A stretch of DNA of 64,000 nt from contig JAQXVU010000048.1 in assembly GCA_029225085.1 (NCBI GenBank), positions 1 through 64,000 of the forward strand. The letters run 5' to 3'. Source of the stretch: Eggerthellales bacterium (GTDB taxonomy: Bacteria; Actinomycetota; Coriobacteriia; Coriobacteriales; Eggerthellaceae). The position numbers and the translations under genes were made by a program. Positions 1-64,000 of this stretch are shown here, piece after piece. Numbering within the stretch: the first letter of the stretch is position 1; every line of letters starts with the position of its first letter. The notes beneath the pieces are model-generated. The model was not told the DNA's origin. It saw only the letters and a list, made by a program, of their open reading frames with translations, and did no database searches.

Positions 1-108
1 GCGACCATGGAGGGGGGGATCACCCGGTCCCATTCCGAACCCGGCAGTTAAGCCCCCCATCGCCGAAAGTACTGCGGGATCGCCCGTGGGAGGATAGGGC
101 GTCGCGCT
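1..108 (+). rRNA. rrf: 5S ribosomal RNA, missing a few 5' bases
   Basis: The sequence carries the conserved 5S core (CCATTCCGAACCCGGCAGTT followed by AAGCCCCCCATCGCCGAAAG). The first five bases, GCGAC, pair with GTCGC at 101-105 to close helix I. The window therefore begins within a few bases of the mature 5' end. The rest of the rRNA operon (16S, 23S) must lie upstream, outside the window. Confidence 0.96.
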
Positions 109-182
109 CATGCGGGGCGCTTCCTGGTTTTCAGGAGCGCATGCGCTGGCCGGACCGGCCGGTGAGCGCACGAGGCGCATTC

Positions 183-220
183 GGAGGCCCCGGAGCCGTT
201 CGGCTCCGGGGCCTCCTTGC
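183..220 (+). terminator. rRNA operon terminator hairpin
   Basis: A perfect 15-bp GC-rich stem (183-197 with 202-216) closes a four-base loop, followed by a short TTG-containing tail. It lies about 75 bp after the 5S gene and is the likely end of the rRNA transcript, although the T-tract is poor. Confidence 0.8.
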
Positions 221-352
221 GCTTCCACCAGGTTTCTGTGTGGTCGCTCTCTTGTTGCTGCGTTTTCAGTTTTCCGTCTTCTTCCACTGCTTTGTATTTG
301 TGCAACAGCTACCGTTTGTCTGGATAGCTCTTTTTGTCGCATGCATCAGGGC

Positions 353-358
353 TATAAT
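353..358 (+). promoter_or_regulatory. -10 element upstream of the 200-aa helical protein gene
   Basis: A consensus TATAAT lies 51 bp before the preferred start codon at 409. No good -35 box is seen at ideal spacing. The remainder of 221-352 shows no gene. Confidence 0.45.
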
Positions 359-408
359 ATGAGTGGATTTTTCTATACGTATTTCGTTGAGTGAAGACGA
401 GGGTAGTT

Positions 409-1011
409 GTGAGCGATCGAATTGATGAAATTAAGGAGCAGGCTCAGAAAGCCGCTTCAAACGATGGTGCCTTGCGCGACCTTATCGAGGATCTGGCTGG
501 TCCTTCCCGCCGCAATCGTCAGCATGCGGCTAGCGTTATGAATGCCCTTTCCAAGCAGAGCCCCGAGACCGTGGTTCCTTTCATTGGCAACTTGGTAGAC
601 GCTCTAGAGCTGAAAGAGGCCCAGACTCGCTGGGAGTCTCTTGATGCTCTTTCTTCTATGGTTGCCGTGCAGGTAGAATCCTGCGACGAGGCTGTTCCCG
701 GCGCAGAGTCTGCGCTCTTCGATGAGGACAACGGCCTTTTGCATCTTGCCGCACTTCGCTTCCTCTGCACCATTGGCGCAGTGAGCGAGGACCGTTCCCT
801 TAAGGTGTGGCCCCTCATCGACGAGGCGGTGCAGTGCTATCACGGCGACTCCGAGTTCCTCGAGATGCTGGCCGCGGTGAACGATTTCGCTTTGGGCAAC
901 ATCGATCCTTCCGTTAAGGAAGCTCTCAGCGCTCGCATGGCCTTCGATGCCAAGAATTCTCGTGGCGCACTGCAGCGTCGCGCTGCTTCCATCGTCGAGG
1001 CCTGCGCGTAG
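409..1011 (+). CDS. HEAT/ARM-like helical repeat protein, function unknown
   Basis: A 200-aa soluble protein without signal peptide or membrane segment. It is almost wholly alpha-helical by composition, with recurring helix pairs such as NRQHAASVMNALS, AQTRWESLDALSSM and LHLAALRFLCTIG. This pattern suits a small HEAT/ARM-type repeat scaffold (inference from pattern only). The open frame extends back to 391, but GTG at 409 has a GAGGG five bases upstream (399-403) and is the better start. It stands alone between the rRNA operon and the isocitrate dehydrogenase gene, so context gives no function. I do not recognise a named family. Confidence 0.75.
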   Translation: MSDRIDEIKEQAQKAASNDGALRDLIEDLAGPSRRNRQHAASVMNALSKQSPETVVPFIGNLVDALELKEAQTRWESLDALSSMVAVQVESCDEAVPGAESALFDEDNGLLHLAALRFLCTIGAVSEDRSLKVWPLIDEAVQCYHGDSEFLEMLAAVNDFALGNIDPSVKEALSARMAFDAKNSRGALQRRAASIVEACA

Positions 1012-1427
1012 TCTTTCCGTTTGCTGCACCTGCAGTTGCGTTGAAGACTCTGCTTGCAAGACGCCTGCGGATTGGTCGGTCGCTCTAGATCGTTTGGCCC
1101 GTACTTTACAGGGATTTTGCATTCTGGCCGCTTTGCGTTCTTCCATATGTTCCTAATCGAACTTTTCTGCCACTCGCACTGCTTTATTATGGTAAAGCAG
1201 TGCGAAGCTATATTGTGGTAGGGCACCGTAAGCTTCGGTGTCTTGTGACTGGTCGTTGTCTGGTGTCATTGAATGGGATTTCCTGTTCTGTGGCGTGGCG
1301 GGCCTTGCCGTTATAAGACGCATTGAGCTTTAACGTTGTATTAAAACCTTCTGTCAGGCTGTGCGCTGGCCCCCTTGTTGGCCTAGCGTATCTACCTGTG
1401 AAACGAGCGAGTTATAAGGAGACTTCA
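1012..1427. other. intergenic region before isocitrate dehydrogenase
   Basis: About 415 bp without a convincing gene. It holds the 28-bp palindrome at 1176-1203, and just after it a short hairpin (CACCG / CGGTG, about 1223-1239). The region probably carries the promoter and control elements for icd, but no clear -35/-10 pair was found. Confidence 0.5.
1176..1203. repeat. 28-bp palindrome upstream of isocitrate dehydrogenase
   Basis: GCACTGCTTTA (1176-1186) and its exact complement TAAAGCAGTGC (1193-1203) flank six bases. There is no T-tract, so an operator or mRNA hairpin is as likely as a terminator for the preceding gene. Confidence 0.6.
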
Positions 1428-2522
1428 TTGGCACAGCATACTGTGACCCTCATTCCCGGTGACGGCATCGGAAACGAGACCACTTCCGCCATGCAGCGCG
1501 TGCTTGCTGCAGCTGGCGCCGACATCAACTGGGAGATTGCCGAGGCTGGCGCTCATCTTATGGAAATCGAGGGAACCCCTCTTCCCGAGAGCACCATCGA
1601 AGCCGTAAAGCGCAACAAGGTTGCCATTAAGGGCCCTGTTACCACTCCTGTGGGAACTGGCTTCCGCAGCGTGAACGTTGCCCTTCGTCAGAGCCTCGAT
1701 CTGTATGTGTGCCTGCGTCCCGTTATCTCTATTCCTGGTGCTGGCGGACGCTATGACGACGTCGACCTGGTCATCGTTCGCGAGAACACCGAGGACCTGT
1801 ATGCCGGCATTGAGTTCGAAGAGGGCTCTAAGGCCGCTGCGCATCTCATCGACATGGTGCAGAAGACCGGCGCTGGCTCTATCCGTCCCGACTCCGGTAT
1901 TTCCATTAAGCCTATCAGCGTAACCGGCACCCAGAATATCGTGCGCTATGCCTTCGACTACGCCGTGAAGCATGGCCGTAAGAAGGTCACCGCTGTTCAT
2001 AAGGCAAACATCATGAAGCATTCCGATGGCCTGTTCCTGCGCGAGGCTCGCAAGGTGGCCGAGGAGTACGCCGACAAGGGCATCGAGTTCGACGACAAGA
2101 TCGTCGATGCCTTCTGCATGAACTGCGTTATCGATCCTTCCCAGTTCGACGTCATCGTGTTCCCTAACCTGTACGGTGACATCGCTTCCGACCTGTGCGC
2201 GGGCCTGGTGGGCGGCCTGGGCATTGCTCCTGGCGCTAACATCGGTAAGGACTACGCCATTTTCGAGGCTGTTCACGGCTCCGCACCCGATATCGCCGGC
2301 AAGAACCTGGCCAACCCAACGGCTGAGGTGCTGTCTGCCTGCATGATGCTCGACTATCTGGGTGAGATGGAAACTGCCGAGCGCATTCGCGATGCGGTAC
2401 GCGCCGTCTATGCTGAGGGCAAGTACCTGACCGGGGACATTCGTCGTGCGACCGGTTCTCAGGAACCCGGATGCACGTGTACCGAATTTACCGACGCGCT
2501 GGTGGCTGCACTGCAGAAGTAA
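1428..2522 (+). CDS. icd: isocitrate dehydrogenase, probably NAD-dependent
   Basis: A 364-aa isocitrate/isopropylmalate dehydrogenase family enzyme converting isocitrate to 2-oxoglutarate and CO2 in the cytosol. Family motifs are present: LIPGDGIGNETT at the N-terminus, the substrate loop VALRQSLDLYVCLRPV, VIVRENTEDLYAGIE, and the NLYGDIASDLCAGLVGGLG metal/cofactor segment. The cofactor loop reads HGSAPDIAGKNLANP. Asp-Ile replaces the Lys-Tyr of NADP enzymes, and Ala follows in NLANP, pointing to NAD (established specificity rule; the application here is inference). The frame is open from 1323, but TTG at 1428 has AAGGAG (1416-1421) six bases upstream and starts the protein just before the nucleotide fold. 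Aconitase follows in the same direction. Confidence 0.93.
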   Translation: MAQHTVTLIPGDGIGNETTSAMQRVLAAAGADINWEIAEAGAHLMEIEGTPLPESTIEAVKRNKVAIKGPVTTPVGTGFRSVNVALRQSLDLYVCLRPVISIPGAGGRYDDVDLVIVRENTEDLYAGIEFEEGSKAAAHLIDMVQKTGAGSIRPDSGISIKPISVTGTQNIVRYAFDYAVKHGRKKVTAVHKANIMKHSDGLFLREARKVAEEYADKGIEFDDKIVDAFCMNCVIDPSQFDVIVFPNLYGDIASDLCAGLVGGLGIAPGANIGKDYAIFEAVHGSAPDIAGKNLANPTAEVLSACMMLDYLGEMETAERIRDAVRAVYAEGKYLTGDIRRATGSQEPGCTCTEFTDALVAALQK

Positions 2523-2535
2523 CGGTATAACGAAA

Positions 2536-2565
2536 GAGCCTCGCACTTGCGGGGCTCGCTCATTT
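2536..2565 (+). terminator. short hairpin between icd and acnA
   Basis: A nine-base stem with one G-U pair (2536-2544 with 2549-2557), a four-base loop, then GCTCATTT. It is a weak intrinsic terminator or an intercistronic processing hairpin. Confidence 0.5.
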
Positions 2566-2610
2566 GTATTTGTAGAACTCGTCATGACGATTATGAGGAG
2601 AGGACGATTC

Positions 2611-5277
2611 ATGACTGATACGCTGAACCTTAAGGACAGCTTGCAGGTGGGGGATGCCACCTACGATTACTATCCGGTAAGCCAGATTCAGGGCTCTGAG
2701 AAGCTGCCCTACTCCCTGACCGTTCTCCTCGAGAACATCCTGCGCCTTGCCCCTTCCCAGGAGCGAGCTCACGAGCTCGCTGACCGCCTCATGCAGGCTG
2801 GCCTGGCTGGCGAGGTAGGCGACGAGATTGAGTTCTCTCCCTCCCGCGTGCTCTTCCAGGACTTCACCGGCGTGCCCGTGTTCGTAGACTTCGCCGTTAT
2901 GCGCGAGGCCTGCGCCGAGCTGGGCGGCGATCCTTCCAAGGTGAACCCTCAGGTGCCTTGCGACCTGGTCATCGACCACTCCGTCATCGCCCATACCTCT
3001 GGCTGCGTCGAGGCCCTCTCTGCCAACATGGACACCGAGTTCAAGCACAACAAGGAGCGCTACCAGTTCCTGAAGTGGGCCCAGGAGTCCTTCGACAACG
3101 TTCGCATCGTTCCTCCCGGAGCGGGTATCTGCCATCAGCTGAACATCGAGCGCTTCGCCAACGTTGTCATGACCAAGGATGGCACTGCATACTTCGACTC
3201 CCTGGTGGGCACTGACTCCCATACCCCTACTGCCAACGGCATTGGTGTTCTGGGTTGGGGCGTTGGCGGTATCGAGGCTGAGGCCGCCGCTTTGGGTCAG
3301 CCCATCACCACCCTGGTTCCCCGTGTTATCGGCGTGAAGCTCACGGGCAAGTTGGCAGCCAATGTCACCGCTATGGATCTCTCCCTGGCTTTCGCCCAGC
3401 GCCTCCGTGCCGAGGGCGTCGTGGGATGCTTTGTGGAATGCTTCGGCGAGGGCGTATCTTCCCTGTCCGCTACCCAGCGTACCTGCATCTCTAACATGAC
3501 TCCTGAGTATGGCAGCACCTGCACCCTGTTCCCCGTCGACGAGAAGACCATCGACTACCTGAAGGTCACCGGTCGCAGTGATGAGCAGGTTGCCCTGGTG
3601 GAAGCCTATGCAAAGGCTCAGGGCCTGTGGAATGACCCTGCCGCACCTCAGCGCACCTACGCTAAGGTACTGGAAATTGACCTGAGCACCATCGAGCACA
3701 ACATCGCTGGTCCTTCCCGTCCTCACGATCGCATTCCTGTGACTGGCGCCAAGGACGCCTTCCACAAGATCTGCGACGACAGGGGCCTCGACCTGAACAA
3801 GAAGGTGAAGGTCACCCTCCGCGGTCATGAGCACGAGCTTACTCACGGCGCTATCGCCATCGCCGCCGTTACCAGCTGCACCACTGCAACCGACCCTGCC
3901 ATGATGCTGTCCGCTGGCATTATGGCTCGCAACGCTGCCGCTGCGGGTCTGCGCCCTAAGCCTTGGGTGAAGACCATCTTGGCTCCCGGTAGCCGCGCCA
4001 CCGAGCTGCTGCTGAAGCGCGCCGGCCTCCTCGAGGACCTGCAGTTCCTGGGCTTCTACACCTGCGGTTTCGGCTGCATGAGCTGCATCGGTAACTCCGG
4101 CCCCGTGTTCCCCGAGATGCACGAGATCTGCGACGACATCGAGCTGGCCAGCGTTCTGTCCGGCAACCGCAACTTCGAGGGCCGCATTTCCCCTGACGTA
4201 TCCCAGAACTACCTGGCATCTCCTACCACCGTCATCGCCTACGCTCTGGCCGGCACCATGGACATCGACTTCAAGACCACGCCACTGGGCACCGACCTGA
4301 ATGGTCACGATGTCTATCTGGAAGACATCTGGCCTGATGACGGCGAGATCGCCACGGCTCTGCGTAAGTTCGTCACCGCCGATCTCTTCGCCGAGGCTGA
4401 GAAGGGCCTGTACGAGGGCAGCAAGCAGTGGCAGGAGCTGAGCAGCGACAAGAGCTCCATTTTCAGCTGGGATGAGGACTCCACCTACGTGCGTCGCGCC
4501 ACCTACTTCGACGGCATGCCCGCTTCCCCTGTGGAGCCCGAGGCCATTCAGGGTGCTCGCGCCATTGCGGTTCTGGGCGATTTCATCACCACGGACCACA
4601 TTTCCCCAGCTGGCGCCATTGCCTCCGACTCCGCAGCTGCCAAGTACCTGCGAAATCACGGCGTTGCCGAGGAGGACTTCAACACCTACGGAAGCCGTCG
4701 CGGCAACCATGAGGTCATGGCTCGCGGCACCTTCGCCAATGTGAAGCTGCAGAACAAGCTGGCCGAGGGCAAGAAGGGCGGCTGGACCCGCGACTTCGCC
4801 GATGGCCAGGTAAAGCTCCTCTTCGATGCCTGCGAGAACTACCGCGCCTCCGGCACGCCTCTGGTGCTGCTGGCTGGCAAGATGTACGGCTCCGGCTCCT
4901 CCCGCGACTGGGCGGCTAAGGGCCCCATGCTCATCGGCGTGAAGGCCGCCTTCGCCGAGAGCTTCGAGCGCATTCATCGCTCCAACCTCATCGGCATGGG
5001 CATTCTGCCTCTGCAGTTCGAAGAGGGTCAGAGCGTTGCCAGCCTGGGCCTTACCGGCACCGAGACCTTCAACATCGGCGCTATCGACTTCTCCGACGGC
5101 CTGCCCAAGCCTGCTCATGTTCCCGTGGAAGCTGTCCGCGAGAACGGCGAGAAGGTTTCCTTCACCATGCTGGTGCGCATCGATACCCCAACTGAGGGCG
5201 CGTACTTCCGTCATGGTGGCATCCTGCAGTACGTGCTGCGCAAGCTCGCTGCAGAGAACGGTGCCGACCAGGCGTAG
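2611..5277 (+). CDS. acnA: aconitate hydratase A
   Basis: An 888-aa AcnA-type aconitase interconverting citrate and isocitrate through a [4Fe-4S] cluster. Cluster cysteines lie in VTSCTTATDPAMM and GFGCMSCIGNSGP. The SHTPTANGIGVLGWGVGG segment and the C-terminal swivel-domain motif YGSGSSRDWAAKGP are intact, and the length is normal for the family. ATG at 2611 is preferred over the earlier open frame because GAGGAGAGGA sits just upstream and the protein then starts at the usual place. It lies directly behind icd, so citrate is carried to 2-oxoglutarate by two neighbouring genes. No citrate synthase is in the window. Confidence 0.97.
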   Translation: MTDTLNLKDSLQVGDATYDYYPVSQIQGSEKLPYSLTVLLENILRLAPSQERAHELADRLMQAGLAGEVGDEIEFSPSRVLFQDFTGVPVFVDFAVMREACAELGGDPSKVNPQVPCDLVIDHSVIAHTSGCVEALSANMDTEFKHNKERYQFLKWAQESFDNVRIVPPGAGICHQLNIERFANVVMTKDGTAYFDSLVGTDSHTPTANGIGVLGWGVGGIEAEAAALGQPITTLVPRVIGVKLTGKLAANVTAMDLSLAFAQRLRAEGVVGCFVECFGEGVSSLSATQRTCISNMTPEYGSTCTLFPVDEKTIDYLKVTGRSDEQVALVEAYAKAQGLWNDPAAPQRTYAKVLEIDLSTIEHNIAGPSRPHDRIPVTGAKDAFHKICDDRGLDLNKKVKVTLRGHEHELTHGAIAIAAVTSCTTATDPAMMLSAGIMARNAAAAGLRPKPWVKTILAPGSRATELLLKRAGLLEDLQFLGFYTCGFGCMSCIGNSGPVFPEMHEICDDIELASVLSGNRNFEGRISPDVSQNYLASPTTVIAYALAGTMDIDFKTTPLGTDLNGHDVYLEDIWPDDGEIATALRKFVTADLFAEAEKGLYEGSKQWQELSSDKSSIFSWDEDSTYVRRATYFDGMPASPVEPEAIQGARAIAVLGDFITTDHISPAGAIASDSAAAKYLRNHGVAEEDFNTYGSRRGNHEVMARGTFANVKLQNKLAEGKKGGWTRDFADGQVKLLFDACENYRASGTPLVLLAGKMYGSGSSRDWAAKGPMLIGVKAAFAESFERIHRSNLIGMGILPLQFEEGQSVASLGLTGTETFNIGAIDFSDGLPKPAHVPVEAVRENGEKVSFTMLVRIDTPTEGAYFRHGGILQYVLRKLAAENGADQA

Positions 5278-5340
5278 CATTCAAGCGAGGGCGGCACGCT
5301 GAGTTTAGCTCACTGAAGCCGTTGGCTGAGCAAGGCGCCC

Positions 5341-5368
5341 TTGACCAGGTAAAAGCTGTTTGTACAAT
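5341..5368 (+). promoter_or_regulatory. sigma70-type promoter for the 592-aa membrane protein
   Basis: TTGACC (5341-5346), a 16-bp spacer, then TACAAT (5363-5368). Transcription would begin just before the palindrome at 5383-5417, placing that hairpin in the 5' untranslated region. Confidence 0.6.
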
Positions 5369-5382
5369 TACTGCACGTTCCG

Positions 5383-5417
5383 GAACTTCCACATGAATTC
5401 AATTCGTGTGGAAGTTC
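5383..5417. repeat. 35-bp inverted repeat in the leader of the next gene
   Basis: GAACTTCCACATG (5383-5395) pairs with CGTGTGGAAGTTC (5405-5417), 13 bp with one T-G wobble, and the arms nearly continue through the loop. No T-tract follows. It may be a protein operator or an mRNA hairpin in the leader. Confidence 0.65.
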
Positions 5418-5487
5418 TGAATGTCTAGGAATCCATAGACCTACCTTATACAATGGAAAAATTACAGTCTATTAAGGAGGTACTTCT

Positions 5488-7266
5488 ATGGCCGAGCCTT
5501 CCGGATTTGGCCCCAATATGTCTTGGGATGACCTCTTGAAGGGGATGGGTGTGAACCCAAACAATGGCGAAGAGGGCGGCGCACAGCAGCCACAGCCAGA
5601 GATCCACTTCAAGAAGCCTTCTAAAAAGGCCCTCATCCCCATCGTCATCGTGGGCATCCTTCTGGTGGCGTTCCTGTACTGGTGGTTCCACCCCGCCATC
5701 AACATCCACAGCGATTCCCTGTGGTCCTTCGTCTGCCTGTTCATCTTCCTGCCTCTGTTCCTGCTGTTCAGGTCACTGAGCAAGAAGGCCGAAGAGGGCT
5801 CTCTGAAGGAGCCACCTAATGCGAAGAAGGCGGGAACCTTCAAGAAGCTGTCCTGGGTTCCTGTGGGCGCCTTTGTGCTGGTACTGGTTGGCGCCGTTGC
5901 TGGTGCTTCCTTCATTCCCGGCAACGCAGCCCGTTATTCCAGCATTCTTCCTATTACGACGGAGGACTTCGCTGAGGACATTGAGATGGTCGACTACGAT
6001 ACCATCCCCGTCATCGATCGTGATTCTGCCGTTCTGCTGGGTAACCGTACCCTGGGCGAGATCCCTGAGTACGTAAGCCAGTTCGAGATTTCCAACATGT
6101 ACAGCCAGATCAACTATCAGGGTCGCCCTGTGCGTGTAAGCCCTCTGAACTATGAGGACTTCTTTAAGTGGGTCAATAACATGAGCACCGGTCTGCCTGG
6201 CTACGTCATCGTCGACATGGCCTCTCAGAACACCAAGGTCGTTCGCACTGAGACCCCCATCTACTACTCTGAGTCTGAGCCCTTCGATCGCAACATCGAT
6301 CGCTACGTGCAGCTGAAGTACCCCTTCTACATGTTCGAGGAGAAATCCTTCGAGATCGATGAAGAGGGAACTCCTTGGTGGGTATGCCCCGTACAGACCC
6401 GTACCATCGGCCTGTTCGGCGGTGAGACCATCGAGCGCGTTGTTCTGGTTAACGCCAGCACCGGTGAGTGCCAGGACTACGCTATCGAGGATTGCCCTCA
6501 GTGGGTAGACCGCGCCTATCCTTCTGACCTGCTGGTTCAGCAGTACAACTGGTACGGCACCTATCTGAACGGCTGGCTGAACAGCTGGCTGGGTCAGACC
6601 GGCGTAACCCAGACCACTCCTGGCACCAATGGCCTGCCTGGCTACAACTACGTGGTGAAGGATGACGACGTCTGGATGTACACCGGCGTTACCTCCGCAA
6701 CTGCCGATAACTCCATCATCGGCTTCGTGTTGGTGAACCAGCGTACCTCCGAGGCGCACTTCTACTACATCTCTGGCGCAACTGAGGCTTCCGCTATGGA
6801 ATCTGCCGAGGGCCAGGTTCAGAACCTGCGCTACAGCGCAACCTTCCCGCTGTTGCTTAACATCAACGATCAGCCTACCTACTTCATGGCTTTGAAGGAC
6901 GGCGCGGGCTTGGTTAAGAAGTACGCCATGATCGATATTCAGCGCTATCAGAACGTAGCGGTTGGTGACACCGTGAGCGAGTGCCAGAAGTCCTATAAGG
7001 CCCTGCTGGCATCGAACGGCGTGGGTGCCACTAGCTCCGACGGTACTGAGGCAGCCGGTCTCGTGGTGAAGGGAACCATCCACAGCATGGCCAGCGCCGT
7101 GATCGATGGCAACACTCACTTCTATGTGACTCTCGAGGACAACGATCAGATCTTCGATTGCGCACTGCCTGCTCAGCTTGAGATCGTTGGCTACAAGGAG
7201 GGCGACAAGATCAAGCTCACCTACATTGCCGGTGACGGCATCTGCACGGTAAGCGCGATTGGGTAG
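5488..7266 (+). CDS. large membrane-anchored protein of unknown function
   Basis: A 592-aa protein with a perfect AAGGAGG (5474-5480) seven bases before ATG. An acidic/Pro-rich cytoplasmic start (1-45) is followed by three hydrophobic segments near residues 48-67, 78-94 and 123-142. A roughly 440-residue C-terminal part rich in Tyr, Trp, Asn and Thr follows, probably outside the membrane. It includes an aromatic patch near residues 350-370 (QQYNWYGTYLNG, WLNSWLGQT) and is beta-rich by composition. No catalytic motif was recognised. It is a single-gene unit with its own promoter and leader palindrome. An envelope or sensory role is possible but unsupported. Confidence 0.85.
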   Translation: MAEPSGFGPNMSWDDLLKGMGVNPNNGEEGGAQQPQPEIHFKKPSKKALIPIVIVGILLVAFLYWWFHPAINIHSDSLWSFVCLFIFLPLFLLFRSLSKKAEEGSLKEPPNAKKAGTFKKLSWVPVGAFVLVLVGAVAGASFIPGNAARYSSILPITTEDFAEDIEMVDYDTIPVIDRDSAVLLGNRTLGEIPEYVSQFEISNMYSQINYQGRPVRVSPLNYEDFFKWVNNMSTGLPGYVIVDMASQNTKVVRTETPIYYSESEPFDRNIDRYVQLKYPFYMFEEKSFEIDEEGTPWWVCPVQTRTIGLFGGETIERVVLVNASTGECQDYAIEDCPQWVDRAYPSDLLVQQYNWYGTYLNGWLNSWLGQTGVTQTTPGTNGLPGYNYVVKDDDVWMYTGVTSATADNSIIGFVLVNQRTSEAHFYYISGATEASAMESAEGQVQNLRYSATFPLLLNINDQPTYFMALKDGAGLVKKYAMIDIQRYQNVAVGDTVSECQKSYKALLASNGVGATSSDGTEAAGLVVKGTIHSMASAVIDGNTHFYVTLEDNDQIFDCALPAQLEIVGYKEGDKIKLTYIAGDGICTVSAIG

Positions 7267-7287
7267 CAGGCGAGAGACCGTCTGAAT

Positions 7288-7400
7288 GCGCAACGACGGC
7301 GGCATGAGTTGTCGAAGCGCACCGTGACCGCACAACGCCGGCGGCATGCGTTGCTGAAGCGTAGGGTGACTGCGCGGCGCACGTTGCCGAAGCGCACCAT
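7288..7400. repeat. 42-bp imperfect tandem repeat, about 2.7 copies
   Basis: Units begin at 7288, 7330 and 7372. The first two share about three quarters of their bases, including the core CGGCGGCATG, and the third is shortened. The array starts 21 bp after the stop codon of the membrane-protein gene and is non-coding as far as can be seen. Confidence 0.75.
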
Positions 7401-7409
7401 ATAAATATG

Positions 7410-7437
7410 CGAGGGCCCCCTTGACGCGGGGCCCTCG
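7410..7437 (+). terminator. GC-rich hairpin after the membrane-protein gene
   Basis: A perfect 10-bp stem CGAGGGCCCC / GGGGCCCTCG around eight bases. It is followed by TGCTGTAATAAT rather than a T-run, so termination strength is uncertain. Confidence 0.55.
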
Positions 7438-7499
7438 TGCTGTAATAATGCAAAAGTTGCGTAATGCAACGAAACGAACGAATAGTTCCGCTGCCAAAG

Positions 7500-7605
7500 A
7501 CAGCTGGTACCGAAAGGTTTAATCGCGCAAGAAGCGGCCCGCCGAGGTGGTCCGTAAGGTGTGACTTTGCGACCCCTGCTGTCTACGGACGGCAGGGGTC
7601 GTTTT
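7500..7605 (+). promoter_or_regulatory. probable ribosomal protein L10 leader with attenuator
   Basis: The 5' region of rplJ ends in a terminator-like hairpin: CGACCCCTGC (7570-7579) pairs with GCAGGGGTCG (7592-7601), followed by TTTT. This is the position and architecture of the known autoregulatory L10 leader, where the L10/L7-L12 complex binds its own mRNA. I see the attenuator directly; the protein-binding fold is inferred from position. Confidence 0.6.
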
Positions 7606-7672
7606 CATGCATGGTGAACGATCCCTCCCACTGCGCGGAACCTGAGCGTATGTGAAAAGGAGGTGTACGAAC

Positions 7673-8158
7673 ATGGCTAATGCAAAGAACATTGAGAACC
7701 TCGCTGCTATCAAGGAGGATCTGGCTGATATCACCGCTCTCTGGGTGGTCGACTATCGCGGTCTGACCGTTAAGCAGATCCAGCAGCTGCGCCGCGACGT
7801 CCGTGAGGCTGACGGCGTAATGAAGGTTTACAAGAACACTCTGGTACAGAAGGCTATCGAGGAGCTGGGTCTGGTTAACATCGACTCCGTCCTGGAGGGT
7901 CCTTCCGCCTTCGTGTTCGCTAAGGGTGATGCTGTTGCCCCTGCAAAGGCTCTGAAGGACTTCGCTAAGACCAATCAGAACCTGGTGCTGAAGGGTGGCA
8001 TCATGGACGGTGAGTTCCAGGATGCAGCTGCTTTCGAGACTATCGCTTCTCTGCCTTCTCGCGACCAGCTCCTGGGTCAGATCGCTTCTTCCCTTACCGC
8101 TGTTGCTTCTCAGCTGGCTATCGCCCTGGGCGAGATGTCCGAAAAGGAAGCTGCTTAA
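7673..8158 (+). CDS. rplJ: 50S ribosomal protein L10
   Basis: A 161-aa stalk-base protein that anchors L7/L12 dimers to 23S rRNA. It carries the family features ALWVVDYRGLTVKQIQQLR and the VYKNTLVQKA region, with the helical C-terminal tail that binds L12 dimers. ATG at 7673 follows AAGGAGG (7657-7663). rplL comes next, as usual. The normal upstream partners rplK-rplA are absent, and the gene is preceded by a probable autoregulatory leader. Confidence 0.97.
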   Translation: MANAKNIENLAAIKEDLADITALWVVDYRGLTVKQIQQLRRDVREADGVMKVYKNTLVQKAIEELGLVNIDSVLEGPSAFVFAKGDAVAPAKALKDFAKTNQNLVLKGGIMDGEFQDAAAFETIASLPSRDQLLGQIASSLTAVASQLAIALGEMSEKEAA

Positions 8159-8240
8159 ACCGCTGCCGCCAGGCGGCGGCCTAGCAACTTTTGTATTATG
8201 TGACGTTGCCTAAGTTGGCAACAGTTGAAAGGAAATGAAA

Positions 8241-8606
8241 ATGGCTCTTACTAACGAAGAGATCATTGCTGCTCTGGGTGAGAAGACCCTGATCGAGCTG
8301 GCTGCACTCCGTGACGCTATCTGCGAGGAGTTTGGTGTATCCGCTACTGCTGCTGTTGCAGTTGCTGCTGGTCCTACTGAGGCCGCTGAGGAGAAGTCCG
8401 AGTTCGACGTTGTTCTCGAGGGCTTCGGCGACAACAAGATCGCTGTTATCAAGGCTGTTCGTGGCATCACCGGTCTGGGCCTGAAGGAGGCTAAGGCTCT
8501 GGTAGAGGGCGCTCCTGCTCCTATCAAGGAGGGCGTTGCAAAGGACGAGGCCGAGAAGATGAAGGCCGAGCTGGAAGAGGCTGGTGCAGCTGTAACCCTG
8601 AAGTAA
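8241..8606 (+). CDS. rplL: 50S ribosomal protein L7/L12
   Basis: A 121-aa acidic stalk protein recruiting translation factors to the ribosome. It has an N-terminal dimerisation helix, an Ala-rich hinge around residues 36-50, and the canonical C-terminal domain ([36 protein letters not shown]). Two ATGs exist. The one at 8241 has a proper seven-base gap from AAAGGA, while the one at 8235 is too close. A strong terminator follows, so rpoB/rpoC are not co-transcribed here. Confidence 0.98.
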
Positions 8607-8640
8607 TTCAGGTTGCTGCATAATCGCTTTTCGCAACTTT

Positions 8641-8673
8641 AAAGGGTGGGTGCTTCGGCACCCACCCTTTTTT
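8641..8673. terminator. intrinsic terminator after rplL
   Basis: A perfect 13-bp stem (8641-8653 with 8658-8670) with a TTCG tetraloop and six T residues. The symmetric A/T flanks would also stop the convergent AEC permease transcript. Confidence 0.95.
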
Positions 8674-8807
8674 GTGCGCTAACCCAGTTCTGGGCGAGTG
8701 CCGGCTTGCGCCTGGGACTGTTTTTGGTGTTATGCACGGAAGTTCATCGCGGGTTGCTCGTCGGCATAACGCACTTGGCGTTGCGCGAGCCGGGGCGATT
8801 TTCGGAG

Positions 8808-9755
8808 CTACAGCACGCTCAGTAGCGCGATGAGCGCAGGGAAGATGGGGATGCAGGCTAAGGTTGTGATGACGGTGCCCGAAGCGGCCAGGTTTATGTC
8901 CTGGTCATAGCGCTGGGCGAAGGCTTGCACCATGGCTCCTGCGGGGGCTGCGAACATGATGATGGTGGTGGCCAGGATCAGCTTGTCGGCCACGAAGGGG
9001 GCAAGGACCACTGCCAGCAGCGCGGGGATAGCCAGCTGGCGAATGACCACGTAGGCATACATGCGCCAATCGGTGAAGATGGCCTTCAGATCCGAATCCG
9101 CCAGTACGATACCCACGATGACCATGGCCACGGGGGTGCAGATACCGCCCATGAGGCTCAGGGTGCTCTGTGCGACGTCGGGCATGGTGAGCCCGCTGAA
9201 CATCCAAACAATGGCGAAGACGCAGGCAACCAGGGGCGCATTCCAAAGGGTCTTCCACGTGATGCGGAAGCCAGTGAGCTTGTGCTGCCCCTTTTGGGCT
9301 GACTCTAAGGCGGCGATTCCCAGCGATCCCATGAACAGGTTGCACATGAGGACAAATATGCTGGAAAGCATGACGGTCTGGTCGCCGTACACAGCTTGCA
9401 GGACGGGGAGCACCACGAAGCCGGTGTTGGTGCAGAGGCTCATGAACACGTAGAGGTTGCGCTGGGTCAGGGGAGTCTTCAGCACTGCGTTAATGAGGAT
9501 GGCCACGATGAAGAGCAGCAGGAACTCCGCGAAGGCTAGCACGAAGGTGGGGACCAGCTGGGAGGCTACGTCCTCGAGGTGCACCTTGCTCACCGAGGCG
9601 ATGATGAGGCAGGGGAGCGCCACGTGAATGAGCAGGCTGTTGAAGGGCAGCGTCGCCTCATGGGTCACGTAGTTCAGCTTTCGTAGGAAGAATCCCACGA
9701 GGATGAGAATGAACATGACGGAGAGCTGGGATATGGCTGCCTGAGCTGCTTCCAC
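8808..9755 (-). CDS. AEC (auxin efflux carrier) family permease
   Basis: A 315-aa membrane protein of the AEC family, whose bacterial members export or exchange malonate, malate and other organic acids. About ten hydrophobic segments are visible, beginning SQLSVMFILILVGFFLRKLN. The conserved CTNTGFVVLPVLQAVYG region and the C-terminal MFAAPAGAMVQAFAQRY segment are present. The frame stays open to 10127, but GTG at 9755 has an AAAGG six bases upstream and precedes the first membrane helix. Longer versions would add an implausible Arg-rich tail. It diverges from the flippase gene and converges on rplL. The substrate cannot be told. Confidence 0.85.
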   Translation of the reverse strand: MEAAQAAISQLSVMFILILVGFFLRKLNYVTHEATLPFNSLLIHVALPCLIIASVSKVHLEDVASQLVPTFVLAFAEFLLLFIVAILINAVLKTPLTQRNLYVFMSLCTNTGFVVLPVLQAVYGDQTVMLSSIFVLMCNLFMGSLGIAALESAQKGQHKLTGFRITWKTLWNAPLVACVFAIVWMFSGLTMPDVAQSTLSLMGGICTPVAMVIVGIVLADSDLKAIFTDWRMYAYVVIRQLAIPALLAVVLAPFVADKLILATTIIMFAAPAGAMVQAFAQRYDQDINLAASGTVITTLACIPIFPALIALLSVL

Positions 9756-9911
9756 AGTGAACCTTTCTGATGCGTTGATCGTTGCGTAGTGTTTGCTGCG
9801 GCTTGCCCGCTGGGTGTAAGCGGTCCGCAACTGCATGAACCGTAGAGCCATTGTAAAGGAAAAGTGATACCCTGCCCCTTCCTTGCAGAATCGTTGCGGG
9901 AATGCACTAAG

Positions 9912-11798
9912 ATGGAACCCATGAGTAAGTATGTAGACAGCCCTTCGGGTAACGGATTCGCCTCTCTCTTCGAGGGGTTCTCTTCTCGTAAGGGGAGTAA
10001 GGGTCCCAAGAAGAAGTCGGCTCTGAGCAAGCTTATCAACGGGTGGATAGACCGCCTTCTCGGCGCTGCCTCTGACGGTTCCTTCAGCGGGCAGGAAGAG
10101 GAGTACGAGTCCCACCGCACTACCCATGACTATATCTGGAACACCATCGGCTACACTGCCTGGGGCATGGTGTTCCCCATCCTCACTATCGTGGTCACCC
10201 AGCTCACCGGCGCAGAGCGCGCGGGTATGTTCTCCCTGGCCTTCGTGACGGCGAGCCTTCTCATGATCCTGGCAAACTTTGGCGTCAGGACCTATCAGAT
10301 TTCAGATGTGGAAGAGAAGCATTCCTTCGCTGACTATTGCGTGCAGCGCTGGATCACCTGCATTGCCATGGTTCTGGTGGCCTTTGCCTACTGCAATATC
10401 CGCGGCTATTCCGGCGAGATGTTCACCATGTGCTTCGCTGTGTGCGTGTACCGCGCAGTCGATGGTCTGGCGGACGTGTACGAGGGCCGTTTGCAACAGA
10501 AGGACAAGCTGTACCTGGCTGGCATTTCCTTGGGTGTCCGCTCCCTGTTCTGCTTCGCGGCTTTCTCGGTGTGCTTGCTGATCACGGGCGATCTGGGTAT
10601 TGCCAGCGTGGTCATGGCCGGCGTGGGCATTCTCTTCTTCGTGGTGTTGACGGCGCCTCTGGCTTTGCTAGAAACGCCGAAGTCCCGCAAGCCCCGCCTT
10701 TCGAGCATCGTGGAGCTCTTCGGTCAGTGCGCCCCGCTGTTCATCGCCCTGTTCATGTATTCCCTCATCGACAACATGCCCAAGTTCATGATGGAAGGCA
10801 TGCTGTCCTACGATAACCAGCTGTACTTCAACGCGCTGTATTTCCCCGCTCAGACCATCCTCATGATGGTGGGCTTCATCTATAAGCCCCTGCTGGTGCG
10901 CATGGCCAACGCTTGGGCGGATGTGAAGCGCCGCAAGATGTTCGACCTGTTCATCGTGGTGATCGTGGTGGTCATCGTGGCCATCACCGGTGTCGCCGTG
11001 TTCATCATGGACTGGATAGGCATCCCCATCATGTCCTTCCTGTACGGCGTCGACTTCGAGCCCTATCGCCAACTCAGCTACATCATGTTGGTGGCAGGCG
11101 GCGTCACGGGCATCATCGACTTCCTGTACCAGGTCATTACGGTGCTGCGTAAGCAGAACGTGGTCATGAAGCTCTACGTCATCACCTTCGGCTTCTCCCT
11201 GTTCGTGCCCTGGATGATGATTTCCGTGGTGGGTCTTCCCGGCGCTGCCTTGGGCTACATGATCGTCATGAGCATTCTGGCCGTTCTGCTGGTAATGGAA
11301 TATGTGAAGGTGCGCATTGCCTACGCTCGCAATCCTCAGCTCGACGAGGAGGAGGCCCGCGCTGCTCAGCAGGCCGCTCAGGCTGAAGCCGCTCAACGTG
11401 CTGCAGCTGGCAGGCGCAACGCTTCTGCCGGCGGGGTAGGCAGGCACGGTTCCTCTGGCCGTGGCAGCGTATCTGGAAGGCATGCGTCTCCCGACCGCGG
11501 TGCCGCATCCGGAAGGCACGCGTCCTCTGACCGCGCTATCGTCGCTGGTCGCCATGGCTTCTCTGACCAGGGGTCCGAGCCCGAAAACCAAGGCGCTATC
11601 ATGCACAGGCGTCCCTCGGAGTCTCGCATCGCTGAGCTCGATGCCGAAGACAGGGAACGGGCTCGCAGGTCGTTGCGGGCGCGAGCTCATGGCGCCGAGA
11701 GCGACTCCCGTGCGAAGGCCCGCGCATCTCTGCGGGCGCGGAAAGAGCGTGCGTCTCGTAGGGAAGAAGAGGGCGGCGACGGCTTCGAGGAGCGCTAG
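9912..11798 (+). CDS. MOP-superfamily polysaccharide flippase with repetitive cytoplasmic tail
   Basis: A 628-aa protein. Residues about 70-480 hold twelve or so hydrophobic segments with the Wzx/MurJ-like pattern (IWNTIGYTAWGMVFPILTIV, FVTASLLMILANFGVRTYQI). It probably flips lipid-linked polysaccharide units across the membrane. Residues from 485 on form a charged Arg/Ala-rich tail with four 12-residue repeats of the GRHASSDRGAAS type. The start is uncertain: ATG 9912 has GGGAA nine bases upstream, and ATG 9921 is also possible. TatD follows 75 bp later. Flippase function is inferred from topology; the tail is unusual for the family. Confidence 0.8.
   Translation: MEPMSKYVDSPSGNGFASLFEGFSSRKGSKGPKKKSALSKLINGWIDRLLGAASDGSFSGQEEEYESHRTTHDYIWNTIGYTAWGMVFPILTIVVTQLTGAERAGMFSLAFVTASLLMILANFGVRTYQISDVEEKHSFADYCVQRWITCIAMVLVAFAYCNIRGYSGEMFTMCFAVCVYRAVDGLADVYEGRLQQKDKLYLAGISLGVRSLFCFAAFSVCLLITGDLGIASVVMAGVGILFFVVLTAPLALLETPKSRKPRLSSIVELFGQCAPLFIALFMYSLIDNMPKFMMEGMLSYDNQLYFNALYFPAQTILMMVGFIYKPLLVRMANAWADVKRRKMFDLFIVVIVVVIVAITGVAVFIMDWIGIPIMSFLYGVDFEPYRQLSYIMLVAGGVTGIIDFLYQVITVLRKQNVVMKLYVITFGFSLFVPWMMISVVGLPGAALGYMIVMSILAVLLVMEYVKVRIAYARNPQLDEEEARAAQQAAQAEAAQRAAAGRRNASAGGVGRHGSSGRGSVSGRHASPDRGAASGRHASSDRAIVAGRHGFSDQGSEPENQGAIMHRRPSESRIAELDAEDRERARRSLRARAHGAESDSRAKARASLRARKERASRREEEGGDGFEER
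11439..11582 (+). repeat. 36-bp in-frame tandem repeat in the flippase tail
   Basis: Four units start at 11439, 11475, 11511 and 11547 with exact 36-bp spacing. They encode GRHGSSGRGSVS-like 12-residue blocks (residues about 510-557). Units two and three are the most alike. Confidence 0.85.
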
Positions 11799-11873
11799 GC
11801 TCGACGGTGCTGTTGCTGAAGCTGCTGGCGGCGCAGGTGCCGAATCCGTAGATTGCGATAGTGAGGAGCGGCT

Positions 11874-12623
11874 ATGACCGTGTACGACATGCATTGCCAT
11901 ATGGGGTTTGCAGATCAGAGTGACCCAACCTGCTCGTTGCATGTGGCAGACCCTCGTCTGGGCGGTTTCCTCTGCGCAACGGTGACTCCTCGGGAGTTCA
12001 AGGACCTGCGGGAGCGTCACCCCGAGCACCCCATGGCCCGCTTTGCTCTGGGACTTCATCCCCAGTGGGTTACCAAGGGGATCTGCGACGAGTCCTCTCT
12101 GCAGCTTTTCTGCGAGCTGGTGGGGGATGCCGCCTTCGTTTCTGAGGTAGGTCTCGACTATCGCGAGATGTACGTTGAGGGGAAGGAGGGCCAGCTGGCC
12201 TGCTTCCATGGCGTTCTCTCTGCGGTTCAGAACGGGGAGCGGGTGCTGAGCATCCATACCTCCGAAGCTGAGCGCGAAGTTCTTGACATTATGGAAGAAT
12301 ACGGGACCTTCCGCAACAATCGCTGCATCTTCCACTGGTTCTCAGGGTCCTGTGACCAACTGCACAGAGCCATTAAGCTGGGCGCCTACTTCTCTGGCGG
12401 TTTGAAGATGACCAAGTCGAAGCGGGGCAGGGAATATCTGAAGGTCATCCCTAAGGATCGTCTGCTGCTCGAGACGGATTATCCTCGTGGCGAGGACGCA
12501 CAGTTCTCAGCGTCTGCCCAGGCTGACATGCTCTGCGAGATCGTGGAAGCCATGGAGCATATTCGCGGCGAGCATCTGCGAGAGTACGTGGCTGGGACCA
12601 GCGCCGAGTTGCTGGGACGTTAG
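11874..12623 (+). CDS. TatD family metal-dependent hydrolase
   Basis: A 249-aa TIM-barrel amidohydrolase related to the TatD DNase family. Metal ligands are visible in DMHCHMG (residues 5-11), SEVGLDY, SIHTSE, FHWFSG and LLETDYP. GAGGAG lies just upstream of ATG 11874. The protein is slightly shorter than typical TatD and has an unusual N-terminal loop, so the substrate (DNA 3' ends or another phosphoester) is uncertain. It is probably co-transcribed with the flippase. Confidence 0.85.
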   Translation: MTVYDMHCHMGFADQSDPTCSLHVADPRLGGFLCATVTPREFKDLRERHPEHPMARFALGLHPQWVTKGICDESSLQLFCELVGDAAFVSEVGLDYREMYVEGKEGQLACFHGVLSAVQNGERVLSIHTSEAEREVLDIMEEYGTFRNNRCIFHWFSGSCDQLHRAIKLGAYFSGGLKMTKSKRGREYLKVIPKDRLLLETDYPRGEDAQFSASAQADMLCEIVEAMEHIRGEHLREYVAGTSAELLGR

Positions 12624-12651
12624 CGGCTGGGACAGGGCCCTGGTTTGCTCC

Positions 12652-12706
12652 GGAGGGGGCGATGAGGTGTAGCTCGCTTTGGCAGGGGACGATGAGGCAT
12701 GGCTCG
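12652..12706. repeat. 30-bp-period degenerate direct repeat after tatD
   Basis: The core GATGAGG...GCTCG recurs with 30-bp spacing (661 and 691 in 12 kb numbering), preceded each time by AGGGG. It lies about 30 bp after the TatD stop codon. Confidence 0.6.
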
Positions 12707-12773
12707 TGCAGCCTGACTGGCGGATATGGTGTCGCTGAAATAACACTTCGGGCTCGAATCGCTCGGAATAAAC

Positions 12774-12800
12774 GGAAAGCCGCCCAATGGGCGGCTTTCC
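12774..12800. terminator. bidirectional hairpin between tatD and the aroE-like gene
   Basis: A perfect 12-bp stem GGAAAGCCGCCC / GGGCGGCTTTCC with a three-base loop lies between two convergent genes. The T-tracts are short on both strands. Confidence 0.75.
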
Positions 12801-12906
12801 TACGTTCAAGAGAAAGGGATGAACGAAAGGTTCTTTGTTGGTTGCTGATTGGCTGGCGGTTAGCTCGTAGCGGCTCGCGACCAAACGGCAACTGAGTTGC
12901 AGCTGA

Positions 12907-13788
12907 TTAGCTGTTGATCTCAGCAACGACCTCGTCGATAGGCATATCGATGTCGAACCAGATCTTCTCGCCGATAGCGGCCTGCTCGTTCATCATGCCG
13001 ATGCCGGTAACGACCTGGCAACCCTTGGCCTCAGCGTCGAGCAGCAGCTGGGTCATGAGAGGATGATAGATGCAGTCTGCAACAACCATGCCCTCCTTAA
13101 TGAACTCAGCGGGAACAGGGGTGTCGCCAGGCTCGTCGCCCATGCCAACGTTGGTGGCGTTAACCAGAACGTCGGACTCTGCGATAGCGGCCTTCATGGC
13201 CTCCTTGTCCTCGAAGGGGTGCAGGATGATGTTGCAGCCGGTCTGCTCTGCTACGCCAGGGATGATCTCCTTGGAGTGGTTGTAGGAAGGACCGTTCTCA
13301 CGGGCGAATACGTGCAGGGTTGCGATGCCGTCGAGAGCAGCCTGAACCAGGATTGCGGAGCCAGCGCCACCAGGGCCGGTCAGGGTCATGGTCTTGCCCT
13401 TGGGGTCGAAGCCGTGCTTAGCGAGGTTCTGCATGAAGCCAGCGCCGTCGGAGTTGTGGCCGATGAGCTTGTTGTCGGCGGTCTTCTGAATGACGTTTAC
13501 TGCGCCCATGAGGCGAGCTGCGTCGGACAGACCGTCCAGGTAAGGGATGATGGCCTGCTTGTTAGGCATGGTGACGTTGCTGCCGTCCCAGCCGTCCATG
13601 CGGCGCATTGCGTTCAGAACGTCAGGCAGATCCTCGTTGCCAACCTCGAATGCCAGGTAAACAGCATCTACGCCAGACTTCTCGAAGGAGACGCTGTGGG
13701 TTACAGGAGAAGCGGAGTGGCGGATGGGCTTGCCAAGGAGAGATACCAGATGGGTGTGTCCGCTGATGAACTTAGACTGAGCTGCCAT
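12907..13788 (-). CDS. shikimate/quinate dehydrogenase (AroE/YdiB family)
   Basis: A 293-aa enzyme interconverting shikimate or quinate and their 3-dehydro forms. The shikimate-binding GKPIRHSASPVTHS (residues 19-32), catalytic Lys77 in NVTMPNK and Asp114 in GHNSDGAG are intact. The nucleotide loop is TGPGGAG (137-143). The second cofactor strand reads HVFARENG rather than the NRT motif of biosynthetic AroE and recalls YdiB-type proteins, which also take NAD and quinate (inference). AAAGG lies six bases before ATG. It sits apart from other biosynthetic aro genes but near a LysR regulator, an aroD and a YdiO-like acyl-CoA dehydrogenase, so a catabolic or respiratory role is plausible. Confidence 0.9.
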   Translation of the reverse strand: MAAQSKFISGHTHLVSLLGKPIRHSASPVTHSVSFEKSGVDAVYLAFEVGNEDLPDVLNAMRRMDGWDGSNVTMPNKQAIIPYLDGLSDAARLMGAVNVIQKTADNKLIGHNSDGAGFMQNLAKHGFDPKGKTMTLTGPGGAGSAILVQAALDGIATLHVFARENGPSYNHSKEIIPGVAEQTGCNIILHPFEDKEAMKAAIAESDVLVNATNVGMGDEPGDTPVPAEFIKEGMVVADCIYHPLMTQLLLDAEAKGCQVVTGIGMMNEQAAIGEKIWFDIDMPIDEVVAEINS

Positions 13789-13947
13789 AACAATCCTTTC
13801 GTATTAGGGAAGCTTCTGTATCTACTAAAAGGATAGTTTGGCCTGGGGTGAAATTCCAATGCCCGAAAGTAACTCGTTTCATTTGCAGTATGAATAAGTG
13901 GAATAACGGCGCATAAGTGCATAGGTTTCACGCATGAACGGAGAGTC

Positions 13948-14007
13948 CGGGTTTGCCTGGCGCGCGGACGGGGCGGTCGGGTTTGCCTGGCGCGCGGACG
14001 GGGCGAT
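13948..14007. repeat. near-perfect 30-bp tandem duplication
   Basis: Two adjacent 30-bp units (13948-13977 and 13978-14007) differ at one base. They contain GTTTGCCTGGCGCGCGGACG and lie between the LysR gene terminator and the aroE-like gene start. Confidence 0.95.
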
Positions 14008-14021
14008 GGGCTCCGAGGCAA

Positions 14022-14052
14022 TAAGAAGGCCCCGCGCAAATCGCGCAGGGCC
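14022..14052 (-). terminator. terminator of the LysR-type regulator gene
   Basis: Read on the minus strand, a 10-bp stem with one U-G pair (14043-14052 with 14028-14037) is followed by TTCTTATT. It ends the regulator transcript before the aroE-like gene. Confidence 0.7.
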
Positions 14053-14086
14053 GCAATGAGATGCGATTCGTTTTGCTGAAACGCGC

Positions 14087-14974
14087 TTAGGTGTGGGCGT
14101 TGAAGCCGTAGTGCTGATTGTAGTATTCCATCATGTAATCGCGGAAACGCAGGGTCGCCCAGTTGGGGATGGCGTTCTCGGGCCACTTCAGATACAGATA
14201 GCGCTTGCGACGCACGTCGCTGAAGGGGACGGAGACCACGCCCTTGGAATACATGCCGAACCAGGTGATAGCGGGGGCAATAGTCAGGCCCACGCCGTTG
14301 GCCACGTAGGCCAGCACGTAGCTGTACTCCTGAATCTCCATGACCGTCTTTGGCTCGAAGCCCGCCTCGAGGAACATGTGGCTGGTGATGTCGTACAGGG
14401 TGCTGGGCAGAATGCGTACGAAGCGCTCTTCAGAGAGATCGGCAAGACGCACCGACTTCATCTTGGCGTAGGGGCTGTCCTCTGCGCAGGCCAGCTGAAT
14501 GTCCTCTTCGCCTAGGAACAGGTAGTTGGGCTCCTTGTGTACGATGGGGCTGGCGAAGAAGGTGATGTCCGGGGTGTATTCCTTCAGGTAGTTGGAAGGG
14601 AACGTTGCCATGCGCACCCGGATGTCAGGATGCTTCTTCTTGAAGCCGGTGAGGATGTCGCCCGCAGGGCCCATAGGCACCGGAGAGTACACATCTACCG
14701 AAAGGTTCTTCTCGCGCACGAAGCGCTCTACGTCTTGCTTCACGGCCTTGGTGGAGTTCAGAACGTTCATGCAACGGTCGAGGGCGATGCGTCCGGCGCT
14801 GTTCAGGACGATGTTCCTGCCTACGCGATCGAACAAGGGGGTGCCCAGCTCATCTTCAAGGGATCTGAGGCTTCGGCTTAGGCTCGGCTGTGAGGTATGC
14901 AGCTTTTGGGCGGCCTTGGTGAGGCTGCCGCACTCTGCGATGACCCTGAAATATTCCAACTGTTGAATTTCCAT
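14087..14974 (-). CDS. LysR-type transcriptional regulator
   Basis: A 295-aa LTTR. The N-terminal winged helix-turn-helix is clear (MEIQQLEYFRVIAECGSLTK, then KLHTSQPSLSRSLRSLEDEL), followed by a periplasmic-binding-protein-like effector domain. ATG 14974 gives the standard family N-terminus. A TTG five codons earlier is possible, and neither has a good ribosome-binding site. It is encoded upstream of, and in line with, the aroE-like gene but separated by a terminator, and it diverges from the TPR gene. It may control the neighbouring shikimate-related genes; the effector is unknown. Confidence 0.92.
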   Translation of the reverse strand: MEIQQLEYFRVIAECGSLTKAAQKLHTSQPSLSRSLRSLEDELGTPLFDRVGRNIVLNSAGRIALDRCMNVLNSTKAVKQDVERFVREKNLSVDVYSPVPMGPAGDILTGFKKKHPDIRVRMATFPSNYLKEYTPDITFFASPIVHKEPNYLFLGEEDIQLACAEDSPYAKMKSVRLADLSEERFVRILPSTLYDITSHMFLEAGFEPKTVMEIQEYSYVLAYVANGVGLTIAPAITWFGMYSKGVVSVPFSDVRRKRYLYLKWPENAIPNWATLRFRDYMMEYYNQHYGFNAHT

Positions 14975-15119
14975 GGGGATAGTATACAACTTGTGAATGA
15001 ATAGATAGGCAAAAATGAAATGGTTTATGAATGAATGCAGATGAGGGCCTTGTGACGAAGGCTAGAATAGGGTCATTGCGAGGAGCAGGCCTGCGGAAAT
15101 GAGAGCGAGGACACCAAGC

Positions 15120-16130
15120 ATGGGCTCTGAGAACACGATGAAAACGGGGGAGAATCCCGCCAATCTTTCGGACGATCAGAGGGAGGAGCTTCGGCTCGCT
15201 CTTATCGGAGCAACGCAGGCCTACGAGGATGACAATTCTGCCCTCACGATGGAATTCTGCGATGAGGCCCTGGCCATAGACCCCGACAATCCCGAAGCCT
15301 GGTTGCTGCGGGCGAAGTTCGGCGGCTGGGATTCGAAGATGTACACCATGGATTGCGACTACGCCATCTCTTGCGTCGAGCGAGCTATTAGCTTGCAGGA
15401 CCCTTCCCGTCGCTATCAGGTGGCTGCTGACATCTATGTGGCGCGCAAGCATCAGATCGCCAAGCTGTTGGAATCCCAGATGATGCTTCCTTCTCTGACC
15501 TCTGCTAAGCAGATGCATGAGACCATGCAGCACTGGCAGCGCTTCCTGGCGGAGATTCCCTGCCTGACTCCCGGTCTCATAGAGGGCGAGGTAGCCCTGT
15601 GCAAGAACCTCTGTATGCGCTCGAAGCTGGGCGTTATGCCTGGTGACCGTCTGGTGTACACCGCTTACGCCACCCTGAACGACAAGGTGAGCTATGGCGA
15701 CATGTTCGAGGCGAATCTGCAGGAGCGTATCGAGGGCGCCAAGCAACGCAAGCAGCAGATCATGAACGATGTTCTTGCCCGCATAGAGGCGCGTAGGCAG
15801 TCCTCCCTGTCCTTGATAGAGTCCGGCGACCTTTCGCCCGAGCAGGAGCGGGAACGCTTGCAGGAGGATCTGGCGAGCCTTACCTGCGACCTGGGAGATG
15901 TGATTGGCCTGTCCGATAGGCTCATGTACAAGAGCCAGCTCGAAGAGGTGCGTAAGAAGCGGGCGGAGCTGAAGCCCACCAAGATCTTTAAGAAGAAGGA
16001 GCTCGACGAGCAGATTGCCCAGGTAGAGGAGAAGATTGCTCAGATAGACGCTGAGATCGCGCCCGTGGTGCAGCCCCTGCAGGACGAGATCAGCGCCATA
16101 GAGAGCCGCCTCTTCGCCTTGGGCGAATAG
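15120..16130 (+). CDS. TPR / coiled-coil protein of unknown function
   Basis: About 336 aa, cytoplasmic. Residues about 10-110 contain TPR-like helices (MEFCDEALAIDPDNPEAWLL, CVERAISLQDPSRRY). The C-terminal third is a long heptad-rich coiled coil (KKKELDEQIAQVEEKIAQID). No enzymatic motif is seen. ATG 15120 (GCGAGG nine bases upstream) is chosen; ATG 15099 is an alternative. It diverges from the LysR gene. It may be a scaffold or stress-related protein; there is no direct evidence. Confidence 0.75.
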   Translation: MGSENTMKTGENPANLSDDQREELRLALIGATQAYEDDNSALTMEFCDEALAIDPDNPEAWLLRAKFGGWDSKMYTMDCDYAISCVERAISLQDPSRRYQVAADIYVARKHQIAKLLESQMMLPSLTSAKQMHETMQHWQRFLAEIPCLTPGLIEGEVALCKNLCMRSKLGVMPGDRLVYTAYATLNDKVSYGDMFEANLQERIEGAKQRKQQIMNDVLARIEARRQSSLSLIESGDLSPEQERERLQEDLASLTCDLGDVIGLSDRLMYKSQLEEVRKKRAELKPTKIFKKKELDEQIAQVEEKIAQIDAEIAPVVQPLQDEISAIESRLFALGE

Positions 16131-16364
16131 TTCGTTTCGCGTCGCTGTCTGGCGCAACGGGGCGCCTAATTGAAGGTCCAGCGGAGTTTCATACTCGGAG
16201 CGAATAGCAAACCGTAATAGTGAAGTCTGAGGGAATAGAATCTTCTTATAGACACAGAGCATGTTTAAGCCAAATTCGTATAGAACCAACGAATTGTTTG
16301 CATTAAGGTGAAGCCAGTGAGGGTGTTCCCTCGTTTTTGACCCTATGCAAAAGGAGGACTTGTC

Positions 16365-17414
16365 GTGGAAAAGGTGAGGCTCGCCATCTTCGGAATGAAT
16401 CAGGGCGCTCGTATCGGACGTCTCATCGTGAAGAATCCCGCTTGTGATTTGGTTGCCGTGGCTGGTTTCGGCCAGCAGGCTGAGGACGCAGCCGCTGAGC
16501 TGAACGCTCCTCTGTATGCTGACTATCATGACCTGCTGAACGAGGTTCCCGTCGACGCTGCCATTATCGCCCTGCCTAATCAGCTGCATCTCGAGGCTAC
16601 CGAGGCCACGGTGAAGGCCGGCGTGAAGAACATCCTGCTCGAGAAGCCCATTGCCAGCACCCCTGAGGATGGTCAGAAGATCATCGACATCTGCGATGAG
16701 GCAGGCGTCATGCTGCTCATCGGCCATCATCGTCGTTCCGCCAACCTGTTCCTGTTCCTGAAGGAGTTCCTGGCATCTGGCAGGCTCGGCGACATCGTCA
16801 GCGTCAGCAACACGTACGCCATTAACAAGAACCTCGATTACTGGGATGCCGAGTGGCATCAGGTTCCTGCCGGCGGTCCTCTGCTGGTGAACGGCATCCA
16901 TGACTTCGATGACCTGAACAACGTGCTCGACATGACTCCTACCAAGGTATACGCCGCAAAGCGCAATACCATCCGCGGCAACGAGGCCGAGGATTCCTGC
17001 ACCGCTCTCATCGAGTTCAAGGAAGGTCCCACCGCCACCTACTTCGTTTCCGACGGCACCCCCAGCCCCTGGAACTACGATCTGCTGGCTCAGGCAGACG
17101 AGCGCTTCAGCTGGGAGACTGGCAAGAATTCCATGCACATCTACGGAACCAAGGGTTCCTTCGGCTTCCCCAACATGGATTTCTACACCTACGAGGACAC
17201 TGACCATTGGGGCTGGGAGTATCCCTTGGTGCATGAGCACTTCGATGTGGAAATCAATAACCCGCTGGAATCCGAGGCGGATCACTTCATCGATCTGTGC
17301 CTGGGTCGCGAGACCGTTCCTCGGTGCACTGGCGAGCAGGGTTTGCGCAGCCTGAAGATTATCAACGCGGTTATCGAATCCGCCAATACTGGTCAGGTTG
17401 TGACCATCGATTAA
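16365..17414 (+). CDS. Gfo/Idh/MocA family oxidoreductase
   Basis: A 349-aa NAD(P)-dependent sugar- or cyclitol-type dehydrogenase. The N-terminal Rossmann fold begins VRLAIFGMNQGARIGRL, and the family's EKP motif is at residues 93-95 (LLEKPIAST). The C-terminal domain contains GGPLLVNGIHDFDDLNNVLD, where this family keeps its catalytic Asp/His. GTG 16365 follows AAAGGAGG. The VOC gene follows 110 bp later on the same strand. The substrate is unknown. Location between shikimate-type genes suggests a hydroxylated cyclohexane or sugar acid (inference). Confidence 0.9.
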   Translation: MEKVRLAIFGMNQGARIGRLIVKNPACDLVAVAGFGQQAEDAAAELNAPLYADYHDLLNEVPVDAAIIALPNQLHLEATEATVKAGVKNILLEKPIASTPEDGQKIIDICDEAGVMLLIGHHRRSANLFLFLKEFLASGRLGDIVSVSNTYAINKNLDYWDAEWHQVPAGGPLLVNGIHDFDDLNNVLDMTPTKVYAAKRNTIRGNEAEDSCTALIEFKEGPTATYFVSDGTPSPWNYDLLAQADERFSWETGKNSMHIYGTKGSFGFPNMDFYTYEDTDHWGWEYPLVHEHFDVEINNPLESEADHFIDLCLGRETVPRCTGEQGLRSLKIINAVIESANTGQVVTID

Positions 17415-17423
17415 CGTAGTTTG

Positions 17424-17442
17424 GGGGGCCTCTGCGGCCCCC
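17424..17442 (+). terminator. weak hairpin between the oxidoreductase and VOC genes
   Basis: A seven-base GGGGGCC / GGCCCCC stem around five bases, followed by TGTTCTG. It could attenuate transcription into the VOC gene. Confidence 0.4.
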
Positions 17443-17524
17443 TGTTCTGATATTGGGACGTAGACGTGTCGACGGAAAGCCGGGATGCGGATGCCTCGAC
17501 GAATAGGAGAGGAAGGAAGAGCCT

Positions 17525-18010
17525 ATGGCAGAAGAGAAGAAACTGGTGCCCCTCGATCTGGTAGATAAAATCATCCAGCTTGGCGTGGTGGTCCCCGATC
17601 TCGAGAAGGCTATGGAGGGCATGCGCAGAATTCTGGGTGCCGAGCCCGTGTTCGTGAAGCTCATGGATTACCCCTGGGTGGAGTACTTCGGTGAGCGGGT
17701 AGATGGCAAGGCCCGTATCGCTTCCTACCATTTGGGCATTGAGCTCGAAATCATGGAGCCGGTGGGCGATTGCGATTTGGCTTGGAAGGATCACCTGCGG
17801 GACGCCCCTGGTCCTGGCTATGCTCTGCACCACGTTCGCTTCAACGACGTCGATGACGTCGAGGAGTTTACGGCTCTCATGGCCGAGCGGGGCATCAAGG
17901 TCTATCAGGAAGGCGCTTCGGTGGTGAACCCTGGCGGAAAGTTCGTGTACTACGACACCAGGGAAGACCTGGGATTCGTCATTGAAGTTGTGACAACGGG
18001 CAAGAAGTAA
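17525..18010 (+). CDS. VOC superfamily protein (glyoxalase/epimerase fold)
   Basis: A 161-aa protein with two beta-alpha-beta-beta-beta modules of the vicinal-oxygen-chelate fold, closest in layout to methylmalonyl-CoA epimerase. Metal-ligand positions seem to be Gln18 (IIQLGVVV, usually His), Glu in LEIMEPV, His in ALHHVRF and Glu in FVIEVV. The replacement of the first His by Gln is worth noting but is tolerated in the superfamily. GAGGAAGGAAGAG lies upstream of ATG. It is likely in one unit with the Gfo/Idh oxidoreductase. The reaction is not known. Confidence 0.85.
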   Translation: MAEEKKLVPLDLVDKIIQLGVVVPDLEKAMEGMRRILGAEPVFVKLMDYPWVEYFGERVDGKARIASYHLGIELEIMEPVGDCDLAWKDHLRDAPGPGYALHHVRFNDVDDVEEFTALMAERGIKVYQEGASVVNPGGKFVYYDTREDLGFVIEVVTTGKK

Positions 18011-18022
18011 AAACGCCTTAGA

Positions 18023-18050
18023 AGGTGGCGGAGCATTGGCTCCGCCACCT
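18023..18050 (+). terminator. hairpin after the VOC gene
   Basis: A perfect 12-bp stem AGGTGGCGGAGC / GCTCCGCCACCT with loop ATTG, followed by GTCGTTT. It separates the VOC gene from the acyl-CoA dehydrogenase gene. Confidence 0.75.
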
Positions 18051-18285
18051 GTCGTTTAGGGCGAGTCCGCTGGTCGTTGCGGGGCCGCAATCATACAGCT
18101 AGGGTTTTTTCAAAGGCTGTTCTATGCGCCCTGTGAATGAGACGTGACGGGTAACTGCAACGATGTTTTGGACGGCGGATTCTATACTTTAATAAACTGA
18201 ACCCTAGGGGTTTTGGTGTAGGACAACTGTGTAGTATTTTCCAAAAGCCCAGGTAAACAGAGAGTTTTTAGAAAGGGTGATATAG

Positions 18286-19440
18286 ATGGACTTTACGTTC
18301 ACCGATGAGCAGGAGCTCCTGATCGAGAGCATCAAGGAGTATGCAGATCGCTACTTCGACGATGAGTCTGTAAAGCAGATGTACGCCAACCACCAGATCT
18401 CTCTCGAGGCTGCTATGGCTTACCGTGAGGCTGGCTTCATGCACATGGGCCTTCCCGAGGAGGTAGGCGGCATCCCCTGCGACAAGATGACGCTGGTTCT
18501 CATGTGCGAGAAGCTGCATTACTACACCGGTTGCGTGCTGCCCTTCCAGACCGACATTAACTCCATCACCGACGTTACCGACTTCGGTACCCCTGAGCAG
18601 GCCGCCAAGATCATGGCTGCTGTAGACGCCGAGAACACCTCCGTTGCCTGCACTTCTATCTCCGAGCCTGGCGCAGGTTCCGACAACAATGCTATGACTT
18701 GCCACACCAAGAAGCAGGGCGACGGCACCTATCTGCTGAACGGTCAGAAGACCTGGGTTACCCTGGGCGAGTATGCACAGTACTCCGTGGTTATCGCCAA
18801 GGACGAGGATCCTTCCTACGAGAACAAGAACTACTCCCTGTGGCTGGTGAAGAACGACACCCCAGGCCTGACCACCGGTACCCTGCACAAGATCGGTCAG
18901 GAGATCGTTCCTTTCTGTGACCAGTTCTTCGACAACGTCGTGCTGCATGAGGAAGATCGCATCGGACCTGAGGGCGAGGGCTGGAAGCTCCTCATGAAGA
19001 AGTTCGAGTTCGAGCGCGTTCTGGTTGTTGCTCAGGCTCTTGGTCAGGCGCAGGCCGCTATGGACGACGCCGCTGCCTATGTTTCCGAGCGCATCGCCTT
19101 CGGTAAGCCTATCGCTAAGATTTCCGCTATCCAGAAGCACCTGGTAGAGATGGAAGTTATCCTGCAGAATGTTCGTACCCAGCTGTACAAGACCGTTTGG
19201 AAGCTCGATCAGGGCGAGTCTATCCGCCTCGATTGCGCACTGCTGAAGTACTATGCATGCCCACACCTCACTGAGGTTGCCAACCATGCACTGTCCATCT
19301 ACGCAGCTCTCGGCTACACCGACGAGGTTCGTGCCGGCCGCATCTGGAAGGACCTGCGTGGCTACGAGATGGCTGGCGGCACTCCTGAGGTCATGGAGTA
19401 CATCGCTGGTCGTCAGCTGGTTAAGAAGTATCAGCGTTAA
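18286..19440 (+). CDS. YdiO/CaiA-like acyl-CoA dehydrogenase (possibly an enoyl-CoA reductase)
   Basis: A 384-aa FAD enzyme with the family segments EPGAGSDNN, GQKTWVTLGEYAQYSVV and FEFERVLVVAQALG. At the usual catalytic Glu of medium-chain enzymes (YEGT) this protein has Gly364 in AGGTPEVMEYIAGRQ. The Glu before Arg in FEFER could act instead, as in isovaleryl- or long-chain types. The C-terminal GGT-E-M-YIAGRQ-KYQ pattern matches, from memory, E. coli YdiO, and CaiA (crotonobetainyl-CoA reductase) is also similar. It shares a unit with aroD (51-bp gap). No ETF or CoA ligase/transferase is nearby. Substrate unknown. Confidence 0.9.
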   Translation: MDFTFTDEQELLIESIKEYADRYFDDESVKQMYANHQISLEAAMAYREAGFMHMGLPEEVGGIPCDKMTLVLMCEKLHYYTGCVLPFQTDINSITDVTDFGTPEQAAKIMAAVDAENTSVACTSISEPGAGSDNNAMTCHTKKQGDGTYLLNGQKTWVTLGEYAQYSVVIAKDEDPSYENKNYSLWLVKNDTPGLTTGTLHKIGQEIVPFCDQFFDNVVLHEEDRIGPEGEGWKLLMKKFEFERVLVVAQALGQAQAAMDDAAAYVSERIAFGKPIAKISAIQKHLVEMEVILQNVRTQLYKTVWKLDQGESIRLDCALLKYYACPHLTEVANHALSIYAALGYTDEVRAGRIWKDLRGYEMAGGTPEVMEYIAGRQLVKKYQR

Positions 19441-19491
19441 AAGTGAGCTCGTTCCGGTAGGAATCGGCTCGGTTTCGTAAGGAGGCCCCAC

Positions 19492-20256
19492 ATGGGAGCA
19501 ATTGAGATTAAAGGAATGAAGTTGGGCGAGGGCGCCCCTAAGACCATCATCTCTATCATGGGTGCTGACGCCGATGAGTGCCTGAGCATCATCGAAGAGG
19601 GAAAGGCCGCTGGCGTCGAGTGCTTCGAGTGGCGTGGTGACTTCAACGACGATCGCTATGAGCCCGAGAAGATGGTGGAGTTGGGCCGCAAGGTCTCCGC
19701 TGCCTTGCCTGAGCATCCTCTGCTCTTCACCTTCCGCAGCGTGAGCCAGGGCGGCAACGATACCCTGACCGTGCCCCAGTACGTGGCTCTGAACAAGGCC
19801 ATCATCGAGGCCGAGATCCTCGATATCGTGGACATCGAGACCTGGATCGGCGACGAGGCCGTTCTGGAGCTGGTGAAGTGCGCTCATGAGCATGGTGTGT
19901 ATGCCCTGGTCTCCTATCACAACTTCGCCGGCACTCCTTCCAAGGAGTGGATGGTCAACCTCATGACCCACATGCTGGACATGGGCGCTGACATCCCCAA
20001 GTGCGCCGTCATGGCCAAGGACGCCGCTGATGCCCTGAAGCTGCTGGCCGCTACCGAGGAGGTTCGCCGCCTGCACACCGACGGCCCCACCCTGACCATG
20101 GCCATGGGTCGCGAGGGCTCCATCACCCGCCTCGCTGGCGAGTACTTCGGCAGCGACATCACCTTCTGCTCGCTGGCCAAGTCCTCTGCTCCTGGCCAGG
20201 TGGACGTGCGCCTCGCCCGCAAGATCATGGACGAGCTCCACAGCATCTTGGCATAG
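19492..20256 (+). CDS. aroD: type I 3-dehydroquinate dehydratase
   Basis: A 254-aa class I enzyme interconverting 3-dehydroquinate and 3-dehydroshikimate by a Schiff-base mechanism. Catalytic His143 (SYHNF) and Lys170 (GADIPKCAVM) fall at the same numbers as in enterobacterial AroD. The substrate loop TMAMGREGSITRLAGEYFGS and the C-terminal SSAPGQV lid are present. GGAGG lies 7 bases before ATG 19492. It is linked to the acyl-CoA dehydrogenase rather than to aroA/B/C, which recalls the E. coli ydiB-aroD-ydiF-ydiO order. It could serve biosynthesis or shikimate/quinate use. Confidence 0.95.
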   Translation: MGAIEIKGMKLGEGAPKTIISIMGADADECLSIIEEGKAAGVECFEWRGDFNDDRYEPEKMVELGRKVSAALPEHPLLFTFRSVSQGGNDTLTVPQYVALNKAIIEAEILDIVDIETWIGDEAVLELVKCAHEHGVYALVSYHNFAGTPSKEWMVNLMTHMLDMGADIPKCAVMAKDAADALKLLAATEEVRRLHTDGPTLTMAMGREGSITRLAGEYFGSDITFCSLAKSSAPGQVDVRLARKIMDELHSILA

Positions 20257-20302
20257 TCTCATTTCGGCATAGGTCTTTACGAGGCCTTCGCCTCTTGAGC
20301 AT

Positions 20303-20337
20303 GGGCCGGCTCCTTCGGGAGCCGGCCCTCTTTTTTT
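20303..20337 (+). terminator. strong intrinsic terminator after aroD
   Basis: An 11-bp perfect stem GGGCCGGCTCC / GGAGCCGGCCC with a TTCG tetraloop and a run of seven T. The rest of the 314-bp gap to pntA shows only a possible -10 (TAGAAT, 20443-20448). Confidence 0.95.
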
Positions 20338-20571
20338 GTGGCGCCGCGTGCTTCTCGTTGCTTTATTTTTCGGGTGGGATTTTGCTCAGTTTGCTTCCAT
20401 AGGCATTCGATATAGGTTTCCGAAATGGCCCATATTTGCGGATAGAATCATTAAATATTGGGTTTTACCTGGGACTTTGTACGTTTGTCGCATTTTGTAA
20501 ACCTATCCTTGACCAAGGTTTCGCTCATTGCGGGTAATAATGGTTGCAAGGAAAATGAAGGAGGTTCAGTT

Positions 20572-22116
20572 ATGCGCATTGGAATACCCACTGAGCGTCG
20601 AGCTGGCCAAACGTTGGTCTCCGCAACGCCGGATACCGTAGGCAAGCTCATAAAGCTGGGGTACGAGGTGTATGTGGAGTCCCATGCGGGTAACTCCGCA
20701 AGCTACTACAACGATCAGTACGAGGCGGCTGGTGCCGTTATCGCCGAGCAGAAGGACGTTTGGTCCTGCGATATCGTTACCTGCCTCGATACGCCGCCCA
20801 CCAATCTTCTTGATGCTATGAAGCCAGGCGCTGTGCTCATCAGTCGTCTTAACCCTGCCGCAAACCCTGAGCTGGTGAAGCATCTGTCTGACCTGGGCGT
20901 AACCGCTCTGGCCATGGACGCCGTTCCTCGCATTTCCCGCGCTCAGTCTATGGATGTCCGCTCTTCCATGGCTAACGTAGGCGGCTATCGCGCTGTGGTG
21001 GAAGCAGCCTCTGCGTTCGGTCGTCTCTTCAGTGGCCAGGTAACCGCTGCCGGCAAGATTCCTCCTGCCAAGGTCTACGTCATCGGCGTTGGTGTTGCCG
21101 GCCTTGCCGCCATCGGTACGGCGAAGTCTATGGGCGCCATCGTCTACGCCACCGATGTTCGCTCCGACGTGGCCGATCAGGTTCGCTCTCTGAATGCGGA
21201 GTTCGTGCCCATCCCCGTGGTGCAGGAATCTTCCGATGGCTACGCCAAGGAGATGACCGCTGATCAGGCCGCTTTGGCGCGCGAGGTGTATTCCAAGTAC
21301 GCCATCGAATCCGACATCGTCATCACCACCGCCCAGATTCCCGGTAAGCAGCCCCCGGTTCTCATCGACGCCGACACCGTTGCCAAGATGAAGCCCGGCT
21401 CCGTCATCGTCGACATGGGCGCCTATGCCAACGGCGGTAACTGCGAGCTCACCAAGCCCGCTCAGGCCTTTAAGACCGCTAATGGCGTCACCATCGTGGG
21501 CTATACCGATCTGCCTCGTCGCCTTCCCGGTCAGGCATCTCAGCTGTACGGCCAGAACATCGTGAACTTCTTCAAGCTCACCACCCCTGAAAAGGATGGT
21601 CAGCTGGTTTTAGATATGGAAGACGAGATCGTTCGTGGCGTCACCGTAACCCTGGAAGGCCAGATTATGTGGCCACCTCCTCCCGTGAAGGTCTCCGTGG
21701 CTGCCCCTGCCGCTCCCACCCCCGAAAAGGTGGAGCCCGAGCCTGTGGTCAAGGAGGAGAAGCCTGCCTGGAAGCGCTGGTGGTGGAAGATCGCCCTGGG
21801 CGTTCTGGCCGTGGCCTTGGTGCTGGCTGCCCCTGAGGAGCTGGCCGGCCACTTCTTCGTCTTCGAGCTCGCCTGCGTTGTGGGCTTCTACGTGATCACC
21901 AACGTGACCCACACTCTGCATACGCCCCTCATGTCGGTGACCAACGCCATTTCGGGCATCATTATCGTGGGTGCCTTGCTGCAGATAGGTTCTAGCAACC
22001 CGGTCATCGCGGCTATCGCCTTTGTGGCTGCCGTGCTGGCTTCCATCAACATATTCGGCGGATTCCTGGTTACTCACCGCATGCTGGGAATGTTCCAGAG
22101 GAGCTCTGAGGAATAA
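20572..22116 (+). CDS. pntA: NAD(P) transhydrogenase subunit alpha
   Basis: A 514-aa subunit of the proton-translocating transhydrogenase, which drives NADPH formation from NADH using the proton gradient. The NAD-binding domain I spans about residues 1-380 ([38 protein letters not shown]). After a Pro/Glu linker come three to four membrane helices of domain II. The length equals the one-piece enterobacterial PntA, not the split PntAA/PntAB form. ATG 20572 follows AAGGAGG (20558-20564). Its stop overlaps the pntB start by one base. Confidence 0.97.
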
Positions 22117-23579
22117 TGGATATCCTGAACATGTCCTTCTCGGCAGGGGCTGGCGTACTGAATTTCGCCGATCACCTGCAGCAGCTGGCCTACTTGCTGG
22201 CCGCCATCCTCTTCATCCTGGCTCTGGCCAATCTGTCCCGCCAGAAGACCGCTCAGCAGGGCAATAACCTGGGCATTCTGGGCATGATCATCGCCCTGGT
22301 CTCTACGGTTCTGGTGGCAGTGCTGCAGGACGATAGCGCAGCCGTGCTCTGCATCGTCCTCATGGTGGTCGCCATGCTCATCGGCGGCTCCATCGGTGTG
22401 TGGAAGGCCCGCAAGGTACAGATGACCGCCATGCCCGAGCTGGTCGCCATGCTGCACTCCTTCGTGGGTTTCGCCGCCGTGCTGGTGGGCTACAACTCCT
22501 TCTTGGCTACCCCCGGTGCCGACACGGAGCTGAACGCCTTCCATATGGGCGAGGTCGGTCTGGCAGTCTTCATCGGTGCGGTGACCTTTACCGGATCTAT
22601 CGTGGCCTATCTGAAGCTGTCGGGTAAGATCTCCGGTCGACCTCTGACCCTTCCCGGTCGCAATCTGCTGAACCTGGCCATGGTCATCGCCTCTATCGTG
22701 CTCATCGGTTGGTTCATCACCACTCGCGGTGTGGAAGCCGGCATTCTGCCTTTGGCCATCCTTACGGTGATCTCCCTGGTTCTGGGCGCTCATCTGGTGC
22801 TGGCCATCGGTGGTGGCGACATGCCCGTGGTGGTCTCTATGCTGAACTCTTACTCTGGTTGGGCGGCAGCCATGGCAGGCTTCACCCTTTCCAACGACCT
22901 GCTCATCATCACCGGCGCACTGGTTGGCTCTTCGGGCGCGTACCTGTCCTACATCATGTGCCAGGGCATGAACCGCTCCTTTGCATCGGTTATCCTGGGC
23001 GGCTTCGGATCTGATACCTCCTCTGCGGCTCCCGCCGAGGTGAAGGACTACGGCGACTACCATGAGACCTCCGCCGAGGAAGTCGCCAAGCTCCTGAAGG
23101 ATGCCAAGCACGTGGTCATCACCCCTGGTTACGGCATGGCGGTGGCGCAGGCTCAGTTCCCGGTCGCTGACCTGACCAAGCGACTCATGGCTCAAGGCGT
23201 CGACGTGAAGTTCGGCATTCACCCTGTTGCAGGACGTATGCCCGGCCACATGAACGTGCTGTTGGCTGAGGCGAAGGTTCCTTACGACATCGTCTACGAG
23301 ATGGATGAGATCAACGACGACTGGTCCGAGGTAGACGTAGTACTGGTCATCGGTGCTAACGATACGGTGAACCCCTCCGCTACCAACGAGCCCAATTCGC
23401 CTATCGCCGGCATGCCCGTGCTGCATGTATGGGAAGCCTCCCGCGTAGTGGTCTTCAAGAGGTCTATGGGCAATGCGGGTTACTCCGGCGTGCAGAATCC
23501 GCTGTTCTTTAACGACAACACCCTTATGTTGCTGAACGATGCGAAGTCCTCGGTAGATTCCATCCTCGATTACCTGTAG
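22116..23579 (+). CDS. pntB: NAD(P) transhydrogenase subunit beta
   Basis: A 487-aa membrane subunit with about nine helices (residues 15-290) followed by the NADP-binding domain III. That domain contains the signature [13 protein letters not shown] and, further on, the [14 protein letters not shown] and NDTVNPSA segments. Start and preceding stop share TAATG, indicating translational coupling with pntA. Together they give the cell a route from the NADH made by the NAD-type isocitrate dehydrogenase to NADPH. Confidence 0.97.
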
Positions 23580-23630
23580 GGCTTCGGGATGGGGACTGAA
23601 TAAAGGGCCTTGTCGCTGAGAGAATAAAAG

Positions 23631-23666
23631 CGCCTCCCCTCGTCAACTGGCGAAGGGAGGCGTTTT
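23631..23666 (+). terminator. terminator after pntAB
   Basis: An eight-base CGCCTCCC / GGGAGGCG stem, extended by three more pairs after one mismatch, is followed by TTTT. Confidence 0.75.
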
Positions 23667-23727
23667 CTATGGGTTCTCAGGTGTAGAATATCAGGCGAGT
23701 AATTGCGCAAACGTGTGAGGGGGATTC

Positions 23728-24018
23728 ATGTCCGAACTCCGTACCAAAGAGGTAGATGACTTTGCCTACGTCCTGTCTCAGATGCAGGACACTGATGAGA
23801 TCTACGCATTGTTCGAGGACATCATGACGGTGCGGGAGATCAAGGAGATCTCTCAGCGCTTGGCCGTTGCCCGCATGCTCGATGCCGGCAAGTCCTATGC
23901 CGCTATCGAGAAGGACACCGGCGCCTCTGCCACTACCATCGCCCGCGTTTCTAAGGCCCTGAACTACGGTTCTGGCGGCTATCGCGCTGCCCTCGACGCC
24001 ATGGCCAAGAAGGCCTAG
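23728..24018 (+). CDS. TrpR-like YerC/YecD family DNA-binding protein
   Basis: A 96-aa protein of the TrpR-related YerC/YecD family. It has an all-helical fold with the helix-turn-helix in SYAAIEKDTGASATTIARVS (about residues 56-75) and the conserved MTVREIKEISQRLAVARML. It lacks recognisable tryptophan-binding residues beyond the fold, so the ligand is unknown. GAGGGGG lies upstream of ATG. Its stop overlaps the convergent LysR gene by a few bases. Confidence 0.92.
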   Translation: MSELRTKEVDDFAYVLSQMQDTDEIYALFEDIMTVREIKEISQRLAVARMLDAGKSYAAIEKDTGASATTIARVSKALNYGSGGYRAALDAMAKKA

Positions 24019-24941
24019 CTCAGCAGGCTTACCGTCTCATCGGCGGAGATGATTTCCTTCAGCAGCTGAATGTAGCGCTGGGCGAGGGTGCTCAGCTTGC
24101 GCTCGTTGTGGGTCACGTAGCCCACCGTCATGGTCTCGTTGCTCTGCAAAGGGATGGCCACGATGCCCGACTGCATCTCTTGGGATAGCACACCGGTAGA
24201 CAAGGTGTAGCCGCTTCCGCTGGTCAGCAGGTTGGTGAGGGTGCCGCGGTCGGAATAGGTGATGTTGCGCTTGTGGGGCAGGGAGCCGTAGGGCTCCTCG
24301 GCGAAGAAGAAGCTGTTAGAGGTTCCCTGTTCGAAGGAGTAGCGTGGGTAGTCTTCCAGATCGTCGAGGGTCAGGATGTCTTTGTCTGCCAGGGGATGCT
24401 GGGCGCCTACGAAGACGTGCACGCGGGCTTTGAACAGGGGTGTGAACTGCAGGTTCGCCTCTTCGAGGCAGCGGGTCATGATGCGTTCGTTGAAGCTGGA
24501 TTCATACAGCACGCCGATTTCGGAGCGGAATTCCCGCACGTCGTCGATGATCTCTGAGGTGCGAGTCTCTCGCAGGGTGAAGTTGTAGGCGTCCTCATCG
24601 TGCTCTTCTACCAGGGTGACGAAGGCGTGCACGCAGAAGGCGTAGTGCTGGGTGGAAACGGACAGGCGGTTGTGCACGGCGCGGTTGGTGCGGCTGTAGC
24701 GGTTCTGCAGCAGGTCGGCCTGCTCGAGAACCTGGCGCGCGTAGCCTAAGAGCTCGGTGCCGTCGTTGGTGAGGGTGAGGCCGCGGTTCGACCGCAGGAA
24801 GACTTCGACTCCTAGCTCCTCTTCCAGTTCCTTAATGGCAACCGAGAGGGTGCTTTGGGAGACGAAGAGCTGCTGGGCTGCAGCGTTGAAGGAGCCGCAC
24901 TGGGCCACTTCGAGAAGGTAGCGAAGCTGTTGCAGGGTCAT
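24015..24941 (-). CDS. LysR-type transcriptional regulator
   Basis: A 308-aa LTTR with the usual N-terminal helix-turn-helix (MTLQQLRYLLEVAQCGSFNA, then QLFVSQSTLSVAIKELEEEL) and a C-terminal effector-binding domain. It starts two bases after the stop of the MFS transporter gene, with AAAGG inside the transporter's last codons, so the two are co-transcribed. It probably regulates the transporter and itself; the inducer is unknown. Confidence 0.93.
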   Translation of the reverse strand: MTLQQLRYLLEVAQCGSFNAAAQQLFVSQSTLSVAIKELEEELGVEVFLRSNRGLTLTNDGTELLGYARQVLEQADLLQNRYSRTNRAVHNRLSVSTQHYAFCVHAFVTLVEEHDEDAYNFTLRETRTSEIIDDVREFRSEIGVLYESSFNERIMTRCLEEANLQFTPLFKARVHVFVGAQHPLADKDILTLDDLEDYPRYSFEQGTSNSFFFAEEPYGSLPHKRNITYSDRGTLTNLLTSGSGYTLSTGVLSQEMQSGIVAIPLQSNETMTVGYVTHNERKLSTLAQRYIQLLKEIISADETVSLLS

Positions 24942-24943
24942 TG

Positions 24944-26323
24944 CTATTCCTTTCCGGTGAAGGACGTTGGTTCGTTGTTGGGGGCCGCAGGTGCATCGTC
25001 GGGGCGCGGGGAGGCGCCGTTGGTGCGGGCGGGCTTGTCGTTCAGGAGGATGAGGCTGGCCACGATGGTCGCGGCGATGATGACCAGATTAGCGGCGAAG
25101 GTGAAGGTGAACCCGAAGGCTGAGATCACGTTGCCCCAGATGAAGGCGCCAGAGGCGAAGCCGGCGTCGTTGCCGATGTAGAAGGTGGCGCTGGCGGCTC
25201 CGCGGCGATGGTCGGGAGCGCGGCGGATAGACTCGCTGAGCAGCAGGGGCTGGGCGATGCCGCAGAAGATGCCGTAGCAGACGCCGGAGGCCAGAAGGGC
25301 TGGCGTGTTGTTGAAGATCATGAGCAGTGCGAAGCCCAATCCGCCAATGATCAGGCCGGGAATCATGAGAGTGTTGAAGGACAGGGTGTCGAAGGCTTTG
25401 CCCGCCACCATACGAAGGACCACCATGACCACGGCCGCCACGATGAAGAAGGCGTTGATTCCCTCTACCTGGGCGGTGGCGGCGTACAGGGAGATATAAC
25501 TCATGTACAGGCTCATGGGGATGTACACCAGCACGGTGATGATGGCAGGGCGCACCGAGGCTTTCTCGATGTAGCGGAAGATGCCGCGAGGCTCGGCGCT
25601 GGTTGCGTTGGCGCTGGCGGCCTCTGCTTCGGTGGCTTCGTTGCTGGCGGCCTCGGCGTTGGCGACCTTGGTGCCAGCGGTCTCGGCGCCGGCGGTCTCA
25701 GTATCGGCGAGCTTGGAGCCCTGGGCGTCGTCGCTCCTCTGCGCCCTGGGAACCTTGGGGAGCTTGCAGGGGAGGATGCTGGCGAATGCCGCCAGGGCGA
25801 CCACGGCGAAAGCTACGAAGAGCTCCGTGCGTCCTTGGGTGGCGAACCAGATGGCGATCATGGGGCCAAGGGCCATGGCCACGGCGTAGGCCATGCTCTG
25901 ATAGCCCATGCCCTCTCCTAAGCGGCTGGCGGGGATGATGTCTGCCGCTGCCGCAGATCCTACGGTGATGATGGCGGAGAATCCCAGACCCATGAGGATG
26001 CGGCTGGGAATGAGTGAGTAGATGCTGGTGGTGAACAGGGCCAGGATGCAGCCGGCAAGGCTGATGAGGGCGCCCGCGGCGATGATGATCTTGCGACCGT
26101 GCTTGTCGGAGAGGTTGCCTACTACCAGGCGCGATGCTAAGGCGGTAAGGGCGAAGCAGCAGATGATGATACCGGTGACGGTGGAGGGCTCCCCGGCGTT
26201 TTCCACCAGGATCGCCACGCCGTTGTGCACGCCGTTTGCAGTGATAGATCCGCAGAAGGTCACCACCATCATGAGGATGAAGGTGAGGGTGAACAGGCGC
26301 TCACGGTGCTTCGTATCGGTCAT
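24944..26323 (-). CDS. MFS transporter with Ala-rich repetitive central loop
   Basis: A 459-aa twelve-helix major facilitator. The loop between helices 2 and 3 carries the family motif (GNLSDKHGRKI, residues 69-79). The central cytoplasmic loop (about 192-247) is expanded by a degenerate Ala/Glu/Thr repeat (ADTETAGAETAGTKVANAEA and onward) encoded by 30-bp units. AAGGAGC lies eight bases before ATG. It forms an operon with the downstream LysR gene. The cargo is unknown; related carriers move organic acids or drugs. Confidence 0.9.
   Translation of the reverse strand: MTDTKHRERLFTLTFILMMVVTFCGSITANGVHNGVAILVENAGEPSTVTGIIICCFALTALASRLVVGNLSDKHGRKIIIAAGALISLAGCILALFTTSIYSLIPSRILMGLGFSAIITVGSAAAADIIPASRLGEGMGYQSMAYAVAMALGPMIAIWFATQGRTELFVAFAVVALAAFASILPCKLPKVPRAQRSDDAQGSKLADTETAGAETAGTKVANAEAASNEATEAEAASANATSAEPRGIFRYIEKASVRPAIITVLVYIPMSLYMSYISLYAATAQVEGINAFFIVAAVVMVVLRMVAGKAFDTLSFNTLMIPGLIIGGLGFALLMIFNNTPALLASGVCYGIFCGIAQPLLLSESIRRAPDHRRGAASATFYIGNDAGFASGAFIWGNVISAFGFTFTFAANLVIIAATIVASLILLNDKPARTNGASPRPDDAPAAPNNEPTSFTGKE
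25588..25711. repeat. four degenerate 30-bp tandem units inside the MFS gene
   Basis: Units begin near 25591, 25621, 25651 and 25681 with exact 30-bp spacing, each built on a CTCGGCG...GGCG theme. On the minus strand they encode the Ala-rich loop between the two transporter halves, keeping frame. Confidence 0.85.
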
Positions 26324-26581
26324 AGGTTGGTGCTCCTTGTTGGTTTCGTAGCGCGTTTGCCGCTATGAATTGGGTTCATAACGCCATGAGTTATTCTGAT
26401 GCTTTAGCTACCTAAAGTGCTATAGGAAAAACCGATAACAGGCTACCAGAAAGGGGTAACGCCCGCGGGGTTTTCCTGGGGGAAACTTTTCTCTATGATT
26501 CCAACTATTGAAAAACGGGGCATGTAGCCCCAGCTTGCAAGTGAGAAATCAGTTAAGCATGAAACAGAAAGGATTCCTACC

Positions 26582-27442
26582 ATGGAATTGACTCGTGTTA
26601 AGAGCAAGGTCGCAGCTCTCGCAGCTGCTGCCGTTCTGGCTGTAGGCTGCGTAAGCCTGACCGCCTGCGGTTCTAACGACTCCGCACCTTCCGGCGAGGA
26701 TGCCGTCATCACCGTTGGCGCATCTCCTACCCCTCACGCTGAGATCCTGACCAACGCTGTTGCCCCTATCCTCGAGGAGCAGGGTTACACCCTCGAGGTC
26801 ACTGAGTTCCAGGATTACGTGCAGCCTAACACCGCTGTCGAGAACGACGAGCTCGATGCCAACTACTTCCAGCATGTGAACTACCTGAACTCCTTCAACG
26901 AGGAGAAAGGCACTCACCTGGTAAACGCTGGCTATGTTCACTATGAGCCTTTCGGTTTGTATGCCGGCAAGTCCTCTGACCTGAGCAACATCGCCGATGG
27001 CGCTACCATCGCTGTTCCTAACGACACCACCAATGAGGCTCGCGCTCTGCTCCTGCTGCAGCAGGAGGGCCTGATCGAGCTGGCTGAGGGTGCCGACATC
27101 ACCGCTACCGTGAAGGACATCACCTCTAATCCTCACAACCTTGAGTTCAAGGAGCTCGAGGCAGCCCAGGTTTCCCACGCTCTTGAGGACGTAGACTTCG
27201 CCATCATCAACGGCAACTACGCTCTGCAGGCTGGTCTGAGCATCTCCGACGCTCTGGCTATCGAGTCTAACTCCGGCGTTGTTGCTGAGCAGTACGGCAA
27301 CATCATCGCTGTAAAGGACGGCAACCAGGATTCCGACAAGATCAAGGCTCTGGTTGCAGCTCTGCAGTCCGACGAGGTTAAGCAGTACATCGAGGAGACC
27401 TACAGCGGAGCAGTTGTTCCTCTGGACCTCGAGGTGCAGTAA
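26582..27442 (+). CDS. metQ: NlpA/MetQ-family substrate-binding lipoprotein
   Basis: A 286-aa lipoprotein of the NlpA family, which captures methionine or related compounds for an ABC importer. The signal peptide ends in the lipobox SLTAC with Cys29. The mature part has VGASPTPHAEIL, the QPNTAVENDELDANYFQHVNY region and YVHYEPFGLYAGK, all characteristic. GAAAGGA lies upstream of ATG. It is followed by the ATPase and permease genes. No SAM-I riboswitch or T-box was found in the leader. Methionine specificity is by family only. Confidence 0.93.
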   Translation: MELTRVKSKVAALAAAAVLAVGCVSLTACGSNDSAPSGEDAVITVGASPTPHAEILTNAVAPILEEQGYTLEVTEFQDYVQPNTAVENDELDANYFQHVNYLNSFNEEKGTHLVNAGYVHYEPFGLYAGKSSDLSNIADGATIAVPNDTTNEARALLLLQQEGLIELAEGADITATVKDITSNPHNLEFKELEAAQVSHALEDVDFAIINGNYALQAGLSISDALAIESNSGVVAEQYGNIIAVKDGNQDSDKIKALVAALQSDEVKQYIEETYSGAVVPLDLEVQ

Positions 27443-27476
27443 ACTTACTTCCTCGTATAGGAACCCTATGAATGAG

Positions 27477-27504
27477 CGGTGCGCTGCTTTCGGGCGGCGC
27501 ACCG
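27477..27504 (+). promoter_or_regulatory. intercistronic hairpin between metQ and metN
   Basis: An 11-bp stem with one wobble (27477-27487 with 27494-27504) around TTTCGG. It is not followed by a T-run. It may protect metQ mRNA or reduce readthrough, giving more binding protein than transporter. Confidence 0.6.
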
Positions 27505-27585
27505 TCGTTGCGTTTCTGAAGTCGGTTGCCCAAAGGAGCCTGCGGGCTGTTTGGGGCAGGTGTCTTCCAGACTAGAAGGAACCAA

Positions 27586-28356
27586 ATGATAGAGATTAAG
27601 AACGTAGACAAGATCTACGAGACCAAGGAGGGCAAGTTCCAGGCCCTTCACGATGTGAGCCTCACCATCAATGATGGCGACATCTTCGGCATCATCGGCG
27701 AGTCCGGTGCCGGCAAGTCGACCTTGGTGCGCTGCATCAATCTGTTGGAGCGTCCTACCGCCGGTCAGATCGTGGTAGATGGCGTTGATGTCACGGGCTA
27801 TACCGGCTCTCAGCTGAACACCTTCCGTCACGATATCGGCATGATCTTCCAGAACTTCAGTCTCTTTCAGCAGCAGACGGTGCTGAAGAACGTCACCTTC
27901 CCCCTCGATGTGCGCGGCGAGGACTCCAAGAAGTCCCAGGAGCGCGCTCGGGAGCTTCTGGCCATGGTGGGTTTGGAAGGCAAGGAGGGTCGCTATCCCT
28001 CAGAGCTTTCCGGTGGACAGCAGCAGCGTGTGGCCATTGCTCGCGCTTTGGCCAACAACCCCAAGTTCTTGCTGTGCGACGAGGCCACCAGCGCCCTCGA
28101 CTCTCGCACCACCATTCAGATCCTCGATCTGCTGCAGGACATCAACAAGAAGATGGGCGTCACCCTGGTGGTCATCACCCATGCTCTTTCCGTGGTAGAG
28201 CAGATCTGCAACCGCGTGGCCGTCATCGATAAGGGCGTCATTGTGGAGCAGGGCGAGGTGGCCGACGTGTTCTCGAACCCTCAGTCCGAGGCGGCGCAGT
28301 TCCTGCTGCAGCATACGGCTGTAAGCTCCACCATCACCATGAAGAAGGAGGCCTAG
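27586..28356 (+). CDS. metN: methionine-type ABC importer ATPase lacking the C-terminal NIL domain
   Basis: A 256-aa ATPase with Walker [11 protein letters not shown]-loop MIFQNF, signature LSGGQQQR, Walker [13 protein letters not shown] and the switch His in VITHALS. It energises uptake with MetQ and MetI. Typical MetN proteins are about 340 aa and end in an ACT-like NIL domain that binds methionine and shuts the transporter down. This one stops shortly after the ATPase core, so that feedback is missing or supplied otherwise. ATG 27586 has AGAAGGA five bases upstream; the frame is open from 27526. The metI start follows two bases after the stop. Confidence 0.92.
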
Positions 28357-28357
28357 C

Positions 28358-29038
28358 ATGGATGTCATCTCGACCTTCATCGCCGACTACGGCCAGCTGT
28401 TCGTAGACGGCACCATCGACACCCTGATCATGACCTGCGTGTCCTGCTTCTTCGCCTACGTGATCGGTCTGCCCATGGGCATCGCCTTCCATGTGACCAC
28501 GCCGAACGGTCTGCATCCTATGAAGGTGGTGAACACGATCCTGGGTTGGATCATCAACATCGGTCGTTCCATCCCCTTCATCATTCTGCTGGTCGCCCTG
28601 ATTCCGTTCACCCGTCTCCTGGTGGGCACTTCCCTGGGCATCTGGGGCGCTATCGTTCCTCTGACGGTTTCCGCAGCTCCTTTCGTGGCGCGCATCGTCG
28701 AGCAGAGCCTGGCGGAGTGCGATCCCTCTCTGGTGGAAGCTGCTCAGGCCTTTGGCGCATCGAATACTCAGATCATCTTCAAGGTCGTTCTGCGTGAGAC
28801 CCTGCCTTCCCTGGTTCGCGGCGTTGCCATTACCTTCGTGAACCTCTTCGGCTACACCGCTATGGCCGGCGCTGTTGGTGCAGGCGGCCTGGGCGACATC
28901 GCCATTCGCTACGGCTATCAGCGTTGGGTCACCGAGGCTATGGTTGTGGCCATTATCCTCTGCGTGATTCTGGTCATCATCTTCCAGACCTTCGGAGACT
29001 GGCTGGCTCGCAAGGTCGACCATCGTCGTCGCGCATAG
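28358..29038 (+). CDS. metI: methionine-type ABC importer permease
   Basis: A 226-aa permease with five to six helices and the EAA coupling loop EAAQAFGASNTQIIFKVVL. It also has the MetI-typical GYTAMAGAVGAGGLGDIAIR segment. AAGGAGG at 28345-28351, inside the end of metN, drives translation. The protein pairs with MetN to form the transmembrane channel. Confidence 0.94.
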   Translation: MDVISTFIADYGQLFVDGTIDTLIMTCVSCFFAYVIGLPMGIAFHVTTPNGLHPMKVVNTILGWIINIGRSIPFIILLVALIPFTRLLVGTSLGIWGAIVPLTVSAAPFVARIVEQSLAECDPSLVEAAQAFGASNTQIIFKVVLRETLPSLVRGVAITFVNLFGYTAMAGAVGAGGLGDIAIRYGYQRWVTEAMVVAIILCVILVIIFQTFGDWLARKVDHRRRA

Positions 29039-29078
29039 GGAGGACGCTAGCGCGAAATCTCCTTGGTTCGTGAACGAG

Positions 29079-29109
29079 GCCGGGTGCTCGAAAGGGTGCC
29101 CGGCTTTTT
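29079..29109 (+). terminator. terminator after metQNI
   Basis: A 10-bp stem including wobble pairs (29079-29088 with 29095-29104), loop CGAAAG, and TTTTT. Confidence 0.85.
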
Positions 29110-29119
29110 GTTGCCCTGG

Positions 29120-29202
29120 GGCGCGGTGGGCGCGGCTTTGAAAGGGCGAGCGTGCCTGACTGGCGTGCTGGAGTTGGCGAACGTGCTTTGGCGCGGTGGG
29201 CG
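29120..29202. repeat. degenerate repeats downstream of metI
   Basis: GGCGCGGTGGGCG occurs exactly at 29120-29132 and 29190-29202. Between them GGCGAGCGTGC (29145) and GGCGAACGTGC (29176) are 31 bp apart. No gene is seen in this interval. Confidence 0.55.
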
Positions 29203-29360
29203 TTCAGGAAGTTCTTTTATTGAACTGTCGCATAGATTTGTTGGGTTTTTGAAGATTTGCGCAAATAGAAGCGCATTCTATGGGCAATGGTACCCATATG
29301 GGGCAAGAACGAATCTATGCAGTGGTTTTTATGCATTCGTGAGGCTACGATGAAATTCCA

Positions 29361-29452
29361 GTTAGGTGCAGGTTGTATTCCGCTGAGATTCCCGTGAGGT
29401 ATGGCGGCCTCGTCGGTGCGGGAATGGGCAGCTCACCTGCCTGAGGAAGGAA
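29361..29452 (+). promoter_or_regulatory. structured leader, weak resemblance to a c-di-AMP (ydaO) riboswitch
   Basis: Nested pairings are visible: GCAGGT (29368-29373) with ACCTGC (29435-29440), ATTCCCG (29388-29394) with CGGGAAT (29419-29425), and GAGG with CCTC inside. The 3' part, CAGCTCACC then GAGGAAGGA, recalls the end of ydaO-type riboswitches, which often precede wall-remodelling genes. The 5' half does not match well, so this is only a candidate. Confidence 0.28.
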
Positions 29453-29459
29453 ATTGAAC

Positions 29460-30662
29460 ATGAGCAAGTCCGTTCTGCTGCAGCGTGGGGGCACGCTGCT
29501 CGTTGCGTTGGTGGCTACACTCGCGGTGGCTTTCGCGGTATGCCTGTCGCCCGCAACGACTCAGGCTCAGGCCGCCGATAGCCTGAATGCCTCCTATTCC
29601 ACGAAATCCGGCTCCTTTAAGACCGTGAGCATGGGCAAGACTGCAGGAAGCACTTCGTCTTCCGCAAAGGCCCTGTTGGCTGTGAAGGTTTCTAAGAAGA
29701 GCAAGCTTTCCGGCAGCGTGTCCTACTCTGTGTACTGCAAGGGCAAGAAGTACTCCGCCTCTAACGGAAAGGCTGCCGGCAAGAAGGTCGCCATGCAGGC
29801 CATGACCGTGAAGCTGTCGAAGTCCCTGGGCAAGAAGTACGACGTGTACTATCGCGTGTACGTGAAGGGCTATGGCTGGCTGTCCTGGGCCAAGAACGGT
29901 GCCAAGGCCGGTACCAGCGATAAGGGCAAGTACGTCACCGCATATCAGGTGAAGCTGGTTAAGAAGAAGGGCAAGGCTCCTTCCGGAACTTACACCGGCG
30001 GTACCTATGTGAACAGTGCGTTTTTTGGTCTCACCGGCAACTTGAAGGCTGACAGCATCATCGCCACTACGGCGGGATCGAAGAGCCTGAACAGCTGCCT
30101 GTCTTGGGTGGCGAGCAACGTGGTCGACTCTAACGGCAACGTTTCGAACCTGAAGAGCACGTCTAACCTGAAGAAGGCCGCCATCCGCGCCTTCAACGAC
30201 AAGAAGGGCGATTGCTATAACTTTACGGCCGCTATGTACTATCTAGCCAAGTACAAGGGCTACAAGGTGAAGGCCATCGATGGCCAGCGTGGCACCTGCC
30301 TCACATCCGCAAAGTACTCCCTGGTAGACGGCTACCTGGTAGATTCTGCGGGTACCGCCTATAACGAGGACGCCTATGCTGATGGCGCGGTTGTGGAAGT
30401 GCAGGATCCCCTCCTGAACCGTGGCTACTGGGTAGTGGATGGCGCTGTTCCCCTGCGTTATTCCACGTATAGCTGGTGCGAGGTTGTGGTGAATGGCCAG
30501 ACCCTCATCTATGACCCCACCTATGAGCGTACCTGCAAGTATCTTTACAAGTTCGCCTCTGGCTCGTACAAGGCCTACGGCATGACCTATGACTACGCAG
30601 CTGCTCATGCGCTGAGCGCTGATCCTACGGTGGCTCCGAGAACTCAGGCCTACCGTAAGTAG
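29460..30662 (+). CDS. secreted ChW-repeat / transglutaminase-like protein, catalytic His substituted
   Basis: A 400-aa exported protein. The signal peptide ends near AQA (residue about 38). Residues about 45-175 contain ChW-type repeats (VYVKGYGWLSWAKNGAKAGT), a cell-surface module. The C-terminal half is transglutaminase-like. The Cys is present in KKGDCYNFTAAMYY and the Asp in IYDPTYE, but the usual His before Trp is replaced (YSTYSWCEVVV has Tyr/Ser). It may therefore be a non-catalytic binder. ATG 29460 is preferred over TTG 29454 because AGGAAGGA then sits eight bases away. A lipoprotein gene and the dlt operon follow. Confidence 0.85.
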   Translation: MSKSVLLQRGGTLLVALVATLAVAFAVCLSPATTQAQAADSLNASYSTKSGSFKTVSMGKTAGSTSSSAKALLAVKVSKKSKLSGSVSYSVYCKGKKYSASNGKAAGKKVAMQAMTVKLSKSLGKKYDVYYRVYVKGYGWLSWAKNGAKAGTSDKGKYVTAYQVKLVKKKGKAPSGTYTGGTYVNSAFFGLTGNLKADSIIATTAGSKSLNSCLSWVASNVVDSNGNVSNLKSTSNLKKAAIRAFNDKKGDCYNFTAAMYYLAKYKGYKVKAIDGQRGTCLTSAKYSLVDGYLVDSAGTAYNEDAYADGAVVEVQDPLLNRGYWVVDGAVPLRYSTYSWCEVVVNGQTLIYDPTYERTCKYLYKFASGSYKAYGMTYDYAAAHALSADPTVAPRTQAYRK

Positions 30663-30680
30663 CGAAAGGATCGTTTCTCC

Positions 30681-31631
30681 GTGAAAAATGCTCTGATGGG
30701 CATGAGGACTGCGGTGGTGGCATTTGCCGCCGCAGCCCTCTTCGCGTTGTCTGGTTGCGGTATGGGAAATGCCGGAACCATTGGCAACGACGATGCCTCT
30801 ACCTCTATAGCTCTTACCAACGAACTGGGCGCTCCCGTTTGCTCCGTGAACGTACGCGAGCAGGGCAAGGACTCTGGCGGGGACCCGCTGCCTCAGTCTG
30901 GCTACCTTAATGAGGGCGCTACGGCCCAGCTGAAGGTTGATGCCGCCGCCGGCACGCTGTATGACGTGACCTTGGCTTGCATTAATGGCGCGACCTATGA
31001 GCTGCATGGGGTTCCTTTAGCCGACGTGCAGGACGCCTTTGCGAAGGTAAGCCCCTCGACGGGTTTGGGGTATCTGACCTACACCAGCGTGAAGCTGGGG
31101 GACGAGATTAATACGCTCCCTGACGAGAAAGCCTTCAGCGAGAAATCGGCCTACGAGGCTTCCCTGGTGAAGGTTTCCTTCACGTCGTCTCACGCCACGG
31201 TGACCGTGGGTAAGAAGAGCTGCAAGGGTTCCTGCAGCCTGAAGGTGGTAGGAGGCAAGAAACTCACCTTCACGGTGAAGGCTCAGGATGGCTATGAGAT
31301 CAGCAAGGTGACCGCCACCAGTGCCGGCGCCAAGGTAAAGGTGAAGAGGACTTCCTCCGGCGCCTATCGCATCAGCGCCGATGACGTGGCCAGCGGCCTG
31401 ACCATCAAGGTGACTGCCAAGAAGGTGCAGACCGAGCAGAATACCTGGAACGACAACCAGTACTACACCTACAACCAGGGCGGATCCGGCACCGACGATG
31501 CAGGATCGGGCAATGACTCCGGCAGCGGCTCTGGCAGCAAGGCTGACAGCGGCCCTGCCAAGCCTTCCAAACCAACCCAGCCTACCGAGCCCTCCGATTC
31601 CGGTACCGGCGACAATTGCTTCGACCTCTAG
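30681..31631 (+). CDS. lipoprotein with beta-rich repeat domain and Gly/Ser/Pro tail
   Basis: A 316-aa lipoprotein with lipobox LSGC at Cys26. Residues about 165-255 form a bacterial-repeat-like beta domain (KKLTFTVKAQDGYEISKVTA). The C-terminus is low-complexity Gly/Ser/Asp then Pro/Lys/Thr. GTG 30681 is preceded by GAAAGGA at ten bases, slightly far, so an internal Met is possible. It lies 18 bp after the transglutaminase-like gene and just before dltA, whose ribosome-binding site overlaps its stop. A role at the cell surface is likely; the exact function is unknown. Confidence 0.82.
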   Translation: MKNALMGMRTAVVAFAAAALFALSGCGMGNAGTIGNDDASTSIALTNELGAPVCSVNVREQGKDSGGDPLPQSGYLNEGATAQLKVDAAAGTLYDVTLACINGATYELHGVPLADVQDAFAKVSPSTGLGYLTYTSVKLGDEINTLPDEKAFSEKSAYEASLVKVSFTSSHATVTVGKKSCKGSCSLKVVGGKKLTFTVKAQDGYEISKVTATSAGAKVKVKRTSSGAYRISADDVASGLTIKVTAKKVQTEQNTWNDNQYYTYNQGGSGTDDAGSGNDSGSGSGSKADSGPAKPSKPTQPTEPSDSGTGDNCFDL

Positions 31632-31639
31632 GAGGGACT

Positions 31640-33286
31640 ATGAGCGAGTTTCTAGATTCGGTCCTTTCCTGGGCGGAGAAGACCCCCGATGCCGTTGCCT
31701 ATGAGAACACCAAGGGCGAGCGCCTGACCTATGGCCAGCTTGCTCAGAAGTCTGCGGCATTGGCCTGCTATCTGCAGAATGCCTGCGAGGAGAAGGCCCC
31801 CGTCATTTTGTACGGTCACAAGGGAGCCGCCATGGTGGTGGGCATGTTCGCTTGCATGCGCAGTGGCCATGCCTACGTGCCCATCGACGTCTCGTTTCCC
31901 GCAACCCGCATTCAGCTCATCGTGAACCAGCTGCCCGACGTGGCGGCGCTGTGCACGGAGCCAGTAGGGGAGGAAAATCCCCTGGCCAGCCTTGCTGGTG
32001 CGGTCTCCCCTGAAGGTTTGGAAGAAATCTGCGCCGAGCCTGTGTCCGATGAGGCGCTGGCTGCTCTGCGGCCCATCTCCGGAGACGATGGTCAGTACAT
32101 CCTGTTCACCTCGGGTTCTACCGGAACCCCGAAGGGCGTGGTGCAGCGGGCAGAGAGCATCGACCTGACCAGCCGCTACTTCCGTACCCTTCTCCCTGAA
32201 GGGGAGGGCTTGGTGTGCTTTAACCGGGCGCCCTTCTCCTTCGACCTGAGCATCTTCGACTTCCTCATGGCCCTGCCGTGCGGTCATACCATGTTCTCCC
32301 TCGAGAAGAATGTGGAAGAGAGTCTGGCCCAGACCTTCGACGCTTTGGCAGGGGCAGGGGTGAACGTGTGGGTTTCTACCCCGTCCTTCCTGAACATGTG
32401 CCTGACGGATCCGTCCTTCTCCCCGGAGCTCTTGCCCCAAGTGAAGGTCTTCATCATGTGCGGCGAGACCCTGCATAACGCCACGGCTGCGACCTGCTTG
32501 CAGCGCTTCTGTGAAGCCAGCCTGGTGAACATGTACGGTCCCACGGAGACCTGCGGCGCAGTGACCCATAGCTACATCACGGCGGATATGGCCGCAGACC
32601 CAGCGCCCCTGCCGGTAGGCCGTCCCAGCGCCTACTCCCAGATTGTTATTGCCGACCCCGAGACCTTGCAGGAGGTACCTGCTGGCGAGCGGGGCGAGAT
32701 CCTCATCTTGGGAAACACCGCAGCTGCCGGCTATTACGGTGACGAGGAGAAGACCAAGGCCGCTTTCTTCCTGCGGGAGAATGCCCGGGGAGAGCTTGCT
32801 CGCTGCTATCGCACTGGTGACGAGGGCTACCTCGATGACCAGGGGGTTCTGCAGTATTGCGGCCGCTTCGACCTTCAGCTGAAGGTGGGTGGCTACCGCA
32901 TAGAGCTGGGGGATATCGAGGAGAACCTGGCCAGCCTGCCACAGGTGGCGGCTTGCTGCGTGCTGCCCGTATCCCGCAACGGCATGGTGTCCTCCCTCTG
33001 CGCTCATGTAGTTCCCGAGGCCGGTATCGCCGGTGACCGTCATCTCACCAAGGCTTTGAAGGAGGCCCTGAAGGAGCTTCTTCCCGCCTATATGATTCCC
33101 CGCACCTTCGCCTATCACCAGGCGCTGCCTACCAACGTGAACGGCAAGGTCGACCGTAAGGCTCTGGCGGCAGAGTCCGACAAGCCGTCCGCTCGTGGCG
33201 GTGCGGCGGCTGCTCCCGATGCCGAGGCTGGTGCGGCAACTGCCCGTAACGCCGGGGTTGGCGCAGCGGAAGGAGGGCGCGGCTGA
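31640..33286 (+). CDS. dltA: D-alanine--carrier protein ligase with Ala/Gly tail
   Basis: A 548-aa adenylation enzyme that activates D-alanine and loads it onto DltC for teichoic-acid D-alanylation. Visible motifs are the P-loop FTSGSTGTPKG, MYGPTETCGAV, YRTGDEGYLD and the catalytic Lys in NGKVDRK. Normal DltA ends soon after this point; here about 30 extra residues of Ala/Gly-rich sequence follow, built on 30-bp DNA units. ATG 31640 follows AGGAGGG. The stop overlaps dltB by one base. Confidence 0.94.
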   Translation: MSEFLDSVLSWAEKTPDAVAYENTKGERLTYGQLAQKSAALACYLQNACEEKAPVILYGHKGAAMVVGMFACMRSGHAYVPIDVSFPATRIQLIVNQLPDVAALCTEPVGEENPLASLAGAVSPEGLEEICAEPVSDEALAALRPISGDDGQYILFTSGSTGTPKGVVQRAESIDLTSRYFRTLLPEGEGLVCFNRAPFSFDLSIFDFLMALPCGHTMFSLEKNVEESLAQTFDALAGAGVNVWVSTPSFLNMCLTDPSFSPELLPQVKVFIMCGETLHNATAATCLQRFCEASLVNMYGPTETCGAVTHSYITADMAADPAPLPVGRPSAYSQIVIADPETLQEVPAGERGEILILGNTAAAGYYGDEEKTKAAFFLRENARGELARCYRTGDEGYLDDQGVLQYCGRFDLQLKVGGYRIELGDIEENLASLPQVAACCVLPVSRNGMVSSLCAHVVPEAGIAGDRHLTKALKEALKELLPAYMIPRTFAYHQALPTNVNGKVDRKALAAESDKPSARGGAAAAPDAEAGAATARNAGVGAAEGGRG

Positions 33287-33289
33287 TGT
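33200..33289 (+). repeat. 30-bp repeats forming the DltA tail
   Basis: GGTGCGGC-type units begin at exactly 33200, 33230 and 33260 (the last is GGCGCAGC). They encode GAA-starting decapeptides at residues 521-548 and include the dltB ribosome-binding site. Confidence 0.8.
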
Positions 33290-34479
33290 CCTTCTACATC
33301 GATCCCGCCTTCTTCATCATTGTGGGCGTTGCCATGGTGCCAGCGGTGCTGCTGGGTCTTCAGGGCAGGGCCAGCAAGACCTATGGCCTGGGCCTGTCTC
33401 TGGTGATGCTGGGCTTCCTGTTCTGCCGTGACCTGGGCGGCTTGGCTGCCTTCGCCGTGTTTCTGGCAGTGTCCTGCGGCGCGGCGTTCGCCACCCTGCA
33501 TTGGTTCACCGCCGAGGATCCCCGTCGCATCCTGAAGTATCGCCTTGCGTTGGTGGTGGCCCTGTTGCCCTTGGTGTCCGCCAAGGTGTCCGCCGTCTTC
33601 GACGCCAATATCCTGGGATTCCTGGGCATCTCGTACCTGACCTTCAAGTCCGTGCAGGTCATCATCGAGATTCGCGATGGCCTCATCACCCAGATGAGCT
33701 TCGCCGACTACCTGTACTTCCTGGTGTTCTTCCCCGTGTTCACCTCGGGCCCCATCATGCGCAGTCGCGACTTCATGGCTCAGATCGCCGAGCCTCCCGA
33801 CCATGATGAGTATGTGGGCCTCCTGGCGAAGGGCCTGGGCTGGTTCGTGAAGGGCGTGGTGTACAGCTTCCTTTTGGCCGGCATCTTCCACTGGCTTCTG
33901 TGGTTCGGCCCCTCGGCCATCGGAACCGCCACCACCTCTGACGCGGTGCTCGCTGCCCTCGTGCAGGGTCTGTGCTACGGCCTGTACCTGTTCTTCGACT
34001 TCGCAGGCTACAGCCTCATGGCCATGGGCGTGGGCGCTGCCATGGGCGTGCGGGTGCCCGCCAACTTTAACGCCCCCTTCGCCAGCCTGGATATCAAGGA
34101 CTTCTGGAATCGCTGGCACATCACCCTGTCCTTCTGGCTGCGCGACTACGTGTTCATGCGAGTGAGCCGGGTGGCGGTGAAGCGCAAGTGGTTCAAGGAC
34201 CGCGCCTACACGGCCTGCCTGGGCTTCATGTGCAACATGACCCTCATGGGTTTGTGGCACGGCCTCACCGTCGACTACATCGCCTACGGCATCTACCATG
34301 GCCTGCTGCTGAGCATCTGCGAGCTCTACCAGCGCAAATCTAAGTTCTACAAGGCTCACAAGAAGGAGACCTGGTACAAGGTCCTGTCCTGGTTCATCAC
34401 CATGGTGGCAGTGTTCTTCGGCTTCGCCTTGTTCAGCGGACAAGTAACCACCCTCGTGTTAGGAGCAATGAATGTCTAA
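33286..34479 (+). CDS. dltB: MBOAT-family D-alanyl transfer protein
   Basis: A 397-aa multi-pass membrane protein of the MBOAT acyltransferase family, which passes D-alanine from DltC across the membrane. The conserved His lies in LMGLWHGLTVDYIAYGIYHG. FWNRWHITLSFWLRDYVF and PIMRSRDFM are also typical. AAGGAGGG (33270-33277) precedes the TGATG overlap with dltA. Confidence 0.95.
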   Translation: MSFYIDPAFFIIVGVAMVPAVLLGLQGRASKTYGLGLSLVMLGFLFCRDLGGLAAFAVFLAVSCGAAFATLHWFTAEDPRRILKYRLALVVALLPLVSAKVSAVFDANILGFLGISYLTFKSVQVIIEIRDGLITQMSFADYLYFLVFFPVFTSGPIMRSRDFMAQIAEPPDHDEYVGLLAKGLGWFVKGVVYSFLLAGIFHWLLWFGPSAIGTATTSDAVLAALVQGLCYGLYLFFDFAGYSLMAMGVGAAMGVRVPANFNAPFASLDIKDFWNRWHITLSFWLRDYVFMRVSRVAVKRKWFKDRAYTACLGFMCNMTLMGLWHGLTVDYIAYGIYHGLLLSICELYQRKSKFYKAHKKETWYKVLSWFITMVAVFFGFALFSGQVTTLVLGAMNV

Positions 34480-34717
34480 GGAAGCAACCTCCCAGGAGAT
34501 CCTCGATCTGGTGTGCGAGATCTGCGGCGATGACTGCGTGTATGACGAGCTCGACCTCGATCTGTTCGAGGAGGGCCTCTTCGACTCCCTGGCCGCCATC
34601 GAGTTTCTGGTGGAAGTAGAGGAGCGCTTCGGCGTTTCCATCGCTCCTACGGAGCTTGAGCGCCAGGAGATGAACACGCCTCAGAAGATCGTCGATCGCA
34701 TCATGGAGCGTCTGTAG
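34472..34717 (+). CDS. dltC: D-alanyl carrier protein
   Basis: An 81-aa acyl-carrier-like protein. The phosphopantetheine Ser39 is in EEGLFDSLAAIEFLV. Its start overlaps the end of dltB by eight bases, with TAGGAGC five bases upstream. It carries D-alanine from DltA to DltB. Confidence 0.95.
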   Translation: MSKEATSQEILDLVCEICGDDCVYDELDLDLFEEGLFDSLAAIEFLVEVEERFGVSIAPTELERQEMNTPQKIVDRIMERL

Positions 34718-34720
34718 CCC

Positions 34721-35881
34721 ATGACCAAGCGCTCGGAACATAGCCTGAGCCCCAAGGTCTTGCTGGGCGGCGTGCTGGCAGGTGTCGCTCTCTTCGGAGC
34801 GGTGGTGGCCGGTGCCGAGGCCCTGTTGCCCAGTCAGAGCCATGTCGATTCTCAGAAGAACTACGGCTACGTGTACTCGGGAGCCAAGTCTTCGAGTGTG
34901 GAATTCAACCTGCTGGGGAATGGGGACAACTCCTACCTCTTGTTCGGGTCCTCGGAGCTTTCTACCTCTGCATCGGCGGTGCCGGAAGTGCCCGCCAAGG
35001 TGATGGCCACCTACGATTTCGGCTACGACCTGACCTATGTGGGCGAGGCCTACGATCAGAGCCTGTGGCATGCCATGGCTCTGGGTGCCTATGCTCCTGC
35101 CTACGATAAGTCGAAGGCCGTCATCATCGTGTCCCCTGGTTGGTTCTCCGACGGAGGCCTTGATGCGGACACCTTCGGCCTGCGCTTCTCCTACAGCTTG
35201 TATCGCCAGTTCTGCGAGAACCCTGCCATCTCTCAGGAATCGAAGGACTACCTGGCCTGGCGCTTGGCGCAGCAGGGCATTGATGATTCCACCATTCAGG
35301 CAGGACTGCGAACCCTGCCTCAGGATTACCTGAACGATGCGGTCATGGCCTTCCAAGACGACCTGACTTTGCGCCAGGAGCTGGTGGAAGTGCGGAATCA
35401 GGGCTCTGAGCCGGCGGAAAAGCAGCCAGCCCCGAGCTTTGACGAGCTTTACGCCCAGGCCCGTGCCGATGCCGCTGCGGTGAGCAGCAACGACTGGGGT
35501 ATTCAGGACGCCTACTACGAGCAGAAGATCCTGCCCAGCCTCGATAGGCTGAAGGACATGCACGCTGACGAGACCTATACCGACACCCCTGAGTACGACG
35601 ACCTGACCTTCTTTTTGAAGGTGGCTCGGGAAGTGGGGATCGAACCTTTGGTGGTGGTGTCGCCCATGCAGGGAGACTTCTGCGACTGGGAGGGCATCAG
35701 CAAGGACGCGCGGGACAGGTGCTACAGCCGCATTCGGACCATCTGCCAGCAGGCTGGTGTGGAATGCGCCGATTTCTCCGACCGCGAGTACCAGCGTTAC
35801 TTCATGTGCGATCCGGTGCACTTCGGTTGGGTTGGCTGGGTTGCAGTAGAGGAGGCCATAGATGACTTCATTGCGGGATAA
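34721..35881 (+). CDS. dltD: DltD, D-alanyl transfer to teichoic acid
   Basis: A 386-aa protein with one N-terminal membrane anchor (about residues 12-35) and an extracellular SGNH-like domain. The catalytic Ser motif is LLFGSSEL (residues 73-80) and the Asp-His pair is in CDPVHFGWVGW near the C-terminus. It acts outside the membrane in the last steps of D-alanine transfer. It starts three bases after dltC. Its 3' end overlaps the dltX-like gene. Confidence 0.94.
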   Translation: MTKRSEHSLSPKVLLGGVLAGVALFGAVVAGAEALLPSQSHVDSQKNYGYVYSGAKSSSVEFNLLGNGDNSYLLFGSSELSTSASAVPEVPAKVMATYDFGYDLTYVGEAYDQSLWHAMALGAYAPAYDKSKAVIIVSPGWFSDGGLDADTFGLRFSYSLYRQFCENPAISQESKDYLAWRLAQQGIDDSTIQAGLRTLPQDYLNDAVMAFQDDLTLRQELVEVRNQGSEPAEKQPAPSFDELYAQARADAAAVSSNDWGIQDAYYEQKILPSLDRLKDMHADETYTDTPEYDDLTFFLKVAREVGIEPLVVVSPMQGDFCDWEGISKDARDRCYSRIRTICQQAGVECADFSDREYQRYFMCDPVHFGWVGWVAVEEAIDDFIAG

Positions 35882-36026
35882 GGCCTGGGAGCTGCTGCAA
35901 GCGCACCCGGCTCTGACCTTGGTGCTGTTGGCGCTGGTGGTAGCCGGAACCCTGGCCCTGACCTTCTGGTTCGTGGTGTTCTCCGGCTTGGCTTCCTCGG
36001 CGGACTTCATCTACAGCCAGTTCTAA
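35862..36026 (+). CDS. dltX: DltX-like small membrane protein
   Basis: A 54-codon gene: a short basic start, one membrane helix (ALTLVLLALVVAGTLALTFW, residues 17-36), and a C-terminus ending FIYSQF. Known DltX proteins are about 50 aa, have one helix, and end in a conserved FIYxxF motif whose Tyr is needed for D-alanine transfer. All three features match. GAGGAGG (35849-35855) lies six bases before ATG, and the gene overlaps the end of dltD by 20 bases. In most described Firmicutes operons dltX precedes dltA; here it is last. The small size makes it easy to miss. Confidence 0.87.
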   Translation: MTSLRDKAWELLQAHPALTLVLLALVVAGTLALTFWFVVFSGLASSADFIYSQF

Positions 36027-36047
36027 GGCTTCAGTTGTGCGGATTGT

Positions 36048-36065
36048 CGCCGCAAGGCGTTTTTT
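36048..36065 (+). terminator. weak terminator at the end of the dlt operon
   Basis: A four-base CGCC / GGCG stem with a GCAA loop and six T residues, immediately before the next gene's ribosome-binding site. Readthrough into that gene is likely. Confidence 0.4.
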
Positions 36066-36083
36066 ATGAGAGAGGAGAGAGTC

Positions 36084-37619
36084 ATGATGCAGGAAGCGAT
36101 GCAGATGGAAAGCTCTCGGACGTGGGGTGCGAAGACCCACAGCGTGAGGCGAGCAGGTGTAGTGGCTGCCTTCATGGCGCTGGTTGTTGCGCTGTGCGTA
36201 GCTATGGCGGGTCCGGTGACCCAAGCCCAGGCGGCGGTGCCTTCTTCCGCCAAGGCCATCAGCGCTCAGGGTACTTGGGTCACTAGCAATTCGAAGGTGT
36301 ACTACAAGTACGATGGCAAGAAGGCCACGGGCTTGGTGAGCATCGGGCAGAAGACCTACCTGTTCAGCAGCTCCGGCGTGCAGCAGAACGGCTGGCGCAA
36401 GGTGGGCAGCACCTATCGCTACTTCGCCATGGGCAACGGCGCTAGTGGTGCCATGGCCTATTCCAAGGTGGTAAACGGCGTGAAGCTTGGCAGCACCGGT
36501 GCGGCATCGGTCAGCAATGAGACGGTGCGGGACGAGCTGAAGACCATGGTGCGGGCCCAGACCCTCCTCGACTCCTTGGCGAAGCCCACTGATTCCAAAC
36601 CAACGAAGCTCAGGAAGTGCTTCAACTACCTGAAGAGCAACAAAATCACCGAGCGGGTGCTGCACGGCTGGACGTCCGCTTCCGGCTGGCATCGCCTCTT
36701 CGCCAACCAGATCTTCATTAAGAAGGCCGGCGACTGCTATTCCATGGGATGCGCCATGGCCTACCTGGGCAATGCCATTGGCTACAAGAAGTGCGAGTGC
36801 GTGTCCTCTGGCGGCCATGGTTGGGCCCGCATTAACGGCTTGGTGTACGACCCCGAGTGGTCTGCCCATCATCCCCACGACTACTACGCCGTGAATGGCC
36901 GCTATCGGGACATGAACTACGCCCCTAACAGCGCATACGTGGTGAATCTGAGCCGTACCACCGTCTGGAAGGGAAAGGCCTTGAAGACGACCTCTTCTGC
37001 TAAGACCGGTCTGGTGAAGAAGGGCGATTACTACTATTACTATTCCACCTCCGGCAAGATGGCGAAGAGCGCCTGGAAGACCGTGGGCAGCAAGAAGTAC
37101 TACTTCGGCTCTGACGGCAAAGCGGTGAAGGGCTCGAAGAAGATCTCCGGCACCTACTACATCTTCAACAGCAAGTGCACTCTTTCCACGGGGTCCGGCA
37201 CCCATCTGGTGACGGTGGGCTCCTCGAAGTACCAGGCCACCAAGAGCGGCAAGGCCAAGAGCGGCTGGAGCTCCGACAAGCGCAAGTACTTCCAGAAGAG
37301 CGGAAAGATGACCACGGGCATCGCCCTGGTGTCGGGAAAGCTCACCTACTTCACCAGCTACGGCAATAAGAACGCGGACAAGTCGAAGGCTCTGCAGACT
37401 GCGGCGGCAAACACCTCCGACGCCAGCAAGCTGCTGTCCCTCATGGGCACTCCCAAGAAGGTCCTGAAGCAGGATGCCTGCGTTCCCACCCAGTGCCCCA
37501 ACGGCCATTGGCATGAGGACTGCGTAGATGGCGTGTACACCTACAGCAACGTGACCATCTGGACGGTCATCGTGCAGTGCGGTGACGAGACCTTCGAGAG
37601 CATCGCGGAAATCGCCTAG
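36084..37619 (+). CDS. secreted transglutaminase-like protein with cell-wall-binding repeats
   Basis: A 511-aa exported protein; the signal peptide ends near AQA at residue about 49. A short wall-binding repeat region (YKYDGKKATGLVSIGQKTYL) precedes a transglutaminase-like domain with Cys in KKAGDCYSMGCAM, His in SGGHGWARING and Asp in VYDPEW. Further glucan/choline-binding-type repeats follow (YYYYSTSGKMAKSAWKTVG, KKYYFGSDGKAVKGSKKI). Unlike its upstream relative the triad is complete. ATG 36084 has AGAGGAGA upstream; earlier in-frame ATG 36066 has none. It may crosslink or trim surface proteins or peptidoglycan. Confidence 0.88.
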   Translation: MMQEAMQMESSRTWGAKTHSVRRAGVVAAFMALVVALCVAMAGPVTQAQAAVPSSAKAISAQGTWVTSNSKVYYKYDGKKATGLVSIGQKTYLFSSSGVQQNGWRKVGSTYRYFAMGNGASGAMAYSKVVNGVKLGSTGAASVSNETVRDELKTMVRAQTLLDSLAKPTDSKPTKLRKCFNYLKSNKITERVLHGWTSASGWHRLFANQIFIKKAGDCYSMGCAMAYLGNAIGYKKCECVSSGGHGWARINGLVYDPEWSAHHPHDYYAVNGRYRDMNYAPNSAYVVNLSRTTVWKGKALKTTSSAKTGLVKKGDYYYYYSTSGKMAKSAWKTVGSKKYYFGSDGKAVKGSKKISGTYYIFNSKCTLSTGSGTHLVTVGSSKYQATKSGKAKSGWSSDKRKYFQKSGKMTTGIALVSGKLTYFTSYGNKNADKSKALQTAAANTSDASKLLSLMGTPKKVLKQDACVPTQCPNGHWHEDCVDGVYTYSNVTIWTVIVQCGDETFESIAEIA

Positions 37620-37622
37620 GGG

Positions 37623-37628
37623 TATAAT
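37623..37628 (+). promoter_or_regulatory. -10 element for the M18 aminopeptidase gene
   Basis: TATAAT lies three bases after the previous stop codon and 32 bp before the ATG. No matching -35 box is evident, so the promoter would overlap the end of the upstream gene. Confidence 0.45.
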
Positions 37629-37659
37629 CCCCCGTGACACACGGCGAAAGGATGTGCAC

Positions 37660-39075
37660 ATGGAACGTAAGAACGCATGGAAGACCTATACCGATGAGGA
37701 GATTGCGGAGCTGAACGACCTCTGTGATGACTACATCGAATTCATCAGCACCTGCAAGACCGAGCGTCTGTGCTGCTCGCGAGCTGAGGCTATGGCCCGC
37801 GCCGAGGGTTATCGCACGGTGCAGGAGATTCGCTCGGCAGGGGAGACCCTGAAACCCGGCGACAAGGTGTACGCGGTGAACTACGGCAAGGGCATCATCA
37901 TGGCTCAGCTGGGCACCGACTCCCTGGAGTCCGGCGTGAACATTCTGGGCGCTCACATCGATTCCCCTCGTATCGACATCAAGCAGAACCCGGTGTACGA
38001 GGCTGACGACTTCGCCCTCCTCGACACCCATTACTACGGCGGCATAAAGCAGTACCAGTGGGTCACCATGCCCCTGGCCCTGTACGGCGTGGTTGCTAAG
38101 ACCGACGGCACCGTGGTGAACGTGGCGGTGGGCGACGACCCCGCTGACCCCGTCTTCTGCATCACCGACCTGCTGCCTCACTTAGACAACGACCAGATGA
38201 AGAAGGGCACTGCCAACTTCATCGAGGTAGAGGACCTGGATATCCTGGTGGGTGGTCGTCCTCTGGTCATCGACGACAAGGACGAGTCCGAGGACGCCAA
38301 GGCCGCCGCGAAGGAGCCTGTGAAGGCCCTGCTGCTGAGCGTGCTGAAGGAGCGCTTCGATATGGAAGAGGAGGACTTCCTTTCCGCCGAGCTGGAAATC
38401 GTCCCCGCCGGCCCTGCTCGCGACCTGGGCTTCGACCGCTCCATGGTCATCGGCTACGGTCAGGACGACCGTGTCTGCGCCTACACCTCTCTGGTTGCCC
38501 AGCTCGAGGTGGAAGAGCCCAAGCGCACGGCGCTGACTATCCTGGTAGACAAGGAGGAGATCGGCTCCGTGGGTGCTACGGGCATGACCAGCCGTTTCTT
38601 CGAGAACTTCATGGCCGAGGTACTCGATTTGGCAGGCGAGACCGGAGACCTGGCTCTTCGTCGCTGCTTGGCGAATTCCAGCATGCTGTCCTCTGATGTG
38701 TCCGCTGCCTTCGATCCTCTGTACGCTGCCGCCTTCGAGAAGAAGAACGCCGCATTCTGCGGTCGCGGCATCGTCTTCAACAAGTTCACCGGCGCTCGCG
38801 GCAAGAGCGGAAGCAACGACTCTAACGCCGAGTACGTGGCCGCCGTTCGTCGCGTGATGGAAGAGGGCGGCGTTGCCTACCAGACCGCCGAGCTTGGCCG
38901 CGTGGGCTTAGGCGGCGGTGGCACCATCGCCTATATCCTGGCGGAGTACGGCATGAATGTCATAGACTCCGGCGTGGCGGTGCTTTCTATGCATGCTCCC
39001 TGGGAGGTCACCAGCAAGGCCGACATCTACGAGGCCTACAAGGGCTACAAGGCCTTCCTCGATCTGATGGATTAG
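37660..39075 (+). CDS. M18 family aminopeptidase
   Basis: A 471-aa cytosolic zinc aminopeptidase of family M18. Metal-binding and catalytic segments are visible: GAHIDSPRIDI, DTHYYGGIKQYQW, LVDKEEIGSVGATG, and a C-terminal SMHAPWEVTSKADIY holding the last His ligand. ATG 37660 has GAAAGGA seven bases upstream; the frame is open from 37582 but the family start fits here. It cleaves N-terminal residues from peptides, helping recycle amino acids. It is a single gene with a strong terminator. Confidence 0.94.
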   Translation: MERKNAWKTYTDEEIAELNDLCDDYIEFISTCKTERLCCSRAEAMARAEGYRTVQEIRSAGETLKPGDKVYAVNYGKGIIMAQLGTDSLESGVNILGAHIDSPRIDIKQNPVYEADDFALLDTHYYGGIKQYQWVTMPLALYGVVAKTDGTVVNVAVGDDPADPVFCITDLLPHLDNDQMKKGTANFIEVEDLDILVGGRPLVIDDKDESEDAKAAAKEPVKALLLSVLKERFDMEEEDFLSAELEIVPAGPARDLGFDRSMVIGYGQDDRVCAYTSLVAQLEVEEPKRTALTILVDKEEIGSVGATGMTSRFFENFMAEVLDLAGETGDLALRRCLANSSMLSSDVSAAFDPLYAAAFEKKNAAFCGRGIVFNKFTGARGKSGSNDSNAEYVAAVRRVMEEGGVAYQTAELGRVGLGGGGTIAYILAEYGMNVIDSGVAVLSMHAPWEVTSKADIYEAYKGYKAFLDLMD

Positions 39076-39081
39076 CCGAGC

Positions 39082-39129
39082 TGGCCTAGGTGGTCGGACC
39101 TGAATTGGCCAAGGCGGCGGGGTCTGCCG
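39082..39129. repeat. 24-bp degenerate repeat after the aminopeptidase gene
   Basis: TGGCCTAGG (39082) and TGGCCAAGG (39106) start two similar 24-bp units seven bases after the stop codon. Confidence 0.45.
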
Positions 39130-39175
39130 CTGTTCGGCGAGGTTGGTCGACGCTTGGTGAGGAACTTCAATGCCG

Positions 39176-39210
39176 ATGGGGCAGGGTCTTTGACCCTGTC
39201 CCATTTTTTT
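39176..39210 (+). terminator. terminator after the M18 aminopeptidase gene
   Basis: A 13-bp stem with one G-U pair (39176-39188 with 39192-39204), a TTT loop, and seven T residues. Confidence 0.95.
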
Positions 39211-39243
39211 CGGGATAAGGCGGGTTGCAGGGAAAACGCGTTC

Positions 39244-39249
39244 TATAAT
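39244..39249 (+). promoter_or_regulatory. -10 element of the IMP dehydrogenase gene
   Basis: TATAAT lies 45 bp before the ATG, followed by an AT-rich stretch with eight T residues. A TTGCAG at 39225 is too close to be an ideal -35 box. Confidence 0.5.
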
Positions 39250-39294
39250 GTGAATAATTTTTTTTTCAGCCCTATTGCATGAAAAGGAGTTCTC

Positions 39295-40797
39295 ATGGCA
39301 TTCATCTTTGAAGAGCCATCTCGTACTTTTAATGAGTACCTGTTGGTCCCAGGCTATTCTTCCGCAGAGTGCACCCCTGCCAACGTCAGCCTTAAAACCC
39401 CGCTGACCAAGTTCCGTAAGGGTGAGGAGCCTGAGATCTCCCTTTCCATCCCTATGGTTTCCGCAATCATGCAGGCCGTTTCCGACGATGGCATGGCTGT
39501 TGCTCTGGCCACCGAGGGCGGTCTTTCCTTCATCTACGGCTCTCAGACCATCGAGGATGAGGCCGCAATGGTTCGCCGTGTAAAGGACTACAAGGCCGGC
39601 TTCGTTGTATCCGTGGCAAACCTTTCCCCTGACATGACCCTTGCTGACGTGCTCGAGCTGAAGGAGCAGTGCGGTTATTCCACCATGCCCGTCACCGAGG
39701 ATGCCACTCCTAACGGCAAGCTGCTGGGCATCGTCACCAGCCGCGACTACCGCGTCTCCCGTATGGATCCTGCTACTAAGGTTTCCGAGTTCATGACCCC
39801 TCGCGAGAAGATGGTGGTTGCTCCTTCTTCCACCACGCTGAAGGAGGCCAACGACATCATCTGGGACAACAAGCTGAACAGCCTGCCCCTGGTAGATGAG
39901 AACGACAACCTGGCTTACCTGGTGTTCCGCAAGGACTACGACGCTCACAAGTCTAACCCCCACGAGCTCCTCGACGAGCACAAGCGCTATATGGTGGGCG
40001 CAGGCATCAACACCCGCGACTACGCTGAGCGCGTTCCCGCTCTGGTAGAGGCCGGCGCAGACGTACTGTGCATCGACTCCTCCGAGGGCTACTCTCAGTG
40101 GCAGGCCGACACCTTGAAGTGGATCCGCGACCACTACGGCGACGATGTAAAGGTCGGCGCTGGTAACGTGGTAGATGGTGAGGGCTTCCGCTTCCTGGCC
40201 GAGGCTGGCGCTGACTTCGTGAAGATCGGCATCGGCGGCGGCTCCATCTGCATCACCCGTGAGCAGAAGGGCATCGGCCGTGGTCAGGCTACCGCTGTTA
40301 TCGACGTTGCCAAGGCTCGCGATGAGTACTTCGAGGAGACCGGCATCTACGTGCCTATCTGCTCCGACGGCGGCATCGTACACGACTCTCACATGACGCT
40401 GGCTCTGGCCATGGGCGCTGACTTCCTCATGCTGGGCCGTTACTTCGCTCGCTTCGACGAGTCTCCTACCAACAAGGTGAACGTGAACGGCACCTACATG
40501 AAGGAGTACTGGGGCGAGGGCTCTGCTCGCGCTCGCAACTGGGCTCGCTACGACCTGGGCGGCGACAAGAAGAAGCTGTCCTTCGTCGAGGGCGTCGATT
40601 CCTACGTTCCCTACGCAGGCAGCCTGAAGCACAACGTCGATCAGACCCTGGCCAAGATTAAGAGCACCATGTGCAACTGCGGCGCTCTCACCATTCCTGA
40701 GCTGCAGCAGAAGGCTAAGCTCACCGTGGTCAGCTCTACCTCTATCGTTGAGGGTGGCGCTCACGACGTTCTGCTGAAGAGCAGCACCGACAACTAA
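39295..40797 (+). CDS. guaB: IMP dehydrogenase of Tritrichomonas foetus type
   Basis: A 500-aa enzyme oxidising IMP to XMP, the committed step to GMP. A CBS pair occupies about residues 105-215. The catalytic loop is [20 protein letters not shown], with Cys319, and the mobile flap has Arg418-Tyr419 ([11 protein letters not shown]). From memory, the residue numbers (Asp261, Lys310, Cys319, Arg322, Arg418, Tyr419) equal those of the protist T. foetus enzyme, and long stretches such as MKEYWGEGS are the same. The usual bacterial flap (MSMGAMEKGS style) is absent. AAGGAG lies upstream of ATG. The mscS gene follows 18 bp later. Confidence 0.95.
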
Positions 40798-40815
40798 TAC
40801 TTAGGAGTTTTCTTC

Positions 40816-41604
40816 GTGCTCGAAGAGCTGCAGAAAATTCTTGCCGACCCCTTCTCCGCCTCTTTGGCGGAGAAGGTCGTTGTTGGCGTCTGCGTGATCA
40901 TCATCACCTATGTGGCCCAGAAGTTGCTGGGCAACTTTGTTCATAGGGTCCTGCGCCATGATGAGGTAGATATCCCCGCTAACAGCGTCCTGGTGAACAT
41001 CGTGCGCGGTGTGGTGATTTTCCTGGGCATCGCCTTCCTGCTGCAGATGTGCTTCCACCTTGATGTGACGGCTATGGTGGCAGGTCTGGGCGTCGTGGGC
41101 ATCGCCGTGTCCTTAGGTATGCAGGACACTTTGTCCGACTTCATTTCCGGCGTGCTCATCTCCCTGAACGGCGTGGTGGTCTCCGGTGACTACGTGCGCG
41201 TGAACGGTGTGAACGGCAAGGTCCTCGACGTGAACTGGCGTGAGACCAAGATTCTCGATGTCGATGGTCACGTGCACATCATTCCTAATTCCACCATCTC
41301 TAATCAGGAGATCATCCACTTAAACGAGGTGGAACCAGTCACCGTGACCCTGCTGCTTCCCTTCTTCGACACTCCCGAGGAGATTGAGGCTCATTGTGCC
41401 AAGCTGAAGGAAGTGGCCACCGAGGCCGCCAGTGCTTTGGTGGAACTGAAGCGGGAGACGGTGGTTGCCTATACCGGCAGCAACTACGCTGGTGTTGAAG
41501 GTGTGGTGAAGGTGTACATCGAGGTGGGGTCTATCGACCCGCGTAAGGTGACCTCGGCGGTTATGAAGGCGGTGGCTCCCTATACTTCGCGGGAAGCCTG
41601 TTAG
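40816..41604 (+). CDS. MscS-family mechanosensitive channel
   Basis: A 262-aa protein with three membrane helices (about residues 18-36, 60-82, 87-118). The third contains the Gly/Ala-rich pore pattern VGIAVSLGMQDTLSDFISGV. The beta domain that follows (VSGDYVRVNGVNGKVLDVNW, IIPNSTISNQ) is typical. It opens on hypo-osmotic shock to release solutes. GTG 40816 follows AGGAG at eight bases. It is probably co-transcribed with guaB and lies before two potassium-regulating genes, forming an osmotic group. Confidence 0.92.
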   Translation: MLEELQKILADPFSASLAEKVVVGVCVIIITYVAQKLLGNFVHRVLRHDEVDIPANSVLVNIVRGVVIFLGIAFLLQMCFHLDVTAMVAGLGVVGIAVSLGMQDTLSDFISGVLISLNGVVVSGDYVRVNGVNGKVLDVNWRETKILDVDGHVHIIPNSTISNQEIIHLNEVEPVTVTLLLPFFDTPEEIEAHCAKLKEVATEAASALVELKRETVVAYTGSNYAGVEGVVKVYIEVGSIDPRKVTSAVMKAVAPYTSREAC

Positions 41605-41691
41605 CGCGTGCTTGGGAAGCCTGGCTGCCTATGCACCTTGGAAGCCTGACGGCGCATGCGTTTTAGGAAACCTAGTAGCGTATACTGCTGG
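41592..41691. repeat. four degenerate 23-26 bp tandem units at the mscS stop codon
   Basis: GGAAGCCTG or GGAAACCTA begins units at 41592, 41615, 41640 and 41666. The first unit contains the mscS stop codon (41602-41604), and the rest fill the gap to the next gene. Confidence 0.8.
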
Positions 41692-41711
41692 TTTGTGGGA
41701 AGGATACGGGT

Positions 41712-42368
41712 ATGAGTGATGTGATCATCGTCGGGTGCGGCCGTGTGGGCTCGCAGCTGGCCAGCATGTTGGCCAGGGGCGACAACAACGTCACCGTCAT
41801 CGACAGGGACGCTAATTCCTTCGCCAATCTGGGTCGCGACTTCAACGGCGCCAGCATTCGCGGCGTGGGCTTCGACGAGGACGTTCTCATTAAGGCCGGC
41901 ATCGAAACCTGTGATTGCGTGGCGGCGGTAACCCAGTCCGACAGCACCAACCTCATGATCGCTGAGGTGGCTGACAAGCTGTATCACGTTCCTCATGTGG
42001 TGTGCCGTCTGTACGATCCCAAGCACGAGAACGCCTTTACGCAGCTGGGCATCGACTACGCCTGCGGTACCTCGCTGGTGACCCACAACCTGTACAACAA
42101 GATCGCGTCGGGGCACACGTCCTACGTGAAGATTTTCGATGAGTGCGAGCTCATGGAGTTCTCTTTGAACCTGCGGGAGTTCGACCGCAAGTCTATCCGC
42201 GTCCGCGAGATCGAGAAGGACCACGGCATTCGCATCTGCGGTTTCACTCGCGCTGGCGGAAGCATCGGTTCTATTCCCACCCCTGACTCCCTTCTGTATC
42301 AGGGGGATAAGATCTTGGCCATCGTTCGTCCCGAGCTGGTGCAGTCTATGCAGCGGTTCATGCAGTAA
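41712..42368 (+). CDS. RCK (TrkA/KtrA-type) potassium transport regulator
   Basis: A 218-aa cytosolic protein with the nucleotide-binding VIIVGCGRVGSQLASML at the N-terminus and a C-terminal RCK_C domain (FDRKSIRVREIEKDHG). Such proteins gate K+ uptake channels in response to NAD(H), ATP or c-di-AMP. GGGAAGG lies upstream of ATG. A second RCK gene follows 13 bp later, as in CeoB-CeoC type pairs. The membrane channel subunit is not in the window. Confidence 0.9.
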   Translation: MSDVIIVGCGRVGSQLASMLARGDNNVTVIDRDANSFANLGRDFNGASIRGVGFDEDVLIKAGIETCDCVAAVTQSDSTNLMIAEVADKLYHVPHVVCRLYDPKHENAFTQLGIDYACGTSLVTHNLYNKIASGHTSYVKIFDECELMEFSLNLREFDRKSIRVREIEKDHGIRICGFTRAGGSIGSIPTPDSLLYQGDKILAIVRPELVQSMQRFMQ

Positions 42369-42381
42369 GGGGAGGTAGCGC

Positions 42382-43053
42382 GTGCACATTATCATCATGG
42401 GTGCTGGCAAGGTAGGCGAGTACCTGGCCCGTGCCAGTATCGATGCTGGCAACGAGGTGGTCCTCATCGAGACCGACGAGGAGCGCGCCTCCGAGATGGC
42501 CGAGGTTCTCACCAAGCGCTGCACCGTTCTGCACGGCGACGGCTGCGATTCTACGTATCTGCTCGAAGCCGGCATTGCCAACACCGATGTGTTCGTTGCC
42601 GCTTCCGGCCACGACGACAGCAATCTGGTCGCCTGCGAGCTGGCCCAGCGAGTGCATGAGGTGTCTCGTTGCATTGCCCGCGTGAACAACCCCAAGAATG
42701 TGCGCATCTTCCGCAAGCTGGGCATCGAGTCCGTTTCTTCCACAGTGCTCATCGCCCACATGATCGAGGAAGAAGCAGCTCTGGGATCCATGAACGCGGT
42801 CTCTACCCTGAACCAGAACGGCATCGGTTTGGTGGAATTCTCTATCCCTGCCTTCAAGGGTCACGACCCTGCCTTAGGCGTTATGGTGCAGGATCTGAAT
42901 CTTCCCGAGAATTGCTCGGTGGTGGCCGTGGGTACGTCCGATGGCTTCAGTATCGCCACGGAGGAGACGGTGCTGCATCCTACGGATACGGTGGTCATGG
43001 CGGCGGAGACCGAGGCCATCCGCAAGGCCAGGCAAGTCATCAGGGGCTTGTAG
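42382..43053 (+). CDS. second RCK potassium transport regulator
   Basis: A 223-aa paralogue of its neighbour: Rossmann motif HIIIMGAGKVGEYLARAS, acidic Glu after the second strand (VVLIETDEE), and a C-terminal RCK_C domain (DPALGVMVQDLNLPENCSVV). GTG 42382 follows GGAGGT at about five bases. It likely forms a heteromeric gating ring with the preceding protein. Confidence 0.9.
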   Translation: MHIIIMGAGKVGEYLARASIDAGNEVVLIETDEERASEMAEVLTKRCTVLHGDGCDSTYLLEAGIANTDVFVAASGHDDSNLVACELAQRVHEVSRCIARVNNPKNVRIFRKLGIESVSSTVLIAHMIEEEAALGSMNAVSTLNQNGIGLVEFSIPAFKGHDPALGVMVQDLNLPENCSVVAVGTSDGFSIATEETVLHPTDTVVMAAETEAIRKARQVIRGL

Positions 43054-43191
43054 CGCAGCGGTTGGTTCGAGCCTGGCTTGTGACCGCTGGGAAAGCCCCT
43101 ATGGGCAATCGACGGGTCCTTCGGGGCTTATAGCCATACAATGTAAGCAAGTGCCTGCGCGGCTGCAGGCTTAACAAGAAAGGTGAATCTC

Positions 43192-44535
43192 ATGATTGGT
43201 CGTTATACCCGCCCCGAAATGGGACGTATCTGGGAGATGGAGAACAAGTTCGCCATTTGGCAGGAGATCGAGATCCTGGCCTGCGAGGCTCAGGCCGAGC
43301 TCGGTCAGATTGGCATCACCAAGGAGGAGGCTGCCTACATTCGCGAGCACGCCAACTTCACCGTTCCCGAGATCGATGAGGTAGAGAAGGTCACCAATCA
43401 CGACGTTATCGCCTTCAAGACCGTTATGGCCAACTATGTGAACGCCGACATCCCCGAGGGCGATCCTAAGCCTGGCCGTTGGATCCACTTCGGCATGACC
43501 TCCTCCGACCTGGGCGATACCGCTCTGAGCTACCAGGTGGTGCAGGCTCTCGACATCATCCTCGAGGACGTGAAGAAGCTCGGCGAGACCTGCAAGCGTC
43601 GCGCTTTCGAGTTCCAGGACGCCCTCTGCGTTGGCCGCACCCATGGCATTCACGCTGAGCCTATGACCTTCGGCATGAAGTTCGGCTCTTGGGCTTGGGC
43701 TCTGAAGCGCGCCCAGATTCGCCTGGAGCAGGCTCGTGAGATGAGCGCTACCGGCGCTATCTCCGGCGCTGTGGGAACCTATTCCAACATCGACCCCTTC
43801 GTAGAGCAGTATGTCTGCGAGAAGCTGGGTCTGACTCCTGACCCTCTGTCTACCCAGGTCATCGCCAGGGATCGTCACGCAGGCGCCATGTCCGCCCTCG
43901 CCGTGACCGCCAGCACTCTGGAGTCTATCGCCATGCAGGTTCGTCTGCTGCAGCAGTCCGACGTCATCGAGGCTGAAGAGCCCTTCACCAAGGGCCAGAA
44001 GGGTTCCTCCGCCATGCCTCACAAGCGCAACCCCATCACCGCCGAGCGCGTCTGCGGCCTGTCCCGCGTGGTGAAGAGCAACGCTCAGGTTGCCTACGAC
44101 AACGTGGCCCTGTGGTACGAGCGCGACATCTCCCACTCCGGTGCCGAGCGCGTGGCTCTGGCTGACAGCTTCATCGCTCTCGACTACATGTTCGGCAAGA
44201 TGCAGTGGATGCTCGACGGCCTGCAGACCTATCCCAATAAGATGGAGCACAACCTGTGGCGCACCAAGGGCCTCATTTTCTCCTCGAAGGTGCTGCTGGC
44301 ACTGGTGCAGACCGGCATGACCAACGAGGAGGCCTACGTTATCGTGCAGCGTAACGCCATGGCTGTCTGGGAGGACATTCAGCAGGCAGTTGATGGTCCT
44401 AGCTATCGCGAGCGCCTTGAGGCTGACCCCGAAGCTGTGCTCACGCCTGAGCAGCTCGACGACATCTTCGATCCTTGGGCGTTCCTGACTCGCAAGGACG
44501 AGGTGTTTAAGCGCCTTGAGACTCTGGAGTTCTAA
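43192..44535 (+). CDS. purB: adenylosuccinate lyase
   Basis: A 447-aa fumarase/aspartase-family enzyme acting in IMP synthesis and in AMP formation. The signature GSSAMPHKRNPITAE is intact, as are the catalytic His regions MTSSDLGDT and GRTHGIHAEP. ATG 43192 has GAAAGG at eight bases; GTG 43183 lies inside that site and is less likely. purC is 12 kb away, so purine genes are scattered. Confidence 0.96.
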   Translation: MIGRYTRPEMGRIWEMENKFAIWQEIEILACEAQAELGQIGITKEEAAYIREHANFTVPEIDEVEKVTNHDVIAFKTVMANYVNADIPEGDPKPGRWIHFGMTSSDLGDTALSYQVVQALDIILEDVKKLGETCKRRAFEFQDALCVGRTHGIHAEPMTFGMKFGSWAWALKRAQIRLEQAREMSATGAISGAVGTYSNIDPFVEQYVCEKLGLTPDPLSTQVIARDRHAGAMSALAVTASTLESIAMQVRLLQQSDVIEAEEPFTKGQKGSSAMPHKRNPITAERVCGLSRVVKSNAQVAYDNVALWYERDISHSGAERVALADSFIALDYMFGKMQWMLDGLQTYPNKMEHNLWRTKGLIFSSKVLLALVQTGMTNEEAYVIVQRNAMAVWEDIQQAVDGPSYRERLEADPEAVLTPEQLDDIFDPWAFLTRKDEVFKRLETLEF

Positions 44536-44567
44536 GCAGCGATTCCCTGATTAGTCTTTCGTATGTG

Positions 44568-44610
44568 GAAGGGCCCTCGACACCGCGGTGTCGGGGGCCC
44601 TTCTTCTCTT
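44568..44610. terminator. bidirectional terminator between purB and the surface-polymer operon
   Basis: A 16-bp stem (44568-44583 with 44588-44603) with one wobble and a four-base loop, followed by TTCTTCTCTT on the plus strand. It sits between convergent units. Confidence 0.85.
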
Positions 44611-44711
44611 GCTCGCAGGTTTGCTCTATGCGGCTGTGATGGCTGGTGTTGTGCGCCGTGCCCGCTTACGGTATGTGGCTGCAGCGACTCGCTTTGCTCG
44701 GCTGCGATGAC

Positions 44712-45884
44712 TCACTTAATGCAACCGTAGAAGCGGTAGAAGTCGCCCAGCTCTCCGTTGCGTTGGGGACCCCAGAGCTGAATGATGTTGGGACCCGAGG
44801 AGGTGTTTGCCTCGATGATGCAGGGACCCTCGTCGGTGAGCAGGACATCCCAGGCGATGAAGTTCATAAAGGGCAGCTTCTGGTGAAGGCCCACCATGGT
44901 GGCTTTCAGCTGATCCCAGTCGGGGACCATGCGACCTTTAAGCTGGGCGCCGGTGTCGGGATGTCGCTCCCAGGTGCCCGCCCGCTGCAGGCATTTCGCT
45001 TCGGAGAGCTCGCCGGTTTCCATATCTATATGACACACCAGGCCGCCTCTGCTGCCGTTGTCTACAGGAGCGGTCTGGTCGGTGCCGATGCGCTGCACCG
45101 CGAAGAAGGGACGGATGAGGCCGGTCTCGGGGTCGCGTAGGGTGATGAAGCGGATGGTGTTGCCGCTGTGGGGGTACAGGGAGCTTGCAAAGGCGCCCTG
45201 CTTCGCCTCACCGCTGAGAAACCAGCCATCGTGCCTGGTCAGGAAGTCGCTTATCTCCTCTTCGGAAGCCTCATCGCCGTCGATGCGGTAGCAGCTGCGC
45301 GCAGCGTCCCATTCCAGACGGAACACATCCTTGCCCTTGCCGGCTGCCAGAGGCTTCATGAACAGGGAGCCTTCCTGGTGCAGGAGCTGTAGGGCGTCGC
45401 TGACCTGGCAGTAGCCCTTCGAAGCGGAAGGGGTGGGGACAGCAGCGCCGTTTGCTGCGACGTCGGATGCATCGGTAGTGCCAGAAAGTGTGGAAGCGGC
45501 TGCATCGTTCGCCAGGTCACCGTACTTCTTCTCCCCATCGGCCAGCCAGACCATCTTGCCGCGATTCTTCTGCATGAAGACGGGAGGTACCTGAATGTAC
45601 TGCCCTAAGACTTCGGTGGCGATGACCTTGTTGTTCAGCATCATGTCGTAGGGCTTGTTGATGTTGCGGCTGCGATACCAGTCGAACTCCGAGAGGTAGT
45701 CTCGCCTGTCATTGTGGGCGAAATCGTAGAGGTAGTACTGGTCGAGGGTGTAGCCGCCGCGCAGGGCCAGCCAGATCTTGCGCAGGGGGTTGTGACCGAA
45801 GTGGTCGGGGGCGAAGATGATGCGCCTCCACCAGAGGCAGAAGAGCTTCGCCTTCCATACGATGCGATTCAGGAGGGAGTCCAT
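44712..45884 (-). CDS. sugar-transfer-associated ATP-grasp protein
   Basis: A 390-aa protein of the ATP-grasp type that accompanies polysaccharide and teichoic-acid genes. ATP-binding features include LFMKPLAAGKGKDVFRL, and the metal site is in FIAWDVLLTDEGPCIIEANT. An inserted Ala/Ser/Thr-rich loop (about residues 123-158) interrupts the N-terminal half. AAGGAG lies four bases before ATG. It is the last gene of a three-gene unit. It probably ligates an amino or carboxyl group onto a sugar or polymer, but its reaction is unknown. Confidence 0.82.
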   Translation of the reverse strand: MDSLLNRIVWKAKLFCLWWRRIIFAPDHFGHNPLRKIWLALRGGYTLDQYYLYDFAHNDRRDYLSEFDWYRSRNINKPYDMMLNNKVIATEVLGQYIQVPPVFMQKNRGKMVWLADGEKKYGDLANDAAASTLSGTTDASDVAANGAAVPTPSASKGYCQVSDALQLLHQEGSLFMKPLAAGKGKDVFRLEWDAARSCYRIDGDEASEEEISDFLTRHDGWFLSGEAKQGAFASSLYPHSGNTIRFITLRDPETGLIRPFFAVQRIGTDQTAPVDNGSRGGLVCHIDMETGELSEAKCLQRAGTWERHPDTGAQLKGRMVPDWDQLKATMVGLHQKLPFMNFIAWDVLLTDEGPCIIEANTSSGPNIIQLWGPQRNGELGDFYRFYGCIK

Positions 45885-45950
45885 GGTTCTCCTTAAAGCT
45901 GTTGGGGCGTTGGGGTGTACGGACGGTTCGCGGGGCAGCTCTGGCGCTGG

Positions 45951-48900
45951 CTAAAGCTCAGACGTGGGATTCCCATTGCCGCCCAGGCTCTTAGTGCGTT
46001 TGGGTAGGCTCAGGAGCTTCCTGCAGGGAGCTTGGTCGTAGCCGCGATCCTTCTTCTTGGCGTCTAGGCGGCCCAGCAGGTAGGTGATGAGCTGAGGGTC
46101 TAGGACGTCGACGCGAGGGAAGTCCGGGAATCGGTTCACCTCGATGACCTTCACGCCCTCCTGGGTGATGGCCACGTCGAAGCCCAGGTATTCAAGCTGG
46201 GGAAGGGCTCGGGCGATGGAGAGCACCGTTTGGCGAGCCTGCTCCCAGCGGGGTATGAAGCCCTCGATGAGGACGCCGGTGTCGGGGTGATGGGGGCAGT
46301 CGATGAGATTGCCCTGGTCGATGCCGTCAAGGCGCTTCGCGTCGCCGTACCAACCAGTGTCGCAGTTCACTCGGGCCACCACGCCGCCGGCGGCCACGTT
46401 GTCTACGGCGCCGGACTGGGAGGAGCCAATGCGCAGGTAGGCGTTGCCGATACGGGGCTCGCGGCCATCGGGCTTGTACACGGTGATGCGAATGGTGTTG
46501 GTGGACCCTGGGTACAACGCCGCCAGTTCAGGATGGGTCTGCACGTACTCCGATACCAGGTAGGGGGTGTCGGGGTCGCCGAAGACGGCGAGAACCTGCT
46601 TTTCATCGGCGGGTTCGCCGTTCAGCCAGAAGCTCCCCTGATTCCAGGAAAGGGCGAAGAATCCCTCGCCATGGGATCCCTCGTGGGGCTTGCAGGCCAG
46701 GACGCCCTTCTCCTTGGCGAGGCGCAAGATCTCCTTGCCTGAGCTTCCATAGCCTGCAGGAAGGTCGGCTAGCGCCACGGCCCTCATGGTTCCCCCGCGG
46801 GTGCTGGTGAGATAGTAGTAGGCGGGGTAGGCCTCCCTATGGGCGGAATCGACGAGCTTCAGGGTGACCTTGTCCTCGAGCCAGGTGCGATAGCCGTTGT
46901 TGATGTGTCTGAGCCAGCGATACTCGAAATCGCTGATGTAGCTCTCCCAATTGTCGGGGGCGATGCCGTACTGGTTAAGGCGGAAGGACAGGAATCCGTG
47001 ACGGTAGGCCCAGAGCTTCTTGCGCAGGCTGACGCCGTCTCCGCTGGTCAGATCGCGCATCACGTCACGAGGCCAGCGAATGCTCTGGTAGGGAACCAAG
47101 CCCTTCGGTGCTACCAGTCGCCCGAAGCGCTTGCGAATGGCCAGCTTTCCCACGTGCAGGAATTTCGTCGCCATGGCCTTGGCGTTTCGCTGCGCGCTGA
47201 TCTTGGTGCGCAGGCGCCGCGTCAGGTAGCTCTGCAGCTCGGGGCAGAAGGGCATCACGGTGTTGTAGCGAGGGTTCGAATGAACGGCGATGATGTGGAA
47301 GCCCTTTGGGCTGACGTCCAGCTCGAACTCGGCGATCTCTATTTGGGGGACCTTGCGGCACATGGCGACGAGGGCGGTTGCGATGTCGTGCCAATGGGGA
47401 ACGGTACCGGCGAAGGGCTGGCTCGCATCGGGGGCGACGCTGAAGCGGAGCATGCCGCCGGCAACGCTCTCGTCAGGGGTGCGCAGGCTTTGGAAGGATC
47501 CGTTAGAGGGGCTCACCTCGCTGTAGTAGCGGCGGATGAGAGAGGGGACCATGCTGGCGCCGCTTCCTCGGGGGTGGGTCCTGTGGGAGATGTCATCGAC
47601 GCCCTGATTGGCGGCTTTGGCCATGAGGAGCTCCCGCTCCTGTCCGCTTGCCTGCAGGAGCTTGGCTTGCAGTTGGGGAACGGGATAGCCTACTTCCACC
47701 AGAGCTTGAGCAATATGGGGCCGATGACCGCCGTCGTTCAGCATGGTGACGCGAAGGGTTGCCATACCGCCAGGGGCAAGGGCGCCGAGGAATCCGCCAT
47801 CGCGCTTGAACTCGAAGATGGCCAGGGGCTTTTTGCGACAGGTGTCCCGCAGCCAGGCCCAGAGGTCCTCGGCGCTCATAAGCTCGCCATCCAGAAGGAA
47901 TCCGTCGGTGCCGGTGGCGTGCAGCGTCCAGTGGCCGTTCTTCGTCCAGGATGTGGGGGCAAGGGCCACGGTGCCGGTTTGCCTGAGCAGGGCATGCAGT
48001 CCTTGCACGGTGTGCTCCTGCTGGCGAGCTTGGTCGCTGAGGGGGATGAGGAAGGGCTCGCCGTCGCGACTGACGATGTGCAGATGGTGGGTCTCGAAGA
48101 GGCTCTGGAAGTCTGAGAACACTCGCAGGGTGGTGATGCGGTCGGCAAGCCACTTGCCGTAGACCTCGTTCAGGGGCTGCAGGTACAGGTAGTCTCGCTG
48201 GGACAGGGGCAGGGCTGTGGGGTCCGTCTGGGTGAAAAGCCCCGCCGAGCGTCCTGCCGCTGCCGAGAAGCCCTCCTTGTGGGCTCGGCGCTGCTGACGA
48301 TTGCTCAGGGAAGAGGCCGCGGCGTTCTCCCTGTCGTGGGCGAGGATGCGAACCCAGCTGCGGGCTGCCGCTGCTGTGAAGCCTTCGGCACGCAGGAGGA
48401 AGGCCTGCAGGCGATAGCGCAGGCGCTTGTTGGCGGGAAGGGCCTTGAAGGAGAAGGGTGTCGCTTTTGGGAGGTCCTGGTCGTTAGGCAGGGAGGCGAT
48501 GCCGTAGCTGGGGTGAGTCTGCAGGAAGGATTGGTAGTCGGCGGGGCTGTTGATATCCATGACGGCGTCGTCGAGAAAGACGAAGCCTCCTGCCACGGAC
48601 TTTCCCTGCAGGGGCATGCCTTGGGAAAGATGGTAGAGAGTCCAGCCCTTGGCGTCGGGGATCTCCCCGGCATCTATCAGGACGTTCAGGTGCTGCAGAT
48701 GGGCGAGCATGACGCTGGCGTTGGCCACCTTTACGCCTGCGATGCAGTGCTCCTGTCCAAAAAAGAGCAGGGGGTCTGCCGGCGTCTCGGCGATAGTCGC
48801 GATGGCTTCAGGGGTGTAGAAGGTGTCGCCGTACAGGAAGCAGGTGTCGTCGACGATGAGCTCGACGCAGAAGCGGTCGATCTCGCGTTCGCCCTTCAGA

Positions 48901-49103
48901 GGCGTGTGGCGGGTAGCGCCAGCCACCTCGTTAGAGGGGTCAGCGGAGCTGATGATGATTTCGGCGGCGGGGTCCTCCTGCTTCACCAGGCGGACGGTGC
49001 GTTCCAAGATGGTCTCGTTGGCGATGGGGATGTGGTGCTTGGTGATGCCGGCGTAGCGATTCCATCGCTTTCCCTTGCCGTTGGCCATGATCACATAGCG
49101 CAT
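45951..49103 (-). CDS. nucleotidyltransferase fused to two ATP-grasp-like units
   Basis: A 1050-aa fusion. Residues 1-200 resemble a sugar/choline-phosphate nucleotidyltransferase (MRYVIMANGKGKRW, FLYGDTFYTPEAI). Residues about 310-630 look like an ATP-grasp unit that has lost the glycine-rich loop and the metal-binding Glu (IIAVHSNPRYN where IIEAN is usual). Residues about 670-1025 form an apparently complete ATP-grasp unit (LACKPHEGSHGEGFFAL, GFDVAITQEGVKVIEVNRFP). AAAGGAG precedes ATG by ten bases. The gene overlaps the upstream TagB/F-like gene by 13 bases and precedes another ATP-grasp gene. It probably activates and attaches a substituent to a surface polymer (inference). Confidence 0.82.
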   Translation of the reverse strand: MRYVIMANGKGKRWNRYAGITKHHIPIANETILERTVRLVKQEDPAAEIIISSADPSNEVAGATRHTPLKGEREIDRFCVELIVDDTCFLYGDTFYTPEAIATIAETPADPLLFFGQEHCIAGVKVANASVMLAHLQHLNVLIDAGEIPDAKGWTLYHLSQGMPLQGKSVAGGFVFLDDAVMDINSPADYQSFLQTHPSYGIASLPNDQDLPKATPFSFKALPANKRLRYRLQAFLLRAEGFTAAAARSWVRILAHDRENAAASSLSNRQQRRAHKEGFSAAAGRSAGLFTQTDPTALPLSQRDYLYLQPLNEVYGKWLADRITTLRVFSDFQSLFETHHLHIVSRDGEPFLIPLSDQARQQEHTVQGLHALLRQTGTVALAPTSWTKNGHWTLHATGTDGFLLDGELMSAEDLWAWLRDTCRKKPLAIFEFKRDGGFLGALAPGGMATLRVTMLNDGGHRPHIAQALVEVGYPVPQLQAKLLQASGQERELLMAKAANQGVDDISHRTHPRGSGASMVPSLIRRYYSEVSPSNGSFQSLRTPDESVAGGMLRFSVAPDASQPFAGTVPHWHDIATALVAMCRKVPQIEIAEFELDVSPKGFHIIAVHSNPRYNTVMPFCPELQSYLTRRLRTKISAQRNAKAMATKFLHVGKLAIRKRFGRLVAPKGLVPYQSIRWPRDVMRDLTSGDGVSLRKKLWAYRHGFLSFRLNQYGIAPDNWESYISDFEYRWLRHINNGYRTWLEDKVTLKLVDSAHREAYPAYYYLTSTRGGTMRAVALADLPAGYGSSGKEILRLAKEKGVLACKPHEGSHGEGFFALSWNQGSFWLNGEPADEKQVLAVFGDPDTPYLVSEYVQTHPELAALYPGSTNTIRITVYKPDGREPRIGNAYLRIGSSQSGAVDNVAAGGVVARVNCDTGWYGDAKRLDGIDQGNLIDCPHHPDTGVLIEGFIPRWEQARQTVLSIARALPQLEYLGFDVAITQEGVKVIEVNRFPDFPRVDVLDPQLITYLLGRLDAKKKDRGYDQAPCRKLLSLPKRTKSLGGNGNPTSEL

Positions 49104-50263
49104 GGGTCGCAGGCTCCTTTCAGTGAGGTGTTGCCAATGACCAGGGCGGCAAGATCGCGGGTTGCATGTCCTGGGTCGGGGAGAGTGTAGGTGGAGACGA
49201 AGGCTTCGAACTCTTCGGTGGGGTAGGAGCCACGCAGGAAGCCTTCCACGGCCTCGAAGATGCGCTGAGGATCTTCGGCGTACAGGTCGTTGAAGAGCTG
49301 GCGCAGGTTCAGGTTCAGCCCGTTGTTCTGGGCGTAGGTGTCGAAGTCGAAGCAGTACAGCAAGAAGGGGACTCGAGCGGAAGCAGCTTCTATGAGGACG
49401 GCGGAGTAATCCGTGATGACCAGGTCTGCGACGGAGAGGATCTGCAGGGTGCTGAGGTCAGGGCAGGTGATGAAGGAGTCCTGCAGGTCAGCGAGGTGGG
49501 GAGTTAGGGGCTGGTTGGGATGTTCGCGGATTACCAAGGTGAAGTCGGGTGACGCCGCGAGGCCTTCGATGAGCTGGCGCTGTTGAGGGATGATCTGCCC
49601 CTCGCAGCCCCGTCGGAAGGTGGGGGCGTACACCACTACGGGCTTGTCGGCGAGCTCGGGGTGGCGGCCCAGGGCCTCTTTGCGCACCTGGGGCTTTCGG
49701 GAGGTGAGCAAATCGAGGCGGGGAAGGCCGGTGTTGCGGATGCGGGATTCGTCGCAGCCGAAGGATTGGCAGTAGAAGGGGTTGAAGGCAGGCGCTCCCG
49801 CGATGACGTAGTCGTAGCCCTCGTGCATGTGCAGGAGGCTGGCGGTGGAAGCTGACCTTCCATCCCTCTTTCCCACGGAGGCCAGACCGGATTGCTTGAT
49901 CTTTCCCAGGGAGTGCCACATCTGAATGACGGTGAGCTGGGGCTTATGGGAGAGCAGGGACACGGCGGGCCAGTAGGCGTCGAGGACGCAGACCTGGCTG
50001 GTGGCCAGCAGCGCCATGCTCTTTAGGGTGGCCAGGGCGAAGCGACCTAGCCCCGAGCTGGATGCCTGACGGCAGCAGATGGCGCGAATCTCCGCCTGGG
50101 GGCAGAGGGCGGCAATCTCGTCTTGCAGGAGCTGAAAGTCGGTAGACAGGGTGTCGGACTGCCTGCTGAGAAACAGGATGCGCCCAGGCTTCACGGGGCG
50201 TAGTTTCATGAGGGCGTAGAGAGCTCTCATGAGAGAGGTCCCGATACAGATAAGCGCTTTCAC
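49091..50263 (-). CDS. CDP-glycerol glycerophosphotransferase family protein (TagB/TagF-like)
   Basis: A 390-aa membrane-associated glycerophosphotransferase-like enzyme of teichoic-acid synthesis. Catalytic features are present: His in MWHSLGKIKQSG, REHPNQ, and DLVITDYSAVLIEAAS. The frame opens at 50311, but GTG 50263 has AAGGAAAG about eight bases upstream and gives the normal start. It heads the three-gene operon. With the dlt operon nearby, it suggests a polyol-phosphate polymer. The exact polymer is not determined. Confidence 0.88.
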   Translation of the reverse strand: MKALICIGTSLMRALYALMKLRPVKPGRILFLSRQSDTLSTDFQLLQDEIAALCPQAEIRAICCRQASSSGLGRFALATLKSMALLATSQVCVLDAYWPAVSLLSHKPQLTVIQMWHSLGKIKQSGLASVGKRDGRSASTASLLHMHEGYDYVIAGAPAFNPFYCQSFGCDESRIRNTGLPRLDLLTSRKPQVRKEALGRHPELADKPVVVYAPTFRRGCEGQIIPQQRQLIEGLAASPDFTLVIREHPNQPLTPHLADLQDSFITCPDLSTLQILSVADLVITDYSAVLIEAASARVPFLLYCFDFDTYAQNNGLNLNLRQLFNDLYAEDPQRIFEAVEGFLRGSYPTEEFEAFVSTYTLPDPGHATRDLAALVIGNTSLKGACDPCAM

Positions 50264-50742
50264 GTGGGCATTCTTTCCTTCGATGCGCAAGGTTGCGGAG
50301 TTTGTTCGCATCGGATTCTAAAAAAGACCGCGAAAGGTCCTCTATCGTGCAATTGCAAAGTTCTTGTAAGGAGTGACCGCTGCGTGAAAGCCGCAGGTTA
50401 ACAAAGCGTAATTAAGCTGAAACACGTCGGAAAAGAAGCCTCGATAAGGTTAAGGAGGTAGGTTCGAGGTGCCCTCGGGCCCGTGCCTCCTGGAGCGCTG
50501 GTTGTGCATAACACTTTTCCTCTTCCTTGTGTGCTCAGGAGGTGCGGGCTCGGGGGCCTTCGTGCGTTCTGGCGCTCCGTTATTTCCGCGTTCTTGTCAA
50601 ATCGTTGTGTTGGCGGACTTTACGTAGGCTTTGCCCGTCTCTTATTTCAATTTGATTTCCATATGCTATAGAATTGTGCCCGTACGTATGCGGTTGAAGC
50701 GGCGGAACCCCAGGTCTCGCATGCTTTTCTCGAAGGAGACCT
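50264..50742. other. long leader/promoter region before the phosphate transporter
   Basis: About 480 bp without a firm gene. It starts with the divergent promoter region of the surface-polymer operon. An AAGGAGG at 50452-50458 is followed ten bases later by GTG (50469), opening a 52-codon frame with a hydrophobic stretch (CITLFLFLVCSGG). That frame is reported only as a possibility. The sequence nearer PiT is AT-richer (TATGCTATAGAAT around 50660) and probably holds its promoter. Confidence 0.4.
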
Positions 50743-51792
50743 ATGGATCTCACATTTATGGCCTTCGTTGAGCAGGCAATGAATTATCCCGTTCTTTGGG
50801 TGATCATCGTGTTGGTTCTCGGCGTGACGGTGGTGTCTGGCGCAACAGACGCCCCTAATGCCATTGCTACCGCTGTTTCTACCCGCTGCCTGAAACCCAA
50901 TGTTGCCATTGGCCTTGCTGCGGTGTTCAACTTCGTGGGCTTGGTGGGCATGACCTACATCTCTACCGCTGTGGCTCACACCATGTTCGCCATGGTCGAC
51001 TTCTCGGGAGATACCCATATGGCCCTCATGGCCTTATGCGCTGCTATGGTGGCGGCCATCTTCTGGGGCATCGTGTGCTGGTGGTTCGGCATTCCCGCCT
51101 CTAAGTCTCACTCCCTCATTGCCGGTATCACCGGTGGCGCTATCGCGCTGAACGGCATTGCTGGCGTGGTTCCCGGTGAGTGGGCGAAGGTTCTGTACGG
51201 CATGGGCTTCTCCCTGTTGGCTGGCTTCGGTCTGGGCTGGCTGTTCAGCCGGTTGGTAGAGCGCATCTGCCGCGCCGTGCATCGTCGTACGGCCAACACC
51301 ATCTTCCGTTATTGCCAGGATATCTGCGCTTGCGCCCTGTCCTTCCTGCATGGCGCTCAGGACGGTCAGAAGTTCATGTCCATCGCGCTTCTGGGCATCG
51401 CCCTGTCCTTTGGCAGCTCGACGCCGGATGCCAATGGCTTCCCCCTGTGGCTCATGATCGTCTGCTCTCTGGCCATCTCCTTGGGCACCGCCGTTGGCGG
51501 TAAGCGCATCATCAAGTCCGTGGCCATGGACATGGTGAAGCTCGAGGTACATCAGGGTTCGGCCGCCAACTTCTCTACCGTGTTCACCCTGCTGGTGTCC
51601 TCCCTGACGGGCATGCCCGTTTCTACCTCTCACTGCAGCTCTTCGGCCATCATGGGCGTTGGTGCCAGCAAGAACCCCCGCAACGTGAAATGGAGCATCG
51701 CCAAGAACATGGTCATGGCCTGGATCATCACGTTCCCCTGTTGCGGACTCATAGGCTTCGTATTAGCCAACATATTCATGCTCATCTTCTAG
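50743..51792 (+). CDS. pit: PiT family inorganic phosphate transporter
   Basis: A 349-aa membrane protein with about ten helices and the two inverted family signatures, GATDAPNAIATAVSTR near residue 33 and FLHGAQDGQKFMSIA in the second half. STSHCSSSAIMGVG is also typical. It imports phosphate with protons or sodium. AAGGAGA lies five bases before ATG. No PhoU-like partner gene is adjacent. Confidence 0.93.
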   Translation: MDLTFMAFVEQAMNYPVLWVIIVLVLGVTVVSGATDAPNAIATAVSTRCLKPNVAIGLAAVFNFVGLVGMTYISTAVAHTMFAMVDFSGDTHMALMALCAAMVAAIFWGIVCWWFGIPASKSHSLIAGITGGAIALNGIAGVVPGEWAKVLYGMGFSLLAGFGLGWLFSRLVERICRAVHRRTANTIFRYCQDICACALSFLHGAQDGQKFMSIALLGIALSFGSSTPDANGFPLWLMIVCSLAISLGTAVGGKRIIKSVAMDMVKLEVHQGSAANFSTVFTLLVSSLTGMPVSTSHCSSSAIMGVGASKNPRNVKWSIAKNMVMAWIITFPCCGLIGFVLANIFMLIF

Positions 51793-51883
51793 CGGGAGCG
51801 AGATCTGCAAGGCTTCTCATTGCTACGGTAAGTCTGTTTTCGCGAATTTCCGCTGCGTAATCATTTGGCGCTATATATATGGA

Positions 51884-51916
51884 AGGGGGCGCGGTCCGTA
51901 TCGGACCGCGCCCCCT
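51884..51916. terminator. bidirectional hairpin after the phosphate transporter
   Basis: A perfect 15-bp GC-rich stem (51884-51898 with 51902-51916) with a TAT loop lies between convergent genes. T-tracts are weak, with ATATATAT just upstream. Confidence 0.75.
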
Positions 51917-52029
51917 AATCGTGTTTGGAAGCTGAGGTTTCGGAACCTCCTTCTGCATTCGGGCATTTCGTGACGGCTCAGGCGATGCGGATTTCCTGAA
52001 GGCCCGAGCGCGCCGATTGCGTGTGGGCG

Positions 52030-52275
52030 CTATGAAATGCGAGGTGCGTGCTCGAGGAAGAATGTGCAGGCCATGCAGATAGACTTCACGCAGCCGCTGC
52101 GATCGATGGTCGTATCGTGCAGCAGGTGGGCGTCATTGGTCTGGGCATTCAGGGAGCCGCGGGTGCAGAACGCCTTGTCGCAGTTCTTGGGGCAGAGCAT
52201 GCCCTCATCGCTGAAGGGGCATTCCTCTCGAGTGACAGCGTCGCAGCCGACGGTTTTCCAGCATTCGATCTTCAT
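52030..52275 (-). CDS. small Cys-rich protein, probable metal or FeS binder
   Basis: An 81-aa protein with nine cysteines (5, 11, 19, 28, 32, 37, 62, 67, 70), including CPKNC and CMAC spacings and an N-terminal MKIECWKTVGCDA. This layout suits a small metal- or FeS-binding domain. It starts seven bases after the stop of the Tat-exported protein gene, with AGGAA five bases before ATG, so the two are co-expressed. The role is unknown. Confidence 0.78.
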   Translation of the reverse strand: MKIECWKTVGCDAVTREECPFSDEGMLCPKNCDKAFCTRGSLNAQTNDAHLLHDTTIDRSGCVKSICMACTFFLEHAPRIS

Positions 52276-52282
52276 GGGATTC

Positions 52283-53764
52283 CTATCCTAGGGCCTGCCA
52301 GCAGCGAACGATGCAGGTGCGGGTGGCGTCATCGGCGTTGCCCGAGGCTTGCATGGTGGCAGTGTCGTCGATGTTCATGGCGGTGACGATGGTCTGCCTA
52401 TCTCCGTAGGAGCACAGGACGTCGCCGTAGCTCTCTATGTCGTTGTGCAGCGAGAGGGTGCAGAAGGTCTGCTCCTTCAGGTCGACGGCAGCGACGGCGG
52501 TGTTCGACTTCACCATGAACAGCCCGTTGCACCAGCAGGGTGCCACGGTGGGGGTGCGGCCGAAGCGGAACCACTTGGCGTTGTCGTAGTCGTCGTCCTT
52601 GGGCTTAGACAGCGGTGTGTAGGTGCCTAGGTTCGCGATGCCTCCGCCGTAGTTGTAGATGTTCTGGAAGGAGAAGGTGAACCCGGTAGGGCCAAAGCCA
52701 GCCTCGAGAGGTGTCATGAGGGAAGGTAGGGTGATGCTGTTCAGGACCTCGTCGGTGGTTTCGGACAAATGCACCAGCTGGTAGTAGGAGGAGCCGTTGG
52801 GGTGTCGTGGGGTCAGGACGATGCCCTTGTTGGTGGGATACAGGGCCGTGGCGAAGCGCCCGGTAGAGGTGTACACCGTCTTGCTCTCCGAGAGCTTGGT
52901 GAACAGGGCGGCCTTTACCTGGGAGTCCTCATAGGTGGCATCGCCGGAAAGGGAGGGGCGCAGCTGCCAGTAGGCGTGGGCGCCAACAGCGGCGAGGCTG
53001 GGAAGCTCCCAGTTGGCATCGCCGGTCTCTACCTTCACAGGTTCGCCCACCGAGGTTCCCACTACCGGTGCTGCCCAAATAGACCAGGCTCCCTGCAGGA
53101 TGTTCGATTCTGTCCAGATGATGCCGTTCTCGCACATGCGCACGTCGTAGATCTCATAGCCTTCGTCCTGCTGCATGGCCTGGCTGATGACGGTGTCGTA
53201 GGTGCCGGCGGCGATGCTGAGGATGGCGATCTTGGCGATGGGCTTGCTCTTGGTGGTTGGCACCAGGCAGGCGGCCACCGTGTCGGTGTTTGCCCAGATC
53301 AGGGTGCCGTAGGGCATGTTCAGCTCGGCAATCTGGCCAACAAGGCTCTCCTCCTTGCCCTGGTTCAGGTCGTCGAGGGAGATGACGGCGTCTTCCGGTA
53401 CCGTCAGCGTATAGATGGCGGACTTCTCGTCCTGAATGTCGCCGTACACCTTTGCGCCTGCGCCTACTGCGCCTAGGGCGGCGATGCCGGCGGCGCCGAA
53501 TAGGAGCTGACGGCGGGAGAGCAGCACCTCGCTGTTGCCTGTAGGGATGTGCAGCCCTTCCTCGTCGAAGCCCAGCTTCCTATTGTCTTCTAGAAAGCCG
53601 CCCGAAGAGATTGGCTGAGGACCTGCGGTGGGAGGAGTGGTCTTGCCAGATCCCTGGGGCGAGACGGAGGGGCGCCTTCCTGCAGAGGATGTGTTCCTGC
53701 GCTGATTGGAAGGGGCGGACTTCTTCCGCTGGTTCAGCGGGGTCTTTCGCGGCGTGTTCGCCAT
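52283..53764 (-). CDS. Tat-signal exported or anchored beta-rich protein
   Basis: A 493-aa protein. An unusual basic, Pro/Ser-rich cytoplasmic tail of about 80 residues precedes a twin-arginine motif (SRRQLLF, residues 83-89) and hydrophobic segment. The rest is beta-rich, with recurring strand blocks (IAKIAILSIAAGTYDTVI, IIWTESNILQGAWSIWAAP, VLTPRHPNGSSYYQLVHL) suggesting a beta-propeller. GAAGGGAGG lies upstream of ATG. It is followed by the small Cys-rich gene. It may read out or scaffold something at the membrane surface; no catalytic residues were recognised. Confidence 0.8.
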   Translation of the reverse strand: MANTPRKTPLNQRKKSAPSNQRRNTSSAGRRPSVSPQGSGKTTPPTAGPQPISSGGFLEDNRKLGFDEEGLHIPTGNSEVLLSRRQLLFGAAGIAALGAVGAGAKVYGDIQDEKSAIYTLTVPEDAVISLDDLNQGKEESLVGQIAELNMPYGTLIWANTDTVAACLVPTTKSKPIAKIAILSIAAGTYDTVISQAMQQDEGYEIYDVRMCENGIIWTESNILQGAWSIWAAPVVGTSVGEPVKVETGDANWELPSLAAVGAHAYWQLRPSLSGDATYEDSQVKAALFTKLSESKTVYTSTGRFATALYPTNKGIVLTPRHPNGSSYYQLVHLSETTDEVLNSITLPSLMTPLEAGFGPTGFTFSFQNIYNYGGGIANLGTYTPLSKPKDDDYDNAKWFRFGRTPTVAPCWCNGLFMVKSNTAVAAVDLKEQTFCTLSLHNDIESYGDVLCSYGDRQTIVTAMNIDDTATMQASGNADDATRTCIVRCWQALG

Positions 53765-53823
53765 GTCCTTCCCTCCTTCTCCTTGGTGAATGTCGGCTGT
53801 TGGTGCTGCGTGACTTTGCAGTT

Positions 53824-53875
53824 GCCCGCTAGCGAGGTCGCATATTTGGTAAACGCCAGCTAACGAGGCCGTATG
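53824..53875. repeat. 31-bp degenerate direct repeat between divergent genes
   Basis: GCCCGCTAGCGAGGTCGCAT (53824) and GCCAGCTAACGAGGCCGTAT (53855) share 16 of 20 bases. They lie between the Tat-protein and response-regulator promoters. Confidence 0.6.
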
Positions 53876-54002
53876 CTTATTGTGTCGTTTCCTTCTGAGG
53901 GAAAAGGCCCCAGAAGGCCAATTGCTATAATAACCTCAAACATCAGCAGTTATGTGCTTTCCTTTCATGGGGGAGCCCCTTTACGATAATGGAGGCTAAT
54001 CT

Positions 54003-54713
54003 ATGACCACTTCCTCTGACACTCGTCGCATTCTCCTTGTCGAGGATGAGAAGGCCATTCGCGATGCCGTGGCAGCATATCTCGAGAGGGAGAACTACTG
54101 GGTTTCCGCCGTAGGCGATGGCCAGGAGGCTCTCGAAGAGTTCTCTCGCCATCACTTCGATCTGGTGGTGCTCGACCTGATGCTCCCTAAGGTTCCCGGC
54201 GAGCGCGTGTGCCGCGCCATCAGGGACAACTCCGACGTGCCCATCATCATGCTCACCGCAAAGGGTGAGGTAGAGGACCGCATCATCGGCCTCGAGCTGG
54301 GCGCTGATGATTATCTGGTGAAGCCCTTCAGCCCCCGCGAGCTGGTTGCCCGCGTTCGCGCCCTGCTGCGCCGCGTGCACTCCGATTCCGAGCCTCAGCG
54401 TGAGGTGCTTGAATTTGGCGAGCTCACCATCGACGTTTCCGGCCATAAGGTGCTGGTCTCCGGCGAGGAGGTAGACCTCACCGCTTCTGAGTTCAAGCTG
54501 CTCACCACCCTTTCCCGCTATCCCGGCAGGGTCTATTCCCGCATGGAACTGGTAGAGAAGGTCCTGGGCTACGACTTCGAGGGCTATGAGCGCACCATCG
54601 ACTCCCATGTGAAGAACCTTCGCGCCAAGCTGGGCGACAACCCCCGCAACCCCAAGTGGCTGCATACCGTGCATGGCGTGGGCTATCGCTTCGAGGATCC
54701 TACCAAGGCCTAA
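54003..54713 (+). CDS. OmpR-family response regulator
   Basis: A 236-aa two-domain regulator: receiver with acidic pocket LVEDE, phospho-acceptor Asp58 (VVLDLMLPK), Thr in MLTAK and Lys in LVKPFSP; then a winged-helix domain (YERTIDSHVKNLRAKLG, HGVGYRFE). GGAGG lies seven bases before ATG. The kinase gene follows, but a strong terminator hairpin stands between them. Confidence 0.96.
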   Translation: MTTSSDTRRILLVEDEKAIRDAVAAYLERENYWVSAVGDGQEALEEFSRHHFDLVVLDLMLPKVPGERVCRAIRDNSDVPIIMLTAKGEVEDRIIGLELGADDYLVKPFSPRELVARVRALLRRVHSDSEPQREVLEFGELTIDVSGHKVLVSGEEVDLTASEFKLLTTLSRYPGRVYSRMELVEKVLGYDFEGYERTIDSHVKNLRAKLGDNPRNPKWLHTVHGVGYRFEDPTKA

Positions 54714-54728
54714 GCGAAGCGCTTGTGT

Positions 54729-54769
54729 GCCCGGCTCTTGTCCCGCCAGCGACGAGAGCCGGGCTTTTT
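54729..54769 (+). terminator. intrinsic terminator between response regulator and kinase
   Basis: A 14-bp stem including one wobble (54729-54742 with 54751-54764), an eight-base loop and TTTTT. Partial readthrough would give less kinase than regulator. Confidence 0.9.
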
Positions 54770-54803
54770 CGTCTGAGAAGAGCAGAAGAGGAAAGGTTAG
54801 CTT

Positions 54804-56405
54804 GTGGGTAACTGGAGCGGCAAGAGCCCGTTAGAAGTTGTGGAAGTGGGGCCCATTCCCGAGGACAAGGGGCAGAAGCGGGGCGGCTCTCGTGGTCTGA
54901 AGAGCTTTTCGGAAGCTTCCTTCACCACTAAGGTCATGGGCTCCTTCGCCTTTATTTCCTTCCTGACCATTTTGGTGGCCTTCGGAGTGCTGTCCTTCGT
55001 GTGGGAGCAGCACTTCCAGGAGTACACCCATGACAATATGGAACGCTTGGCTCAGAGCGTTGCCACCTCGGTGGAAGAGGAGCTTGACGGCTCCCGTGGC
55101 CGCTGGAACGACGAGGTGGTGCATCCCGGTCAGTCCGCAGCTCGTCTGAACGATGGCGTGAACGTGCAGATCGTGGCTTCTGACGGAACCGTGTACTTCG
55201 ACAGCTCCCAGAGCAAGGACGGCCTGACCAAGGGGCTGAACTCGCCCAACAGCTCTCGCAGCCATATGGTCTCTGCGCCCATTACGGAAGATGGGGTGCA
55301 GGTGGGCATGGTGAACGTGTGGGTGTATGGGTCCGACACCTTGCTCACCGAGGCTGACCAGGAGTTCAGGGATCAGTCCTACGCTGGTATGCTCATGGCC
55401 ATCGTGTTGGGCATCATCATCTCCCTGATCGTGGGCTTCGTGTTCGCGCGAACATTGGTCGATCCCATCAACCGCATCACCCGCACAGCTAAGGCCATCA
55501 AGGAAGGCGACGAGGGGGCCCGCACCGGCATGCGGGGCAACGATGAGATCGCCCGTTTGGGCGAGACCTTCGATGCCATGGCCGATTCCATTGCCAAGGA
55601 CCGCCAGATGGAGCGCCGTCTCACCACCGATGTGGCCCATGAGCTGCGCACGCCCCTTATGGCCATTCAAGCCACGGTAGAGGCGATGGTCGACGGCGTC
55701 TTCGAGCCCGATGCTGAGCGCCTGGCCACCATCGATGCCGAGGTGCAGCGCCTGAGCCGTCTGGTCGATGCTCAGCTGAAGTTGTCGCGCCTCGAGAATC
55801 GCAAGACCCCCATCAACAAGGAGAAGGTGAATCTGGGCGACGTCATCACCGACGTGTACGCCACCCACGAGGCCTACGTGAAGGACGCCGGCCTCGACTT
55901 CTACTTCGAGAAGCAGGACGACGTGTACGTGTATGGCGATGCGGACATGCTGCGTCAGGCTACGGCGAACCTCATTTCCAACGCAGTGCGCTACACGCCC
56001 CAGGGAAGCGTGACCCTGAAGGTGTCGAAGGGCGACATCATGGCGTCCATTCAGGTGAAGGATACGGGCATCGGTCTTTCAACCGAGGAGGCTAAGCGCG
56101 TGTTCGACCGATTCTGGCGCGCAGATGAGGGAAGAAATCGTGCTCAGGGCGGCCTCGGTGTCGGTTTGTCGGTTGTTAAGGAAATCGTAGACCGTCATAA
56201 TGGTTGGGTCAGAGTGGAAGGAAAGAAGGGCGAGGGAGCAACCTTCACCATTCTCATTCCCCTGTACGAGGATCGCAGCCAGCCTGCCGGCAAGCAGGGT
56301 AAGCAGAATAAGCAGGCCAAGCAGAATAAGCAGGCCAAGCAAGCCAAGCAGGTGAAGCAGAAGAAGAGCCGTAACGGCCGTTCCTCTAAACAAGATCGGG
56401 TATAA
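54804..56405 (+). CDS. sensor histidine kinase with Lys-Gln repeat tail
   Basis: A 533-aa kinase: a 40-residue cytoplasmic lead, membrane helix about 46-67, extracellular sensor about 70-190, second helix 194-215 and HAMP 216-268. The phospho-acceptor is His279 (DVAHELRTPLM), followed by an ATPase domain (NLISNAVRYTPQG, DTGIGLS, GLGVGLSVVKEIV). After the catalytic core comes a basic Lys/Gln tail made of KQx triplets and ending in KSRNGRSSKQ. GTG 54804 follows AAAGG at seven bases. It partners with the preceding regulator; the stimulus is unknown. Confidence 0.95.
   Translation: MGNWSGKSPLEVVEVGPIPEDKGQKRGGSRGLKSFSEASFTTKVMGSFAFISFLTILVAFGVLSFVWEQHFQEYTHDNMERLAQSVATSVEEELDGSRGRWNDEVVHPGQSAARLNDGVNVQIVASDGTVYFDSSQSKDGLTKGLNSPNSSRSHMVSAPITEDGVQVGMVNVWVYGSDTLLTEADQEFRDQSYAGMLMAIVLGIIISLIVGFVFARTLVDPINRITRTAKAIKEGDEGARTGMRGNDEIARLGETFDAMADSIAKDRQMERRLTTDVAHELRTPLMAIQATVEAMVDGVFEPDAERLATIDAEVQRLSRLVDAQLKLSRLENRKTPINKEKVNLGDVITDVYATHEAYVKDAGLDFYFEKQDDVYVYGDADMLRQATANLISNAVRYTPQGSVTLKVSKGDIMASIQVKDTGIGLSTEEAKRVFDRFWRADEGRNRAQGGLGVGLSVVKEIVDRHNGWVRVEGKKGEGATFTILIPLYEDRSQPAGKQGKQNKQAKQNKQAKQAKQVKQKKSRNGRSSKQDRV
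56292..56363 (+). repeat. 9/18-bp repeats encoding the kinase Lys-Gln tail
   Basis: AAGCAGAATAAGCAGGCC occurs twice in tandem, exactly (56301-56318 and 56319-56336), flanked by further AAGCAG units every nine bases. Confidence 0.9.
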
Positions 56406-56468
56406 GGCAAGAAGGCGCAGGTGCGCCGGGCGGTACGAGCCGCAGCAACGCATGAGGGAGATGTACGC

Positions 56469-57341
56469 ATGTCTAAGATTGACATCAAGCCAGATTCTCA
56501 GGGCAAAGTAAGGGATATGTACGATTTGGGCGATAAGCTCCTGGTTGTCGCCACGGACCGTATTTCCGCTTTCGACTACGTTCTTCCCGACGAGATTCCT
56601 TACAAGGGTCGCGTCCTGAACCAGCTCTCCGTATTCTGGTTCGAGCTTCTCGATGGCATCGTCGAGAACCACCTCATCTCCGCCGACGTGGCTGACCTGC
56701 CTGAGAAGTTCAAGCCCTACTCTGACTACCTCGAGGGCCGCTTCATGCTGGTGCGCAAGTGCCAGATGTTCCCCATCGAGTGCATCGTCCGCGGTTACCT
56801 TACCGGCTCCGGCCTGAAGGAGTACCAGAAGAGCCAGACCGTCTGTGGTTTGCCTCTGCCTGCTGGCCTGGTGAACTCCTCTAAGATCCCCGAGACCATC
56901 TTCACCCCTTCCACCAAGGCTGACCTGGGCGATCACGACGAGAACATCGACTTCGAGACCGCCGCTAAGCTCTGCGGCACCGAAGAGGCTGAGAAGCTGC
57001 GCGATCTGACCATTCAGATCTACACCAAGGCAGCCGAGCATGCTAAGAGCAAGGGCATCATCATCGCCGACACCAAGCTGGAGTTCGGCCAGATCGATGG
57101 CAAGATCATCCTGGCAGACGAGGTTCTGACCCCCGATTCCTCTCGCTTCTGGGCAGCTGACCTGTACAAGGAGGGCGAGGAGCAGGCAAGCTTCGACAAG
57201 CAGTTCGTCCGCAACTGGCTCAACGCCAACTGGGACCGCACTGGCGAGCCTCCTCACATGCCTGCCGACATCATCGAGAAGACTTCCGAGAAGTACATCG
57301 CTGCATACGAGACCATCACGGGCAAAGCTTTTCAGCGCTAA
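56469..57341 (+). CDS. purC: SAICAR synthase
   Basis: A 290-aa phosphoribosylaminoimidazole-succinocarboxamide synthase of purine synthesis. Recognisable segments are QGKVRDMYDLGDKLLVVATD, ECIVRGYLTGSGLKEY and IIADTKLEFGQIDGKIILAD. The earlier open frame (from 56421) lacks a ribosome-binding site. ATG 56469 has GAGGGAG eight bases upstream and begins at the family N-terminus. Confidence 0.96.
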   Translation: MSKIDIKPDSQGKVRDMYDLGDKLLVVATDRISAFDYVLPDEIPYKGRVLNQLSVFWFELLDGIVENHLISADVADLPEKFKPYSDYLEGRFMLVRKCQMFPIECIVRGYLTGSGLKEYQKSQTVCGLPLPAGLVNSSKIPETIFTPSTKADLGDHDENIDFETAAKLCGTEEAEKLRDLTIQIYTKAAEHAKSKGIIIADTKLEFGQIDGKIILADEVLTPDSSRFWAADLYKEGEEQASFDKQFVRNWLNANWDRTGEPPHMPADIIEKTSEKYIAAYETITGKAFQR

Positions 57342-57402
57342 GCTCAAAAACTCTCGTATACTAGTACGAATGCGACAGAACGAGAAGGATGGATAGCCTT
57401 TT

Positions 57403-58065
57403 ATGACACGACGCAATCCGCGCAACGAGCGCTACACCAATGAGAATATGGCGCCTAAGGGTCAGACCCGCAAGAGCGCCGCTGCCGCCAAGCCCAAGAG
57501 GGATGCCGGCAGCACCACTATGACTGCGGCAGACAAGTCTAAGCAGGACAAGGAGAAGAAGCTTTCCCGCAAGGAGCGCAAGGAGGAGAGCCAAGAGGCC
57601 TTCCGTGCCATGGGCCCTCGCGCTCGCGAGAAGTACCTCGAGGACGAGTACGTTCGCTGGAACACCTGGCGTAAGCGTACGGTGATGATCGCCTTCATCG
57701 CCCTGTTCATCGCCATGATCTACCAGTACTCTTTGCCACCGGCAGCTCAGAACCTGGCCATCAATGTCGTGCTCTGGATCCTCCCCTTCGCCGCCATTGG
57801 CGTAGGCATCTGGATCTCCTTCGCACGCCAGCGTCCGCTGGGCCGCTTGCTGGGTATTGAGTACGGCAAGAAGGGTCGTGAGCTTCAGCGTAAGACTCAC
57901 AAGGAGCGCCAGGAGTCTATCAAGAAGGCGATGGAAGAGGACGAGGCTCGCGTAAAGGCACGTGTTCAGGAGAAGAACGACCGCGATGCCGAGCGTCAGA
58001 TGCGCAAGCTGCGCGCACGCGTTGCCGCCGAGCAGGAGAAAGAGCAGAAGCAGCAGCAGAAGTAG
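57403..58065 (+). CDS. basic two-helix membrane protein, unknown function
   Basis: A 220-aa protein. A very basic, Lys/Arg/Ser/Ala-rich N-terminus (1-90) is followed by two membrane helices (about 92-110 and 116-140). A charged coiled-coil C-terminus ends in Gln/Lys runs (KQQQK). Both ends should face the cytoplasm. It follows purC by 61 bp. A nucleic-acid- or ribosome-associated role could be guessed from the charge, but nothing proves it. Confidence 0.78.
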   Translation: MTRRNPRNERYTNENMAPKGQTRKSAAAAKPKRDAGSTTMTAADKSKQDKEKKLSRKERKEESQEAFRAMGPRAREKYLEDEYVRWNTWRKRTVMIAFIALFIAMIYQYSLPPAAQNLAINVVLWILPFAAIGVGIWISFARQRPLGRLLGIEYGKKGRELQRKTHKERQESIKKAMEEDEARVKARVQEKNDRDAERQMRKLRARVAAEQEKEQKQQQK

Positions 58066-58090
58066 CCTGCGTTCTTTTAAGCAACAATGG

Positions 58091-58121
58091 GGGAGAGATG
58101 CCTGTTCAGGGCGTCTCTCCC
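58091..58121 (+). terminator. terminator after the basic membrane-protein gene
   Basis: A 12-bp stem with one wobble (58091-58102 with 58110-58121), followed by TGTCGTTT. Confidence 0.7.
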
Positions 58122-58164
58122 TGTCGTTTACAGGGGTCTGAAGCCTACGTGAGGAGTGATAGCC

Positions 58165-58950
58165 ATGAGGCTGGTTTCGTGGAATGTGAACGGACTTCGA
58201 GCCTGTGTGAAGAAGGGCTTCGAAGAGACCTTCGACGTGCTGGGTGCCGATATCGTGGCCCTGCAGGAGACGAAGCTGCAGGAGGGGCAGATAGACCTGC
58301 AGTTCCCCGGCTTCAGCTCCTACTGGAGCTACGCCGAGAAGAAGGGCTATTCTGGCACTGTGGTGTTCACCAAGGAGGAGCCCCTGCAGGTGCTGCATGG
58401 CCTGGGCGTTCCCCATCTCGACACGGAGGGTCGCATCGTGGCCCTGGAGTTCCCCGGCTTCTGGTTCGTGAACGTGTACACGCCCAATGCCCAGAACGGT
58501 CTGGCTCGCATCGATCATCGTATGGAATGGGACGATGCTTTCCGAGAGTTCTGCGCTAACCTGCGTCTGGGCCAGCTACCCGATGGCGGTACGGCAACGC
58601 CGAAGCCCGTGGTCATGTGCGGCGACTTCAACGTGGCTCATGAGGAGATAGACCTGAAGAATCCCGGTCCTAACCGGGGCAACGCCGGCTTCTCCGACGA
58701 GGAGCGAGGCAAGTTCACCGACTTGCTGAATGCCGGCTTCGTAGATACCTTCCGAAGCCTGTACCCCGACAGGGAAGGTGCTTATTCCTGGTGGAGCTAC
58801 CGGTTCAATGCCCGGGCCAACAACGCGGGATGGCGTATCGACTACTTCCTAGTGTCTGACGACCTGGCTGATAAGGTGCAGGGTGCGGATATCTACGGGG
58901 AGATTCTGGGATCCGACCACTGCCCGGTGGCCCTCGATCTGAACTTGTAG
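58165..58950 (+). CDS. xth: exodeoxyribonuclease III family AP endonuclease
   Basis: A 261-aa Mg-dependent repair nuclease that cuts at abasic sites. The fold's key segments are all present: LVSWNVNGLRACVKKGF, ALQETKLQ, VMCGDFNVAHEEIDL, GWRIDYFLVS and GSDHCPVALDL. ATG 58165 has GAGGAG eight bases upstream; GTG 58156 overlaps that site. Confidence 0.94.
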   Translation: MRLVSWNVNGLRACVKKGFEETFDVLGADIVALQETKLQEGQIDLQFPGFSSYWSYAEKKGYSGTVVFTKEEPLQVLHGLGVPHLDTEGRIVALEFPGFWFVNVYTPNAQNGLARIDHRMEWDDAFREFCANLRLGQLPDGGTATPKPVVMCGDFNVAHEEIDLKNPGPNRGNAGFSDEERGKFTDLLNAGFVDTFRSLYPDREGAYSWWSYRFNARANNAGWRIDYFLVSDDLADKVQGADIYGEILGSDHCPVALDLNL

Positions 58951-59213
58951 TTGGCCAGTTGTTTCCGTGGGTCAGCCTGGCTTGCGGGTGCCGCTGTCCC
59001 GCGGCTTCTGCCTGATTCTGCAGTCGGCTTCCCCTTTGCGGGAGGTGTACTACAATAGCGGGAAGCTTGCGACCTGCGCGTCCTGAGTGGCTGTTTTGTC
59101 TCAGGGCAGATTGACGTCGCAGGTGCGTGAGATAGATTGCTGCCGCAGACGCGGGAAAGCTGCTGGTATATGTTCTCGGCGTTTTCGCCGATTGTGTTTG
59201 AAAGGGTTTTACC

Positions 59214-59777
59214 TTGGATAGGGAAAAGATTGAACAGGGCGTGCGCCTGATTCTTGAAGGTGTGGGAGAGGACCCCAACCGTGAGGGCTTGCTGAAGACC
59301 CCTGAGCGCGTGGCGAAGATGTACGAGGAGTGCTTTGCAGGTCTTACTGAAGACCCTGCTCAGTTCTTTGAGACCACCTTCGATGAGGGTCATGAGGAGA
59401 TGGTGCTGGTGCGCAACATCCCCTTCTACTCTATGTGCGAGCATCACCTGGCACCCTTCTTCGGTGTGGCCCATGTGGCCTACATCCCCGCAGCGGACGG
59501 TCGCATCTGCGGTCTGTCGAAGTTGGCGCGCCTGGTAGATTGCTATGCCAAGCGCCCTCAGGTGCAGGAGCGCCTTACCACGCAGGTTGCCGATACCTTG
59601 GTAGAGCAGCTGAGCCCACGGGGCGTCATCGTGGTTATCGAAGCAGAGCATCTGTGCATGAGCATGCGCGGCATTAAGAAGCCCGGTTCTCGCACCACCA
59701 CCAGCGCGGTTCGCGGCTCTTTCAGGAGCAATCAGGCCACTCGCGCTGAGGCTCTGTCTCTCATCTTCGCTCATTAG
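59214..59777 (+). CDS. folE: GTP cyclohydrolase I (TTG start)
   Basis: A 187-aa enzyme converting GTP to dihydroneopterin triphosphate for folate synthesis. Zinc ligands are in [13 protein letters not shown] and [31 protein letters not shown] is the family signature. The start is TTG with GAAAGGG seven bases upstream, and no in-frame ATG exists near it. The ACT protein follows closely, then menaquinone genes. Confidence 0.95.
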
Positions 59778-59831
59778 TACAATACGAGGAAACTGTTTGT
59801 GGGGCTCGCCCCCGAAGGAAAGGGAAATCCT

Positions 59832-60101
59832 ATGCGTTGCGTTCTGTCTGTTCTGGGTAAGGACCGTCCTGGCATCGTTGCCGCCATGGCCAACACCCTC
59901 GGTGATGCCGGTGCCAACATCGTCGACATCTCCCAGACCATTCTGGGTGACATCTTCTCTATGACCATGATCGTCGCCATTGCCGACGACTCCGATGTCT
60001 TCAACAGCCTGCAGGAGAATCTGAAGACCACCGGCGAGGATCTGGGCGTGCAGACCGTTCTTCAGCGTGAGGATGTATTCCAGTACATGTACAAGATCTA
60101 G
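59832..60101 (+). CDS. ACT domain protein (UPF0237 type)
   Basis: An 89-aa single ACT domain: MRCVLSVLGKDRPGIVAAMA followed by NIVDISQTILGDIFSMTMIV. Proteins of this group bind small effectors, and partners are unknown. AAGGGAA lies seven bases before ATG 59832. It lies between folE and menF in what looks like one unit. Confidence 0.9.
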   Translation: MRCVLSVLGKDRPGIVAAMANTLGDAGANIVDISQTILGDIFSMTMIVAIADDSDVFNSLQENLKTTGEDLGVQTVLQREDVFQYMYKI

Positions 60102-60134
60102 TTTTGCTGGGTCTCGTTTCAACCAGAGAGAGCT

Positions 60135-61499
60135 ATGACCAAGATCTATTCGTATACCACGAGCATCGAGGCTAACGTCCTCGATGCTTTTTGCTGTTTG
60201 CAGGGCATGTTCGGGGATCAGTTCGTGTACTACGACAAGGCTTCCGATGCCCGCAGACTGGGCTTGGGCCGTTGCGTGGCCCTGCCATCCCTGCGCAATC
60301 TCGACGTGCAGACGCAGGGAGAGTTCGCTGAGGACCCGGTGTTCTTCAGCTTCAACCGCTTCGATGCCGACAACCCCAAGCCCGCCGATGACCTTATGAG
60401 CAGCTTCCCCCGCTTGCTCTACATGCTGCCCGAGGTGGTGCTGTTGGTGCGGGAGGGCCAGACCTTCCTGCAGGTGAACAGCCTGGGCCCCGTGTCCGAG
60501 AGGCGTGCTGAGCGTTTCTGCCGTGAGGCCTGCAAGGGCTCGGCTCCCGTACCCGCCCAGGTTCCCTATGAGCTTGAAGAGGACTCTTATGAGGAGTGGG
60601 AGGCCATGGTAGAAGGCGCCCTGTCCCAGATTCGGGAGGGCAAGCTGCATAAGGTGGTGCTGTCCCGCAGGCGGAAGGTGAGGTTTGACGACCCTGGCCT
60701 TTCCTCGGTCGATGCGCTGCTGAACCTGGTGGCCAGTCCCGCAAACGGCACGGTGTTCCTGTACCGCTATGACGACGTGTTCTTCTGCGGTTGCACCCCG
60801 GAGCTGTTGGTGCGCAAGGTGGGCGACGAGGTGCAGACCATGTGCCTGGCGGGTACCTGTCCCTCCTCTCCTGACCCTGATAAGCGCGCTGCCCTGGGTC
60901 AGGCGCTGCTGCGCGATCAGAAGAATCTGGCTGAGCATGCCTTCGTGGTCGATTTCATCTCTCATGTGGTGTCCCGTCTCTGCTACGACGTGGAAATCCC
61001 CGCATCTCCCCAGCTGAAGGAGCTGCCTCAGCTGCAGCATCTCTGCACGCCGGTGCAGGGCAAGATCATGAGCGGCCGCACTTTGTCCGAGCTGGCCAAC
61101 CAGCTGCATCCCACCCCTGCCCTTTCTGGTTCACCGGTGGGTCAGGCTATGATGGCCCTGCGTCAGCTCGAGCCCTATAACCGCGGATTCTTCGGCGGCA
61201 CCGCTGGCTTCGTGAACGCCTCTGGTGACGGTGAGTTCGTGGTCACCATCAGAAGCGGCGTCTTCGATGGGGAAGAGGGCTACATCTACGCGGGATGCGG
61301 CATTGTGGAAGGCAGCGTGCCTGCCGATGAGTACCAGGAGACGAACCTGAAGATGCGCACGGTGGTGGATGCCTTCGGCGGCGGATCTTCGGACGGTGTG
61401 GTACCGCGAGACGGCGCGGCGCTTCAAAATGATACAGAGCTTTGCCACGGCGCAGAGCCCTGTTGCGGTGCCGAGCCCGCTGTGAAGGAAGGGGAGTAG
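60135..61499 (+). CDS. menF: isochorismate synthase with Cys/Gly-rich tail
   Basis: A 454-aa chorismate-utilising enzyme making isochorismate for menaquinone. Family segments are KLHKVVLSRRRKV, CLAGTCPSSPDPDKR, LHPTPALSGSPVGQA, RGFFGGTAGFV and YAGCGIVEGSVPADEYQET. The last 40 or so residues are low-complexity, including two CHGAEP/CCGAEP hexapeptides encoded by 18-bp units (61443-61478). It is one base from menD, so the unit is coupled. Confidence 0.94.
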   Translation: MTKIYSYTTSIEANVLDAFCCLQGMFGDQFVYYDKASDARRLGLGRCVALPSLRNLDVQTQGEFAEDPVFFSFNRFDADNPKPADDLMSSFPRLLYMLPEVVLLVREGQTFLQVNSLGPVSERRAERFCREACKGSAPVPAQVPYELEEDSYEEWEAMVEGALSQIREGKLHKVVLSRRRKVRFDDPGLSSVDALLNLVASPANGTVFLYRYDDVFFCGCTPELLVRKVGDEVQTMCLAGTCPSSPDPDKRAALGQALLRDQKNLAEHAFVVDFISHVVSRLCYDVEIPASPQLKELPQLQHLCTPVQGKIMSGRTLSELANQLHPTPALSGSPVGQAMMALRQLEPYNRGFFGGTAGFVNASGDGEFVVTIRSGVFDGEEGYIYAGCGIVEGSVPADEYQETNLKMRTVVDAFGGGSSDGVVPRDGAALQNDTELCHGAEPCCGAEPAVKEGE

Positions 61500-61500
61500 C

Positions 61501-63342
61501 GTGGCTGATGTGTGGGATGGGGCGGTAGAGCCCCTGCAGGTACAGAAGGAAGCCCTTACCCCAGGTCAGGAGTTGGCTCTGTACGTGTCGGCCTTCTTCG
61601 ACGAGCTCCGTCGCTGCGGCGTGCGGGAAGTGGTGGTGTGCCCGGGTTCCCGTTCCACTCCGCTTTCCATCGTGGCGTATAAGAGCCCCATGAACGTCTT
61701 CGTCGACGTTGACGAGCGAGGTGCTGCATTTCTGGCGTTGGGCATGGCCAAGGCCTACGGACGCCCTGTGGCGGTGATCTGCACCTCCGGTACGGCGGTG
61801 GGCAATATGCTTCCCGCAGTGATGGAAGCCCAGAGCTCCCGCGTCCCCCTGATCATCCTCAGCGGCAACAGGCCCCCGGTGCTGCAGGGAGTGGGCGCGC
61901 CCCAGACCTGCGACCAGCAGAAGATCTTCGGCGACTACGTGTCCCTGTATCGTCAGATGCCCTTGCCCTCCGCCGATGAGCGCACCATCGCCTATGCGCG
62001 CCAGATGGCCATGGAGGCCACCTCTGCAGCGGCAGGCGCTCATGACTCCAGCTTCGGAGCCAATGGCGGTTCTCTGGTAGACGCCGGACCCGTGCATCTC
62101 GATTTCCCCTTCGATGAGCCCCTGAACCCGGACCTGTCAGCGCCGGGCCTGTTTAAACTGGGAGCTCGTGGCCGCACAGACAAGGACCTTCCCGGTCGCA
62201 TCGGCGCCTGGTCTGCCCTTGGCCCCCATCGTGCCGCAGACATCCTGCGCTATCTGGAAGGCAAGCGGGTCGCCGTGGTTTGCGGCGAGCGCACCATTGC
62301 CGGTGGCGGCCAGGTGGAAGAGCTGCTGAAGTGGGCTACCCACATGAACTATCCCCTGCTGGCGGACCCTCTGTCTCGCCTTCGGGTCTTCGATGAGTCG
62401 GTGGTCATCGATAACTACGACTCTATTTTGGCAACTGACGACATTCCCGCTGTCGACGTGCTTATCCGCTTCGGACGCTGGCCCGTCTCGAAGCGCCTCA
62501 CCACCTGGGTGCAGAAGACGAACCCGGTGCAGATCGTGGTAGACCCTCGGGAGACCAGGGATTTCACCTGCTCGACGGACATCTTCGTGCGCACCACCCC
62601 CATCGGCTTCGTGAGCGCCTTGGCTCAGGCCGAGAAGTCCCTGAAGCGCACGGGAGAGGGCAAGGGAGCTCAGGCTGCCTGCCTGCATGAGTGGGACGAG
62701 GCCAATCGCCGTGCGTTGGGCCGCATCATGAAGGTGGGCGCTCTGAACGAGGGCTTCGAAGGCGTCTTCATTCAGGAGACCATTCGCCAGCTCCCCGAGG
62801 GCTCCCTGCTGTTCTGCGGCAACAGCATGACCATCCGCGGGGTCGATACCTTCTATACGAAGAGGGAGAAGCCTCTGGCCGTGTTGTGCAACAGGGGCCT
62901 AAACGGCATCGATGGCACCCTTTCCACTGCTATTGGCGCAGCTCAGGCCTTCCCTCAGACGGCAGTGCTGGTGGGCGATCTGTCCTTTTTGCACGACCTG
63001 AACGCCTTGGCGCTGCAGGGGGAGATGCTCATTCGGCAGCAAGAGGGCTATGTGATGCCCAGCATTGTGGTAGTGTGCCTGAACAACGGCGGCGGTGCCA
63101 TTTTCGACATGCTGCCTCAGAAGACGGAGGACCCCTATTACGCTCGCCTGTTCTACACCCCTCAGCAGATGAAGGTGTCAGGGGCTGCCGAGACCTTCGG
63201 GTTGCCCTATCGCCAGGCCGCTACCAGGCAGGAGTACGTGGCTGCCTGGGAGGACTTGCGGGGCGTGCCGGGCTTGTCTGTCATCGAGGTGACCTTGCCC
63301 TTGCAGGGCGTGAAGGATCGCTTCGCTCCGTATTGGGGATAA
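61501..63342 (+). CDS. menD: SEPHCHC synthase MenD
   Basis: A 613-aa thiamine-diphosphate enzyme joining isochorismate and 2-oxoglutarate for menaquinone. CPGSRSTPLSIVAY, the cofactor Glu region DERGAAFLALGMAKAYG, and the ThDP-binding GDLSFLHDLNAL with NNGGGAIFDMLPQ are visible. GTG 61501 follows the menF stop directly, with AAGGAAGGGGAG upstream. Its 2-oxoglutarate substrate could come from the icd/acnA pair. Confidence 0.96.
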   Translation: MADVWDGAVEPLQVQKEALTPGQELALYVSAFFDELRRCGVREVVVCPGSRSTPLSIVAYKSPMNVFVDVDERGAAFLALGMAKAYGRPVAVICTSGTAVGNMLPAVMEAQSSRVPLIILSGNRPPVLQGVGAPQTCDQQKIFGDYVSLYRQMPLPSADERTIAYARQMAMEATSAAAGAHDSSFGANGGSLVDAGPVHLDFPFDEPLNPDLSAPGLFKLGARGRTDKDLPGRIGAWSALGPHRAADILRYLEGKRVAVVCGERTIAGGGQVEELLKWATHMNYPLLADPLSRLRVFDESVVIDNYDSILATDDIPAVDVLIRFGRWPVSKRLTTWVQKTNPVQIVVDPRETRDFTCSTDIFVRTTPIGFVSALAQAEKSLKRTGEGKGAQAACLHEWDEANRRALGRIMKVGALNEGFEGVFIQETIRQLPEGSLLFCGNSMTIRGVDTFYTKREKPLAVLCNRGLNGIDGTLSTAIGAAQAFPQTAVLVGDLSFLHDLNALALQGEMLIRQQEGYVMPSIVVVCLNNGGGAIFDMLPQKTEDPYYARLFYTPQQMKVSGAAETFGLPYRQAATRQEYVAAWEDLRGVPGLSVIEVTLPLQGVKDRFAPYWG

Positions 63343-63382
63343 GCGGGGCGCGAACCCCTACATATATAAGGAGTAGATTTCA

Positions 63383-64000
63383 GTGGATTACTACGAGACG
63401 GTAGATGCGGCCAACAAGGCCAACGAGAGCGAGTTCGGCTACGAGACCTTCGTGCCCTACTTCGACGAGGAAGAGGACGAGTGCTGCCACGGTGACCATC
63501 ATCACCACCACCATCATGACGGTGAGTGCTGCGGCGGCCACGACGACGGCTGCTGCCATGATGGCGAGTGCGACGAGTGCGATGACGAGTGCTGCGGCGG
63601 CCACGACGACGGTGAGTGCTGTGGAAGGCATCGCCATTGGCATAACCCCGCCTTCGCCACCTTCACCTTCGCCCATGAGGGCGCCAACTATTTCGTACGT
63701 CGTTGGGGCAAGCCCGGTGATGTGCCCGTCCTGATGCTGCATGGCTTCATGCAGACCGGCGACAGCTGGTGGCAGATCGCTCCCGCCATCGCTCAGGACC
63801 GCTGCGTCTACGCCATGGATCTTCTGGGCCACGGCAAGTCTGACAAGCCCGCTGACGTCTCCGCCTATTCTCTTGAAGGAGCCGCTGCTGCGGCTCATGC
63901 CCTGATCAGGGAGGTCATTCAGCCCGAGGCCGAGGCGGCGAACCCCGGTCGCAAGCACAAGGTGCATCTGGTGGGCTACTCTCTGGGCGGTCGCGTTGCC
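63383..64000 (+). CDS. menH: MenH-like alpha/beta hydrolase with Cys/His-rich insertion, 3' end cut by window
   Basis: The first 206 codons of an open frame running off the window. GTG 63383 follows AAGGAG (63368-63373). Residues 95-206 match an alpha/beta hydrolase: oxyanion LMLHGFMQTGDSW, DLLGHGKSDKP, and nucleophile elbow VGYSLGGRVA with Ser200. Position after menF-menD suggests MenH. Residues 32-87, however, form an acidic metal-binding-like insert with 12 Cys (mostly CC pairs) and 14 His, including seven in a row (39-45), built on ECCGGHDDG repeats. Normal MenH has no such region. Confidence 0.85.
   Translation, partial: MDYYETVDAANKANESEFGYETFVPYFDEEEDECCHGDHHHHHHHDGECCGGHDDGCCHDGECDECDDECCGGHDDGECCGRHRHWHNPAFATFTFAHEGANYFVRRWGKPGDVPVLMLHGFMQTGDSWWQIAPAIAQDRCVYAMDLLGHGKSDKPADVSAYSLEGAAAAAHALIREVIQPEAEAANPGRKHKVHLVGYSLGGRVA
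63524..63612 (+). repeat. 26-bp exact direct repeat in the Cys/His region
   Basis: The 26 bases at 63524-63549 recur exactly at 63587-63612, 63 bp (21 codons) apart. Both encode ECCGGHDD, showing the region grew by in-frame duplication. Confidence 0.9.

Follow-up and report, generated by a model that had tools for sequence, protein, structure and literature searches.

A frame at the 3' end of an Eggerthellaceae dlt operon very probably encodes DltX, in a common but little noticed gene order

The dlt operon and its last frame

The window analysed here, a 64-kb stretch of DNA from an Eggerthellales bacterium, contains on its forward strand a complete dltABCD set and, directly downstream and encoded together with it, a short open reading frame (35862-36026). 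The first gene, dltA (31640..33286), encodes a D-alanine--carrier-protein ligase, matched by the Pfam AMP-binding family and, 5 bits short of its cut-off, by NCBIfam PRK04813 (470.7 bits, E 4.8e-141); the mechanical ORF runs from 31616, and the ATG at 31640, which follows AGGAGGG, was read from the sequence as its start. It is followed by dltB (33286..34479), encoding an MBOAT acyltransferase (TIGR04091, E 4.2e-132; solved DltB 6bug, E 2.7e-71) whose C-terminus lacks FxYxxF, by dltC (34472..34717), encoding the D-alanyl carrier protein (TIGR01688, E 2.9e-22, above cut-off), and by dltD (34721..35881), encoding an SGNH-type D-alanyl transferase (TIGR04092, E 5.2e-77, above cut-off; solved DltD 6o93, E 1.4e-35). 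Since the gene 5' of dltA stops at 31631, eight bases ahead of it, there is no space for a dltX before dltA. Secreted-looking proteins are encoded on both sides of the operon: the upstream one (29454-30662) shows ChW and transglutaminase-like matches, and the other, encoded right after the short frame (36066-37619), has choline-binding repeats.

The short frame starts with an ATG, comprises 54 codons with the translation MTSLRDKAWELLQAHPALTLVLLALVVAGTLALTFWFVVFSGLASSADFIYSQF up to its stop, and overlaps the 3' end of dltD by 20 nt, the dltD stop ending at 35881. A Shine-Dalgarno-like AGAGGAGG (35848..35855, forward strand), also read from the sequence, lies within the 3' end of dltD, 6 nt ahead of the ATG. 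The encoded peptide has a single hydrophobic stretch, with Arg and Lys only ahead of it, and terminates in the hexapeptide FIYSQF (36006..36023), whose Tyr codon occupies 36012-36014. The frame thus stands as it was described in the earlier note, overlapping dltD and with one helix and a FIYSQF end. Just 3' of it, a weak terminator-like hairpin with a T run (36038..36063, forward strand) could tentatively mark the end of the operon, although its folding is no better than that of shuffled sequences and, for this reason, it is not counted as evidence.

Conservation and family membership of the short peptide

In the host genome (1.93 Mb), the nearest named relative of DltB is that of an uncultured Enterorhabdus sp. 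(62% identity), by which the organism, previously guessed to be a probable actinobacterium, can be placed among Eggerthellaceae-like Coriobacteriia. DltD is present in 36 of the 149 genomes searched (the window's own counted), and a short ORF with a transmembrane (TM) stretch and an end of the type [F/P]xYxx[F/Y], hereafter X, adjoins dltD in 35 related Coriobacteriia regions as well as in the window, usually directly after dltD. The scan of related dlt loci proposed in the earlier note therefore finds both the frame and its C-terminal motif conserved. Two exceptions fall outside the count of complete loci: L060, where the contig end falls inside X, and L056 (genome G096), where a DltD-like gene extended at its C-terminus stands alone, neither dltB nor X being nearby. 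The X ORFs of L048 and L059 are long (202 and 142 codons, respectively, counted between stops), and a stretch rich in Lys, Arg and Pro precedes their helix.

Ser41 and Tyr51 are invariant in the alignment of the 36 Coriobacteriia sequences, and the C-terminal Tyr is invariant in all 82 sequences aligned, comprising these 36 (alignment A1), 36 that are mostly from Clostridia (A4) and 10 from Bacilli (A3).

The shortness of the ORF, together with its lack of any family-model match, could suggest a frame that happens to stay open across the end of dltD and ends in FIYSQF by accident. Against this, the X frame and its motif are kept in all complete related loci, and ORF 35862-36026 is the sole case in the 64-kb window of a TM stretch combined with an F.Y..F end before the stop, a combination absent from all 30 simulated Markov windows. 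Across the dlt loci taken from named genomes (942 kb), 61 ends of this kind were counted on the dlt strand, as opposed to zero on the other one. Moreover, the mean entropy of the X frame in related loci is higher at third codon positions (1.37) than at first (0.84) or second ones (0.62), which is a coding pattern. The probability of a chance frame is thus practically negligible.

When 396 genomes of the phylum were scanned with the X profile, strong matches occurred only in those carrying DltD. There is exactly one in the window's genome, and no second dltX was found upstream of dltA or elsewhere in that genome. In Gordonibacter (L083, L084), an upstream 63-codon ORF ending in IFYDYF was weighed as a possible additional X but discarded, its helix being poor and the ORF being absent elsewhere.

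Regarding family models, the window ORF gives no match in Pfam at E <= 10 nor in NCBIfam at E <= 1, so that the remark in the earlier note about so short a gene escaping standard gene calling is borne out at the level of the Pfam and NCBIfam models. The Pfam DltX model (PF12459, DUF3687), built on Bacilli-like sequences and with a cut-off of 25 bits, finds all 10 sampled Bacilli sequences. The window ORF goes unmatched by it, and the best Coriobacteriia relative reaches 20.1 bits (E 4.6e-4), below the cut-off; matches at E <= 10 are obtained for 5/36 Coriobacteriia X sequences, several of the sub-threshold ones running to the last position of the profile. Among 36 X-last sequences, mostly from Clostridia, 12 are matched at E <= 1 (best E 6.9e-5). 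A profile search of the PDB with X returned no DltX structure and only chance TM matches.

Direct comparison of profiles connects these groups. The Coriobacteriia X profile aligns with that of Bacilli DltX (hhalign, E 1.4e-6, probability 90) and with that of Clostridia X (A4; E 4.4e-11), and the A4 and A3 profiles align with each other (E 1.7e-10). None of 100 column shuffles reached the Coriobacteriia-Bacilli or the Coriobacteriia-Clostridia score, also when the TM block was kept. Taking into account that, apart from the last six residues, X bears a weak likeness to Bacilli DltX, and that this likeness stays below Pfam cut-offs, it might be argued that X is a convergent shuttle peptide, non-homologous to Bacilli DltX and independently evolved to serve DltB and DltD. 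However, the profile match spans 40-49 columns to both Bacilli and Clostridia X, beyond what helix-keeping shuffles attain, the Clostridia sequences are intermediate, as the A4-A3 alignment indicates, and the genomic partner is identical throughout. Such convergence is highly improbable, and the window ORF very probably belongs to the known DltX family.

Gene order and the dltD-dltX pair

Earlier surveys, which counted Pfam-family members or BLAST matches, located dltX ahead of dltA in all but a few cases, and almost only in Firmicutes (PMC3783018, PMC5541007). When the contigs of named genomes were searched here, the window DltD alone matched nothing, and the loci were obtained with a DltB alignment; the 80 named loci of the order survey were picked by DltB similarity and are consequently biased toward Coriobacteriia-like DltBs. 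X was found in 76 of these 80 dltB loci, the remaining four being cut by contig ends. The X-first order appears in only 12 loci of this survey, all from Bacilli and all on one side of a single branch of the DltB tree (SH-aLRT 100), so that it corresponds to one change on this tree. Outside this clade the commonest order is ABCDX, present in Coriobacteriia, in the sampled Clostridia and, within Bacilli, in Gemella and Allofustis; D-X-A-B-C, B-D-X-A-C, A-C-B-D-X and C-X-D also occur. In two Collinsella loci (L063, L065), the operon carries two dltD copies, in the order A-D-B-C-X-D.

The earlier note had taken X-first as typical of described Firmicutes operons, which is right for the order described in the literature (PMC3783018, PMC5541007), whereas in the surveyed loci this order is limited to one Bacilli clade. 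The emphasis that it placed on the last position in this host should be corrected, because X-last is the commonest arrangement outside that clade, recurs in many gut bacteria and is therefore no peculiarity of the host organism. Likewise, given this restriction of X-first in the survey, a position upstream of dltA does not define the DltX family. X-first is likely to be the derived order, on an unrooted DltB tree and a sample biased to Coriobacteriia-like DltBs. In the literature searched, no description was found of the X-last order of dlt loci, those of Clostridia, Gemella and Allofustis included, which is not proof of its absence.

In nine Coriobacteriia loci of the tree set, PxYxx[F/Y] replaces FxYxxF. 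In these loci (L058, L062-L066, L079, L080, L085), the X beside dltD ends in PxYxxF or PxYxxY (PVYAEF, PAYAAY, PIYEGF, PVYENF) and DltD is divergent; one genome (G007) has dlt loci of both the FxYxxF and the PxYxxF kinds. Mapped as a label, PxYxx[F/Y] needs one change on the DltD tree versus two on the DltB tree. A clear case is found in Adlercreutzia, where the X of A. mucosicola ends in FVYEQF and that of A. hattorii in PVYENF. Identity between the two species is 86.7% for DltB and 86.1% for DltC, as against 36.3% for DltD and 38.5% for X. From these sequences, dltD and dltX seem to have been exchanged together in Adlercreutzia while dltB was retained; from this one clear case we hypothesise that dltD-dltX exchange may be a general rule. 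At the A. hattorii locus (L079), a 508-aa MBOAT encoded just 3' of the dlt operon (7565-9091) ends in NPFIYFQF, a fused shuttle motif lying next to a dlt system with a separate X.

On a broader view, to which we would give an even chance, dltX would be an old partner of dltD, and the D-X pair would move and diversify as a module against a conserved dltB. The ABCDX order would be widespread, X-first having arisen later in Bacilli through one rearrangement, and the PxYxx[F/Y] motif of a part of the Coriobacteriia (Collinsella, an Olsenella and Adlercreutzia hattorii) would be suited to a divergent DltD.

Proposed role and relation to known systems

FxYxxF has been reported as the acyl-shuttle motif of DltX: DltB transfers D-Ala from DltC onto the Tyr of this motif, and DltX hands it to DltD (PMC12148441). 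Other MBOATs carry the motif fused at their own C-terminus (PMC12148441). An FxYxxF-type motif is absent from the C-termini of all 32 related DltBs examined, so that a separate carrier is expected, and ORF 35862-36026 is the only candidate found. Taking into account that the genome has no other X and that its DltB has no fused shuttle motif, this ORF is very probably dltX, the fifth gene of an Eggerthellaceae dltABCDX operon, encoding a single-pass membrane peptide whose N-terminus is predicted to lie inside and its C-terminus outside. The assignment to DltX made in the earlier note is thereby supported, since conservation of frame and motif, linkage to dltD, profile homology and the absence of another carrier are established; how the peptide is oriented in the membrane, its acyl-Tyr chemistry and the acceptor polymer are inferred. 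The peptide is predicted to act as an acyl-Tyr shuttle between DltB and DltD.

It could also be thought that X, although a genuine membrane peptide of the Dlt system, serves to keep DltD and DltB together, as a scaffold or assembly factor, instead of carrying acyl groups. X lies beside dltD on either side and has seemingly been exchanged with it, and conservation extends to a Ser and to hydrophobic residues where the helix ends, all of which would suit such a function. Nevertheless, the most conserved point of the peptide is the C-terminal Tyr, as expected of a chemical carrier, and this Tyr is the reported acyl acceptor in both DltX and PatA (PMC12148441). A purely structural role is accordingly given only a small probability, and the carrier function is preferred.

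With respect to the acceptor, the sulfatase family containing LtaS finds no match in the host genome, which has four matches to TagB/TarF-type glycerophosphotransferases, one of them within the window (49139-50218), and one to the LicD family, outside the window. This gene content suggests that the D-alanylated polymer is probably not LtaS-made LTA.

D-alanylation is being investigated as a target for drugs. In the Bacilli studied, DltX is needed for teichoic-acid D-alanylation (PMC5541007), and a recent work on the dltDABC operon of C. difficile names no X (PMC10642750). That dlt operons outside Bacilli are described without X can be attributed to the gene being short, under family-model thresholds and usually placed after dltD. 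A model made from Coriobacteriia, Bacilli and Clostridia X sequences would recover dltX in Coriobacteriia and Clostridia, preventing incomplete dlt reconstitutions, while the PxYxx[F/Y] variant and the Adlercreutzia dltD-dltX exchange offer natural tests of which hexapeptide residues are recognised by DltB and which by DltD.

Compared with known systems, the window X resembles Bacilli DltX (PF12459; e.g., that of B. thuringiensis or S. aureus) in its size of about 50 aa, its one hydrophobic helix, its C-terminal FxYxxF with an invariant Tyr and the location of its gene in a dlt operon with dltABCD. However, Bacilli DltX precedes dltA and is detected by Pfam, whereas the window X follows dltD and lies below Pfam detection. 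PatA-type MBOATs, among which the acyl-Tyr chemistry has been shown in C. jejuni PatA (PMC12148441), bear the same hexapeptide, but fused to the MBOAT, while in the window it belongs to a separate peptide and DltB lacks the motif. The X peptides encoded in the dlt loci of Clostridia, Gemella and Allofustis (A4) share with the window X the last place, the motif and the strongest profile match (E 4.4e-11), and they too are for the most part invisible to Pfam.

Follow-up and report, generated by a model that had tools for sequence, protein, structure and literature searches.

The window, by which we mean the whole 64,000-nucleotide stretch of DNA analyzed here (positions 1 to 64000 of contig C48 in an assembly of 1.93 Mb), ends within a set of menaquinone biosynthesis genes (Table 1). 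Its last gene, menH, runs past the window end, and the contig sequence beyond supplies the 3' end that was missing when the gene was first read: menH is a complete gene of 381 amino acids. The gene for MenB begins 12 bp farther on, with a menE-menC fusion behind it, making menF-menD-menH-menB-menE/C a complete late menaquinone operon. The fusion is a single open reading frame both here (L010:10385-13021, 878 amino acids, after the window end) and in a relative (L171:3087-5810, 907 amino acids) whose MenH is tailed too and that likewise has folE upstream of its men genes. The 5' portion of menH encodes a stretch rich in cysteine and histidine, referred to below as the tail. No start codon occurs between codons 24 and 114 of menH, and from codon 114 onward the sequence lies inside the hydrolase fold, meaning that a whole hydrolase can be made only if the tail is translated too. 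A downstream start leaving the tail untranslated is thereby ruled out.

Table 1. Features of the menaquinone locus at the 3' end of the window
Feature	Position	Strand	Basis
folE, GTP cyclohydrolase I, upstream neighbor	59214..59777	+	TIGR00063 8.8e-74
menF-type isochorismate synthase	60135..61499	+	TIGR00543 9.5e-85
menD, 40 bp 5' of menH	61501..63342	+	TIGR00173 1.8e-114
Shine-Dalgarno AAGGAG, 9 nt 5' of GTG start of menH	63368..63373	+	Sequence
menH with N-terminal Cys/His-rich extension	63383..64000, on to 64528, window-equivalent (L010:8384-9529)	+	ORF, TIGR03695, PDB matches
Acidic leader of MenH, residues 1-33, without Cys or His	63383..63481	+	Translation
Cys/His-rich tail of MenH, residues 34-87	63482..63643	+	Composition, DNA repeat period 21
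Alpha/beta-hydrolase domain start, ~residue 93	63659..64000	+	Homology
Nucleophile Ser200 codon of MenH, in GYSLGGR	63980-63982	+	Homology/alignment

Residues 32 to 87 of MenH (DECCHGDHHHHHHHDGECCGGHDDGCCHDGECDECDDECCGGHDDGECCGRHRHWH) form the acidic Cys/His-rich block that the sequence-only reading had described: its 56 residues include 12 Cys, 14 His, 11 Asp, 6 Glu, and 10 Gly, with the cysteines arranged as five CC pairs plus two single residues, seven histidines in a row, and the sequence ECCGGHDDG occurring twice. With 26 Cys plus His, it is the richest of 43,834 overlapping 56-residue stretches in the six frames of the window, the next best open reading frame reaching 17, and the underlying DNA is itself repetitive with a period of 21. 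Homology to alpha/beta hydrolases begins only near residue 93 to 115, after the block, which is therefore an N-terminal extension and not, as had been proposed, an insert in the hydrolase. Compared with PDB sequences, the tail matched only artificial His tags and chance sequences, and a scan of GTDB contigs with the window-truncated MenH returned only distant hydrolases.

Is the carrier still a working MenH, the 2-succinyl-6-hydroxy-2,4-cyclohexadiene-1-carboxylate (SHCHC) synthase, which eliminates pyruvate from SEPHCHC? Its best NCBIfam match by far is TIGR03695 (MenH), full length with 182.9 bits and an E value of 7e-54, but below the curated cutoff of 208.55, so the name rests on active-site residues and operon. 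The closest PDB matches of the hydrolase are MenH of Staphylococcus aureus (2XMZ) and of Escherichia coli (4MYD/4MXD), and the catalytic triad Ser200, Asp331, and His355 aligns with S86, D210, and H232 of the E. coli enzyme. Ten residues are invariant in known MenHs, namely, the triad plus Y85, R90, R124, D128, W147, R168, and K212, in an account of the enzyme that makes no mention of any metal (PMC3630204). Eight of them stand at the aligned columns of the window protein (Y199, S200, R204, W261, R286, D331, K333, and H355), while the R124 column holds Val and the D128 column Asn. None of 46 family sequences has Arg at the R124 column, most having it three columns later, and Asn at the D128 column recurs in 13 of 41 untailed relatives. 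Since the relatives also differ at these columns, both deviations may be traits of the lineage or come from a shift in the alignment. The men neighbors on both sides, the triad, and the homology agree with the first identification of a MenH-like enzyme with an intact hydrolase part, and residues, operon, and homology together suggest that the window protein is an ordinary MenH of its lineage.

MenH-like matches were found in 78 of 138 genomes of the family, and the N terminus was read in 46 sequences. Five of these 46 carry a Cys/His-rich N-terminal extension: the window's MenH, three MenHs of genus g45 (L013-L015, MSEHECTCGHDHDHDHDHECECGHDHHHEHEH...), and one of genus g4 (L016, MHNHTCGCGHHEGDAGCGSHEHHHGEACACGNHHDAP...). 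The alignment with relatives that had been suggested thus yielded four MenHs from two other genera tailed at the same place. In a tree of the hydrolase cores, the five tailed MenHs form one clade, set off by a branch supported at 98/95, which amounts to one change. When a profile of the tailed MenHs was searched against 398 genomes of the class, those five were the only proteins whose match began at the first profile positions. Confinement of the tail to one MenH clade indicates that a MenH can do without it. A second genome of genus g4 (G016; the tailed one is G015) encodes an untailed, divergent MenH-like protein on a very long branch (L172:5890-6804, minus strand), whose place in the tree is unsure; it may be paralogous or have replaced the original gene.

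The genomic setting is conserved along with the tail. In G015, the one relative read through, the gene order is the same as here (exoIII, folE, menF, menD, menH, menB, menE/C) with a MazG-type gene inserted, and G128 has menF, menD, and menH in order. The tail itself has drifted: its motif is CxCGHDHDH in the relatives versus CCGGHDDG in the window MenH, only composition being kept between genera. Layout varies as well, with a leader of 33 residues in the window MenH and none in the relatives and with a linker of ~75 residues in g45. The MenHs of that genus (L168-L170) show an extra conserved region between tail and hydrolase, at residues ~36 to 115 (GLGWEGVCPCGCGGVGHHVD...AWRAWVNAEP.TYEEFQQGYAFD), which has another Cys/His cluster and is absent from the window MenH.

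Codons of the tail were compared among the three g45 sequences (~30 codons, three overlapping and hence not independent pairs summed). Cys/His columns were kept in 44 cases and lost in 2, silent changes having occurred in 14 of the 44, and the other columns showed replacements in 11 of 43 cases. Cys and His are thus kept while spacers and length vary, a trend that points to selection on these two residues in this genus; the direction is clear, though the sample is small.

How widespread are tails of this type in the family? The codon pattern for C-x-C-G-H-x-H gave 172 matches in the 138 family genomes versus 38 for a reversed control. Carriers were read from 40 matches hand-picked for promise, some of them out of frame or due to chance, a selection that carries no frequencies. 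Several carriers are metal handlers: an FKBP/SlyD-type protein ending in CGCGHHH (L195), heavy-metal-type P-type ATPases (L152 and L196), a CobW protein (L158), and a member of the ArsP_2 heavy-metal exporter family (L198). C-terminal tails of the CGCGHDH type also occur on a NAD-binding protein resembling 6PGDH and 3-hydroxyisobutyrate dehydrogenase in many genera (L149, L154-L157, L159-L161, L189-L192, and L194) and, mostly in genus g41, on glucosamine-6-phosphate deaminase NagB (L164-L167, L199, and L204) and rhodanese (L151, L163, and L200-L203). Two large proteins have a Cys/His-rich stretch that is N terminal in one (L148) and internal in the other (L205), the latter ending in a SEC-C motif. 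Open-licence literature yielded no earlier report of C-x-C-G-H-x-H tails on such enzymes and nothing relevant on His-rich proteins of Eggerthella, NagB with His-rich ends, or MenH with metal. The type of tail is already known; its place on one MenH clade and its spread over housekeeping enzymes were not found in that literature.

The genome of the window was surveyed, non-exhaustively, for further tails by sequence pattern. It encodes a second tailed protein (L052:6146-6946, minus strand, on contig C66), which ends in CEDDGCCGGHHHDEDRECCGGHHHDEDHECCGGHGHGRGHGHGKCCEE, a tail of 45 residues of the ECCGGHHHDED type. This protein is related to QueE (TIGR03963, 7.8e-19) and its gene lies among queD, queE, queC, and queF of a queuosine operon, but it has no CxxxCxxC radical-SAM motif, whereas the true QueE of the same operon does; it may be a pseudo-enzyme that now carries metal, or it may work together with the true QueE. 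Matches to it in the relatives are QueE homologues of ordinary length, judged by score. The CCGGH pattern (TGYTGYGGNGGNCAY) occurs about once per genome in the family, close to chance, but of its 7 matches in the genome of the window, 5 fall in the tails of MenH and the QueE-like protein. The HxHxHxHxH pattern was discarded as a tail marker, its matches being off frame or due to chance. A four-His pattern matched 72 times in the same genome, and the 20 stretches opened contained no further convincing tail, with one dense match in a putative 171-residue frame (L258). The SlyD-like FKBP and the HypB of this genome have no such Cys/His tail, nor is the N terminus of HypB His rich.

To our knowledge, natural metal-binding ends have been described mainly on chaperones, GTPases, and transporters. 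The unstructured tail of E. coli SlyD, rich in Cys, His, Asp, and Glu, helps that protein to bind up to seven Ni(II) ions, which is interpreted as a form of storage, and the Kd of H. pylori SlyD for Ni or Zn is a few micromolar (PMC7055735). His stretches of COG0523 proteins, UreG, and HypB have been taken to store metal or to act in metal chaperoning (PMC2770081). The likeness to natural metallochaperone tails noted at the outset holds, and the reading we favor, with moderate confidence, is that menH encodes a working enzyme with a metal-buffering tail of the SlyD type, one of a family-wide set of such tails. By analogy with SlyD, COG0523, UreG, and HypB, the tail would bind several soft divalent ions; it would probably be disordered and would act as a metal buffer or store carried on a constitutively made cytosolic enzyme. 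The lack of such tails on the SlyD-like FKBP and HypB of this genome is suggestive, though only that, of a shift of this role from these proteins to other carriers. Several carriers (QueE-like, NagB, rhodanese, and NAD-binding proteins) have no evident connection with metal, which leaves room for a nonmetal role: such tails may serve solubility, degradation signaling, or protein contacts.

A broader form of the metal-buffering reading is possible, although we regard it as doubtful: interchangeable Cys/His tails on MenH, QueE-like, NagB, rhodanese, and 6PGDH-like proteins might together replace or supplement metallothionein and the usual SlyD and HypB tails, forming a distributed metal buffer, and might let metal state modulate the carriers. 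If a quinone-pathway enzyme in one clade and several housekeeping enzymes across the family do bear metal-binding ends, the storing of metal could be shared out among many metabolic proteins. In practice, the tailed proteins are probably also natural His-tag contaminants.

The sequence-only reading had itself proposed a link between menaquinone synthesis and metal supply. In that case the tail would regulate MenH in response to metal, with metal loading altering the activity or assembly of this SHCHC synthase and so governing menaquinone output. Retention of the tail at one gene in three genera, with the operon place conserved, is in line with such a role, and nickel binding reversibly inhibits the PPIase activity of SlyD (PMC7055735), an example of a tail affecting the enzyme that bears it. 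The great variation of tail length and layout between genera, however, is unlike a tuned allosteric device. MenH is, as far as we know, not a metal-using enzyme, in keeping with the account of its invariant residues cited above. Tails of the same type occur on many proteins unrelated to menaquinone, including a QueE-like protein without the cluster motif, which weakens the link between menaquinone and metal; a general metal-binding module fits better, and regulation of MenH seems unlikely.

Might the tail have no metal function at all and be a repeat-expanded, acidic, low-complexity sequence that is nearly neutral or retained because it aids solubility? The tails of menH and the QueE-like gene share DNA stretches of 17 to 23 bp, which, with the repeats in the DNA, show slippage-type growth, and most MenHs have no tail. 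Yet Cys and His, costly and reactive residues, are kept in g45 while other residues change, solubility needs Asp, Glu, and Gly but not 12 cysteines, and the same ligand pattern recurs on metal transport proteins. Taken together, these points make a tail free of any metal function rather improbable.

The tail could also be a metallochaperone module for a specific client, such as the zinc enzyme FolE, whose gene lies two genes upstream of menF, or the nickel pathway of hydrogenase. The position of folE upstream of the men genes in both the window and G015 agrees with the former, the presence in the genome of a HypB without a His-rich N terminus with the latter. The tailed QueE-like gene adjoins queD and queC, whose products are zinc enzymes. 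His stretches on G3E GTPases, read as chaperone function, are found where other chaperones lack them (PMC2770081). Gene neighbors are weak evidence, however, the protein shows neither a known client nor an interaction domain, and a MenH would be a strange choice for delivering metal, all of which makes this reading improbable.

An artefact, be it an assembly or frameshift error or a miscalled start, is scarcely conceivable: the genome is fragmented into 91 contigs and the comparison set includes no second genome of the window's genus, but the gene is in frame over all 381 amino acids behind a good Shine-Dalgarno sequence, and the tail, whose absence from all close relatives would have pointed to such an error, is present in independent orthologues from four other genomes, which rules it out.

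Set beside known systems, the window protein shares with characterized MenHs (4MYD/4MXD and 2XMZ) the fold, by homology, the triad, the equivalents of Tyr85, Arg90, Trp147, Arg168, and Lys212, and the men operon; it differs in its N-terminal extension of ~90 residues and in lacking, at the aligned columns and as in its relatives, the Arg124 and Asp128 equivalents. The tails of the C-x-C-G-H-x-H type on 6PGDH-like, NagB, rhodanese, and QueE-like proteins match the MenH tail in residue make-up, lineage, and terminal place, but their carriers differ and they are mostly C terminal. The C-terminal metal-binding tails of SlyD in E. coli and H. pylori have the same make-up rich in Cys, His, Asp, Glu, and Gly, presumably unstructured, on a folded enzyme domain, and the MenH tail is likewise a terminal, low-complexity Cys/His/Asp/Glu-rich stretch, with 17 Asp or Glu among its 56 residues. 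The likeness is one of composition only, the MenH tail being N terminal on an alpha/beta hydrolase, and the protein is not a SlyD, for which it would need an FKBP PPIase domain. Nor is it a G3E GTPase like CobW, HypB, or UreG, as it has no Pfam match to a P-loop GTPase domain. The His-rich ends of HypB, UreG, COG0523 (CobW) proteins, the H. pylori GroES HspA, and mycobacterial GroEL1, which have been connected with Ni, Zn, or Cu (PMC2770081, PMC10170517, PMC8779794), are likewise natural low-complexity ends on proteins with another primary function, but these are chaperones or GTPases, whereas MenH is a biosynthetic enzyme. In its high Cys content, the MenH tail stands nearer to SlyD or metallothionein than to the His-rich ends of those GTPases and chaperones.
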